A stretch of DNA of 64,000 nucleotides from Halisarca cf. caerulea (lineage: Eukaryota > Porifera > Demospongiae > Chondrillida > Halisarcidae). The stretch spans positions 3,620,318 through 3,684,317 of the forward strand of contig CAUJGJ010000444.1 in the NCBI GenBank assembly GCA_963170055.1, written 5' to 3'. The notes beneath the pieces were generated by a model. The model did not search any database. It was not told where the DNA came from and worked only from the letters and a program-made list of their open reading frames with translations. Positions 1 through 64,000 of this stretch are shown piece by piece. The translations under genes and the position numbers were made by a program. Each line of letters starts with the position of its first letter. Within the stretch, counting starts at the first letter, position 1.

Positions 1-393
1 GAAGTATCGTACATTGTTGAAAATGGCCGATTTCCCCGAGGCAGGTTATAGCCGCTCACGTTTTGCGAAAAGACCGCTTTCCGCTATATAGTTAATAACA
101 CTCTCAGACTGTCGTATCGATAATCTAAGGTGGTCATAAAATGATCGCTTTCTTTTTCTAAGAGGAGTTACCGGACAAAGGATTGTAAAGGAAAAGCCGT
201 ATATTTGTCCGCTTTCGATAGTAAACTTAAAATGGTGTCTCGTACGGGTAAATTTCTAAAATCCTTCATTTTGCAAGCAAACGGAGAGGAACCCCTTCGA
301 GGTCACCCACCGAATAGCGCTAGGAACGTTGGTAAAAGTCCACTGCGAATTCTTTGCACGGTTGGTTAGATTAGTGCAAACAAAAAATTGGCC
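1..393. other. Intergenic flank, no gene seen
   Basis: No open frame, repeat or RNA gene could be supported here. The stretch ends at the left terminal repeat of the DUF6589-bearing element. Confidence 0.5.
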
Positions 394-419
394 TAGTCTC
401 GTTCCCAGACCACCCTCGC
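394..419 (+). repeat. Left terminal inverted repeat of DUF6589 element
   Basis: 26 bp, an exact reverse complement of 3134-3159, starting TAGTCTCG. It is followed by a short TA run and then the 3' end of the DUF6589 gene. Confidence 0.7.
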
Positions 420-459
420 ATATATATATATAATTTATTAATGATATACTAATTTAAAA

Positions 460-1708
460 TCAGAACTTATGTCCATACAATTTGGCAACATTGGTATTGC
501 GTTGTAACTCCTGTTTGTATTTGTCAATGACGCTGCAAAGCTTTCCCAAGTCAATAGATTCTGCAGGATTTACTAATAGCCCTTCAAATGAATGGTGCAT
601 CCTTCCAGGAATGTAATCAAAAACTCTTGATTTTTGAAGCAAACCCTCTATTATCAAGTTTTCATCTTTCATCAGTGATGCATGTGTGTGAGCAGAGGAT
701 GGTCAGAGTCAAAATTTTGCAGTATGGAGATCAATGCCTTCAGGCTTTTCCCACACTGTAGAATTGTACTAGTTGACACATTAGCACCAACATTTGCAAT
801 AGCCGTCTTGACAATACGATTTAAATGTTCATTCTCCAGATCAACTGGGATGTTGCGTCCAAGGCCCCCTGTAGTGTTCACGACACAACTCCATGTCATC
901 TGTGCTGCTACACGTGGTGTGGCAGCTGCATTGACCATTGCCTGCAGTACTATAGCTTCCTTGGCATAGTTTGAGTGATTGGCACTATGGAAGTATATCA
1001 GCATAGCCTTCCAACATCTTAAGATTCTCTCGCCGTCTCCTTCTCTTATGGCATCACAAAATTCCAGAAACAGTAAACCGTCATTGAGAACAGCTGATGC
1101 ATACTCAAGAACACCATCTCTGGCTTGCCTTCGAATGGAGCAAGAAGCCTGTAGTTCATTCTGGCTACAATTGGTGATGCTAGCAGGCAATCCACGGAAA
1201 GAAGGGTTGTATGCACTGATGTTTTCGGTGGAAGGGACATAGGAATGTTCGCTGATGACCCGACTACCATGAGGATTGTAACATCCCTCTGGGTTGGTTT
1301 GCGGTACAGTAGAATCATTCTGTATAAACTGTCTAGGAATTACATATGTTTTGACAACTGTATACAGTTGAGCCTTCAAGTATGACCACTTCTCGTCATT
1401 AGTCTTGCATCTATTCAAGCCTGTACAATTCCGTTTTGGCTCATCACTGGGTTCCTCCATACCAAAATGATGCATCACAACAGCTAGTATGTGGCATCGA
1501 ACAACCAATTTCAGAAAATCTTCCACCTCGTTCACATGCCCCTGAACATTCATTTTTGCACTGATGTTTCTGCGATTAATGAGGTTATGAAGCTGCATAA
1601 GTGTTCCTCCCTGCAAGCTCGATCCACTCTTGTACAACCGCTGCCAAATAATCTGCAATAACAAAACAAATTGTGTATATACAAAACATCAGCACACCAT
1701 ATTGTGTC

Positions 1709-1751
<43 letters not shown>

Positions 1752-3036
1752 GCATGTGCTTGGGCAGGGCTCTTTGTCTTTTATGCATATGCATGCACAG
1801 ACTCACCGACATGAAATTAACTTTCGCATGCCAATCGGCTGAAAAAGGCATGAAACCCCTTAATGCTGGAATATAATCGTTCATCAGATCCAGAATATTA
1901 ACCATGCCATCAGTTGACGTCTCATTGTGAGGCAGTACACCCAAAGGGACCTGCAAATAAATCGCAAGCACACATGCATACACTGGCATAAAGATATCAT
2001 GCAATGGCAACTTACAATGGATGACTTGCGAGCAAGCTCTTCGCCGTACCTGTGTTTGATGTGTCTTGGTACACAGTCCACAAAAGTAGAGAAGTGGGAA
2101 AGCTTTTGCACAATCTCCCGAGCAATGAGAACAACATAATTGTTGTGGAATGCATCACAGTCCTTTATACTTGTGTTCAACCCTGAATTTCACTGCTTTG
2201 GATCCTCTTCTTTTAACAGAAACCTGAAAAGATGATAATGTTATATGTAATTATTGTTGCATATAATGTGTACAGCTATTCCAATTGCAAAAGACAATTA
2301 TTTCACATTTATACCTTTATACTTTTTATACCTTCACAACTGGACTTGGACCAGTAATATTCGCCTGTTGACTTGAAGTAGGAGGTGTAACTATTACAGA
2401 TTGAGACAGCCTATTTGGGCTCACACATCTTCGCTTAGGAGTACATGATGATATTTCATCTAGTATAATATTTGCAAATGGTACGTACATTACAACTCAA
2501 ACTACAACCATGCACTCATTGTGCGTATATCGTACGAAATTTCCTTCAAAGTCTTCAGAGCTGCTTTGACAATCTCTCTCTACGGCCTTTATGGTGATAG
2601 CACATAAACCAAAACAATGCCGGCAGTGGGAAAGCAATGTGTCCAACCTAGCAATTTCAGTGACACCACCTTCCAGCTTCTTTAGGCACGGCTTATATAG
2701 ATAAAGGTCACCACTTCTAAGCGCAGAGCGTATGGTCGAGTCAGTGATATCCGCGAAAGACGATAAAAAGGTAATTGCTTCTCCGCTGCTTGCAAGGGTC
2801 CTCCTTTCCGATGCCTTCAGAGATCGATAACAAGCTACACACACTTGCTTGCTCATCCTTCGCTTCTGAAAGACATCACACCTGAAAGTCCAAGAATCCC
2901 TACAGCTGACTACCCACGTAGTTTTGTAGCTGGCGGTGACAATCCAGAACGATTCCATTTCGACAATGTGCTGATCGATAGCTTTGTAAACGCAACGCGT
3001 AGACTTGTGCCCCTTCGATGTCACGCGAAATGTCAT
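460..3036 (-). CDS. DUF6589-family protein, multi-exon, frameshifted near the C-terminus
   Basis: The function of this family is unknown. From the minus-strand ATG at 3036 the first exon (to about 2497) has a Cys-rich stretch (CVACYRSL). A Ser/Pro-rich segment follows near 2360-2475, then exons near 2016-2172 and 1807-1950 with GTAAGT and GTGAGT donors and CAG acceptors. The main exon starts at 1652 and runs to 674. It holds the core I recognise from DUF6589 proteins of cnidarians and fungi: a GDGERILRCWKAM stretch and GGLGRNIPVDLENEHLNR. The C-terminal segment (460-666; PGRMHHSF) is in another frame: the frame breaks in a CA run at about 680, so this copy carries an indel or an unrecognised splice. 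A TA microsatellite sits in the intron at 1712-1746. The gene fills a TIR-bounded element, so it may be a transposon gene rather than a host gene. Exon ends other than those named are approximate. Confidence 0.7.
1712..1746. repeat. (TA)n microsatellite in DUF6589 intron
   Basis: An uninterrupted TA run of about 35 bp between the exon ending at 1807 and the acceptor at 1653. Confidence 0.95.
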
Positions 3037-3093
3037 CGATGTCACGTGTTTTTTGATTAGATACTCCCACGCAAAATACGGGAAACTCGACTT

Positions 3094-3159
3094 TAGTCAC
3101 CAGACCACCCTTCTCGCCGCCATTTTGATTGTGGCGAGGGTGGTCTGGGAACGAGACTA
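3094..3159. repeat. 66-bp palindrome including the right TIR
   Basis: TAGTCACCAGACCACCC at the left pairs with GGGTGGTCTGGGAACGAGACTA at the right around a GCCGCCATTTTGATTGTGGC centre. The outer right part is the TIR of the DUF6589 element. The centre holds a GCCATTTT motif of YY1 type close to the gene's 5' end. Confidence 0.7.
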
Positions 3160-3175
3160 AAATCGGCCTACCTCC

Positions 3176-3285
3176 ATTATTATGGAGTACGGTAGTACTC
3201 CATTATTATGTAGGATTGACACCGGAAAAACATGGCCACCATACATTAGACTAAAGCGCATTTTCGCCGGAAACGAACGTTTTGC
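3176..3285 (-). repeat. Dispersed repeat, inverted relative of the 22-kb tandem copies
   Basis: GTAGGATTGACACCGGAAAA followed by CATGGCCACCATACATTAG is the reverse complement of sequence found twice at 22040-22220. A GGAGTAC/GTACTCC palindrome lies at its outer end. Confidence 0.7.
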
Positions 3286-3839
3286 GGAACAAAAAGCTTC
3301 AAGAGATCTATGAAACGTCGTTTTGTAGTCTTTCGGTGTTTTACGATGGTTAATGCACACCTTACCCGAATGGGAAAACTACAATTCGTTCCTACTAGAA
3401 GAGGCATGAGCCGAGATATGGGCAACTTTTCGTCATCTTGTTACCAACTTCTAGTATCGGACCTGTCTTCCCAGGGATACTACACCAAGTTCCTTACCCT
3501 GGATATTGGGTGCCTGGGACATTACACCCAAGATACTTTCACTGCCCTGAAGCTGCTGCTCCCCTTAGTCAAGGGAGTGACCGACGCGCTGCTTTTATTG
3601 AAACAGCAAAGACAGCCATCTCTAGCAGTTACCAGATATTCCTAGCAAGGAAATCACCCTGGGGCATTGCCTCGAACTAACTACAATGATCTAGCTGCCT
3701 AATCTTTTTGTCTAAGCCTTTTTTTCTTTTTTTTTTGCCTTGCTGGGTTTTCCAGAATCTTTGTAGATTCTTTCCCTCACCCCAAGTCCGAGGCTGGCAA
3801 CACATTGTTGCCTTCTTTTGTACCACATCATTATATATA

Positions 3840-3878
3840 CTAGGGGAGAAGGCGGCCAAAGGCCGCCTTCACCCCTAG
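3840..3878. repeat. Hairpin
   Basis: CTAGGGGAGAAGGCGGCC pairs with GGCCGCCTTCACCCCTAG around an AAA loop with one mismatch. There is no run of T after it and no gene nearby, so it is not called a terminator. Confidence 0.8.
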
Positions 3879-4142
3879 TTCGGGTGGCAGGTGCAACCCT
3901 TATATCAAGTGAAGAGGTTGTATTAAGTAAATTTATTGATTTTGGTGTAATTACTACATCAAGAGAAGCCCGTAGTAAGCTAGTGCTATACTGTAACAAT
4001 TGTTGTATAGGCCAATGTTTGGTGTTTGACCTCCTTTTCCCCTAGTTAGTCACATGGGTGCAACCCTTATGTCAAGTGTATAGTAGATATACATGAAGTG
4101 CAGTTCTTGTTCTCAAAGATGCTTCAAAGCTGTTTTATTATG

Positions 4143-4325
<183 letters not shown>

Positions 4326-4369
4326 AGAGACAACCCCGCGAAATTCAGAGCTGCTTTGACAATCTCTTG

Positions 4370-4588
4370 CACTGTGCAAATTCCTACATCCCGCAGCACA
4401 TGTATATACAACATGCTGAACATGCGGGATGTAGGAATTTGCACAGTGCTTGTCTAGCCCTATGCCCGTCTTGCCCTTTGCCCACCTAGCCCTGCACCGG
4501 TTTCGCAGATTATTCTTGTTCCATGTGTTTTTGGAGGATCCTTTTTGTACAGTCCCACATCAATCCTACATCCTTTTACCATTTTTAA
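4370..4588 (+). repeat. Partial copy of the long foldback family (right half)
   Basis: It begins with an inverted repeat (4370-4448; CACTGTGCAAATTCCTACAT and its complement) and continues with CTAGCCCTATGCCCGTCTTG and a segment ending CCTACATCCTTTTACC. The same order is found at 21044-21333. The matching outer left arm is missing, so this copy is truncated. Confidence 0.8.
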
Positions 4589-4776
4589 ATGGCTTAATAA
4601 GATAATCACCATCATTATCACTATTATTTCCCAATAATTTCCCCTTCAGCCAATGGTTGGTATGAATGGGGACCTTGATTACTACATTCATAAGTCTTAA
4701 TAGTTTAGGTACTGTAATCTACACAACCAATTACACCTACGTAACTGACGTATTCGTCCTAAAAATTCGTCCTTCT

Positions 4777-5111
4777 GAGGGTTTCATTTGGAAAAATGGC
4801 CAGGGGGGGGCAAAACCATAGTTACGAAAAAATTGGAGGGAGGGGAATGCACGCAATAGCGTGCTTTCTGTTCTGGGGGCATGTTTTCCCATAATATTTT
4901 TGAATTATAATTTATACCCTTGCATTTCCAGACTCATTTGTGGTTCTTAACTGACATGATGAGATCTCAACACCTATATTAGGGTTCCATCTGGGATTAC
5001 CTATATTCGAGGATGGAGGCTCCCCAATTTCCTAGGGGGGGGGGGCAAGACTCTGGCAAGAGGGGCAAATGCCCTCCCCCCCCCCCCCCCCCCTCCCCAA
5101 ATGAAACCCTG
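4777..5111. mobile_element. hAT5-type MITE with 5-bp target duplication
   Basis: The termini are GAGGGTTTCATTTGG and CCAAATGAAACCCTG. They are flanked on both sides by CTTCT (4772-4776 and 5112-5116), a 5-bp duplication. The interior has G- and C-homopolymer runs and clear similarity to the 22920-23698 copy (CCAGACTCATTTG.GGTTCT; GACATGATGAGAT). There is no coding capacity. A CAGGG terminus with a 5-bp duplication fits the hAT5 group, which is my inference. Confidence 0.8.
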
Positions 5112-5190
5112 CTTCTAATTTTTGTCAGGCCATAATTCTTTGGTTTATTTGCATTCTAACCCTGTCAAATTAGCAGCCATTCTGATTTTA

Positions 5191-5313
5191 GTCTTGTGTA
5201 ACCCAGACCGCTAACCTAGCCTCCATTTTTTATATGCTGACGTCACAGATCCCACCGATGACGTCAGCATATCAAAAATGGAGGCTAGGTTAGCGGTCTG
5301 GGTTACATGAGAC
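5191..5313. mobile_element. 123-bp foldback MITE, TA-flanked
   Basis: Arms of about 55 bp are nearly perfect inverted repeats: GTCTTGTGTAACCCAGACCG at the left, and CGGTCTGGGTTACATGAGAC at the right. They carry CCTCCATTTTT and end in a TGACGTCA-rich centre. TA lies on each side (5189-5190, 5314-5315). The termini resemble those of the DUF6589 element (GTCTCGTTCCCAGACC). Confidence 0.85.
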
Positions 5314-5789
5314 TATTCTAATTTTTGTCATGCAACTCTAATTTTGGTCAGGTACTGGAAGTAATCTAATAATTCGTCATCTTCCCCATAGTACTCTTCA
5401 AATTCGCTTGTGACGGTCAACTACATTGGTTGTATTTTGTTCTTGTAAACACAAAGTCTCACCGAAACGAAGACTTGTGATGTTTTCTTTGTCTTTAAAG
5501 AAGGAAATACACACTACTTGTGCTCATCCTGGCTTTCTTCGGTGATTTTTGGTGCCCCTATAGGTTGTTTAAGTATGCGAGAGGGTCAAAAATGACGTAT
5601 CGACCATTACTAAAAGCTGGAATTCTAGATTCGACAGTACTTTCTAAAGGTCCTCATATTCTAATTTTCGTCTGAAAATTCTATATTTTCATCAGAGCAG
5701 ATAATTCTGGTAAATCCTATTCTATTGTAATAGACAGACGAAATTTTTCAGTGCACTGGGTGTGATGAATTTTTAGAATGAATACGTAC

Positions 5790-6855
5790 GATATGTAAAC
5801 TTTTGATAGTTTTCTTATGGGGCAAAGTAATTTAGAATTACCATAGGTACGCCAGCAACGGGATTGGCAACTCTCATTACTGCATTTTCTTTTTTCTTTT
5901 TCTTTCTTTTTCTTTGTGGGTGTTGCACAAATAGTCTTTGACTAACGATTCTCCACATTAATGATGGTACCTGATACCTGATATATTTCTACTGTGTATA
6001 ATATTTTGTATGTTATGTAATAATTAGTGGTGAGATACTGTACATGCATGCTGGCTCCCTTAACCGTTTCTGTGCCAGATATCTGGCTCGACCCCGAAAA
6101 GTTTGTATTTCGCAATTTCGTCCGATTCACTAGCTGTGTAGTAAATTAAAATGCTGGATGCATATGTGACTTTGTATAGTATCAACCTTGTGCAATCAGT
6201 ACAAAAAGGTGCAGCCCATTAAAAGTTCCTCTTATACAAGAGTTTACAAGAAATGCCAGTATATACGTTTCCAAAAACTCAATAGTTTACGGAGTAAAAT
6301 GGCTACCCCACATTGCGTATCTGATTTTTCGCCTAATCTTAGTCCTACATTGTTTATCATTGCTTGAAATGTGGGCGAAGGTACCCATGAAGAGGATTTT
6401 GACGATTGCAATGTTCTGGAATAAATCAGCTAGTTTTCCATTCATGTCTGAATTCAGTTGGGACGCATAAACTATTCTTGGAATCATCCATGAAGTCTGC
6501 ATTAGCACTTTTCTATTTAGAAATGTTGTTATTTTGTAGAATGTAATGTACGTATACGAAGCTTTTTATGCACTAGACATTGTTTCTAACCTTGAAACAA
6601 TATCTGTAAATGCACGCGTATTACAAGACTTAGCATATGGAAGTCTTACTTCGCCGACAAGATAAAAGACTGACTGAATAAAAGCAAGCAATGTCTGATG
6701 AAGTCTGCCTAATATGATACGACAACATACAAAGCATATAAGGATGTTTCACAAACCAAAATGGTGACAATTTTAGACTTCAATTTTTCACCAAATGTCT
6801 GGCATAAAAACATTTGGAGTCGTGATTTTTCACCGGAAACGCAAATGTTTAAGGG
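5790..6855. other. No gene or recognisable repeat seen
   Basis: AT-rich sequence with a pyrimidine-rich run at 5884-5917. The short open frames lack any family signature. Confidence 0.4.
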
Positions 6856-6859
6856 TTAA

Positions 6860-8470
6860 AGGTACACTAACAGGTTTTTATAACTTTAGAAACCATCCAA
6901 AATGCTCATATATGGTTCTTAAACTCCTTAGAATTGCTTCACTAATGAATAGATAGCCTACTTCTGGAATTATCACTCAAAAATGTCGTCATTTTTTGCT
7001 GTGATGTCACCATAGGCCCATACTTGAGTGAAGCCCACACATTAGTATAGGAAATTTGTCGATTTTTGAGTAGTAGGTACTTCTGTCAAACATCTCGGCA
7101 TTATGTACCACAGATGCATTGCTGAATGATGTAGTGCAACTAATCTATATACTAGTTCGCACACCCAATCTCAAAACACGGAGAACTGATCAAGCAGTGG
7201 TCTAATGTTCATTGGCAGATGCATACACTCACACACTGGCAAGTATGAGGTGTACAAACTGCATTTTACTGCATTTTGCTACATTTGTGTATTTCACAAA
7301 GCTACGTATTTTAATCGGAATTCCACCTTACCATAAAAAATTGGTATACTTAACAGAAGGAGAAAGCTCAAGGAAACATCCATGTCAGTTCTGCAGTGAC
7401 CAGGCCTCAGATGATCTTATAGGAGAGCTTTGTTGATCAGCAACATAGTATTAAATCTATTTTAATTATTTTGTTACAGTGTTGTGGCAATTGTGCACAG
7501 GCTAGAAAGTGGTAAGTCTGGTGCTGTAATACAACAGACCAAAACAGGTATCAGCAATACCAGTGGGTCTAAATGTATCTGACTAGCTGAGAATGTTGAA
7601 TAATACAACTTGCAGTTCATTGTCGATCATTTTCCCTATAACAAGCGGTAGTACAAGCTGTCATTGCTTCCAACCAGTGCAGCTAATGCTTGTGTTCCCT
7701 GGAAGATCTGAGTTGAGACGATATTAGCACACAAATGTCCTTCACGAAAATACCGTATGCGCTTTATAATTTTTGTAGGGTGTGTATTTCGCGGATTTTG
7801 TCTTTTAGCGATTTTCACATTTTTATATTTGCGGACGGCCATGTTTGCCATTGCACAAGAGCCCGATCTCAATTATCACGGGTCTAAACTTTCGCAGATG
7901 GCTTCCAATCCGTGAATGCCGCGAATATTAAACCACGCGAAAATTATAGCATATATGGTACCTAAAAGTTGATGATCTAGCCTGTACATCACAGAGAAAT
8001 TAAAGAATCATTTCCAAGCTTAATACTTTCTGTTAGCTAAGCAATAGCTAGTCAGGAACACTGTTTTGATGATGATTAACTATGACGTTTGATCCCGCTT
8101 GCCAACGGAAAGTCTGCAGGCCGTGCAATTCCACTTTTGTCTCGAGCATCACAATGTTAGTTAGGCATGGAAGAAGATTCACCTTGATTGTGTGGCCAAG
8201 TATTGCAGAGCACTCCGATTTCTTCTTCGCTCCCATTCAATCCTGTACTTACGTACATATGTCTGCCTACTGTGATGTCACAAATTTCTCCCGACTTTTT
8301 AAACCGGAAGATAGGAAACACCCACACATAATTGTTTTTGGCAGCTTTGTACCATTATTCCTCCCCCATTGTAGATCGCATCCCATCAAGATGGGTATTA
8401 TTCTTCATGTTTCAGGTCATACGTACTATAGATTTCTAAAATAAGAAGAAAACGAAACATTAATGAACCT
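6860..8470. mobile_element. TTAA-flanked TIR element (Kolobok/piggyBac type)
   Basis: TTAAAGGTACACTAA at the left is matched by the reverse complement of TTAATGAACCTTTAA at the right (13 of 15). TTAA lies at both edges (6856-6859 and 8471-8474), as for TTAA-specific transposons. No transposase was recognised inside. A diverged MITE (7753-7958) is nested within it. Confidence 0.55.
7753..7958. mobile_element. Diverged short member of the CCGTACGCGC MITE family
   Basis: It starts CCGTATGCGC, has CGGATGGCTTCCAATCC-like sequence near its right end and finishes GCGAAAATTATAGCATATATGG, with TA on both sides. It lacks the central 400 bp present in the copies at 39.6, 43.3 and 58.1 kb. Confidence 0.7.
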
Positions 8471-8699
8471 TTAAGTAGTACTTTTTAATAGAGAGGTTTA
8501 GCATAATGTTAAATGTTATGTAATAAGTGTATAGCATTTTGCGCCATAAATTAGAATGTTCTTAGATACAGGTTTACTGTAGTAACCAGTCCTTGTACTA
8601 TTTTGTCCAACATTATAAGTGATATGGATTCTGCAGAAAATTCTAGCCAAAGTGAACTTTAAATTCTTCAACTGCAGCAATGCCCGCTTCAAGTTCTGG

Positions 8700-9416
8700 T
8701 CGTATTTCAATGCCGACCAAGCAGTTTAGAGTCCATTTTCCAACTGCAGACAACTTGCTGCTTCTACGAGAAGTCGACTCGTTTGAGCATCCCTTTGTTA
8801 GAGGAGCAACCTGCTGGGAGCTGAGGAGCTGAGGAACTTTGATACTCCAAAGATAGGTCTTATGTACTGATTGTGGAAGCTTCTGAGGCGAGTTAAGTGG
8901 ATTGCCTTAACATTCCAAGTGTCAGCCCATAGAGCAAAACTGGCATTACTGCAGCACGATATACTGAACACTTGTTTCATATAGACAGAATTTCATTTTC
9001 AAAAAGTGGTTTACAGTAATGTAGATATCCAAAGACTTATGTTGCCTTTGCAATACGGCATTCAACTTCTCTTTTTGTCTGTCCATTCGTAGTTAGATGA
9101 CTTCCTAGAAAAGCAAAATTTCTCCGCCATCTCAATTGATCTGCTGTAAAGCTGTATTGGTGTGGTTTTGTCTTCATCCCTAATTATATCCACAGCTAGA
9201 CCTTTGGTCTTCTCAGTGCTTACTGATAAGCCCCATTCACTTGGTGTTCTCACAAACTTCTTGGAGGATTCTTCAAAGACAGAACGATTGACTGAGTAGA
9301 TGGCAGCATCATCTGCAAACTGAGATTCTGTTATATTTGCACTGCTAAAACGTATCTTAGCTGTGCGATCTCCTACCAGCCTTTGGCCTATGTTGTACTT
9401 CACGTTTATGCCTACA
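8700..9416 (-). pseudogene. LINE reverse transcriptase, C-terminal half (broken)
   Basis: This is the 3' half of a non-LTR reverse transcriptase read on the minus strand. ESQFADDAAIYS is the FADD catalytic box and RTPSEWGLSVSTEKTK the following region. Downstream, ADTWNVKAIHLTRLRSFHNQ is the usual post-RT motif of APE-type LINEs. Frameshifts separate the blocks. Upstream, the frame runs into the gypsy insertion at 9417 and resumes beyond it at 14677. It is probably the end of the same LINE whose other parts lie at 18.5-19.0 and 22.8-24.7 kb. Confidence 0.8.
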
Positions 9417-10458
9417 TGTAGTATCTTTATATCCAAAAGACTACATGCAAAATCATTAATTCAACTTTAAGCACAGACTAAGTTAATACAGTACGAGTCA
9501 TAGAAAACATGACGTTAACCGATAAAGGTAAAGCGACATCAGCGCTTTTCTACTGCCGGATTATTAGTTCATAAACAGTGAAAAGTTAACTGTTCGCATT
9601 TGCGCTTGCGGAAGTAATCTAGCCGCTAACGTTTTACGGATCGTGGAAAAAATGGTTGTGAGTTTAGAATTTCGCCAAGCAAAGGATCTTCCAGCATTTT
9701 TTCCAAAGGAAGGTTTCGTTTGGACAAATTTCGCAAGTACGTACTTCGACTCGAAAGATTGATCAGAGCATCCCGATGCAGACAGTTTCGGCCATCATTC
9801 GCAAGTACCAGAAGTACGGGACGCTTTCTAGACGACCAGCTTCAAGAAGACCTTTCAAACTGACGAGTAGCATACTGGCCATCGCTGAGAAAAGAATGCG
9901 CGAAGACAACGAGACAACAGCAGCTGCTACACAGTTGCTTAAACTTCACGAATTCTTTCCCGTCGTATCTGACAAGGTAGTTTCCCTTGTATCTAGAATC
10001 TTCTCTATCTCCAAAGCCAGGTTAACGTCGCAAATATTAGAAGTATCGATCGAAACAAGTAGCTCATTCAATATTGAAAAAGCTCACTCTAAACCGAAAA
10101 CCATTGACACGTGTAGTACTAACAGCAAAATTAACCGTTAATGTATATCCGCTAACCGTTATTGGATATCCGAAAACACATATGCGACAAACGCCAAAGC
10201 AAGCGCTAAAGGCAAAACGCTAAACGTGATTTTCGTCATGTTTCTATGACGCGTACTGTACAAAACTAACTTCTTTTAATAGTGTAGGGTGATCATAAGA
10301 CATGATGTTCTAAAGAGTTGTAGACAAGTAATGACTATCAATCACTTAAAGGTGAAGACATCAAAGAGTACAAATTGAAATACATATGGACTACTCTTAA
10401 TAGGTTACACACATGTACAGTAAGAGTTCTACTAGACACTACCTAAAAGGTTACTACA
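9417..10458 (-). repeat. 3' LTR of gypsy element, interrupted
   Basis: It matches 14401-14671 in two pieces, 9417-9488 and 10261-10458. The gap is the TA-flanked element at 9489-10258. Without the insert it is about 270 bp long. Confidence 0.93.
9489..10258 (+). mobile_element. Tc1/mariner-type element inside the gypsy LTR
   Basis: TIRs are CAGTACGAGTCATAGAAAAC and the reverse complement of TCTATGACGCGTACTG. TA is duplicated on both sides, and the intact LTR at 14401 shows the empty site. The interior has a remnant of a Tc1 transposase N-terminus on the plus strand (about 9700-9960; MQTVSAIIRKYQKYGTLSRR is the paired helix-turn-helix region), followed by stops. There is no catalytic domain, so it is non-autonomous or decayed. 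Confidence 0.85.
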
Positions 10459-10472
10459 TTTCCTCCCTCTTT
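10459..10472 (-). other. Polypurine tract of gypsy element
   Basis: On the minus strand AAAGAGGGAGGAAA lies directly before the 3' LTR (TGTAGTAACC), the standard position for plus-strand DNA priming. Confidence 0.85.
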
Positions 10473-10498
10473 AAGTTGAAACTACTTCCTCTAATAAA

Positions 10499-13297
10499 TT
10501 AATATCCGTAATAGTTGGGCGGTCTTCTGACACGACTTGATCTCCTTGGTATAGATACGGTTTCTTGTGTAGTTGGTTGGGCTGATAGCATTGGTGTAGT
10601 TGTGGAGGAATCTCTAGGTGTAGGAAATATGTCATCCATAGCGTCATCTGTGCTTGGGGGATTAGTAATGTGACGTATCCGAATGTGGTCTACATGGCGG
10701 CATACCATATGCCCACTATCTAGTTGAATCTTGTAGAAGACAGGACCAGTAGATGTCATGATTGTTCCTGTAAGCCAATTTGGTCCCTCTCGGAAGTTCT
10801 TTACGAAAACTTTATCTCCAGATGTAAAAGTTCGATCTTTACTCGTTCGATCATGTTGTTGTTTCTGTCTTTCTTGAGCCTTCTTGACTCTATTACTGAT
10901 GTTAAGTCTCATGAGGTCAAGGTGTGTAGTTAATCTTCTTCCCATGAGTAGTTCAGCTGGAGATGTCCCTGTAGTGGTATGAGGTGTGGTTCTGTATCGT
11001 AACAGAAATGTTACAAGCTGTTGATGGAGATCAATGGAACGATCCTTCTTCATGGCACTTTTGAATGTCTGTACGTATCGTTCAGCCAGTCCATTGGATG
11101 ATGGGTGATAAGGTGCACTGGTGATGTGTCGAATGCCATTCTGTGTCATGAATTCTTTGAATTCGGCACTAGTGAAGGCTGATCTATTGTCTGATACTAC
11201 TATTTGAGGAATGCCATGAGTGGCAAACATGACCCTTAGCTTCTGAATAGTGTTGAAAGATGTTGCTGTTGAAACGATTGCAATGTCAAGCCATTTAGAA
11301 TGGGTATCAACAACAACCAAAAACATTTTCCCCATGAACAGTCCAGCATAATCGATATGGAGACGTGTCCAAGGATGCTCTGGCCATTCCCAAGGGTGTA
11401 AAGGTGCAGTGGCAGGTGTCTTAGCATTGGTTTGACACTCGAGACACGTCTTCACTTTGTCTTCAATGTCTTTGTCAATTCCTGGCCACCAGACAACTCC
11501 TCTGGCAATTGTTTTCATCCGTGTGATGCCAGGGTGTCCTTCATGTAGCTCATCTAACACCTTTACTCTTGCGATCTCTGGTATGATAATGCAATTTTCC
11601 CAAAGTAGACATTCATCATGAAGTGAGAGTTCATCTCTCCTCCTTTCGTATGGTTGAAGTGAATCAGATGTTCCTGATGATGGCCATCCTGATAGAACCA
11701 TTTCTGAAACTTGCGATAATATCGGATCTCTGGTGGTCCACGTCTTGATTTGTTTGGCTGTAATGGGTGCCGTGCCAAGAGATGACAATGACATGATGGG
11801 CTCACCTGGTACAGAGACTGCTGTAGGGCATTTTGGCAATGGTAGTCGGCTTAGTAGGTCAGCATTGCTGTTTTCTGATCCAGGTTTGTAGACAATGTCG
11901 TAGTCATAAGCACTTAGGATTAGTGCCCACCTTTGTATGTGAGCTGAGGCCATGGTCGGGATGGGTTTCTTCTCATCGAAAATGTGTTGGAGTGGTTTGT
12001 GATCTGAATAGATGGTGAATCTGCATCCTGCAAGATATTGGTGGAATTTCTTCACTCCGAAGATAATAGCAAGGCCTTCCTTGTCCAGTTGTGCGTACTT
12101 CTTCTCTGCTGGAGCCAGAGAACGACTTGCAAATGCTATGGGCCTAACATTTCCATCTTGGAACAGGTGAGACGGAACTGCTCCAATCCCATAGGGAGAT
12201 GCATCACATTCCAGAAGAAGTTCCTGACTGGGGTCGTAGTGGGTCAGTACCTTTGATGATGCTAGTGCTAGCTTTGCCTTCTTGAAAGCTTCATCCTGCT
12301 GTTGTCCCCAAGTCCATTTCCGAGACTTCCGTAGCAACTGATAAAGGGGAGCAAGTAAGGTGGATGATTGGGGTAGGAACTTACTGTAATAATTCAGTAA
12401 ACCCAAAAATGATCTCAGTTGAGTCACATCAGTTGGTACTGGAGCTTCCATGATGGCACGAATCTTGTCAGTAGTAGGTTGGAGTCCTTCTGCTGAAATA
12501 GTATGTCCGAGGTATTCAACGGATGGTAACATGAAGGCACATTTCTTGCATTTCAGTCTGAGTTCTGCATTCTCCAGGCGATCCAGGACATTATCCAGGT
12601 TTCGAAGATGCTCCTTTTGCGTTTTCCCAGTAACTAGAATGTCATCAAGGTATACAGTAACATTGTCCAGTCCTTGAAGGATGCCTTCCATGATCCTTTG
12701 GAAAATTGCTGGTGCAGAGGCTACTCCGAAGGGTAACCTGGTATACTTGAACAAGCCTTTATGAGTGTTGATGACTACAAGCTTTTGTGATTCCTCTTCA
12801 AGGACAATCTGTTGATAAGCATGGGCCAAATCTAGCTTTGTGAAGTGCTTGCCTCCTGCGAGAGATGCGAAGAGATCTTCGATTTTTGGCAATGGGTAGG
12901 TGTCCAACTTTGTAACTTGGTTCACTGTTACACGATAGTCACCGCAAATCCTCACTGATCCATCTGGTTTGACAACCGGCACGATTGGGGCGGCCCAATC
13001 GGAAAATTCAGTACATTCCAAGATTCCACTGTCTTCAAGTCGTTTCAGTTCCTGCTCTACTTTACTTCGTAGAGAATGTGGAACAGGTCGAGCTTTATAG
13101 AACTTGGGTGATGCTTGTGGGTCAACTATTAGATTGGCAGTGGTTCCTTTTACCTTCCCAAGCTCTTCCTTGAAAACCGAGTTATGCTTGGTGAGAACAT
13201 CCTCCATCGGCTGTAGAAAGCTTGGCAATATTCTCCCATTTGAGCTTGATCTTTTGCAGCCAGTCTCTACCCAAAAGGGTTGGGCCAGTTTCGTCAA
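10499..13297 (-). CDS. pol: Gypsy pol: reverse transcriptase, RNase H, integrase
   Basis: This 932-residue open frame covers the enzymes that copy and integrate the element. The RT is near residues 60-310, with LDLAHAYQQI and the catalytic VYLDDILVTG. RNase H follows (LLECDASPYGIG). The integrase has an HHCC finger (HEGHPGITRMKTIARGVVWW...CLECQ) and a DDE core: HIDYAG, VVSDNRSAF and GLAERYVQTFK. The usual SDNG is SDNR here. A short basic C-terminal tail ends the protein. There is no internal stop. No ATG is needed: the frame overlaps the gag-protease frame by 116 nt and lies +1 to it, so expression would need a frameshift, or an indel has separated it from protease. The family assignment is certain; activity is not. 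Confidence 0.95.
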   Translation of the reverse strand: MTKLAQPFWVETGCKRSSSNGRILPSFLQPMEDVLTKHNSVFKEELGKVKGTTANLIVDPQASPKFYKARPVPHSLRSKVEQELKRLEDSGILECTEFSDWAAPIVPVVKPDGSVRICGDYRVTVNQVTKLDTYPLPKIEDLFASLAGGKHFTKLDLAHAYQQIVLEEESQKLVVINTHKGLFKYTRLPFGVASAPAIFQRIMEGILQGLDNVTVYLDDILVTGKTQKEHLRNLDNVLDRLENAELRLKCKKCAFMLPSVEYLGHTISAEGLQPTTDKIRAIMEAPVPTDVTQLRSFLGLLNYYSKFLPQSSTLLAPLYQLLRKSRKWTWGQQQDEAFKKAKLALASSKVLTHYDPSQELLLECDASPYGIGAVPSHLFQDGNVRPIAFASRSLAPAEKKYAQLDKEGLAIIFGVKKFHQYLAGCRFTIYSDHKPLQHIFDEKKPIPTMASAHIQRWALILSAYDYDIVYKPGSENSNADLLSRLPLPKCPTAVSVPGEPIMSLSSLGTAPITAKQIKTWTTRDPILSQVSEMVLSGWPSSGTSDSLQPYERRRDELSLHDECLLWENCIIIPEIARVKVLDELHEGHPGITRMKTIARGVVWWPGIDKDIEDKVKTCLECQTNAKTPATAPLHPWEWPEHPWTRLHIDYAGLFMGKMFLVVVDTHSKWLDIAIVSTATSFNTIQKLRVMFATHGIPQIVVSDNRSAFTSAEFKEFMTQNGIRHITSAPYHPSSNGLAERYVQTFKSAMKKDRSIDLHQQLVTFLLRYRTTPHTTTGTSPAELLMGRRLTTHLDLMRLNISNRVKKAQERQKQQHDRTSKDRTFTSGDKVFVKNFREGPNWLTGTIMTSTGPVFYKIQLDSGHMVCRHVDHIRIRHITNPPSTDDAMDDIFPTPRDSSTTTPMLSAQPTTQETVSIPRRSSRVRRPPNYYGY

Positions 13298-14372
13298 CTA
13301 TTGTCAGGCTCAGATCTACAGTTTGGTCTTGGTACTTCACTCGCACGTTGATGCTTCCACAAACTGCTAATTGTTCACCAGTATATGTCTTGAGGTGTAC
13401 ATTGGACGGATGTAGCCTTGGTGGATCAGTTTTCCACGTTGCCTTGAATGTAGTAGCACTCATCACGGAGAGTGACGCGCCTGTATCTACCTCCATAGGT
13501 ATATCTATTCCATTTAGGTTGAGTATAACTTGGATCGGTGGTGCTCTAGGGGTGGTCATACGAAAGAGTACGTCGTCTTCCTCGGGTTCATCCATGGAGA
13601 AGAGATGCGTATTCTTCTTGGTCTGGCTTCTTTCTGGTTGTGGTCTGTTTGTTGATCTGGTCTTACTCCGACACACTTTAGCAAGGTGTCCTTTCTTTTT
13701 GCAACTGTGGCATTCAGCCCCCTTGAATGGACAATTTCTAACAAGATGCTGGGTGTTTCTGCAGCGGTAGCAGACATGATTGCTCTTTGTTTTCTGTGGT
13801 GGCTTCTGTCCTCCACGGTGGAGAGTCATGACTGTGGGTTTCTGCTGTCCTTGCAAACTCTGGGCATTTTTCTCAGCTAGCTCTGTAGCTTGGCAAAGAT
13901 CAAATGCCTTTGTGAAAGTCAAATCTATTTCAGCCAGTAAGCGACGCTGAAGTCTGCTGTCTCGAATTCCGCAAACTAGGCGATCACGCAACATGTCTTC
14001 CAGGGTGTCTCCAAACTGGCAATGTTCCGAAATCTTGCGCAAATCAGCAATAAACTCTGCTACTGTCTCTCCTTCTTTCTGAGAACGTGTGTTGAAATTG
14101 AAACGCTGAACTATTGCTGAGGGTGCTGGACTATAGTGCTGTCTAACAAGCTCGACTATGTCCTTGAAGGGGTGTTCTGCAGGTTTCTTTGGGGCTGTCA
14201 AATTTCTAATCACTTGGTAAGTTGATGCTCCACATGCACTTAAGAGGATGGCACGTTGTTTGCCATCATCCATAATGTCGTTGGCGAGAAAGTAATGTTC
14301 CAGACGCTCAATGTATAAATTCCAGTCTTCTCATCCTTGTTTAAAAGGTGCAAGCCTCCCATGAGTCGTCAT
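13182..14372 (-). CDS. gag: Gypsy gag-protease with one in-frame stop
   Basis: From the ATG at 14372 the frame codes for capsid-like sequence, broken by a TGA at 14331-14333 and continuing ELDW-type gag sequence (YIERLEHYFLAND). Two CCHC zinc knuckles follow (CYRCRNTQHLVRNC and CHSCKKKGHLAKVC), then an aspartic protease with EVDTGASLSVM and LLGRDWL. The stop sits in GGA TGA GAA, one C-to-T step from an Arg codon, which suggests CpG decay. The frame ends at 13182, past the start of the pol frame. Gag and protease lie in one frame and the break falls between protease and RT, which is unusual for gypsy elements and more likely an indel. Confidence 0.92.
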
Positions 14373-14381
14373 GACTAGGTT

Positions 14382-14396
14382 TTATCCTCATTGCCA
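14382..14396 (-). other. Primer-binding site of gypsy element
   Basis: On the minus strand TGGCAATGAGGAT starts four bases after the 5' LTR. It begins with TGG, as expected for pairing to a tRNA CCA end. The tRNA was not identified. Confidence 0.6.
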
Positions 14397-14400
14397 ATTA

Positions 14401-14671
14401 TGTAGTATTTTTATATCCAAAAGACTACATGCAAAATCATTAATTCAACTTTAAGCACAGACTAAGTTAATACAAAACTAACTTCTTTTAATAGTGTAGG
14501 GTGATCATAAGACATGATGTTCTAAAGAGTTCTAGTCTAAGACAAGTAATGACTATCAATCACTTAAAGGTGAAGACATCAAAGAGTACAAATTGAAATA
14601 CATATGGGCTACTCTTAATAGGTTACACACATGTAAGAGTTCTACTAGACACTACCTAAAAGGTTACTACA
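14401..14671 (-). repeat. 5' LTR of gypsy element
   Basis: 271 bp, TGTAGTATTT to GGTTACTACA on the plus strand, with short inverted ends TGTAGTA/TACTACA. It is intact and serves as the reference for the interrupted 3' LTR. Confidence 0.95.
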
Positions 14672-14676
14672 CTACA

Positions 14677-14732
14677 CCTGGGCATCTTTCTCTCCAGTTG
14701 GATACTATGGCACTAAAGAATAGGTTAAACAA
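14677..14732 (-). pseudogene. LINE reverse transcriptase, short middle piece
   Basis: Codes VLFNLFFSAIVSNWRERC, the stretch before the FADD box of the LINE RT. It lies between the gypsy element on the left and the pogo-type element on the right. It joins in frame with 9416 once gypsy and one CTACA copy are removed, and with 18518 once the pogo-type element and one TA are removed. Confidence 0.85.
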
Positions 14733-15229
14733 TACACAGGCTCATTATAGTGTGTCACGCAAAATGGCTGTCGCTTCGAAGTGGCTAAGATATTAGCGCA
14801 TTTTTAGCTCAAGACAATACATTTCCTCACTTTTTAAAATCGCTGTGTGTTTTATTGTTATTTATCGAAATATTGGTGTACAGTTTAAGCATATACTTTG
14901 TTTCAAAAAGGAAAATTAGCTTTGAATAAGGTACTCTTTTTGTAGCAAATGGCAAAGTCCAGACGTGTAGATGGTCTCTAAGAGTCACAAGATTGGTATC
15001 AAATGAAAGAGTGGTTAATCGGTGTACCTGGTTATGTCTTCTCCGCTCACGCTATGAATGTACACAATAGTACTTTGAAACGTTCGATATCTTCTTTCAA
15101 CGATATAGGTATCATCTACACGTCCAGATCACATGGTCTTTACGAGCGAGGCTTCAAAGCGGCCATTTAATTAAACAATTATCATTAATAAAAATAGGCA
15201 CACATGCACACTGCCTTATGCATATACCG

Positions 15230-15400
15230 TATATTTTCTAAAAATTCGTCATTCTAAAGATTCGTCACCCTCGCTGCTAGGTTAGTTGGTCTTCTAAAAG
15301 CGACGAAAAGGTCTCACTTCTAAGGTTTCGTCATATTTTCTAAAGTTTCGTCACACCCTGACCAAGGGGTCCGCGTGACTTCTATTGTTTCGTCATATTA
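15230..15400. repeat. TTCGTCA-rich repeat block upstream of the pogo transposase
   Basis: Several spaced copies of (A)TTCGTCA or TTTCGTCA, for example at 15245, 15261 and 15328. They resemble the ends of the old element at 4753-5782. A transposase-binding role is possible but only inferred. Confidence 0.4.
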
Positions 15401-15450
15401 CGCACCTGCAGCGGAAGTCTTTTCTTGCTTCCTCGTGTTCGAATCCATGT

Positions 15451-17190
15451 ATGGATAATGATTCACCGTCTGCACGAAGTTCCCCGACACTGCTCGCTTC
15501 CCCAAGGCTACCTAGCACACCACCAATCCCAGCAACTCCGATACGTGAAGAGAACGACTTCGACGAAGAAACAGACGGACAATGGAGCCCTTGCCAAGAT
15601 GATATCGTTTGCATCAGTAGCTCTTCTTCGGAATCTTCACCGCCTCGGCCAAAGAAGCTGATTACTGATTTTTTCAATCGGACTTCGGCAGTTCAGGAGA
15701 AATCCATGCCCAGCTTTCTTTGCCAGTTCAATCCTCTGACAAACGCACAGAAATCGCTACCTCCTTGCAGCGTTAACAAAGAGCCTGGTCAGGCCCAACA
15801 GCCAGCTATGCCATGTTCTTCATCAAATTCAGCAGGCAATAAAGAGAAGAAAAAACGCAGTGCAGTGTATAAAACATATACACTAAGACAAAAGTTGGAG
15901 GTACTAGACTATGTGAAATCGTTCAGTGAAAGCCAGGCAGCAAATCATTTTGGCATCCCTCGAACCACAATTTCATCATGGAAAGGGATAAATCTTCAGC
16001 CAAAACACCATCCAAATGCTGATCCAAAAACAAAAGGGAAACACCTGGTCAAAGGGTCAGGACGTCCTTTGTCATACCCTCAGCATGTAGAAGAACAGAT
16101 AGTTGCGTGGGTTTTACAGATGCGGGATTTGCAGCTGCCAATTCAGAGAAAGGACATCATTCGCCAAGCCAAGCGCTTAATTTCACCCCACCAATCTAAC
16201 TTTCAAGCATCAGCCGGGTGGATGGACAAGTTTTTGCTTCGTAATTCCCTCACTTTGAGGAAAACTACATCAATTCAGCAAAAGCTGCCACCACAACTGG
16301 AGAAACAGCTGGCAACTTTCATGGGTGAACTGAAGACCATTTGGGAATACCACAAATTTCCTTTGGCCTACATTCTCAACGTGGATGAAACGCCTATATG
16401 GTTTGACATGCTACGGGGCTACACAGTAGCAGAAAAGGGAGCAAAACAAGTGAGGATTCGTGGGACGGGAGCAGACAAGAGGAGGATATCCATTGTGTTA
16501 ACAGCATCTGCTACGGAGACTATGCTAAAGCCCATGATTATATTCAAAGGAAAGTCGCCCCGCTGCATAAAGGACGTCAAAGCTGACCGGAATAAAGTTG
16601 TCGTTGTGTACCAACAGAAAGCATATATGGATTAAGCCATCATGTTGAAATGGGTAAAGAATGTACTTCTTGATTACACCAAGAAAGTACATACTCTGCT
16701 GGTTTTTGATGCTTTTCACCCACATCAGCATGAGACTGTCATCGATGCATTGAGGCAAGGGAATGTTCAGACATCCATAATACCTCCTGGTTGTACCAGC
16801 AAAGTACAACCTGTTGATGTCTCCTTGAATAAACCCTTCAAGGCCATTCTAAAGCACAAATGGGAGGAATACATGCAGGACATGGCTGAGAAGGAAGGTG
16901 CTCATCAGAAAGTCCCAACGCCAACTAAGCAATCCGTGGTAGAATGGGTCATTGAGGCTAATGATTATCTGGCCAGCAATGCTGCTATGGTTTCAAAGTC
17001 ATTCAAGGTTTGCGGGATCAGCAATGCCTTGGATGGCACAGAGAATGATCTGATACATTGCGCCAAAGAGCTCCCTACACTTGACTTGCCATATGGTACA
17101 GAGCATGACAGTGATGAGAACTTGGAGGACCCATTCAAAAGTGATTCAGAATCAAGTGATGCGTCCTCAGAATGTGAAGATTCTGACTGA
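15451..17190 (+). pseudogene. Pogo/Jerky-type DDE transposase with one nonsense codon
   Basis: It cuts and pastes the host element. The first in-frame ATG (15451) opens a Ser/Pro-rich, acidic N-terminus. A psq-type helix-turn-helix follows (YTLRQKLEVLDYVKSFSESQ), then a CENP-B-type DNA-binding domain (QIVAWVLQMRDLQLPIQRKD; ASAGWMDKFLLR). The DDE_1 core has all three acidic residues: NVDETPIWFD, LLVFDAFHPHQ and VQPVDVSLNKPFK. The tail is acidic and Ser-rich (SDSESSDASSECEDSD). A single TAA at 16633-16635 splits the frame in the catalytic domain between KAYMD and a following MLKWVKNVL; the flanks stay in frame, so one substitution killed this copy. Total length about 580 codons, normal for Tigger/Jerky proteins. 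Confidence 0.93.
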
Positions 17191-17465
17191 GTATTGGGCG
17201 AAACTCAGAATGCACTGTGGCAGTGTATTGTAACAGTTGTGTATCTGATTGTGATTTGCTAGTATTGTGTTCATTTTTTCACGCAAATGTTTCATGGTTT
17301 GAATAGTCACTGTAATGCTTAACACGTGCATGGCTGTTTTGCATGATTAATAGCAATGATTGGTACAATAAAACTTCATTGATGTTTCATGTACATATTA
17401 ATAGATACGTATGCAGTTAAAATTCTGTTAGCTACGTTTATGTATGCAACATGTCCCATGGCTGC

Positions 17466-17894
17466 CTACTTGCCTGCCAAGATTTCCTTCAACCTTTTGA
17501 TATGCTTCCTTTTACCAGTGAAACGAAGCTTGCAAGGCACTTCCATGCCTCCCGCTTCTCGACAGTACTGTCTAGGACCAGTTATACAGGCTTCTATAGA
17601 CCCACCGTGCTGCAAGAAGTAGTAAGATGTTCTGGCGATTTCCCGTGGCAGATGACCCACTACAGTCCCGTCCTGGAAACAGGCAATAGCAAAGCGGTCG
17701 TGTTCATTTCGAGGTTCATGCATACAGAAAAGGGTATCCCCGACTGTAGGAGTCCAAATTTTGATGACTTGGCCATACGGTTCCTTGCGCTTTGTTGAAA
17801 GGAGATCAGCAAGTCTTTTGTAGGCAACTATAGCAGATTTGCCCATTCCACCAAAAAGCGGCCATTTAATGGTGATGTCAGTAACTATGAGCAA
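17466..17894 (-). CDS. Small HIRAN-domain protein
   Basis: This is an intact 142-residue frame with an ATG start and no defect. HIRAN domains bind DNA ends or stalled forks in HLTF/Rad5-type proteins. Here the domain stands alone: KWPLFGGMGKSAIVAYKRL, then VGDTLFCMHEPRNEHDRFAI and VGHLPREIARTSYYFL, ending in a Lys-rich tail (KRKHIKRLKEILAGK). I recall similar stand-alone proteins in sponge and cnidarian gene sets, often unnamed. It lies tail-to-tail with the pogo transposase, inside the same TIRs, so it travels with the transposon. A role in handling transposon ends or repair of the donor site is inference only. Confidence 0.75.
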   Translation of the reverse strand: MLIVTDITIKWPLFGGMGKSAIVAYKRLADLLSTKRKEPYGQVIKIWTPTVGDTLFCMHEPRNEHDRFAIACFQDGTVVGHLPREIARTSYYFLQHGGSIEACITGPRQYCREAGGMEVPCKLRFTGKRKHIKRLKEILAGK

Positions 17895-18517
17895 TTACGT
17901 CATCTGTATGCTTGCTTTTGGCTCTCGCGCCGCATGGAGTCCTTCTGAAAATCCTCCAACATTCGATCGGATGCCATTCTAACTTCTATTGGACGGTTAT
18001 AATTTTCTCAGCTAAGGAAATCCGTTTATTAAGCTTCAGTTCTGATCAATTTACGATGGATTCGTAAAGTGAATTGGTGAGTTTAAACCTCGATCGTTTT
18101 TGTTTTGAAAGCCCCTTTAAGTTCGTTTATTGCTTATGTGTACCTTCCGAATCTTCCCAAAATGTGCCGCACGTGTTACTTCGGTGTTGATACTTCTTTA
18201 GAATAAGCTTAATGTTTGTGCGCAAGTACAACATTTTCATTTATTGTGACTTTTTTTACGAATCTCACATCTGCGAAGCTTACTTCTATGTATGTGACTT
18301 GAATTTCTTGCATTTTCACGAGGAAAAAGTTGTGTTTTTACTTTTTGGTTTGCAAAATGTACGTATTTCTACTGAGCGCTATGTACGTAGTGACGCATTA
18401 CCACGTTTACAGATGAACAAAAGTGATGTAGGCAGAAAAGTGACAAATTCTTGAGATTCCTGAACTTAGTCACCTAAAATCCCCATTCCCTGAGACCAAC
18501 TATAATGCCTCTGTGTA

Positions 18518-19000
18518 CTGGTGGTGAAGAACATCCCTGCCTTAAGCCATTCCTAACTTCAATGTTGTCTGTGTTAGTGCTATCAACTCTCACTTGGACA
18601 TTCATACCTTCGTGGAACAAACTTGTGATATTTAGCATTGCTGGTGGAACTCCATTCTTCTGTAGTATACTCCATAGGGCATTTCTAGATACAGAGTTGT
18701 ATGCTTTCTTTAGGTCAACAAATAGAATATACGTACAGTGAGTCCTCATGTCTCTAGTCTTCTCCATTATCTGGCGAACTGCAAATATCATATCTACACA
18801 TCCAGACCTTTATGAAAGCCACATTGTGATTCCGGGAGTACATTCTCTGCAATGGACTGTAAACGTTCTAGTATGATTCTTGCAAAAATCTTGCCAACTG
18901 CATCAAGTAGGCTTATTCCCCTCCATTTGTCACAAAGTTTGAAATCCCCTTTCTGCCAGCTTTGCCACATTAGCTACCCAATCCTCTTTAGCAGCATTGA
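18518..19000 (-). pseudogene. LINE reverse transcriptase, N-terminal half (broken)
   Basis: Minus strand: WQKGDFKLCDKWRGISLLD, ENVLPESQCGFHKG, then after a one-base frameshift MIFAVRQIMEKTRDMRTHC, FVDLKKAYNSVSRNALW (the first catalytic Asp) and NGLRQGC. It ends exactly at the TA where the pogo-type element inserted and continues at 14732. It is an APE-type LINE with similarity to families common in marine invertebrates. Confidence 0.88.
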
Positions 19001-19126
19001 CAGTTACTTTTACAGCTCTCTGGTGCTTGCAGAAACTAGTGCCCCCTGCTCCCCCAGTTCCTACGCCTAGGAGAAGAAATCAAAGAACAGGAGAGAAGAA
19101 GAAATCGTCATGTCCTATGCTACATA

Positions 19127-19785
19127 CAGTACTTCCCTGTGTAACGATGTTTTATGAACAAACGAATGAGCGAATAGGTAACGAAGGGCGCACGAATGTG
19201 GAATGAACGAGCAAACACTTGGCTTGCACCCATAACATCATAATACAATGTTTTGCAAAAAATTACGCAACTTCTATCAAGATGTCATTGCTTCGACTAG
19301 CGGATTCTTCCACAAGTTGGCAAAATGAGTTTATTTTCTTCGAAGTGAACGAAACAAAGTTTCATCATCCTTGGCTATCTCGCTGTCAATGAAGTCCAGG
19401 ATAGCACGCCTCTTGGTGGGCTTTCTGCCAGTTACCACTTCTGGTAATGGTGCCCGTATCTTTAAAGCTTTTCTGGAAATATGATATCCCGGGCTTTGTA
19501 ATGTGGTGGCTTTCTGACACTAGTGGATTCGCGATCTGAGACTAAGACTTGTCTATTCTGATTGGATAGAGAATTCGTTGTTTCATGTAGTTAGAATTAG
19601 CCATAACATTCGTCTGCACACTCCCTATACTTCAACATCTGCATGCGCATTATGATGCTTCCACTATCACGTGATCGATCCGAATGAACGAAGGTTGAAC
19701 AAAGGCTTGAATGAATCCTGATCGAATGCTGAATTAAGATGTAGTGAATGAACAGTTGTCGTTAAAATTACTATGGGAAGTACCG
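19127..19785. mobile_element. TA-flanked MITE, termini CAGTACTTCCC
   Basis: The ends are CAGTACTTCCC and the reverse complement CGGTACTTCCC, with TA on both sides. It is absent from the paralogous repeat at 44.7 kb. The right part holds repeated GAATGAACGAAG-like units and is shared with 25857-26006. There is no transposase. Confidence 0.75.
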
Positions 19786-20020
19786 TACTTTGTCTTTCGG
19801 TGAATGCGAAACTACTTCTACGTGACACTACCATTGCAATGCTTATGACAAAGGTGAATTTACGCAGCCTAAAGACTTTCCGGTGTGGAGAACGATGAAT
19901 GTATCGATGTTGATCGTGTAAAGACAACGTACGTTCCAGGCTAGCTGCTGCCTACATAATGGCAAGCAGGAAGCTCAAAAGTGATTCCTAAACTGCGTAC
20001 TCCGTGATGCGTGGTCTAGA

Positions 20021-20424
20021 TTGGCCCTGGACAATATTTCAATATTAGTAGTCAATATCAATATCAATCCAAAACCGACTATACAATAAGTACAATTTTG
20101 AATAGTCAATATACCGAATACTCAATGTATCAACTATCAGCATTTTCTAGAGCAAGTGCAGTTACCTCCATTTACAGTACAACAATGGCTGGATTAAAAT
20201 GGTGAAGACTAACAACAAAAGTCCAATGTAAGGCTAAGTTTTCCAATTGGCCTGGATACATAGTGCTAAAATATTTTTAATCAATCCCAATCCCAATTGA
20301 TATCCCTATTTTAGAATCAAAATTGGAATATTAGAGGATAGTATTGAGATACGTATACCGACTAATACCGACTATCTGATAATTAGTTAGCAACTAGTTA
20401 TAATTGTCAATACCGTCCAGGACT
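20021..20424. mobile_element. AT-rich MITE, hAT-like, 7-8-bp target duplication
   Basis: Termini around CCTGGACAATATT and AATACCGTCCAGG, flanked by GTCTAGA on both sides (20014-20020, 20426-20432). It is missing from the repeat copy at 44.9 kb. The interior consists mostly of TCAATA/TAGTCAATA motifs, with no coding. Confidence 0.7.
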
Positions 20425-20560
20425 AGTCTAGATACTCAGTTTTTGGGTTTCCTTGAAGCATATTTCAGCGTTTGACTCAGAGTATTGCTAAACGAGAGGA
20501 TTAGCTGCACCATAGATATCTATGGCTGCACAGAGATGGAGTAAACTACCACTGTGATAC

Positions 20561-20801
20561 ATCTTGGATAGGACAACATAATTTAAAGTCTAATTGGAAG
20601 CTACACACCTCTGTTCTATGTATTTATTCAAACTTTTCATGACTAACGGATGCTACAGAAAGCCGCTTACTCATTACTCACTTGCTGCCAATTTACAGCA
20701 CTGGGTGTACTGCTTTCACCCACTCACCCTAATTTTGAAAATGCTGAAGTATTTGCACAATGTAAAATGATCAATATATCCTTACAAAACTATTTAAACC
20801 G
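20561..20801. other. No feature seen
   Basis: Short non-coding interval between repeat R and the long foldback. Confidence 0.4.
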
Positions 20802-21333
20802 TTAAAAAATGGTAAAAGGATGTAGGATTGACACAGGATCGTGCAAAAAGCCATTATCAAAAAAGGATTCTCCAAAAACACTTGGAACAAGGGTAAGTTG
20901 CAAAACCGGTACAGGGCTAGGTGGGCAAAGGGCAAGATAGGCATAGGGCTAGACGAGCATAGGGCTACACATGCATGAGGCTAGACGGGTATAGGGTTAG
21001 ACAGAATTTAGTTGGACTGAGTGCACACTGTGCAAATTCCTACATCCTGCATGTGCAGCACATTATACAGTACATATGTGCTGCGGGATGTAGGAATTTG
21101 CACAGTGTGCACTCAGTCCAACTAAACTCTGTCTAGCCCTATATCCGTCTAGCCTCATGCATGTGTAGCCCTATGCTCGTCTAGCCCTATGCCTGTTTTG
21201 CCCTTTGCCCACCTACATAGCCCTGTACCGGTTTTGCAACTTACCCTTGTTCCAAGTGTTTTTGGAGAATCCTTTTTTGATAATGGCTTTTTGCACGATC
21301 CTGTGTCAATCCTACATCCTTTACTATTTTTAA
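20802..21333. mobile_element. 532-bp long-arm foldback element
   Basis: Two arms of about 250 bp are near-perfect reverse complements (GGATGTAGGATTGACAC at the left, GTGTCAATCCTACATCC at the right; both with the AAAACACTTGGAACAAGG and CCTTGTTCCAAGTGTTTTTG segments). The arms contain imperfect 16-bp tandem units of the TCTAGCCCTATGCCCG type, facing each other, around a short AT-rich loop. A truncated relative lies at 4370-4588. No coding. Confidence 0.9.
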
Positions 21334-21339
21334 GTGTTT

Positions 21340-21955
21340 TTTTATACACCCTTGTTCGTGCGGGTTTTTCCTTTTATAGCGAAACGGTTGCTTGAATAGG
21401 TTTCCACTACATTTGAGAAGGAACACGATCAAATCTTGTAAGATGAAGAAACTAGAAATCTATGCAGTTACCTGACTAATATCAATGTACCCATCTAGAA
21501 ACAAATGCTAGAACAAAAAGAGCGCTACAGTTGACGATCATCGAAGTACAGACCTTCGTATGTATGTGTACGTCTAGTCTCGCGTAGCCATTTCGCTGAT
21601 CCGAAAATGGCTGATCCGGCGAATGTATGGGATTTGCCTATTATTTTTTTTCTCCCTTTAGAAGTGTAGGTGTTGCTTCAAAACCTACAAAAGGCACTTC
21701 GCGTTAGCAATCGGAGCTCACTGGCGAAAGATGAGACCTCTGGACCCTTCGTGGCGACCTGTAGCTCAGTTTGAAAAAACGACAAGAATAATAATAATAA
21801 TAATAATAATATTGAGAAGAAGAATCTTAAAATGGTACTGGTGTTGCGTAACCATACATTTTTATCTAAAATTTCGAAGTTCTTTAAAGAAATTGGCCTA
21901 CAAAGGGTTTTAACTTTTTTTCATTCAGGGTTTCTTCATTTTATAACTAGTGTGT
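21340..21955. other. Non-coding; short (AAT)n run
   Basis: An ATA trinucleotide run lies near 21786-21811. At 21572 TAGTCTCGCGTAGCCATTT resembles the termini of the GTCT element group, but no partner end was found. Confidence 0.4.
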
Positions 21956-21956
21956 C

Positions 21957-22224
21957 AAAAGGCACCAATATCACTTCTGAATGCTACTAACTGTACTGCA
22001 TCATCAGTTTTCAGACGAAAACTAAATTTGCGCTAATGTATGGTGGCCATGTTTATCCGTGTCAATCCTACATATGGAGTACTACCGTAAAAAGGCACCA
22101 ATATCACTTCTGAATGCTACTAACTGTACTGCATCATCAGTTTTCAGACGAAAACAAAATTTGCGCTAATGTATGGTGGCCATGTTTTTCCGTGTCAATC
22201 CTACATATGGAGTACTACTGTACT
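21957..22224 (+). repeat. Tandem duplication, 133-bp period, two units
   Basis: GGCACCAATATCACTTCTGA starts at 21961 and again at 22094. Each unit ends with GGTGGCCATGTTT.TCCGTG and CCTACATATGGAGTACTAC. The units are almost identical. A third, inverted relative is at 3176-3285. Confidence 0.9.
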
Positions 22225-22249
22225 CCATAATGATGACTTCTTTCGTGTA

Positions 22250-22799
22250 CAACCCACATGGGGAGTAGAGCTACTATTACTCTTTCCTTTAGCTTTATCT
22301 TTCTACTACATTTACCCATTCTTTCTTTTAAAGTATGTAGTACATTGGTCATAGAACTTTGTGCTGAAATGCATTCAGCAAATTGTAGCTTGTACAGCTG
22401 CTATCAGTCAGCCTGCTATGCACCCGACCTGAAACTCCAGGCCACTACTTTCTTAGTTCTTAGCTTTTTGACATTGGAGAAAGTGAAATACTATTCTCAT
22501 TACTCCTACTACACCTTTCAGTAACGCATGTGTAAAGGATTGCATCAAGCTGTGAGTTAGAACCTTCTTTATAGCAAATATCGGCTAATTTTCTATTCCA
22601 ATATATGGTATTCGCCTGAGTAGGGTGCCTCTTATGATGTAATATATCACGAAGTAAATGGTGTTTTTCTCGAGCGATATTTCAGGAAGTGGGCTGTTTA
22701 TTTGGTTTCAAAGTATTTCAAAGGAATTTATGTACCATCCATGAGTGTTTTGGAGGGTTTTTTTTTTTCGTTTTAAACCAAGTTTGTGACAATGGACCT
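22250..22799. other. No gene recognised
   Basis: AT-rich, with a T-run at 22759-22768. Short frames without family signatures. It probably includes decayed LINE or flanking sequence. Confidence 0.35.
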
Positions 22800-24664
22800 T
22801 TAAACAATCCTCATAAGCTTCCTTATGTGTTTGACTGCATATGTTATGGATGCAAAAGGTGGTGGGAACTTCTTCCTTGAGGATCGTGGAAAGCTAAAAC
22901 GAATTATGGCTCTTATTAGCAGGGTTTCATTTAGGGGGTGGAGGGAATCCCCTTGCCAGAGTCTCTCCCCCCCCCCCCCCCCCCCCCCCCACACACTTGG
23001 AAATTAGGTTAGCCTTGTTTTTGTTAAAGAGGTAAAATTGAATACAGAACTGAACTCAACACCAATATGGAGTATACAAGGAAAATGTAGTGTTTTAAAA
23101 TCTAAACAGCTGTTCTTCTGCCTTTTCTGTTCCACATATCTACAATCTCTTCAAGGTCAAAGAGTAATTCTGTGTCACAATCAACCTTTAATGGTCCAAA
23201 ATGGCCTTAGATACCACCTTATATAACCTAAAAACTCAAATTTTCGCCGGGGGAGCATACCCCCAGACTCCCCTAGCTATATATGTACCCCTACAACTCT
23301 ACTACGTACATATTCGCACATCCTTACATCACTGCACTGCATGTGTTTTTATAGACATTTTGATACCATGTGTGTACATATAAAACTACTGGCATGTCTT
23401 GCACAGCAGACATGAACTGTGATACTGAAGCTTCCCCCCAAAACGTTAATCCTAGATAGAACCCTGATATTATACGTAGGTGCTTAGTGTCAAGTCAGCA
23501 CTAGAAATCTGGTCATCTCATCATGTCATTTGAGAACCGCAAATGAGTCTGAAAATGCACCTATTAGGGTATAAATTCAAAATGCCCCCATACCCCCTAG
23601 AAGGCACGCTAATGCGCGCACTCCCTTTGTCCCCCCCATGTTTTTGTAAGCATTGTTTTGCCCCCCCCCCCTTGCCCATTTTTCTAAATGAAACCCTGAT
23701 TAGTCTGTAGTCTGACCAGAAATTGGCTCCACTCATAACTTATACATCCATACAACACTTCATCTGGTTGACATGCATCAATATGAAGTCAATCATGTGC
23801 CACTTCTTAGTGCCAGGGTGTATCCATGTACCTCGATTCATGTCTTTTTTCTCAAACCATATGTTCATTGCCACGAGTTAGTACATGGCACACAGTTCTA
23901 AGTATTCTTCCCCTGCTTTGTTACGTTCACCTAGACTGTGCTTTTCAATCACTCCTGCCCACAAGTCACTTTCTGGATTCCTCTTACCAACTCTAGCATG
24001 CATGTCACCAAGTATTAATAACATATCTGAACTGAGATTTTATCAAATGTACTCTGCAAGTCATTGAAGAATTTCTGTTTCAACACTGATAAGTTGGTGT
24101 TTCTGGTTTTTCTTTCACTACCTGGTTTTCTCTGACCCTGACCTACCATTTGCAATCTAAGATAATCCTAGAGCTCACTGCTTCCCATTTCTCTCCTGCT
24201 CTTTTCCAAGCGATAGTACTTTTGGGATCTAGTAGTATGCCAACTCCTTCATTTCTAGTGGCTTTTTCCTCCTGTCCGGGTAATGGTCTTCCCTAGTGAA
24301 GACACGTGTATCCATCTACCTGCCAAATATCTTATCCAAACCACTTTGTCTCCTGAACTGCTACCACCAATATGTTGTATCATTTAATTCATTTGCCATC
24401 AATTCTACTTTACAATCTATCGACTGTCCCTTTGTTCCTATTTCTAATTCTATTTTTGACATTCATCTTTTCCTACAAACCCGGGTGTCTCCTACATACG
24501 TTTTCTACCACTGATCTAATGTTCCACATCGCTACCTTAAGAGTTGTTCTGGACTGTTTCTGGAAGCTACCATTTCTACCTTTCCGTCTTAGTGTTCCAT
24601 TGCCAGCTGTTTGTCCACTGTCTAACTCTACCAAATCTGTTTTCCTGGTCATTTCCAAGTGCAA
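22800..24664 (-). pseudogene. LINE AP-endonuclease region, split by a MITE
   Basis: Minus-strand frames show a non-LTR APE endonuclease: KVAMWNIRSVVEN (N-terminal start of the fold) at about 24480-24540, LLILGDMHARVGKRNPESD, GTWIHPGTKKWHMIDFILM and ANFWSDYRLIR (the SD-His/Tyr catalytic end). At 23704 it is cut by the 22920-23698 insert. On the other side IRAIIRFSFPRSSRKKFPPP continues in frame when the insert and one ATTAG are removed. Stops and frameshifts are scattered through it. It is ordered correctly to be the 5' part of the LINE whose RT lies at 18.5-19.0, 14.7 and 8.7-9.4 kb. Confidence 0.85.
22920..23698. mobile_element. 779-bp hAT5-type element inside the LINE endonuclease
   Basis: Termini are CAGGGTTTCATTTAGG and the complement of CTAAATGAAACCCTG. 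ATTAG is duplicated on both sides (22915-22919, 23699-23703). It has long C runs near 22967-22990 and 23661-23672 and is homologous to 4777-5111. No coding region was recognised. The restored LINE frame confirms the boundaries. Confidence 0.9.
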
Positions 24665-24764
24665 AAGATACTAAACTCCCGGCTTGCAAGGCCCAAAGTC
24701 AATGAAGCTATCACCACAATCTGGACTACTCCACACAATGCATAGTGATAGTGGCGTGTATCTA

Positions 24765-25854
24765 GTCTGGCGTTGCCGACCAAATCTCGCTTGGCCATTT
24801 TCGGGGACTGATGTCACCGGGCGAGCGAGAAAGGGTTTGGTGCAAAGCATAGCTCGTAAGGCTGCAGGTCCTCAAAATCGTGGACCCTTGGTAATAATTG
24901 ATGACCGAATAAGGCCAGAGCACTATTACCACGTCATGAACAACCAATCAGGCGGCCGTACTCTCACCTTAACACTGCTGTGAACAGTTCAGAATCTGGT
25001 CGACTATTTGATATCGACGTTCTTTCAGTTGCCTGAATATTTCCACCCACCTTATCTACTACCAAACCATCATACGGAGGCACTGTGCTGATCGTTCATC
25101 ATTGGGCCGGGGACAAGCTTCTCAGTATACTGTGAAGCAATTCAAAGCAATCGGCCTAGCTGTAGGATGGTGATCTGCAAATACGCACATCCTTACCTTA
25201 CACAATTTTCTCACTCCGTGTAAAGTGTAGTGTAGTCAGTAAGTGTTCTGAACTTCGAATACTGAAATGCTATGGATTTCGCAGGTTCAAACGAAGCTAT
25301 GCGACTTACAGTGGTGGGGCATCCAAGTCAAACGGTTATTATATCCTACCGTTTATAATTATGGTTTTCGAACAGTAGTTTTAGTATCTATTGTATTTTT
25401 CAGGTTTAAACAGTTAACTTTGTAACTTTGATGAGAAAAGTAATAGGGCCATCATCCTACCTACCGCACTGGCTCCTCCAACCCTGTTACCGACATTGCT
25501 ACAGGCATAGCCATTGGTTTCAGCATAGACACTCTAAACTATGTAACGTAGTTTAGGTGTCTATGGTTTCAGTAGACATGAAACCAAAGCCTCAGCCCTG
25601 CATGCAGCTGCAGTGTTGCAGCTTAGCGATACACAATCTGCCATTTTTCAGCTAACCGAGAACCTCCAAGTTCGCTCCAAGCACACAATCCTAATTTGTA
25701 GTTTCACACCTTGTGATTGGATGAAAACTGCTTACTCATCAATCAGTGCCTGCTGCATCCATTATGCCTATACTCTGCGCCAGACCTTTCTCGCTCGCCC
25801 GGTGACGTCAGTCTCCAAAAATGGCTGAGCGAGATTGGGTCGGCAACGCCAAAC
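24765..25854. mobile_element. 1.09-kb TIR element, termini GTCTGGCGTTGCCGACC
   Basis: The left 85 bp (GTCTGGCGTTGCCGACC, CTCGCTTGGCCATTTTCGG, CACCGGGCGAGCGAGAAAGG) is matched by the reverse complement of 25770-25854 with few changes. TA lies at both edges (24763-24764, 25855-25856). No transposase was recognised in the interior. The GTCT start and TA flank recall the DUF6589 element. Confidence 0.85.
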
Positions 25855-25856
25855 TA

Positions 25857-26005
25857 GCGTGTATCCTATTTTACTATCACGTGATCGATCAGAATGAACG
25901 AAGGTTGAACGAAGATTGAACGAAGGCTTGAATGAGCCCTGATCGAATGCTGAATGAAGGTATAATGAATGAACAGTCGTCGTTAAAATTACTATGGGAA
26001 GTACC

Positions 26006-26006
<1 letters not shown>
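25857..26006 (+). repeat. Right part of a CAGTACTTCCC MITE, copy 2
   Basis: CTATCACGTGATCGATC through GGGAAGTACCG matches 19660-19785. The left part is missing. Its terminal TA is the first unit of the following TA microsatellite. Confidence 0.8.

Positions 26007-26062
<56 letters not shown>
26007..26062. repeat. (TA)n microsatellite, left of the hAT element
   Basis: About 56 bp of TA, starting at the TA of the preceding MITE end and stopping shortly before the hAT terminus at 26071. Confidence 0.95.
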
Positions 26063-26063
<1 letters not shown>

Positions 26064-26070
26064 CATATAT

Positions 26071-29226
<3,156 letters not shown>

Positions 29227-29366
29227 CGGTAACCATGCATTAATAATTATTAACAACTGTAACTGTTACACCGATAACCTCATGATGGTACTACAACTTG
29301 ATTAAAGGAGGCTACAAGTTGCATAATGCAGGTGCAACAATTCATTGCCACCAAGCAGGGCCTTGT

Positions 29367-30718
29367 TCACTCAATTTTTGTACTGTACTTGTGAATAGAC
29401 GGAAATCCTTTTAGCGTTTTTATTGCATTCTCTACACGTATTTGGACACTAGCAATAGACCTAGTTTCCATTGCCTGTTGAGCTGTATACTTGCTGGAAC
29501 TTCTCAGAAAAGAAGGAATGGTCAGAAAGACTTTATTCTTTGCTATGAGATCCCTTGCTGTGAAGCCACGGCCGGCAAGTATCCATTGACCAGGCAACAA
29601 TAAATTCAAAAAGGAGCTGTTTTCAACAATGTACTTGTCACTGGCATTCCCCGAGAAACCTCTAGATACAAAATTGAAAGACCCTGTAAAGGGGTCAATA
29701 GAGACAAGATACTTTACTGTAGTGTTACTCTTGTAGTCACTATAGGATGACTTCTGGGTATTCAAGTTTAAGGGTTGCTGAATAAAATTTTCTGTGCCAT
29801 CAATGATTGCCACTGCATTGGGAAGATGGTTGTAGGGTGGGTCTGTTGGTCTAATAGTGGTTCGTGGCCATTTTAGCAGCCCCTGTAGCTGGCAAGCAAG
29901 CAGGGGAATCAAAGTGTTTATAGTTCTCGATACCATACACGAAATGCAAGATCTTCTTGAATAAGATTCTGACACATTCGTATCAAAATCATCAGGATTT
30001 TCTGACTGTCGGTGAGAAATCAAGAGCCTTCTGGGAACTGGCCAGTTATATGCATTGCAGGCTGTAGCCACTTCAAGAGTGCACTGAAAACCTTGGTACC
30101 CAACCCTGTGTACATTTGTAGCTGTTCATTATTGAGAAGAGAGATATCAAGTCTCTGTAGCTTGCTCTGGACCAACACTACCTCCTTCTTTGGCTCCTTG
30201 ATGTACCTTTTCAGACGATCAACTTCACTCTGATAATCAAGGGAACTTTCCTCCTAGTACATCGAATCCACATGTACGTCAGCAGTGTCTTCAGAGAGGT
30301 CTTCATTTTCCTCACTGGACTCCTTTTCCTGATCAAAAATGTCGTCTGAAAAGCCAGAACGATCAAGGACTCTCCTCCTTTTCGTAGCCATACACTGACT
30401 ACTGCTGCGTGGACGTTTGAATAGCATGGGCACGGAGTTTGGATTCTTTCGCGTCGGGCCTTGAAATCCGTCGTAGTGGTACGTAGTTGCATACATATGA
30501 TTCCTTTCCTAACTTCCGCGATCCCCCTTTTGAAAATTTTCTGGTCATACTGATCATGCGATTCGCAATTTGCAACACTTTCTTGGGGATTTTACCGACA
30601 TTATTTACCATTACCCACGAATCTCTGCACAACTGCAGTGTCTTTTCCCCTCAGTATCTTCAGGACATCTTCCTTTTCGGTTAGAGCACTCCCAAATGCT
30701 GCACTGACGACGAGACAT
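29367..30718 (-). pseudogene. THAP + DDE_4 (Harbinger-like) transposase, broken
   Basis: The order is as in THAP-containing DDE superfamily endonucleases. ATG at 30718 starts MSRRQCSIWECSNRKGRCPE, the first Cys pair of a THAP-like finger. KESYVCNY and HYDGFQGPTRKNPNSVP, its C-terminal Cys/His part, are in different frames, consistent with a 4-bp GTAC insertion at about 30480. A coiled-coil linker follows a TAG near 30257. The catalytic domain (29367-30071) has AVAIIDGTENFIQQP, STVKYL-like VKYLVSIDPFTG, DKYIVENSSFLNLLLPG, WILAGRGFTARDLI and RVENAIKTLKGF. The usual Asp in LADRGF is Gly (LAGRGF), so a catalytic residue seems lost. Dead copy. Confidence 0.85.
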
Positions 30719-30859
30719 CACAAAAGTTTCAAAGAAGCTAGAATTCGTAACATTTATTATAGCATGTTCACATGCAAAGACTTCACCGTCAACCTTATGA
30801 ACTTCCATTATATTTACATAAGCGTTGCATATCCTCTATTGAATTTTTTTAGCTAATCC

Positions 30860-31890
30860 TGGCTCAAAGGGCGGTGTTGAAGCCACATAGCAACCTCTAC
30901 AAGTTCCTCTCCACATGATAATATTATGGTTGATTCATATAGTGGCGACCTAAGTTATTTATTGACCTGTCTCAGATTCTTGTGATTATTGATCAGACGA
31001 AGCCTAACCAGCCTGACTCTACTTGTAAGTATGTAGTTTACAATAAGTTTTAGTAAGTGTATTCAAGTTTTGGTTATTGTATACTGCACAATTTGGTAGT
31101 GGTTGGCACTCTCTTAGTACTGCTAAACTACTGCCAACCACTGTGGGCACTTCCTTGAAGGAGGATTGCACAATACCTGCGTTTGGCTGTAACATTAGGT
31201 TTCTGGTTATTAGGCCATGCAATGTGCATTTCACAGAGTTTTGGACCTGTGAACATTTCCTGCTATACGGTATTATTGCTTTCGTTCATTGTTTCCATAT
31301 GCACATACGTATATCACCCCTGCCATGGAGAAAGTGGTGGATGTGTCAGCCTGCATATTTAGGTATTCGATATCACCTCACACAAGCAAACAGTAATATT
31401 AAACAATACTTTTAGTAATAATTTTCCTTAATGTTTGATATTCAAATATTTCGGCTAAAATAATCATTATAAACTTTCCCCTCTTTGTAACTGGATCATG
31501 TTGGGCATCATAGTGTATCATAATTAAATCATACTACAATGTAATTACGATGTGTGAAATTTTTATGACATGTATGTATCGTATTACGTTATGAAAGTGG
31601 TATGAAGAGTACTGGAAAACTGTGGTAGACTAGTCAAGGGGTCCTAATGAAAGCGTGCATTAGTATCATTGAGGTACCATATACGTATGCACATACCCAC
31701 AGTAGTCTCTGTAGAAAGTAGTCCCTAGATGATTGTCTTTAAGTCAGGCTTCACTTTTATACACCGTAGTACAAAGTTATTTGCAGGATTTTTGCGAAAA
31801 CCTAGCTCAGAACACACATCCTGTAAATAGGTAATCTATTCATTATTTTCTTGGTGTAAGTTGATCATTGGACATACAGTAAATGGAAAA
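30860..31890. other. No gene recognised; probable intron
   Basis: AT-rich sequence before the Ig exon, whose acceptor at 31970-31971 implies an upstream exon. None was found here. Confidence 0.4.
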
Positions 31891-31971
31891 TATGATTTAT
31901 GCATCTGTATATTTCCCTTTTTCTTGTTTTTTTTTTGGTTTTACCACTCAACACTCCATTTACTCTATTAG

Positions 31972-32340
31972 GTCAAACAGCAGTCTTGAGTGGTACCAAT
32001 TATGTCAATGGTAGTGGATTCTGTTTTGGTGATCAGCAACTGAAGGAAGGGGCTCCATTCATATCATGTACAGCCTCAGGATTCCCTGGAATGGTGACCA
32101 GGTATTCTGAATTTTGGTCTATTAATAATGTCTCTGATTTGTCTGAGGAGAAAGTGGAACTCATGTATCCTAATCAAATTGATGCTGGCAACCCACAACT
32201 AAATGAGTTTCGACTGAACATTCTCAATGTTACTAGTTTGGGAGGGACCTCTGTTGCCTGTAGGATGTCAGCTTTTAATGGTGTTTCTCAAGTGGGAGTA
32301 ACATCACTATCAACAGTGGAAAGTATCTTTATTGTTAACA
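31972..32340 (+). CDS. Ig-like domain exon of a modular surface protein
   Basis: Exon of 369 nt (123 codons), phase 1 at both ends, with acceptor TCTATTAG and donor GTAAGT. The translation has the Ig pair of cysteines (PFISCTASGFPG and GTSVACRMSAFNG), a Trp between them (EFWSINNVSD) and the final beta-strand region (VTSLSTVESIFIVN). Several N-glycosylation sequons (NGS, NVS, NVT) fit an extracellular domain. The same strand and phase as the FN3 and EGF exons 17-18 kb downstream suggest one gene for an adhesion or receptor protein. The transmembrane and cytoplasmic parts were not seen, so the receptor class is unknown. Confidence 0.75.
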
Positions 32341-32911
32341 GTAAGTAAATGGCACAGTACTTCATCATAAATCTTGTGTCCTTACGTATTAGTTGGATTC
32401 AACATGATAATGTTATGTATTTTCTGCACATGCAGTATTAGCATTATTTTACAACAGATGGTAGTAGTTTTTCTGTTTGTAGATCAAATTACATACGTAC
32501 AGTAATCATTATTGTTGAAATCTTTAATGACAGGAAGGGTACCATATGCGCTCAAAGGTTTGCACGAAGTCCGCCTGAAGTTCGAAGCAAAGTTTCACTT
32601 ACTCGGTAAAAGTTGGCAAGAAGTTTGATGGAAATTCGTTTGAAATTCGAAGGAAGTTGCTCGAAGTTTTTTTGCTAAGTTTGCTTCAAAATGGTAACAT
32701 TATTTCCGTGCCTACCATACTTTTTGGGAAATTGAATCCATAACCTCTCTAGGAATTTGCCACTTAGAGTGTGCAAAAATTTGCCTTGTTATCAGCGTTT
32801 ACTACGCATATGGTTTAATCTGAGGAAAATATGGAGGTGGATTTTACAACATTAAAGGTTATGAGCATTCCTTGAAATTGAAGCTGAATATGATGAGTTT
32901 TATATTGAGTA

Positions 32912-33656
32912 CCAGTACTTTTCATTATAAACTGGACAGTGACTGTGTCTAACCGACAATCGAATAGGGGACAATCAACACTCAGTAGACAATCACATAC
33001 GGGTCCATGGACAGTCATTTCCGAGCGGTCACCAAGTAGACAGAATTACATCATGAACATTGCACAAGTGTCTTGAATTTTTCGCTACATTTATACAAGA
33101 AGTCCTCAAAATTATCTACAGTTGTATAGCACAAGTTGGGCCATTCGTGAAAGTAACAGCGAAAACTTATCCAGAACCGTCCATTTGTGGTAGCTTCGTA
33201 TTTGAAGCATGCAACTTGATTAAGACAAAAGGTAAAGCTACTGACAGATCAGTTATCTTGGTGGAAGAAAGATGTGCTGTTACAAAATTGACAGTCACCT
33301 GCTGTGAGAATGTTATGCATACATGCAGGCTTGAAAGAATCACCAGCCAAAAGACAGGAGCCACTTTCAAGGAAATTGGTAATATATTTCAGTTAATAGA
33401 CGTCTGCCTACCAACAAACGACAAAACAACCTGAAATGAGAGCTGTACAAGGGGAAATCAAAGTTTCTATTTCTTCTAGTAGACAAAGCTTTGTAGCCAA
33501 ACTTACATCACGCGATCCTTGGTACTGTTTTCAGCCCACTCCTTATTCGAGCTTGGTGATCAATGCCTGGTGAAGAAGTGATTACCACCCAGACGGGCAG
33601 TGGGCGCTCAGCAGTCTGACTGCTGGTCATCGTCCAGTTTATTATGAAAAGTACCA
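32912..33656. mobile_element. 745-bp TA-flanked TIR element in the host intron
   Basis: CAGTACTTTTCATTATAAAC at the left is matched by the reverse complement of GTTTATTATGAAAAGTACCA at the right, each next to TA (32910-32911, 33657-33658). A 124-codon frame at 33060-33434 lies inside without a recognisable family. Its right end resembles 45600-45645. Confidence 0.75.
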
Positions 33657-33659
33657 TAC

Positions 33660-34140
33660 TTCATGTGTTTTTTTTCAGGCAAAACATAATATATAAGACA
33701 TGTGAATTAATACATGCATAGCAATGGTCAACATGTATAGCACACACCAAATATATTGCAGTCTTCGCAACATAAGCCACATGTACATATCATATTGGAA
33801 TGTTTTATACTCTAGCTATAAGAAGGCATATCCAGTCACAACACCAACGCACTAGTATTTCTCACACTAATTTGCTCTGAATTCTCCTTTCTTTAAGAAC
33901 AACTTGCTTGTTGGGAAACGAAATGTCTATTTTGAGGTTAATATTTACACTTGTTGTATGATGTGGCGAAAATCAAAGCAAGAAAAGTGTGCATTTGCAC
34001 TGATACTGCACACTTGGTAACCATTTGTCGAAAAGTGTGCAGTATCAAACAAGCACCTAGTGTTATGATAGCAATTACCTTTTGTCAATTTAGTCACTTT
34101 TGCGCAGCTAACCAAAAACGCCTCAGTGTGACACAAAACA
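33660..34140. other. Intronic sequence, nothing recognised
   Basis: AT-rich spacer between the 745-bp element and the MULE. It ends with the first copy of the MULE target duplication (34141-34148). Confidence 0.4.
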
Positions 34141-34148
34141 CCTCACAC

Positions 34149-34490
34149 GGGCGAGTTACTAAAATGCAGAGTAGCGGAATACGGAATTACGGAATAGCAG
34201 TATACGGAATTACGGAATAGCGGAATACAGAGAAGATAAAATGGCTGCCGACTATCGCCGCACTTTCCTATTCGAAAAAATTTAATACGATTTTCAAAAG
34301 ACAACACTCGCTATGATTATATTGGAAGGTAGTTTTTGTGAGTTATCCATTCATGCTACTTAATCATCACATTTACTGCATATATATTTATGGTCGGCTT
34401 GTCACCGTAACCAAATGAAATCCATACTTTAGAAGAAAGAAAAGTTGCAGAACGATACCTAAAGGTTACTTAGGTCTAAACTTTTACTTT
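34149..34490 (+). repeat. Left TIR of the MULE
   Basis: About 340 bp matching the reverse complement of 40616-40972. The outer part has tandem GGAATACGGAATTACGGAATAG-like units, followed by AAAATGGCTGCCG, TGTGAGTTATCCATTCATGC and CGATACCTAAAGGTTACTTA. Confidence 0.9.
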
Positions 34491-34588
34491 TAACCAGTCC
34501 TGTAAGATATTTCTTCTCAGTTTTTAGGGGCTGCCATAGGCAGCCCCTATATTGTTTTCATTTGGACTTCCGGTGTGTAACGCTCGTC

Positions 34589-34592
<4 letters not shown>

Positions 34593-34655
<63 letters not shown>
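34593..34655. repeat. (TA)n microsatellite
   Basis: About 60 bp of TA inside the MULE, just inside the left TIR. Confidence 0.95.
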
Positions 34656-34665
<10 letters not shown>

Positions 34666-34751
34666 ATATAGATTTGAAGAAAAGTCTTATAATAGAGAAT
34701 TTATATAATAGTAATAGAGAAGTATGAATTTATACAATAATGAGTTACAGG

Positions 34752-34801
34752 AATTGTTTTGAAAACAATTGCCAAATATGGCAATTGTTTTCAAAACAAT
34801 T
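34752..34801. repeat. Perfect hairpin, 23-bp arms
   Basis: AATTGTTTTGAAAACAATTG followed by CCA, a 4-base spacer and its exact complement. Each arm is itself nearly palindromic. It lies 340 bp past the 3' end of the transposase gene, so a role in transcript ending is possible but unproven. Confidence 0.85.
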
Positions 34802-35143
34802 GTCCAGTTACAATAAACAGTATGTTCAATGAATGTTCACTTGCACTCCAATGCTTTGCAAGTAATTCGAGTGTGTGGGGCGGCAGCCCCCACGAGTTTT
34901 TAACTCAAATTACTTGTTATTACCATCATGAGTAGATCATAGACTAGATTTAATTTTGATCTTCTAACAACATCATACGCCGCAAAGTAGAATCAAAGGT
35001 TTTTTGGCCTAGTCTGGCCACGCCAAGAGGTAACTAACAGTAAGATTTCATACTATATTGAAGCCCAGTAATTGTTTTATTAGAAAGTGTTAATTAAATA
35101 ATACTCAAACACAACTAAAAACGCCTTAGCTAAAGAACTCAAG

Positions 35144-38100
35144 TTAATTGATTGAGACTCCTAATGTAGCCATTAGATAATCATCATGTGTTAGTGTCAT
35201 CATTGCCTTAACCTCTGATGGCACCACGAGGTTGGCAGGATTAAAGCTGGACTGGCACACTGTAACACATGTTAAGCTAACATGGTAGTACACATTACCA
35301 TATCTCTGCCGATATGTCCCATCTGGGGCAGTATAGCCCTGGTGATCTTTCTGCTGGATGACCAAGTCATATGGCGCCACGGAGGGAAAACTCCTCCTAC
35401 ACCCAAAACAGGTTGACACCAGCCCACTCCTAAGCATTAAAATGAATGGAGCATTGCTTGGCCCTGGCAAAGAAACATTGGGTGGTGTCCACAGCTGGGG
35501 TAGTCCTTGGAAAGGTAGTGGATTTACTACTCTTGGATGTGTCAGATATGGTGTCAGGGATGGCGGAGATAATATTGCCTGAGGCTGAAAGCAAGGTGAA
35601 TTTGGGACTTGTTAACCCAGAGGGCTGCGGCAAACTCCCGGATTCTGAAAATAAAGTATGCGTAGACATATATAACTTCCAGCCATACGCGGTGGTAGAC
35701 TTGTGTCGGATAACGGAATTGATGGGACAGGGATGGAGGATGCCTGTTGTTGAGTATACACAGTGTGTACAGGAGGAACACTCTGATCAGAAGATAGACC
35801 AGCTGGTTGCACAGTAGGCATAGAGACCACTGGTTGGCTATACGTTGCAGTAACATGAGGTTGTTGATCTTTATTAGCTAGAGAATTGGCCACTGATGAA
35901 CCAGCCAGCGACAAGATAGATGTGGAAGCTGAATGTTGGTTAGATTGGTAAATTTCTGAGAGAAGAGGCTGATGTCACACCTACATGACTCATCAAAGGC
36001 CGTTTAGGCAGTTTCTTACGGGGAAGCTTACCTCCCTTTCTCCCAGCACCAGGCAGCATACCATGCTTTGAGAAGTGATAGAGATTAGGTGCCTTCATCT
36101 TGCCTGCCAATGTCTGCAGGAAATCGCTTAAGTCATCCTGCCTACTTGCAGCAGCAACGGTATGGGAACATAAGGACAAAGATTGGAAATACATGCAGCG
36201 GTGATCACAGGTGTACAAATTCCCCTTGCGTTTTACTAAATGCGGATGAGTATTTGTTGTTGACAGCACGAAGCAATCTTTAGCATCTCCACCTGGTACT
36301 GCCACAATGGCTGCTGGATTGTTGTAGATGTTGCCTGCTTTATGCCAGGTTCCCTGGGCTGTGGCATGATCTTGAGGTATGGATAACAATGCTGCTGCAT
36401 CTTCTGCTGGAAGTGATAATCCCATTTCTTGATCTGGTAGTGCTGAAGTTTCTTGCTGTTTCTTTTGCTTTCCCTTCCTGCTATTGACTTCATAATCTTT
36501 GATTGACCCTTCTTCGATGGTGATTCAGAAACTGTTGAAGCCTTTATTTGATTCAAACGCTGTTCTTCGGTCATTCTCCACCATCATCCTGGTTCTGAAA
36601 CTTCTCAATCCTTAAAAGGCCTTCGAAGCGAGTATTCCCCTTCATTGATGATTGCCTTTTCTACCTCACGCTGTTGCTGGCTAACCAATTCCTGCATTTT
36701 GGTATTGAATTCTGGCCAGTGGTTCTTTTTCCATTGAACTTTCTCTTTTATGACTCGGTTCATTGCTTCATTAGAGTTGGTAAAATAGGGCAAAGGTGGA
36801 CTGCCTAACCCAGCTTTTTCTCGAATGCCTCTCAATGTGCTATTGCAGAATTCAGGAGCCTTGAACTGCTTAAACCACGAGTAGAATGTAGATTCCAAGC
36901 CTGCATTCTCTCCCCATTTTTCCCACACTGGTCGTAATGTCTCAAGCTGCTCATTAAATTCCTCCTCAATAGCACAGTCTACCAATCCTTGCAATTGAGA
37001 ACCCTCACTGTTGTCTGCTCCAAAGATGTCCTGAATGTACTGCTTGATAACACTCGATGGATAATTTTTCTCATGAAGGTGGCGTTTAATATTGGCCTGT
37101 AAATGCCTGAAGCATCGCAGCTGTAAGGTACCTCGAAACTGCTGACTTATTGCTGCAATCAAAGCTCTCTTATCGTCTGTTCCAACTGCCCTTATATTTG
37201 CAAGAGTGCGCTTCAAACCAATAAGAGAAGAAAGGAAGAAGTTATAATTTCTAAACTCCTTCCTGTAATGTACAGTATAAGAATGAGCCCCATCATCCAA
37301 GGTGACCTACCACTGGAATTCTCTACAAGAAGGTGCTGGTACACAATGGGTGTAACACTAAAATTACCCAGATTAAATGTGTGGTCAATTCCCATTATAC
37401 AAACTGTGATTCAGAGTAGCAGAATCTTTCCAAATCAGTGAGCTGCTGTGCTGTTGCCAGTATTGCCATTGGCTCAGGTGCGCAGGTGACTTCTTGGACG
37501 AACCTTGTCCCTTTTTGAGCCAGCTTGCATTGTTCCATGGTGACGAACAATATGTCACACACTTCACCCTTAGTCTGTATCCTTGTACCTTGAGATTGGA
37601 ACTTAATATTATAGGCTTGTTTGCGGTTCCTAGGTATTTGCCCTGCACTGGTTGCATATACTAGCCCTCCCTTCTTTTGTAAGACATTGTCTACGGCTCC
37701 TTTGGCGACTTGCCTGCCCCACTCAGTGCAGTGGAGAGATTCTTCCTCACACTAATTGCTGTCCTGTACTATGGCCTTTGCTTTGAACTATTACCATGAG
37801 CACGCACAAGGACCTGATGCTCAGGAACACCATCAAACTTGTATAAAATCAAATCAAGGGGATGTTGCACTCCAGATGAATCTAAAGGTATGATAATATC
37901 ATATGTTAGATTTGTATATGTAGTAACAGTTACTGTACATTTTAGCAAGTTTCAAGAGATTTGCATGTAACACTTACAAGGATTAATTGGGAATAAAAAA
38001 TAGCTCACCATATATATTGGCTGTAACCTTCCTGAAACTTTGATCAGTACCATGGATTCTGTATACTCTTTTAAGTGAAAATGCTTCCATTTTCTGCACT

Positions 38101-38438
38101 TGATGTGTTCCTTTCTGTACTTTGGATACCTTTACCACTGTATTGGTATCTCACAAAACCAAAACCTGAGTGGTATCTACTACTCGATTATTACACCAGA
38201 CCCCCATGTCATCACATTCTATATCACCACTGTCTTCAAGTGCTTTGCAGTCAACCAAAAAGCAAGCATTGTGATTGACTGATGTCGGAGCTTTGGTGCA
38301 CAGGTGTTGTGGGCTATGCTGCAGATGTAACAGACATTTTACACTAGACTCAAGTGAAAAGAGACGTTTTCTGTGTGAGCCAATTCGAGCGAATTCGGGT
38401 AATCCACGATCTCCTTCATAGTACTGAGGTAACTTCAA
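35144..38438 (-). pseudogene. MULE transposase with SWIM finger and C-terminal zinc ribbon
   Basis: Mutator-type transposase read on the minus strand in several frames. N-terminal blocks are IECDDMGVW (near 38190-38230) and KFDGVPEHQVLVRAHGNSSK (near 37790-37840). Then QGKYLGTANKPIILSS, the catalytic core with GIDHTFNLGNFSVTPIVYQH, AVGTDDKRALIAAISQQF, LQLRCFRHLQANIKRHLHE and YFTNSNEAMNRVIKEK. The SWIM finger is YTCDHRCMYFQSLSLCSH (36170-36230). The C-terminal zinc ribbon is CFGCRRSFPSVAPYDLVIQQ with RYGNVYYH. Stops or frameshifts occur near 37250-37300 (an indel after GRSPW), 36612 (TGA) and elsewhere; some gaps may be introns. Possible upstream acidic exons are 39066-39195 (SSDILDSDSEEDVDP) and 39311-39517. 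Likely inactive as it stands. Confidence 0.9.
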
Positions 38439-39559
38439 CGAAAGAAGTTCAATGTATCTCCTGTAAAAAATAATACAAAATTAATTTAATGATCACTTTA
38501 AAAGTATTGCTAGCATGCTTACCATCACATACAATAAGATGATATTGTAAAGTAGTACCCTCCTTGTTCACAACCATGCACTTAATTTTATGAATCCCCT
38601 CATTTTTTGGGGGGGGGGGAGCAGAAAATTTGTGCCGTTCAGTCATGTTATTATTGGACCACTGTAAAATTCAGTCCCGGGAACATTTATTATTGTAACC
38701 GACCCCCTGTAATTTTTGGGAACTCCTAAAATTTGTGGAATTTAAAGAAGTGTGAGCTGAAGCATGCAGCTATATGCTAACAAAGAATATTTACAATTAA
38801 GTTCAACTTAATTAGTGAAAGTTTTATACCAGGTCCTTTCAAAATGATTTAATCGCTAACTTGTGTGATCTTGTTAGGTAATGGCCAAGGAGTGACCATG
38901 CATGGCCATACTATCCATACTAGTTGTATGGCCCAGCTATTCACAAATGCATTACCCACTTGTGAAATCCACATAATTAATATTTTAATACTATGCATGG
39001 TTGTGAAAATTTTCCAATAAAGAGTATTATGCAGAAAGCAAGCTGAATTGGTACTGCATGTACTTGCCTCATATCAAGCATTGGGTCCACATCTTCCTCA
39101 GAATCAGAGTCTAAAATGTCACTAGATAAACTGCAGTTACTGTCCGAATCATTCGGCGTATCACTGTCATCAAACAGCTGAGTAGAACTTGCTGGATATA
39201 TACGTAAGTGACCTAATTGTAAAAGGATATGCAGCACAAAAGATTATCATAATATTGATGATTGCAGATTATCCCAGTGAAATTATGGTATAATAATAAT
39301 TATATAGAATCTAAATCATATTTAATATTATTTCTTTTTCAAGACAAGCTAACCTCTTTTTGACTTTGCTAATAAATGTGCTATTCTCACTGTCCTCGGA
39401 GCTCACAGGAACTGATCTCTTTTCTGGAGTAACCAGATTGATAATCTTTGGCTGTCTTTTTATGCTTCCATCATCAGATTCACTGCAAAGATTTTCATAT
39501 TGATGTATATATGTCACAGTTAAAATTTAATATGAAAGTAAAGCATGCAAAATGTACTA

Positions 39560-40213
39560 CCGTACGCGCTCTAATTTTCGCGGGCTTAAACTTTCGAGGA
39601 TTTCGCAAATTCGCGGTTTTCGCGTTTTTATTTTCGCGGGTCCCCATCCAGTGCCTCTGTTTTTTTTTGTTCAAGTTAACTAGTGATAGACCTGAGTAGA
39701 CCCTAGATCGCAATTGGTACTCTAAAGTTTTAATGATTGTCAAGCCAAACAGGCCAGGCAATGACACAGACACATGAGCGGTTTCTTCCTCCGAATTGTT
39801 GCATATTTCTTTTCTAACAGCATCTGCCATGCTTGATGGGACAACTTGCTCCAAATCTGGGAAGTCCGCACGCTTGCGAACCAAAAACGAACGAATCGGG
39901 CGACATTCTTCAATCACCGTCAGGTAGCTACAGGCACATGCGAACGCAAGCGAAGACAAAATGAAGGCAGCGGGCTAGCCTATACCTTCTTTCACACCTA
40001 TATTAGGTATATCATCATGGATCTAATAAGAATACAACAAGGCGTCGACAGCGCTGCTCGCTGTTCAGCGACAGCCATTTTATATCATTACGATGGCCAT
40101 TTTATATCACTGCGCAAGATTTCAAACTTTTCGCTGATTTAAACTTTCGCGGATGGCTTCCAATCTGCGAAAACCGCGAAAGTTTAGGCCCGCGAAAATT
40201 AGAGCGCGTACGG
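39560..40213. mobile_element. CCGTACGCGC MITE, copy A (inside the MULE)
   Basis: 654 bp, TA-flanked (39558-39559, 40214-40215). The TIRs are long: CCGTACGCGCTCTAATTTTC at the left and the complement of GAAAATTAGAGCGCGTACGG at the right, with further CGCGAAA-type palindromes inside (GGATGGCTTCCAATC near the right end). It has a minus-strand frame with VRKRADFPDLEQVVPSSMAD that is also present in copy C. Differences from copy C are mostly residue-changing, so no selection is evident. Confidence 0.93.
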
Positions 40214-40615
40214 TAGACTAAGTTCACAATAATGCAATTTTCAGCATCTTTCACAGCTTTCTTTCCGCTGACCTGCTCAACAAAATGCAGTCCTCCATTG
40301 AGTCCTTGTTAGGAGTCTGAAGAGCCTCTAGTTCACTACTTTCACTAAATTATATAAAAAAAGGAAACAATTACAGTTACCTATGTGGATGGATGTCCTA
40401 TTTTTTGTAAATTCATCAGCGATTTACCTTGATGCATTTTCCTTTCTTGAACAGTCTGCCTCCATCGTTAAGCACTCGTTGCATGACTTAATATCTAAAA
40501 GTTTTCAATAGTTTACTAAACAATGAACCATTGTTATGTTTGTACTTCAAGGCATAGTATGATGCCCGTGACGGATTGTGAAGATATGAGTTGGAAAGTA
40601 GTACCTTATTGATGA

Positions 40616-40972
40616 AAGTACAAGTTTACACCTAAGTAACCTTTAGGTATCGTTTTGCAACTTCTCATTCTTCAGTAGTATGAATTTGTTCGGTTATGAA
40701 CGACTGCGGTGACAAAGCCGGCCATATTTACTATGCGGTAAATGGTGATGATTAAGTAGCATGAATGGATAACTCACAAAAATTACCTTCCAATGAAATC
40801 ATAGTGAACGTCATCTTTTGAAATTGTATTAAACTTTTTCAAATAGGAGAGCGTATAGTCTCGTTCCCAGCCCAAGCACGGTGATCAGTGGCGGCCATAT
40901 TATCTTTTCCGTATTCTGCTATTCCGTAATTCTGTATTCCGCTATTCCGTGTTCCGCATTTTAGTAAATCCC
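40616..40972 (-). repeat. Right TIR of the MULE
   Basis: Reverse complement of 34149-34490 with about 85-90 percent identity by eye. It has one extra segment of about 25 bp at 40856-40882 holding TAGTCTCGTTCCCAG, the terminal motif of the DUF6589 element. Confidence 0.9.
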
Positions 40973-40989
40973 CCTCACACAGCCCAATA

Positions 40990-41830
40990 GGGAAAACAAG
41001 TTGAGCACCCACAACAAGTAAGTTATTGTATGACCAACTATGCATTGGCTCTTTTTTGCATTCGGCCCTCCAGAGCTTCGCGCCCTCAGGAACTCCAGCA
41101 ATAAATACGCCAATGTACAGCTGTTCATACGAATGACTTACTAAAAACGCGATCTGCAAGTTTAAAGCGTATTTATGCCATTTTCCACAATTTCGATGTT
41201 GGCAATCATGGCATTCTGCTGTTTAGTTGAAGATTCTAGTGTAGCGGCTTTACTTGGAAAGGTTATTATGGCTCAATAAAATCCTGCACTAGTTAATGGA
41301 CCAATCACTCCATCTTCTTACTACCACCTAAGCATGACATGTAGGAACTGCTCTGGTGTTTTAGAATCTGAAAACTAAAGAAAATACCATATGAGCATTA
41401 ATTTCCATGTGACTAAATTTTTGTGGCTCTGAGCATTTTGCGTTTTTGTTTGTGGTACCCTTCTGATGAAAATTTATATGGTTTCCATAGTGCAGTGCAA
41501 ATTTTATATAAAACTGAATGTTGCATCGCATTCATTACATCAGTCTTGACTTTTAGTTATGTCTGCCCCCCTGAAATAGATGTGAATGCCTGCCTTATTA
41601 CAAAGTGACCATTTCCATCAATCTATGAATATCATTATCAAATTACACTTTGTCAGGAGCTCACAATATTTAGGTTAGGAACTTATTATTATGCACTCCT
41701 TGCGTGGAATATTGGAGAAGAAATCATGAGATTACTTTCCATCTATACTAGATTTTTGCTTTCTAGCAACGGTTCCTTAATCTTTGGGTGATTGGACTAG
41801 GATATCCTGAACTATGTTATACGTATGCCT
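40990..41830. other. Intronic sequence, nothing recognised
   Basis: AT-rich, short frames only. It follows the right MULE target duplication. Confidence 0.4.
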
Positions 41831-41837
41831 TCCAACA

Positions 41838-42690
41838 ATATTATGTTAACCATGTTGGCATTGCTTGGTTCTAATGATAGAAATTAACAAATTGCTGCTT
41901 CACGTAACTCGAGAACACCAACATCAAATATCTGAACACAAGTAACGCTAGCTGAATTCTAAAACTCAAACACAAACTAAATAAACTCCAAATGTCACTT
42001 AACATTTTGAATTCTACTAAATACTTTTCAATCAAATTTTATTGGGTACTACACGGTGCGAGTGCAGGACGGACGCTCATTCCGTCCAAGTCTTGTAGCT
42101 GTCTTATATCAGACAAAACGTTCCGTTTTTATGATTTGTATTGTACTCGGATTATAGTAGAACCACACTGCCACAGCAGAGATTATAGGACCTATTGTGG
42201 CAAATTTTACATAGGTTCCCAGTTACATACTAATACTTGCTTTCTGCATTGGTTATAATTTGGCTACAAACTAGACCTTCATTGCCATGGAAGTTACTTT
42301 TTGCCTTCTATTGCTACCAGGTGCCAATCCTACAAATTATGATGGTAGACCTTACAAGCGTGATGATGTATCTATAGTCTGGGGCAGTTTAGAATTGCTC
42401 TGTATGACATTCTTAGCAACCATTAAAGAGCCAATTCATCTCTCTACTTGGCAACCATAAAATATGAAGTGACATTTCTAAATCTGTTCACTTCCTGAAG
42501 GAAACTGAACTAAAAGCTGCATACTCAGTTGTATAGTTCCATTTAAGTACAGCAGGACATTGAATAGCTAGCTAGCTTTACTTGTGTTCAGTTATTTGGA
42601 GGTGGTGTTCTCTAGTTGCGTGAAGCAGCAAGTTATTTCTATTGTTTGGGACCAAGCAAACCTACCACTACCAAACAGAGAACTTCGAAG
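41838..42690. mobile_element. 850-bp element with about 100-bp inverted ends
   Basis: TTGCTGCTTCACGTAACTCG, AGAACACCA and CTGAACACAAGTAACGCTAGC on the left (41850-41955) match the reverse complement of GCTAGCTTTACTTGTGTTCAG and TTCTCTAGTTGCGTGAAGCA on the right (42550-42650). Outer limits are approximate. No coding was recognised. Confidence 0.75.
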
Positions 42691-42699
42691 AATAAAGAA

Positions 42700-43260
42700 G
42701 GTCCTCTGCAGCTACCAGACTGATTGGCAATTGACATTACAATGATATGTGATTTATTTGTTTGTTGTCTGCTTGTTTACTTGTAACAATTCACTGGGTC
42801 TCCTGACAAGTAGCCAATGGACTATATGGGTTCCCAGTCGTAATGAGAGTAATAACTCAATCAATCAATCAATCGAATAAATGGCCTTTGTTACATGCAG
42901 GTTGCGTTATATACATCTACATCCTAAGTTTGGCAAAATTGCATAAGACCCGTACAAGTAATACCCTGTCTTAGACCATCATGAATGTTTAATGAGTTAA
43001 TTACGTACCTTTGATGTTTAACGCTTTCCCACACCATCTAACACACTAATTTCCTTGTGGGAGAAGTGATCAAGTTGCTAATTTAAACTTAGACTCCTTA
43101 GGGAGTCTAATAAATTTAGATTCCTTATCCACTTCTTTATTTTGCAAATTTCACACGTGGCTAGCTAGAGCAGATAAATAAACAGACTACAAAGCACTTA
43201 AATCCACTTGTACTTGCACTTGAAGCACTTGCATCCCAAACAGAAAAATCAAACATTTCA
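42700..43260. other. Intronic sequence with short palindrome
   Basis: TTAGACTCC TTAGG GAGTCTAA at about 43089-43111 forms a small hairpin. Nothing else was recognised. Confidence 0.4.
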
Positions 43261-43267
43261 TCCAATA

Positions 43268-43956
43268 CCGTACGCGCTCTAATTTTCGTGGGCCTAAACT
43301 TTCGCGTTTTTCGCGGATTGGAAGCCATCCGCGAAAGTTTAAATCAGCGAAAAGTTTGAAATCTTTGCAAGCTTGCGCAGTGATATAAAATGGCCGTCGC
43401 AGTGTTTTAAAATGGCCGTCGCTAAACAGCAGGCGGCACTGTTGACGCTTTGTTGTATTGTTATTAGATCCATGATGATATACCTATGTAGTTGTGAAAG
43501 AAGGTATCGGCTTGTCCGCTGCCATTATTTTGTCTTCGTTTGCGTTCGCATGTGCCAGTAGCTACCTGACGGTGATAAAGAATGTCACGATCGATTCGTT
43601 TGTTTTTGGTTCATAAGCGTCCGGACTTTCCAGATTTGGAGCAATTAAGTTGTCCCATCAAGTATGGCAGATGCTGTTAGAAAAGAAATATACAACACTT
43701 CGAACCGAGGAAGAAACCGCTCACGTCTTTGTCATTGCCCTGTTTGGCTTGGCAATCTTTAGAACTTAAAGTGCTAATTGCAATCTATGGTCAGCTCAGG
43801 TCTATCATCAGTTAACTTGCACCATAGATGCTCAATCTATGCCTGGACAAAGAAAACAGAGGCACTGGATGGGGACCCGCGAAAATAAAAACGCGAAAAT
43901 CGTGAATTTGCGACATCCACGAAAATTTAAGCCCGCGAAAATTAGAGCGTGTACGG
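43268..43956. mobile_element. CCGTACGCGC MITE, copy B (opposite orientation)
   Basis: 689 bp, TA-flanked (43266-43267, 43957-43958). The left end corresponds to the right end of copies A and C. The internal frame is broken (GGAGCAATTAAGTTGTCCC region). TAAAATGGCCGTCGC motifs lie near the left end. Confidence 0.93.
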
Positions 43957-44139
43957 TAAGCGATAATCGCGTGTCTTTTAGATTTTCGAGATCTTCTGGT
44001 GCTTTTCTTTCTCATACTAGTTTGTTTCAATCACCAACTCAGTCTCTCCAATGCTGGACAGCCCACTTTGTCTGCTTTAGGGTACTTGGAGGAACAGCTC
44101 AAACTCTTAGTGATATTTTTGTCCGATGAGTGGACCTGA

Positions 44140-44630
44140 TCTAGGTGACAAATGTCTTTGAAATTGATAAACTGCAGGATCCACGGTTTCATCTATTAAA
44201 AGATCTCCTCACTAAAGCCTTCGTATATTGTGCGGGTCTAAACCAGTTGATACCCTCCCCCTCAATATCTTTGCCATTAGAATCCCTCGCTTCGCTTGGG
44301 ATTCTAAATTGCAAAGATCCCTTGGTGTCGGGTATTAACTTGCATATAGACCAAGTTTGAGAAACCACTCTTCGTATCATGAGACACTACGGTGCAAGTG
44401 ATTCCGATCGCAGAGCCAGCTTCTTCTTAAACCTTATGATTACTGCTTAAAAGTCCACTTGTCACGATTCTTTTATCTTAAAAATTAATAGTATATGCTA
44501 AAGCTTGAAGAATGATACCCATCTTAGGGGGGATGCAATCTACGTATGACGGGGGAAGAATAACGGTGCAAAGTAGTCAAGAAACCAATTATGCATGGGT
44601 GTTTCCTGCCTTCCGGTTTGAGAAAGCGAT
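44140..44630. other. No gene recognised
   Basis: Unique-looking intronic sequence between MITE copy B and repeat R copy 2. Confidence 0.35.
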
Positions 44631-44639
44631 AATACCTTG

Positions 44640-45057
44640 TGACGTCATAAGGGGCAGAAGCAAGTACAGGCACGAATGGGAGCAAAGAAGAAATCGCCGT
44701 GTCCTACACTACTTGATCTTTTGGTGAAAGTGAAGCATAAATTCTTCTACGTGACACTACTATTGCAACGCTCATGACAAAGGCAAATTTAAAAGCGTGG
44801 AGAACGATCAATGTCTCGATGTTGATCGCGAGAAGACGACGTTCCTAGCTAGCTCCTGCCTACATAATGGCAACTAGGAAGCTCAACAGCAATTCCTAAA
44901 CTTCTCCACGATGTGTTGGCTAGATACTCAGTTTTTGGGCTTCCTTGAAGCATTTTTAGTGTTTGACTCGAAGTATTGTATAACTAGAGGGTTAGCTGCA
45001 CCATGGATATCTGTAGTTGCACAGAGATGGAGTAAACTACCACTGTGATACATTGTT
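44640..45057 (+). repeat. Dispersed repeat R, copy 2 (uninterrupted)
   Basis: Colinear with 19070-20560 but without the two inserts there. It serves as the empty-site reference for both (junctions near 44710 and 44930). Confidence 0.8.
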
Positions 45058-45733
45058 TTGTCTATTCTTTCATGTTATAAAACATTTAATGGACAATAAA
45101 AGTAGCATAATGTCCCGTGAAACATATTTAAATAGTTATTATTAGGGATAAAACTAAAATCAATCTCTATGAGTCAAAAAAACAAGGTCTTCCAGAGAGA
45201 CTTAATCGTCCTGCTCCATATGGGAGTCTACCAATTTGAGGATGTCCGGGTTTTTCTTGGACTTCGTACCCATTCCAGGCTTTCCAAGGATGTTTCCTCT
45301 TTCTTTGTATTGCTTTAGAAAGCTACATATCCCTGACATAATAGCAGTGTGGCCCTTTTTGCCCAGAATATCTACAATCTGGCAATATGAATTGCCTTTG
45401 CGCTTGAAAGCAAAATTCGGTGAATAATGTAGCTCGATCGAATACACTATTTTCTAAAACTTAACTACATTCATACCCAAGTAAACATTATGTAATGATG
45501 ATGTCTGCTATTGACCGCTGACCGTCGAGTAGATTCCACTGACCGTCGAATGGCCATCGTGTGCCTGACCGTCGACTGTCACCTCATTGACCGCCGGTCG
45601 AACACGTGATATCATTCAGTTTATTATAAAAAGTACCATACATTCTAGAGTCTATGTAATTATAATTCATTCATAGTGATAATACTACAGGGGCGGCATC
45701 TATTAATATATTAATGTGATACACTGTAAGTAT

Positions 45734-45950
45734 GCAAAGTAAATTGATTGTTAGTAATCAAAATTACAGCTAGGGAAAAGGGAAAGAAGCTGAATGCATG
45801 TCTTCAGCACTGAGACAACATAACTCACATTCACATATATGACATAATATATATGTGAATATGAGTTATGTTGTCTCAATCAGCAAAGAACCCTTCTCCC
45901 TTTTCCCTAGCTGTAATTTTGAATGCTAACAATCAATTTACTTTGCACAA
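45734..45950. mobile_element. 217-bp foldback element
   Basis: Arms of about 100 bp: TGCAAAGTAAATTGATTGTTAG and ATTACAGCTAGGGAAAAGGG at the left, with the complements CCCTTTTCCCTAGCTGTAAT and AACAATCAATTTACTTTGCA at the right. The centre is ATATATGTGAATATGAGTTA-like. No coding. Confidence 0.9.
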
Positions 45951-47500
45951 TTACCACATTATTAATAATATATCATAATAATAATAATTATCATCATCAC
46001 TGGTCATAGCCAAAACAGCCCTTAACCTCAGCAGAATAAATCATTGCATCCTGCAAGACAGCAGGCAAAGAGTCAGATAAAATAATGCATAATTCAAGGA
46101 GGTGAGACGAAAACAACCGAAAAACAATGAACAAGAGCTGTTACAAAAGGAATGAATAATTAACAACACCTAAACACGGGGAGCACAGCCAACATTACTG
46201 GACAGATGACACACTAAGACTGATATAATAATAATTAATAATTAATTCATAATACAAGTATAATATGTGGACAACTACAGCAAAAAATATGCTGGTAATG
46301 ATGAGAAAATGCAATTAATAATTACACAATAATAATAATAACCATGATGACATGCAAAGCTACACATACATGCACATTGCATATAGTTAGTCCGATATAC
46401 CAACCGGCACATGAGTACCAAGGATAGACAAAGCATTCCCATGTTGGATGGCAATAGACAGTTGCTGTGTCAGATAAAAGTGGGACTTCTCTTCAAGAGT
46501 AACTGACTTCACTCTATAAGACAGTTTGTGAAGGAAAACTCTGGTCTCAGGGATATTTCATTCATAGTAATTATAATTATAATAATAATTAGGCAGGAGG
46601 GGACAAATGAGAAAATCTAATCTGTATATTTTGACTAATAATGACAAATACAGTAATGGATCAAGTTACACATTATGCATGTTTGTGTGTTGCACATTCT
46701 AATCTGCCCAAGATGGCTGCCTAACGAAGCCAAGAGCTACGTAAAAAAAATTTGGGCTAAAACATTGCTTCTGCTTAATTTCTAAGGCTACATCTTTGTT
46801 CTTCTGTGAAGTTTAGCTAATTACATTTACAATCATAGCTGGAATGTAAGTTTCATTACTTGTGATTCACATTGGGCTTATGTAGCCTGCAATTTAAAAA
46901 TGAAGGATTAGAAAGAGGAAGGTTCATCCAAACCCAGCAAACCACCCCTGAATATGCCACTGTACTACTGAATAACCCACATATGACCATCATAGACGTT
47001 TTAATATCACTTGGGATTTTAGGACAAGGTTTTCTTCTGTTTGGATAAGCATTTTCATTCTCGATCAACTATCTCGGTCTATTTACTCTACAGAGTTAGC
47101 ACCTCCACAGTCTCCTCGTCATACAAAGTCTACTCTTCCACCAATCAAAATACCCTCCTCCTTCATCATAACTGTACCTTTCCCCTTCATCTTATACTCT
47201 CCCCCTTCGTTATTGTTTTACCGCCCCCCTTTATCACCATCTAACCTACTTCTTCAGTTTCACCCTGCCCCTTCATCGTCTTATCGACACCCTCCCTCAA
47301 CTACTCACCCTCCACATTTAGCATATCCTTAACCTCCACAACTAACATATTTTCACTCTTTCCATTATCATACTATCACTATCCACAGCTAAGGTACTGT
47401 TGTGATTGGTGGATTCTGGTTACCAACCAACACTGCTGCTATCAGTTACGTGTTACTAACAGATTACTTGCATTTTGTTACCATGCATGTGTATCAGTGA
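45951..47500. other. Intronic sequence, nothing recognised
   Basis: AT-rich, with short AAT runs. Pyrimidine-rich at 47080-47390. No family-level similarity was seen in any frame. Confidence 0.4.
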
Positions 47501-47579
47501 TTGATAATGATTGCTGAATATTTCTTGCAAGAATGTATTTTCAGTCTTGGCTAAGAAAATTATGGGGACTTCATTTGAA

Positions 47580-49105
47580 GACATGACCATACAACATATT
47601 TTGGTGATAAGGATGGCTCCACTTCAGTTTTCAGAGCTTGACCTGGCTAAAGAAGACTGGGTAGCATATGTGGAAAGGCTGGAGGAATGTAATACAGCAA
47701 AGAAATGGAACAAGTAGGGCACATTAATAGCTTCAGCAAAGCCAGCATCAAAGGCTTTCAAACAATTTGTCAAGCTTGTACAAGACCACAGAACCCCCCC
47801 AACCTTCAGTCATTGTTGAAAGATTCCACTTTCACACCTGAACCCAGCAAGAAGGGGAAAGCATTATGGATTGTGTTGCTAATCTTCGAAAGCAGCCAGA
47901 ACATTGTTCCTATGGGAATTCCCCAAATGAGGTGCTGTCAGACAGATTGGTATGCTGAGAATAGAGTTCACAGCTCCAACTTTCTCTATTTGCAAAGTTA
48001 GAGTTGACTTTTGAAAAGGTCTTGTCCTTGTATAAAGCACATGAAGCAGCAGACAGGGATATTGAGGAAATGCATACAGAGCACAGTCAGGGTCCGACAT
48101 TGAAGGCAAAGATCCATCCGAAAGATGGCAAGACCTCTTGGTAGATGTGGTGGAAAGCATCCAGCATAGGACTGCAAATTCAGGGAGACAGAATGCTATA
48201 ACTGTAAGAAAAAAGGGCATATAGCACAAGTGTGTAGATCAAAAGGGTCGTGGAAAAAGATAGTGAAAGACCCTGGGGAAGTCAAGCAAGTCATAGATTT
48301 AGAGCCAGATAGATCAACTGCCAAGGATAGTGATATTTACATGCTGTAGACTCTCTAATTCCAGTTCCCCAATACAGGTACAGGAGCAGATTGAGGGTAA
48401 CAAAGCTCCCATGGATCTCTCACAGGTGCTGCATTTTCGGTTGTTAGTGAGAATATGTATATACAAGTCACTCAAATCTTTGCCACTTTTGCAAAAGTCT
48501 TATGTCAAAGTTTGGGTGATAGTGAGCACTTGAGGTTGCAGCAAAGTACAAAGAGCAACAAAAGAGAGTATCTCTCTTAGTAGCAGAAAGAGAGGGACCT
48601 CAGGCTAGTATGTTGGGAAGAAATTGGCTAGGATATGCGAACTTGTAGCTACGTCTAGTAGATCCATGGAGGACATGCTCAACAAGCATGAGACACTTCA
48701 CAGATGAGTTGGGAGAAGTTAGAGGACCCCAGTACGCATCCACGTGTCAGAAAGCACACAGCGTGTGTTCCATCGAGCACGCCCTGTGCCCTATGCTTTG
48801 AAAACCAAGGTAGAAGGAGAGCTGAGATGGTTAGAAAATTAGGGGCCATAGAAAGTATCTGATTTGGCAGCTCCCATTGTATCATGAAGTCAGATGGATC
48901 AATACACATTTGTGGAGATTATCGGCTTACCATGAGCAAGGCAGCAAAAGTGGATAGTTATCCAATACTTCGGGTAGAGGACCTATTTGCTTCTTTGGCT
49001 GGTGGTAAGACCTTGGCAAAGCTAGATGTAGTACATGCCTACTTACAATTGCCTTTGGATGAGGTTTTGTGTGAATATGTCACTATTAGTACGGCTATCT
49101 ACGGA
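47580..49105 (+). pseudogene. Second Ty3/gypsy element, decayed gag-RT relic
   Basis: Plus-strand pieces in changing frames. Gag start (EDWVAYVERLEECNTAKKW), capsid (RLVC-type region near 47950; KLELTFEKVLSLYKAHEAAD), one CCHC knuckle (CYNCKKKGHIAQVC near 48195-48235), protease tail (ASMLGRNWLGY) and RT start (KSDGSIHICGDYRLTM; EDLFASLAGGKTLAKLDVVH). It breaks off before the YLDD box. Many stops. It belongs to a lineage like the 9.4-14.7 kb element (compare SLAGGKHFTKLDLAHAY there), but is much older. LTRs were not found. Confidence 0.88.
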
Positions 49106-49232
49106 TAGTTTTTTTCCTCTGAAACGTCCGCTATATGTAAAATTTTCTTCAACTACCTTGTAGAATCTCTTCAAAATAGAATAGGACTTTTTGCTGCGAA
49201 TAAAAACAAAAGTAAAGCCACTGTCCAATTTT

Positions 49233-49440
49233 AAATCGCATTAACCTGCTAAAACCGTTTACACTCAAAGCACTTTACTTTAGAACTGTTTTCAAACTGA
49301 CTTCAAACCACCTCGAAAGGTGGTTTAGCTAAACTGATTTTGTAACCGCTTTAACGTGTTTACACGCAAGTGGTTTAAACCGATTTAACTTTAAAGCGCT
49401 TTCTAAACCGGTTTAACGCTCCAGTGTAAATAGGGTATTA
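49233..49440. repeat. GTGTAAA/AAACCGGTTTAA-rich MITE-like segment
   Basis: Repeated AAACCG and GGTTTA motifs and outward-facing TTTACACT/AGTGTAAA suggest a small foldback MITE close to the FN3 exon. The ends are not defined. Confidence 0.35.
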
Positions 49441-49669
49441 TTCAATCCACTAAACAAAGTTACGGAAGAAAAATATACCATTTTTTTCAATTTTAAGATT
49501 CAGAACGCTTTGGAATAGCTTTTTTCATGTGTTTCATCTCTACCATTGTCTGTTATGACGTCACTGTTAACTTCCGTTGATGGGCAGTATATGCACACGT
49601 ATATATGTAAGCCTTTGTACTTATTTATATGTATGTATGCTATGGTTTGTTCTTTTGTTTTTTTATTAG

Positions 49670-49969
49670 CGGTTCCTGCTCCTGAGATGCCCAGTGTTAC
49701 TCCTTCCGACACAAGTGCTGTGGTTACAGTCAGTATACCAAATGGACTGTGTGAAGGTCTTAGGAGTGGTCAGATAACCTATGAATTCAAAGTGTACAGA
49801 AATAATAGTTTAGTAACAACTGAAAATGTAACCACCCCCTTTGGACCAAATGCAACTGTTACCTTATATAATCTCAACAGTACTACAGAATACAGACTTC
49901 AAATCCAAGGAATTATTGATGTTGTCAGCCAGAGTGTGTCGGTACCTGTGACTTTCAAAACATTGAAAG
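49670..49969 (+). CDS. Fibronectin type III domain exon
   Basis: 300 nt (100 codons), phase 1-1, acceptor TTTTATTAG, donor GTATGT. The translation has an FN3 pattern: PAPEMPSVTPSDTSAVVTV at the start, ITYEFKVYRN in the middle strands, and the TEYRLQIQGIIDVVSQ stretch where FN3 has its conserved Tyr-x-Leu-x-Val/Ile. Sequons (NVT, NAT, NST) point to an extracellular location. It follows the Ig exon in the presumed gene and precedes the EGF exon by 415 bp. Confidence 0.8.
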
Positions 49970-50082
49970 GTATGTTTGATATACATTTGTACGTATGCAC
50001 ATCTTATAGTGAGATTGTGTGCTGCCAAGCACACATTTTCTCACAAATGGATAGTTAAGTACATATTTATATTGATATTACC

Positions 50083-50279
50083 ATATTGATATTTCGGGAA
50101 GTACAAGACTATTCTTTCTGTCCATCCCAGCTACATGCTGGCATTTATGAGCATATAAAATATCAATCATCAAATTTTGCACAATGTTTACTTATAGATG
50201 TTGATGAATGCAACTCTTGTACAACTAATATCTATTTTACAAGTGGGTAGTTCTATGTATACTAACTATATTGCCTCAT
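50083..50279 (+). pseudogene. Relic of a duplicated EGF exon
   Basis: Intron plus exon start (TTATAGATGTTGATGAATGC AACTCTTGTACAACTAATA) is a diverged copy of 50280-50420. After about 35 nt of exon, sequence similarity to the EGF exon stops, and GTAGTT follows. The six-cysteine domain is gone, so this is a non-functional tandem copy. Confidence 0.75.
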
Positions 50280-50384
50280 ATATTGATACTTCAGGAAGTA
50301 TATAGACTATTGTCTTCTGTCTATCCTAGCTACGTACTGGCATTTATGAGCATATAACATATAAATCACAATGTTTGCTTGTAG

Positions 50385-50516
50385 ATGTCGATGAATGCAA
50401 CTCTAGTACAACTAATAACTGCTCACACTTTTGTAATAACACTATTGGAGGTTACATCTGTTCATGTCCTAATGGTTACATCTTATCATCCAACAATTTC
50501 ACCTGCAAAAGGGAAG
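50385..50516 (+). CDS. Calcium-binding EGF-like domain exon
   Basis: 132 nt (44 codons), phase 1-1, acceptor GCTTGTAG, donor GTGAGT. It translates to a cbEGF: DVDECNSSTTNNCSHFC, then IGGYICSCPNGYILSSN and a last Cys in FTCKREG. All six cysteines are present, as is the D-x-D-E-C calcium motif. The beta-hydroxylation-type consensus is only approximate (CNNTIGGYICSC). It is part of the same modular gene as the Ig and FN3 exons; later exons were not found in the window. Confidence 0.9.
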
Positions 50517-51153
50517 GTGAGTAGTATTCAGGTCTGTAGAGCTGGTATGCACAGCATTTGAAGAACTTTTTCATAAGTGGTGTAATGATTTAAGCTGTAC
50601 ATGCTTGATACATCACGGACATGTCTGTATATGCTCTCCTGTTGTTACTGTGCATTGTACTTTGTGTGACACAATAGCACTGTCATGTGTACTATACATA
50701 CTGGCTTGAACATACTTCTAATCTTAATATGTATCACTCTAGGTTAGTTAATATTTCCTGCAGTACAGTGACACACTCACTAACTGTGTTCAGAGGTAAC
50801 CTGTGTCTTAGAAATAGTAAATGTATGCAGTGAAGTTTTCTTTCTATACAGTATGTGGCAAATGTAGCTAACATATTTCCGCCGACTTCTGTGTGGAAAC
50901 TGTGGACATTCACAAGGCCACGGAAAACTTCAAAGATTTCTGCGGTTAACCGCGAAAAGTGTTTTGTAAACTTTGCATATCAATTTCCTCTGCTCTGTAC
51001 ATTTGTATAGATTCATGCGTAAACACTTGGCGATTGAACGTTGCAAATGAATAATAGTCAAGCATTTGTCAAGATTAATTCATAGCATATTATGTGTATA
51101 TTTACAAATGCAACAAAAGCAAAACATTAAGTAAACGCAAAGTGATTTAGAAG

Positions 51154-52647
51154 TTAATGCCCTGAAGGATCACCTTCTGCCTCAACAACTACAGACAACA
51201 CCTTATCTAGATGTCCTGCATATCTTGCACACACTTCAGGTGTCATTGTCTTCCTTCAACTCAGCCAAGTTCTCGGGCTTGTTTTTGTCTCGCATGAAAC
51301 GTTTCAGAAAAGCCCATACATTCTCAATATGTAGTTGATGTTTGGGCTTTCGACTGGGCTCTTCTACCAATTGATTCCATTTTCTTCAAAGAGACCCTGG
51401 ATGTAGCGGCTTGTGTGCTTGGGATCATTGTCCTGATATAACCAGTAGCCTTCTTCATAAGCCTGCTTAATGAAGGGAATCAATGATTTTGATAATATCA
51501 GTGTTGTGATAATGGTAATTAGTAATTGTAATCAATTGTAATTAGGTATACATTTGCCTGTAATGGTAATGTTATTGTAATGGAGCTGTTTCAGTCTCAG
51601 AGTAGTCATAATGGTAGTTGGTATTCTTTTGCTATTTGTATCAAATTACACAATTACTATGCGACTACTCTGATGTATATTGTTTATATCTGTGGATATG
51701 TTATGTACTACAGTAAACCAAGTGCCTGGTAGAAATGGAAAAATGATATCAATCACATGTTATAAATCCCCACAAATATGAAATCTTGGTAAGGTGTAAT
51801 ATCTTTTGCAAGCATTCAAGAATAAATATGTAATTAGTAATTGTAATTGCTATTGTAGAAATGTAGTTGCAAGGGTAATTGATTGCTTTAGTGGAGATCT
51901 GCAGTGGTAATGGCAATCATACTGCTTTAACACCAAGATAATGGCAATGGTAGTTGATTGTGATACCCCTGTAATGGCCACAACACTGGATAATATGTCA
52001 CCATACCTGGTAGCTGTCATGATGCCTGTGAAGATGACTATTCCAGTAGCTCCTCTCTTGGAAACCCCAGCCCACAGGTGTACTTTGAGAGGATGTTTGT
52101 GTTTATTCTTCAGCTTTCTCGGTGTACCCCGTCTTCTAAAATACTTCCTTCTGTGCCGCTCCAGCTGAATGGATGATTCATCGGTAAATATAACTTCTGG
52201 AAAGTCTTCCTTTTCAAGCAGTCGTTCTTTACACCATTGAAGGTACTTAACCATGTTTGCTTCTCTGATGGCTTGACAATACCTAGCAGTCTCAAATGTC
52301 CACCCTAAATCTTGCCTTGCACAAGATGCTGTTCGTTTTGAGTGGGAAACTTCACCATGATACTTCTCCTTAAGCTTCTCGTGGAGATCGGAAGCTGTCA
52401 ATTCGTCATCTGCAGTCATAAGTTCAATGTATTCATAGTGATGTTGGGGTACAGCTTTGGGTCGTCTACTCTTTCTATCTTGAAACGAGCCAGTTTCCAG
52501 ATACCTCGACAGCGTTCTCTTTACAGTGGCGTGTATAGTAGAAACACCTTCAGCCAGCAGGATTCAACGGATTTACGCAGCATTCCGCAGCACTGATCCT
52601 TTGCCAAGGGAAATGATACGCTTACATTGAAAGTCGGTAAGGGGCAT
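51154..52647 (-). pseudogene. Tc1-type DDE transposase, split by a MITE
   Basis: Catalyses transposition of the element. From the ATG at 52647: helix-turn-helix region (MPLTDFQCKRIISLGKGSVL, with a TAA soon after), TADDELTASDLHEKLKEKYH, then the DDE domain with VIFTDESSIQLERHRRKYFR (D1), KVHLWAGVSKRGATGIVIFTG, and after the MITE SLIPFIKQAYEEGYWLYQDNDPKHTSRYI in two blocks (D2). The third acidic residue region reads ESPNIN where ESPDLN is usual. The C-terminus is ARYAGHLDKVLSVVVEAEG. Stops occur at about 52573 and 51340. With the 490-bp MITE and one GATAATAT removed, the frame is restored at GDILS. Inactive copy. Confidence 0.9.
51499..51988. mobile_element. 490-bp hAT MITE inside the Tc1 transposase
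   Basis: TIRs CAGTGTTGTGATAATGG and the reverse complement CAGTGTTGTGGCCATTAC. GATAATAT is duplicated exactly (51491-51498, 51989-51996), the 8-bp hallmark of hAT elements. The interior is AT-rich with GTAATTGTAATT-type repeats and no coding. Confidence 0.93.
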
Positions 52648-52900
52648 ACTAACAAAGCGAGAAGAAGCAGCTATAATTCGAACACACAAGAGTCGTAAAT
52701 GACACAACAAGGATTTTAGTGGATTCCGAGGAGATCTGCCATAGTATCTGCAGAAATTACAATTAGGTCCGCTTCCACAAAATACAACTAGGTCCGCCTC
52801 TTATGCAAGTATTAATATGTGGCACTTGGATGGAAATGTCATCCTTATCGATTTGGAAGTCATCTACTTCAGCTACTGTTAAGTTTCTACTCCTCTTAAA

Positions 52901-53740
52901 ATGTCAACTGTGGGGAAGATCCGTGTTCAGTGGACGGAAGGAAGATCAAAAGACAGCACCTCAGTTGTGAAGAAAAATGATGTAAAAGTAGGCAGTATCC
53001 ATGTTGGCAGTACCGTGAAGATTGTATGGGGAAAATCAGCGAAGACATATGAGGCAACTATTCTGGAAGATTTGAGCAACAGCTCCCCAGCTATTTCACC
53101 TCAAAGACAAAGGAGACGCCATCGCTCAGATGAATTTTTAATTGAAGTAGTCAGCCTCCCTTCACCTCATGTACTCACTCCACTTGCACCTGGTCCAGAA
53201 CTCCAGGATTTTGTGTCACAGCAGTCAGCTAGACTCCTCAAGAGGATGGATGACATTGAGAGGCTCTTTGAAGGGAAGACAAGCCAGATCACATTGTCAG
53301 AGACCAATTCTTCTGTTCCGTCATCGGTGATGACTCAATTTGTGATGGCTGTAAAGACTTCACTTGCATCCATAGTTGCTACACCACCTGCAAGATATCT
53401 GTGTCAACATACAGGGGGACTTTGTGATTGAGACCAATATGGCTCTCACAGCACTGCAAGGGTGTCACTCGCGAAGAAACTTAGCTGCAAGGTTAGCAGT
53501 CTGTACTTTTACACCTGAGGAAAGGATTGCCAGTAACTGCCGGGAAATGTGTGGAAAGCAGGCATTCAATGCAACTAACCTGGGCCCATCATGCAGATGT
53601 GTTTGAAACACTTTCCACTGAACTGCCTGGAGAAGGAAGTTAATGCCTTCAAAGATATGCGGAATGCCGTAGATGAAGCCTGTCATAAGACAAAGCTTAC
53701 TGATAGTGAAAATGTGGTACCAAGAAGTTCTATTTCTTGA
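52901..53740 (+). pseudogene. BEN-domain-like protein carried by the Tc1 element
   Basis: It starts with ATG at 52901 and reads MSTVGKIRVQWTEGRSKD, a basic region with VGSTVKIVWGKSAKTYEATI that looks Tudor-like, a basic RQRRRHRSDEF segment and a coiled coil (SARLLKRMDDIERLFEG). The frame then breaks near 53395. In the next frames come SRRNLAARLAVCTFTPEERI, SNCREMCGKQAFN and CLEKEVNAFKDMRNAVDEAC, which resemble the C-terminal half of BEN domains of invertebrate proteins. BEN domains bind DNA or chromatin. At least two frameshifts disable it here. The BEN call rests on pattern memory. Confidence 0.6.
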
Positions 53741-54105
53741 CTTTATAGTTTACCTTGTTTAGTTTTACTTGTAGCTGCAAAAACTTTATTTAATTTACAA
53801 TTTTTCCTTAAGTTTCTTGTATTTCTGTATCTAGTATATTTTGCTCCTTTTGTAAGCCTGTAACTTTTTTTACTAAATTCATTTCTGCTGTTTATTTGTT
53901 AGTTTATCATGATGTTGAGCACTCGCAGAGCATTATTACGTGCTATACAGGAAATTACACAACACTCTTTGCAGTTAACCACGGACCTGTTTGAAGTCTT
54001 CTGCGGCATTGCCACCTTGCATCCACGGGTAATTTGCGGAATGTTCGCAGTTTTCCATGAGGACGTTGGCGGAAAATGTTAGTTACATTTGTCCCGTACT
54101 GTATT

Positions 54106-55664
54106 TCCATGTTCACTGAGTCTAGGTTAAGATATTTGATATAGTATTATCAATATGGTGTAGTTATGTGAAGTGTTTGTGCAGATTGAAGGTTAATTAT
54201 TTTGACTTTGTTAGGTGATAACAGTGTTTTATGATAATTCTGTGATCAGGACTTCTAATAACATTTGGTTGTTGGTCATTTTACATGTAAAATATTTTTG
54301 ATCAGGAATTTTAGTATTTTGGTTGAACATGTTGTCTAGACAATATGGCACCCTTCATTATTCTTTAGTTTGGTTTGAGGAGAATGGCTTTAGAAAAGAA
54401 TGCCAGCTGTGTACCTCACAAAGCTCTATATAGTAAGATGCAGAGAGACTCTTCCAAAACAACAAGGGGAAATCAAATCAGCACGGATGCAAGTGATTTC
54501 ATCTATGAATGAGTGTTCACTTAAAAACAGCATATAAACTCGATTATATTAGGCAATTGCCTAGTAGAATTGAGGCTGGTATAGGACTCAGTTCCTGAGA
54601 AAAGAAGAAATACTATTGAATTGGTTGACTTTTAACAGTTGTCTTTGTAGTGCTTTTGTTCCTGTAGTTCTTGGCATTAGTGAAATTCATTTGGTGAAAT
54701 TCATTGGTGAAAGAAATTTGGAAAGGACATTTACCAAACCAATTTTGGGGTTATTGATCAGTATGCATTTGGTGTTGCATTACAGCACTGTTGGATTTGC
54801 TTCAGTTTGTATATCATGTTTGGATTTTTACCAAGCATAATTCTGTTGCATGCATGTACTTAAGTACGTAGTCCAACATTCCCCCTTGAGGTATAGTCTA
54901 CTTTTATTACAATGTTGTTTCCTTTGAATAGTAAGTATTATATAGCATGTCATTAATTAAGTTTTCAATGACTGATCAAATTTACAGCAGTTCGAGCAAC
55001 AGTGAGATTGAGCTAGAACATATATCCAATCTAAACCCAAACCTTATTGACAACACTGAAGATGTGTGTATATGTACCTTTAATGTTTCACGCATAGTGT
55101 GCTCATGGTATAAGTTACAAAGTCTTTGGTACATAAGTAGTCGTAAATTTTCAGAGCACATTCATGCATACATTAAATGATAAATTCTAACACTATCTTA
55201 GCAATTGGAGCAAATCCAATCATGTAATTCCAAGAGAACAACATGCATTTTTAAACATTGACTGACAAAACGGAAAATTATTAAGAGTCAACCATCACAT
55301 ACTGATCATATTTTTTGTTACATTTGAATAGTTTTTTTGGCCTATAGCCATCTGCTACTTCACACACCAGTAGTACTGCATGGAAGCCATAGAATTATCT
55401 AATTCTATCACAATAAAACTGCATAGTGCTAACCAGTACTTAATATCTACATACTATGTACGTATGTACCATAGCCCTTTACTGTCATTCTTTCAAATGG
55501 ATCAATATCCAAGCATAGGTCAATGTCACCTAGGCAATGGACTAATCTTTTCACCATTCTACTGGGTCAGCAACAGCATCCTGGTCCTTATGCCTGCAGT
55601 GTCTGATTATGTCACCAGTAGTTGGCCACTGCTGTTTACTTAGTGTCTTTTCACTGCTATAACT
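54106..55664. other. No gene recognised
   Basis: AT-rich intronic or intergenic sequence. Several 70-90-codon frames without family signatures. Confidence 0.4.
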
Positions 55665-55666
55665 TA

Positions 55667-56265
55667 CAGTACGCTTCATGAAAATTGTGATGCCAACTGA
55701 AATCCTCTAACAGATATTCGCGCTTTTCCGGTGATGGAATATCAGTTGCAAAAGTGAAATTATTGCTTCACTGTGCGATTTACGGAAAGCCGTAATCCGA
55801 TAGCATTTATCCGAAATAATCTTTTCTCGGTTCACCCCTTAAATGCTGCTAAGTGAATGTATACTTCTATCAATTCCAAAGAAATTCGAAGGAGTGGCGT
55901 TTGTGAACTATTTTATGAAGCAGCGAATTTCTATATGCTCGACTTTATCTTCACAGTGCCTGCTGGACTGCTTATCCTTCGCGAAACTTTCCAGACGTGT
56001 CATCTCGTCTTTGAAGCTTTGAATATACCTCAAGATACGTCTTGCCGTCATATCTAAACGAACTGTTACCTTCATAAAGAAAAATCCAAGTTTAAACGTA
56101 AACCGTAATCTGTTAACGCTTTGCGGTTGGCGCTTAAATTAGCACTAGTCAAACATTAAACACCTACCGCTAATAGAAACTCGCCAAACGCTAAATGTGA
56201 TGGAAAGTGTCAAATTCGAACCGCAAAGGGCTATTCTCGTCAGGGTTTTTTTATGAAACGTACTG
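55667..56265. mobile_element. Tc1-type MITE, termini CAGTACGYTTCAT
   Basis: CAGTACGCTTCATGAAAA at the left and the reverse complement of TTTTTTTATGAAACGTACTG at the right. TA flanks the left end and TT the right end, so one flank has mutated. Interior motifs (CGCTAAATGTGATGG) recall the 9489-10258 element (CGCTAAACGTGATT). Confidence 0.7.
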
Positions 56266-57554
56266 TTTGCACCAAGCTCATGCTCTTTGCTCATGCAAAT
56301 ATACTTTTAGTTTCTCCTTGTTGAAGGTGGAATTTTTGAAGTCCACTCCCGGGCAATGACAATAGTACACATTAATATATTTGATTATGCCTCCATCCTG
56401 ATTCCATAAGTTGCAGTATATAGATGTGCCGGGGGTGTTGACTGGCAACGTTTTCATGGTGACATTGCTGAGTGTTAGGGGCTCTTTGTGCCTCCCTGTC
56501 AAACTGAATCTTTAGTCCTATTGTACGGATCATGGAAAAGTAAACGATTTTAACATTTCACCTTTAGCTCTATTCGGATAAAAGTAAACGGAATAGCGCT
56601 AAAAGTAAACCGTTAACCGCTAACTCCCTGCTATGACCTCGCTATATGACGTAGTATTGTTCTTATGCAATTAGTCACTAAAAGTGCATTTCAGCCTTGT
56701 TGCAAGTGAAAGTGCTGTTTCTGTTTTCGAAGTTTTATTTTGTTAACTTCTTGCAAATTTGTTTTACTATAGATACGATTCTCATCTGATACATTGAAAC
56801 AGAGAAAAATATAACGGTCGGACATTGGTCAAATCTGGGCATAAGGCTCCCTCGGCCAACCATTACATCTTTCTGTTGGACAAAATGTCCGGTCAAAAGC
56901 AGCAAACTACTCTGTATTTTTAGTACATACATGCAGGAGTTAAAAATCTGTGATAATGTAGGGCTTTAGTTGAAGCTTAGGTGGCCAATCGTCACTGTAA
57001 CTTTCGATAACAGCAGTGAAAATCCGATCGCAAAACTGCTTGCTTTCTTTTCTTCAAGTATTCAATGAGTAAAATCACAATCAAATGTATTGATCACTGC
57101 TTTCCTAGTGGGATTGAGTTGTCAGGCAGTATTTTGTCGGGAATTCATCTGACTATATAGGAAGCATGGTAGTTTTGCACATTAATTTGAAAGACAGACT
57201 TTTTGCATAATTTACCTTTTGCAAGCAAATGGGGATTTTTTAAGGTATCTTTCTGAATTGTATGTACAATACATATTATAAAAATCATGAGCATTTGGCT
57301 GTAATTGGTCACAGTATGTTTGAGTATACTGTACACAAAAAAATTGGTCTGGTCATAGTGGCATATATTATGTGAGCATATTTTTAAGCATTCCTTATTT
57401 AGCAAGGAAAGACAAATCACTCTATATACGTACTTTGATTACATGTATGTATAATTGCCCTTTGTAGTAAGGACCTTGTATTCTGATGTTTAATAGAACG
57501 CCACATACAATACATATGTATGCCTGTGTTACTTCAACCTATCAATATTTCACA
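56266..57554. other. No gene recognised
   Basis: Contains TACGGATCATGGAAAAGTAA at about 56523, similar to 9636 inside the Tc1-type element, so part is old transposon sequence. Confidence 0.35.
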
Positions 57555-58029
57555 GTTAAGCAGTGTTCTCCCCGGGTATCTTACGGCATGTCGGGCCTGC
57601 CTTCTTTTCTTCCTAGTTTTTACAGAAGTGTACATCTATGGGCCTTTAGAGTATTTTTAGGAGAGAAAATCATGCAAATGCCCAAACTATAACCTCCGCG
57701 AGTATTCTCCATTTTGATGTGATGACGTCATGATAACGTACTTTGTGCGACAGCAGGCGTTTCTGTGCTCGATTGGCGTCGCAAGCGTACGATCTTAAGG
57801 ATGAGCATAATTTGATTGCTGAACTGAACCATCCCACGTTTAGTGGAAGACTGGAAGCTAAGTTGACTGCATATTTTAGATAAAAAAAAGGCATTAAAAC
57901 AGGAAACATAAGTCGTGAATCTGCTGGAACAAGAAGTATACAGTGATTTAGGTGGACAGGAAAGCCCCAGCTCACCCACCAGTCACCTAAAGGAGGAAAT
58001 ATATGTATATATACATAAATATATGCATA

Positions 58030-58859
58030 CAGTGAAACCTGTCTAATTCAGCACCCATTGGGGAATGAAAAGTACCGTACGCGCTCTAATTTTCGCGGGC
58101 TTAAACTTTCGCGGATTTCGCAAATTCGTGATTTTCGCATTTTTAGTTTCGCGGGTCCCCATCCAGTGCCTCTGTTTTTTTGTTCAAGTTAACTAGTGAT
58201 AGACCTGAGTAGACCCTAGATCGCAATTGGCACTCTAAAGTTTTAATGATTATCAAGCCAAACAGGCCGGGCAATGACACAGACACATGAGTGGTTTCTT
58301 CCTCCGAATTGTTGCATATTTCTTTTCTAACATCATCTGCCATGCTTGATGGGACAACTTGCTCCAAATCTGGGAAGTCCGGATGCTTGCGAACCAAAAA
58401 CGAACGAATCGGGCAACATTCTTCAATCACCGTCAGGTAGCTACAGGCACATGCGAATGCAAACGAAGACTAAATAAAGACAGCGGACAAGACTATACCT
58501 TCTTTTACACCTATATTAGGTATATCATCATGGATCTAATAAGAATGCAACAAGGCGTCGACAGCGCTGCTCGCTGTTCAGCGACAGCCATTTTATATCA
58601 TTGCGACGGCCATTTTATATCACTGCGCAAGATTTCAAACTTTTCGCTGATTTAAACTTTCGCGGATGGCTTCCAATCCGCGAAAACCGCGAAAGTTTAG
58701 GCCCGCGAAAATTAGAGCGCGTACGGTAGTGCTGGATTAGCAGGTTGCTGGATTGTAGAGGTCAGTTTGTATGGTAAATTAACGGTTGGTGCCTGAGAAC
58801 CTTGACTGGTTTAGGAGAATGTTGGATTATAGAGGTGCTGGATTAGGCAGGTTCCACTG
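58030..58859. mobile_element. Pogo/Tigger-like MITE, middle layer of the nest
   Basis: TIRs CAGTGAAACCTGTCTAATTC and the reverse complement CAGTGGAACCTGCCTAATCC, TA on both sides (58028-58029, 58860-58861). About 175 bp remain when the inner MITE is removed. CAGTGRAACCT ends are typical of Tigger/pogo-type MITEs. Confidence 0.85.
58075..58726. mobile_element. CCGTACGCGC MITE, copy C, inner layer of the nest
   Basis: 652 bp, TA-flanked, same orientation as copy A and about 95 percent identical to it by eye. The minus-strand frame 58143-58430 (VRKHPDFPDLEQVVPSSMAD) runs through most of it. Confidence 0.93.
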
Positions 58860-59030
58860 TACATATACATCAATATAAATACTAATAGTCATTCACTAAA
58901 AACATGTCCCCAAGTTGCCTACCCCCCCTCATATGAGAGCTTTCCTACATCCGCCCCTGATAACATGTCGCTCAAGGTGGCATGAACTTCAACATGCCTT
59001 AAAATATTTCTGGGGAGAACACTGGTTAAG

Positions 59031-60380
59031 GTAGCAGTATTGGCTAAGGGAGGGTAAAAATTAATTTTCTAAGTCATTTATCAATTCAATTTAATTCAAT
59101 TCAATTCAATTCAAGTCAATTTAAGGTTGAATTAGACAATTTTCTAAGTCATGTATCTGCCTAACTTCTCATGTAAGTGGGCATACAGTGTACCAATTTT
59201 GTGACATACTAATTAAGTCCTTCCACCTTCATATGGTTAAGTTGCAACACCTCAAATTTCAAGACAGAATTATACAAGTGGTCATAAACATTGAAATAAC
59301 TTTATTTCTGCAAGGCTGACAAAGATGAACTTTCCTTGGTTATTCTGTGATAAATAAGAAAGATCTGGATGGGACGAATGATGTTTTGCATGTTCTATTT
59401 AAATATCAGGGATAGGTAACTTTGAACAGCCACCTGCTACACAGGATAAGAACCTGTCACTTGAACTCCATTGCAGACCTTCAGTTTGCGTTCAGATACT
59501 GACGTCGCTTTAGCTGTTTCGGGGAAACACTGCTATGGGTATTCTTGCTATAAGATGGTGCTTTCCACGAGAAATCGCCGTGACTTGAAAAAAACGCTTG
59601 TATTCCTGTAGTTGACATAAAAAAGAAGCTTTACGTCCTAAGAAATCGTTTTGTGAGGTAATTTTGAAAAAATAACAAAATACAAACAATTTTCTATCCT
59701 TCGAATTTATCCGCCCACACGTATACAACATCGCAACGCCTTGATTGTTTGGTGACAAATACAAATTAATAACATACCACTGTGGAAGATCGGTAGATGC
59801 ATTGTGATAAAACATTCATTCCAAGCTCAGAAATGCCTCACACAAACAGAAAATTTGCAATTCTGTGAGAAAAGGGATTTCAGACCCTGTTATACTTCCC
59901 TGTAATGCTGATTAGAATGATTGCTCAAGGTGCAAAATTACAAATATAAACAAAACTTGATCAGCAAGGGGTTAACTGGCTAGGTCATTTCATTTGTCTT
60001 GGTACCATTCTTTGTTTGTATATGTGACCATATCTTGGGAAAGGGGTATTTGGTGGATTTCATCAAAAATACACTTTTGGTATCATACGAACGAGCTCTC
60101 AGCGCTTCATACGAGTTTCCTGTTAGAAGTTATATTCGAAAATACCATTTTTACGTAAACTTACAGTTATGCACAGTGGCACGTTTTAGCTTTGCCGTAC
60201 TTCCTCTCTTCAGTAGAACAATAGTAAACGGAAAAAATCAATATAACTGCAATGGGAACATATGTTTACGGAGGGAAAAATGGCATAGCAAAATGTGTTT
60301 ACATGTATAAAAGTTGTCATAATTCAGCACAAAAGGAATGAATTATACAGAAGCTTTCAGGAACAACAGAGAATAGTATT
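59031..60380. other. No gene recognised; short (TTCAA)n run
   Basis: A TTCAA/TTTAA pentanucleotide run lies at 59082-59122. Otherwise no signature. Confidence 0.4.
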
Positions 60381-60384
60381 TTGA

Positions 60385-61769
60385 AGGGGAACTGACATCA
60401 AAAATTTAGATGTCCTTTTTATGTCAAATAACAATAAAAAGTACTTCGAAAAACTTGAAAGGGGCATTTATTTGTAATCAATAGTCGAGTTATACAGCAA
60501 CCTTGAACTGCCTCCTCTTGACCACCATGTTTTGTTGTGGTCATGACGTCAAAACGTAATTGGTAGCATCTTGCTGTTTGTTTGTATGGCTGTGATACGG
60601 CTGGCCTGCTGAAAGGCCCTTTTAACCATGGAAAATGGCACGAATATGATGTTTTGGGCTTTAGTGACAGAGAGTACATTTATACAATCCTCAGAATAAC
60701 CAAATACAATCGTATCTTCGAGTTTGCACCTCCATGGGTAGCTCTTTGCAGCCAGAATGTATATGATCATCGTCACAAAGTAGCATTTTCATGCATTTTT
60801 GATCACAATGCACTTTCAAACAGTCCTTATTGATTGTAATGTTATCAAAATCTTTGCTAGGAATGGTTAGAGTAAGTATTGAAACCATATAACCTGGTTC
60901 AAGGCATAGTTGTATTGCTGCATCACTTTTAGTGCTCATTGCACAGCTTGCAGACCAGACTGTCCAGCAATCCAGTTAGCTAACCTAGGTAACTCATTCA
61001 AGGTCATAGAAATAGCTGTGTCTATATGTATTAGTATTATACTGTAGATGCATTGTATTATCTGAGCTCCTGAAAACTCAGTTTTCAAAAGTGTTTCAGC
61101 ATTTCAGAAAATGGTACAAACTCCTTAGAAGTATTATCAGATTCTATGCCATAACAATTTAGTGATGAATTGGTCGCAATAGCTGTGTAACTTGCATTTA
61201 TTCACTGCAGTTCGCTTTGCGGACCGTTGTGCGCAGGCTGATACGGCAAAGAATGAAAGAAGTGTGGAAATGGCTACAGCAACTAGTCATTAACCGAAGA
61301 ATGCCTCAAAGATTTCTTTTCGGGTCACCAAGCATGGACTAAGGAAACGATCGAATGGCATTCAAACTTGCGAGTCACATTGGATGAAGTTCTCGTATTT
61401 GAGCCTTTTTATCGGCCGATCACAGCTTGAATTGCTTGGAATCTTTCACTGGGGAGTGAACGGAGCTTATATTAGACGAAATCTGTCCATGTTACCCTCA
61501 CAGCCATTTACAGTAAAAATTTGGCTTGACTACTACACTATTGTCTTCCCTATCCGACAGTATGTGAAAGTCCACGTGGTTTGGTAGAATGCAACCAATG
61601 ACGTAGGTGACAAAATTATCATGGTGGTCAAAATCGTGACGTCACACACTGGTTTATGGACCGTTTTCCCCTTAACCAAAGTCATGATGCAAAAGTTACC
61701 AAGGCCAATCATACTTACATAAAAATATCTAACTTTTGAGGCAAACTTAATTTTGATGTCAATTCCCCT
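60385..61769. mobile_element. TTAA-type TIR element, termini AGGGGAAYTGACATCAAAA
   Basis: AGGGGAACTGACATCAAAA at the left is matched by the reverse complement of TTTTGATGTCAATTCCCCT at the right (one mismatch). TTAA is intact on the right (61770-61773) and TTGA on the left (60381-60384). The interior has CRE-like TGACGTCA motifs but no recognised gene. Confidence 0.7.
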
Positions 61770-62074
61770 TTAATGTTGATGAAACAAAAAGCCGGTTTTG
61801 GAAAGTTGACACCAAGTTTGTTATTGAGCACTTATCTCAAAATCAACGTACCAACCAAAATAGCCTTTTTCTCAGATACAGTCACATATAATATTATTTG
61901 GTTGTATGTTTCTACACAGTAATGTTTTTGTACAAAACATTCATAAATAATGCCATAGATACTCAAACCCCTGGATTGGAAAGTCCCACAGCCCCTGTGT
62001 GCTAGGTCTATTACGATGAAGCAATCACTATTGTTTACATAACGCATTGTCTGAGTTTACATAACATGTTGACC

Positions 62075-63231
62075 AGGCCAACACATAAGCACCTTGGTGT
62101 AGCACTTGGCTGAACTGAATTTGTGAGGAAATTTGTCAAGGAGCAAGTGTCTGCGTGGGGGGATGAAATTACCTGTCTCTCTACCATTGCCAAAAGAGAA
62201 CCACAAGCTGCTTACTCGGCCTTTATACAGTACATGGAATTTCCCACCGTTGGAATTATGTACTGAGGACAGTTCCAAATGTTTCTGAATTGCTAGCTCC
62301 CCTGGAAGATGCTATCCGGTTTAGCCTATAATTCCTGCTATCACTGGCATGAGTGCAATATCTGATGCGGAACGAAATATCCTTGCACTACCTTGCCAAC
62401 TTGGAGGGATGGGATTGACTAACCCGACCAAATCATGTGCATTCCATTATAAATCATCTGAGAAGATTACAACTCCACTCATCAACTTGAATATCAATGG
62501 AGAAGAATGTCCTCATGATGTCTGGGATGACCCAGGTGAAGTGAGAAGTGAGAAAAGAAAGAAAAGCTAGGTTTGATGAGGAAGCTGCTAATATTCATCT
62601 GACAACTCCATTGAAGAGATCAGCTGATCTGACCAAGGAGAAAGGTGCTTCATCATGGCTCACTGCTCTACCTCTGGAGAGTCAGGGGTGTGCTTTATAC
62701 AAGAGTGTATTCCAGGATACATTGGCTCTTCGATACAACTGGCTGCCAGAGTGAATGCCAATGTACTTGCAATGAGCCATTCACTGTGGAGCATGCTCTA
62801 TCCTGCCCAAAAGGAACATTTCCAATTCATCATCACAATGAGATCCGGGATATCACTCATTGCTTGCTGTCTGAAGTTGTCAAGAATCTACTGTGGAGCC
62901 GGTCTTGCAACCACTTGATGGGCACACCCTCCGATATGCATCTGCTATCACTGACGACAATGAGAGATCCGACATACAGGCCAAGGGATTCTGGGGAACC
63001 TCCCACCAGCGTGTATTTTTTGATGTTAAGGTTTTCAACCCCAACGCACCATTCAACAAGAGGTTCTCTATCCCTGCTTGCTATGCACACCATGAGCAGA
63101 TCAAGCAATGCGTGTATGAACAAAGAATCCAAGACATCGAGCTAACACACAGCGTACTTAGACGATTTGAACAATACCAAACACAAAGTTTTACAGACGA
63201 CATAGAGCTTCACAAGTGTGTTTCAAGGTGA
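62075..63231 (+). pseudogene. C-terminal part of a retroelement polyprotein, decayed
   Basis: Plus-strand blocks in shifting frames: HLGVALG, EITCLSTIAKREPQAAYSAF, ILALPCQLGGMGLTNPT, LKRSADLTKEKGASSWLTAL, LYKSVFQDTLALRYNW, then a zinc-ribbon-like CQCTCNEPFTVEHALSCPKG, and FWGTSHQRVFFDVKVFNPNA near the end. I recognise this order from RT-containing retroelement proteins frequent in sponge and coral genomes. The superfamily (DIRS-type or another) is not settled. The reverse-transcriptase core is missing. At least five frame breaks. Confidence 0.7.
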
Positions 63232-63239
63232 ACCCTTGT

Positions 63240-64000
63240 AAAAGAAGACATTTGGTAACTTAAAAACCTTTTCGAAAAACGGACAGAGGTATATTTTACC
63301 TCAGCACATACAGAAAGATGTCCTCTTCCTCAAAGATATTGTTTAAAGACACTTCGTGCCACGTTAAAGCGTGAAGTGTCACAAGCGTCGTATTTTAGCT
63401 TAAGACCATGGTTTTCCTAGAACAGTGAGTTGTTATGTGCAGTTGAGTCTTTGGAAAGCAGTTATTTCTATTGTACAACATGTTTTGACGATGCTGACCA
63501 ATGTGGATGGTTTGTACTGGACTTGTAGACTCCAGAAAAAAGGTCTGCTTGTTAGACACCATCTCCGTATATTTCCCATGGATACGCAACCTATGTTATA
63601 TAAGCAATATAAATTTATGCACAATACAAAAATGTTCCAATCCAGGGGTTTAAATTAAGTGGCAAAGCATTATCTAGTTATCCAAAAATAGTTAATCTGC
63701 TAACCGTCAAATATACATGAAAGGAGATAACCTCTATAACCAATAAACGTTAATGCTTTTCAGCAAGCAGGTATTATCATTTTTGGTTATTTGGTTGACT
63801 AAAAAGTTGCACAAATTAGTTTGAGGGTTAATTGAACCACCGTGTTCGTAGCAATGTGAGATTGGTCCTAACAACTTACTTTGTCATCATATCTTGGTGG
63901 TTTGTTGTCGAAGTCCATACATTCAAGGAGTCTTAGAACTTTCTCCATAGTCAATGTTTCCAAAGTCCAGATGCACACAGTGTCTCTTATTATTACATAA
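63240..64000. other. No gene recognised
   Basis: AT-rich. A 17-bp segment at 63635-63651 is the inverted copy of 61965-61981 (AAACCCCTGGATTGGAA). Confidence 0.4.

Follow-up and report, generated by a model that had tools for sequence, protein, structure and literature searches.

A pogo-superfamily transposon with a HIRAN gene beside its transposase gene, within a nest of repeats in the sponge Halisarca cf. caerulea

We analysed a window of 64,000 nucleotides (the whole stretch, from contig CAUJGJ010000444.1 of Halisarca cf. caerulea) and found that the interval 14735-18515 is a nest of several elements, not a single transposon. The innermost element belongs to a diverse group with complete copies elsewhere in the genome, in which a terminal inverted repeat (TIR) is followed by a HIRAN gene, a transposase gene lying tail to tail with it and a second TIR, with a duplicated TA target outside; the two genes move together. 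As an explanation of the whole, we consider it very probable that the interval is a three-deep nest whose innermost member is a two-gene pogo-superfamily transposon, with HIRAN as its putative accessory.

The outer limits of the interval agree with an earlier note on this DNA. End repeats (CACAG..CATTATAGT) are present at 14735 and 18515 with a TA outside each (14733-14734 and 18516-18517), and taking out 14735-18517, with one TA left, rejoins the frame of a LINE reverse transcriptase across the junction of PPV and LFNLFFSAIVSNWRERCPG. A piece of this interrupted gene, identified by a profile match and the restored frame, lies at 18518-18809 on the minus strand and resumes below 14734. The note had taken the repeats for the ends of a pogo-like transposon bearing both genes. 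However, a search of the sponge's own 194-Mb genome gave at least 40 matches to each end, and when 27 loci were fetched and aligned (24 other copies and three second halves of the same copies), window position 15171 joined 17855 directly in 23 of the 24 other copies. The match of the 24th (L007) ends at 15065. None of the 23 uninterrupted copies has the genes at the 15172-17854 site, so copies with the same ends and no HIRAN gene, which the note had named as evidence against itself, do occur. The ends at 14735 and 18515 belong to a non-autonomous element (MITE) of ~1.2 kb that nearly always lacks both genes. We rejected them as termini of the gene-bearing element because of these gene-free copies and a separate TIR at 15225. 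The left part of the MITE, with its TIR (CACAGGCTCATTATAGT...), occupies 14735-15171 and the right part, also with a TIR, 17855-18515, both on the plus strand and both defined by genome copies and the end repeats. Most MITE copies have ~120 bp at 15014/15016 that are absent from the window copy. Another copy (C369:1759669-1763626, loci L005 and L017) is split by a ~2.8-kb insert with a DDE_1 match, a 456-aa open frame and no listed HIRAN; the insert is either the autonomous partner of the MITE or another nested element. The window also contains a Gypsy-like retrotransposon at 10499-14330 on the minus strand, whose pol ORF encodes reverse transcriptase, RNase H and integrase; a gag-like ORF lies upstream of it.

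Inside the MITE, comparison with three LINE loci assigns two minus-strand pieces to a single LINE family, 15172-15224 as its 3' tail and ~17763-17854 as its coding end; the tail is identical at 44 of 47 bases to L066 and at 33 of 35 to L061 and L062. Because a 16-bp duplication, AAAGCGGCCATTTAAT, lies on either side of the two pieces (15156-15171 and 17855-17870), as expected for such an event, we read them as a 5'-truncated LINE insertion; the duplicated sequence is single in uninterrupted MITE copies. The TIR TACCGTATATTTTCTAAAAATTCGTCA marks the true start of the inner element at 15225. What remains of this element extends on the plus strand to 17761, its HIRAN-side end being deleted at about 17761/17762, and the window copy has no second TIR. 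The MITE would have entered the LINE reverse-transcriptase gene, the 5'-truncated LINE the MITE, and the pogo-superfamily transposon this second LINE. The model first proposed, a single pogo-like transposon at 14735-18515 with both genes and with the 1.2-kb copies as internal-deletion derivatives, gains something from the fact that MITEs often arise by internal deletion and from the 16-bp repeat at the junction, which could have been microhomology. We regard it as very improbable, since LINE sequence separates the inner TIR from the MITE, the gene unit has at 15225 a TIR of its own, found on both ends of complete copies elsewhere, and one such copy (L030) sits in a member of this MITE family at a different site and is oppositely oriented. 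The transposase and the HIRAN match do lie within the interval, as the note had stated, but not as the cargo of one transposon ending at 14735 and 18515.

The nested window copy is decayed. Its transposase gene (15451-17190, plus strand) matches the Pfam profile DDE_1 in two pieces (E = 0.0023 and 1.2e-11) and HTH_Tnp_Tc5, a CENP-B-type DNA-binding part (E = 6.1e-12), and has a DD35D catalytic triad. The stop that had been seen inside it is an in-frame TAA at 16633-16635. Profile search of the 142-residue protein against the HIRAN family, a check suggested earlier, matched PF08797 at 35.6 bits (E = 8.6e-9; curated cut-off, 24.7). The frame itself had been called intact, but it is chimeric, with residues 1-13 from the MITE, ~14-44 from LINE coding sequence (identical at 96 of 99 bases to L062, 96 of 99 to L061 and 94 of 96 to L066) and only 45-142 from HIRAN. 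We rejected it as an intact HIRAN gene, since ~21 N-terminal residues are missing; the complete sister copy L030 starts with those 21 (MSDEF..RGHHVYQE). The HIRAN remnant (17466-17762, minus strand; 98 residues and a stop) has lost its N-terminal strand as well as the RG-HVY motif, which is invariant, and the LINE coding-end fragment (17763-17854) stands in frame ahead of it. With this remnant fused to LINE and MITE sequence and a stop in the transposase frame, both genes of the window copy are dead.

Complete copies show the form of the element. L030 (C369:4602629-4605922) is 2,775 bases long, has the TIR of 15225 on both ends and is 95% alike to the window copy over 1.8 kb. It is inserted, with reversed orientation, in a different member of the MITE family, where it represents a second, separate insertion event of this pogo family; the TA there is a target duplication because uninterrupted MITE copies read AAGTTAGTTTATTG at the site. 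Furthermore, no difference was seen among four copies (L054, L055, L057 and L056/L059) over the 2,049 bases compared, and these copies lie in different flanks. Perfect 25-bp TIRs at 200 and 2885 enclose both genes in L059, and TIRs are also present in L071 and L073. The intact L059 transposase matches DDE_1 at E = 9.9e-26 and HTH_Tnp_Tc5 at 5.8e-14; the latter match is weaker in L068 (0.0082, below the cut-off). HIRAN scored 29.1 bits in both L059 and L071 and slightly below the cut-off of 24.7 in L068 and L070. A triad motif search, in which 14 of 27 rows gave no motif, found DD35D in the window and seven clade-A rows including L079, DD36D in L073, DD35D in two rows of the sister clade B and DD32D in three rows of a Tigger-like type C. 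DDE_1, HTH_Tnp_Tc5, a DDxD triad (spacing 29-56), TIRs and TA duplication, the marks of the pogo superfamily, are all found in these elements.

We measured the linkage of the two genes with one list of HIRAN matches (window HIRAN as query, best 150 of 582 candidates scored) and one of transposase matches (C-terminal transposase part as query, 145 matches among the best 150 of 221 candidates). For the 150 HIRAN matches listed, a transposase within 3 kb was convergent in 94, on the same strand in two and divergent in none, with 54 unpaired; the median convergent gap among the matches listed was 306 bp. Conversely, 104 of the 145 listed transposase matches, and 44 of the best 50, had a HIRAN neighbour within 3 kb; with 33 weaker HIRAN matches from a second query added, the numbers became 110 of 145 and 45 of the best 50. 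In 1,000 random placements of the 150-match HIRAN list, for which some contig sizes were approximated, the expectation was a mean of 4.0 and a maximum of 12 of 145. That the HIRAN gene travels with a pogo-type transposase, as had been proposed, is thus borne out by linkage far above chance, a single geometry and complete copies with both TIRs. The window is itself a nest, which would suit the view that the two genes adjoin merely through repeats nesting in the same regions. We rejected chance or repeat nesting as the cause, and leave it practically no probability, since 94 convergent pairs stand against two same-strand and no divergent ones at a median gap of 306 bp among the matches listed, ~4 of 145 were expected by random placement, and TIRs common to both genes enclose them.

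The pairing is not universal. No transposase from either list lay within 4 kb of 45 of the 150 listed HIRAN matches. Of 122 DDE_1 matches outside the first transposase list, 111 had no listed HIRAN match within 4 kb, and the remainder had a divergent (nine, five of them at 771-808 bp), convergent (one) or same-strand (one) HIRAN; because the HIRAN query came from the window, this set is only a partial negative control. Six HIRAN matches (C247:1153861, C241:1916129, C16:171805, C105:504008, C412:3740370 and C325:501) all have a 102-aa open frame, most with an in-frame TGA, and no listed transposase nearby. They are perhaps another HIRAN-bearing repeat.

Two sister forms were found. Five convergent loci that are more remote (L067, L068, L069, L070 and L074) encode a HIRAN protein with a C-terminal Ulp1-like part, with Peptidase_C48 over the Pfam cut-off in L069, L070 and L074 and weaker in the other two. 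The catalytic residues H291, D308, Q341 and C347 of the fused protein are kept at ≥90%, and the predicted structure of L074 (mean pLDDT, 84.2; pTM, 0.56) matches SENP/Ulp1 structures and the HIRAN of HLTF. In this sister clade (B), HIRAN is fused to a SENP/Ulp1-like domain. In the type C elements (L076, L077 and L078), HIRAN is head-to-head with a DD32D transposase within TIRs (TACAGTGGAA) that start ACAGTGGAA and that may resemble the Tigger TIR; the triad spacing of Tigger is DD29-36D. A tree of 24 transposases was built from own-genome rows, L067 and L074 being left out as short. In it, both convergent forms grouped with L079, which lacks HIRAN (97/97); the divergent form fell into a separate group, rows without HIRAN stood between the two, and the HIRAN label needed three changes on the unrooted tree. 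Because three Tigger-like elements carry HIRAN head-to-head, the history fits two gains with a single loss, or else a single gain with more losses. L079 (C418:401000-404900) has an intact 589-aa clade-A transposase, no detectable HIRAN and an adjoining ORF that looks protein-kinase-like by eye; it is a HIRAN loss or a domesticated gene. L071 combines a clade-A transposase with a clade-B-type HIRAN (LPQGG) in which no Ulp1 part was found, a possible gene swap between elements.

Distances between HIRAN proteins and between their transposases were correlated (r = 0.90 for 35 loci, left after dropping rows with <85 HIRAN or <280 transposase positions; 0.80 for 19 representatives, left after dropping near-copies; 0.83 for 11 of clade A). 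For clade B alone, with six loci, r was 0.49 (p = 0.057). The dN/dS of HIRAN was 0.08-0.11 in three distant pairs in which dS was near saturation, and that of the transposase 0.06 and 0.07 where computable (pairs L046-L058 and L043-L047, which look misframed, were left out). In younger pairs the HIRAN values were 0.29-1.28; in the L059 group they were 0.66 (L053-L059) and 0.89 (L049-L059), and those of the transposase 0.13 and 0.16. Because dN/dS is low in distant pairs and high in young ones, these estimates support long-term but not short-term constraint on HIRAN. The weak constraint in young copies, the intact transposase of L079 without HIRAN and the 111 of 122 DDE_1 matches outside the clade without a listed HIRAN nearby are what could be expected of a passenger, captured once and tolerated with no role in transposition. 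We consider such a passenger unlikely, as dN/dS is low across distant pairs, the two genes covary tightly, HIRAN is retained beside 45 of the best 50 transposase matches, and it also occurs in a second transposase lineage in the opposite arrangement.

The HIRAN fold is known from DNA-repair enzymes and is present in the transposon protein, and a role as accessory factor of transposition is plausible. The transposase would cut at the TIRs, and HIRAN may bind DNA ends or branched intermediates during excision or insertion, where it could steer end repair or keep fork-remodelling enzymes of the host, such as HLTF, away from the ends. When fused, HIRAN would also direct a SUMO protease there. An alternative of a similarly tentative standing to the general role proposed below is counter-defence, in which the stand-alone HIRAN competes with a host HLTF/Rad5-type enzyme for DNA ends, guarding the transposase-DNA complex or the integration, and the Ulp1-like part removes SUMO from factors of the host. 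According to PMC11237066, the isolated HIRAN of HLTF acts as a dominant negative that blocks HLTF removal of post-cleavage Cas9, and the N90A-N91A variant does so far less. Consistent with counter-defence, the counterpart of HLTF N91 is conserved in 69, that of D94 in 70 and that of H110 in all of 71 rows. Against both counter-defence and the accessory role, no counterpart of R71 is evident: in a locally uncertain alignment, R71 aligns with D/E and with no basic residue in the transposon family, and an R71E change in HLTF prevents 3'-OH binding according to PMC11366124. The accessory role is further countered by the weak HIRAN constraint in young copies, by L079, by the 45 of 150 listed HIRAN matches with no listed transposase within 4 kb, by the low correlation within clade B and by the mixed gene pair of L071. 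Returning to the accessory role, we advance only as a possibility its widest form, in which HIRAN is a general pogo-superfamily accessory, gained at least twice (tail-to-tail with DD35D; head-to-head with Tigger-like DD32D) and once joined to a SUMO protease, and would act at cut ends by recruiting host fork remodellers or competing with them, tying transposition to fork repair and SUMO.

Protein searches gave five relatives for the window protein, 4,433 passing E = 0.001 for the family profile (5,368 candidates) and 450 at the same threshold for the fused form (3,453 candidates). These numbers, which concern the proteins and not their gene neighbours, suggest that transposon genes may account for many of the unnamed HIRAN proteins of animal-like genomes. 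Pattern matches to the HIRAN family in viral contigs (13) and prokaryote contigs (11) yielded none that was confirmed. A sequence search of the PDB with one HIRAN gave no matches, and a profile search of the PDB found HLTF at E = 0.0014; Foldseek and VIA gave no other convincing family among the matches listed. In the openly licensed literature we found no description of pogo elements that contain HIRAN, which does not imply absence in print.

By the usual description, a pogo-type cut-and-paste transposon needs one transposase. If HIRAN is a persistent partner, it would, together with its SUMO-protease-fused form, be a second protein through which these elements handle broken ends, and control of host fork remodelling and SUMO signalling by transposons would become open to test. 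Two surveys of pogo elements (PMC7325037 and PMC7386202) do not use the word HIRAN in their main text. According to the second, the pogo superfamily of IS630-Tc1-mariner includes Passer, Tigger, Fot and others and shares with the present elements DDE_1 with HTH_Tnp_Tc5, a DDxD triad and TA duplication, at 1.2-5.2 kb; its members have one or two ORFs encoding transposases, whereas the present elements have HIRAN or HIRAN-Ulp1 as their second gene. The ciliate Tec/TBE elements are likewise Tc1/mariner-type with further ORFs, one on the other strand, but the extra ORF named in PMC7325037 is a site-specific recombinase, not HIRAN. In human HLTF (4XZF, 4S0N and 5BNH), HIRAN is joined to a SNF2 motor and a RING domain; the transposon HIRAN, in contrast, is stand-alone or part of an Ulp1-like fusion and has a conserved C-terminal GG-E-PC extension and no evident R71. 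Ginger1 and Mutator-like elements with Ulp1 or OTU, as PMC2836005 describes them, also carry a SUMO/ubiquitin protease-like domain on a DNA transposon. In Ginger1 the protease is the C-terminal part of the transposase (PMC2836005), whereas the sponge elements have it joined to HIRAN and encoded apart from their pogo-type transposase, by a convergent neighbouring gene.
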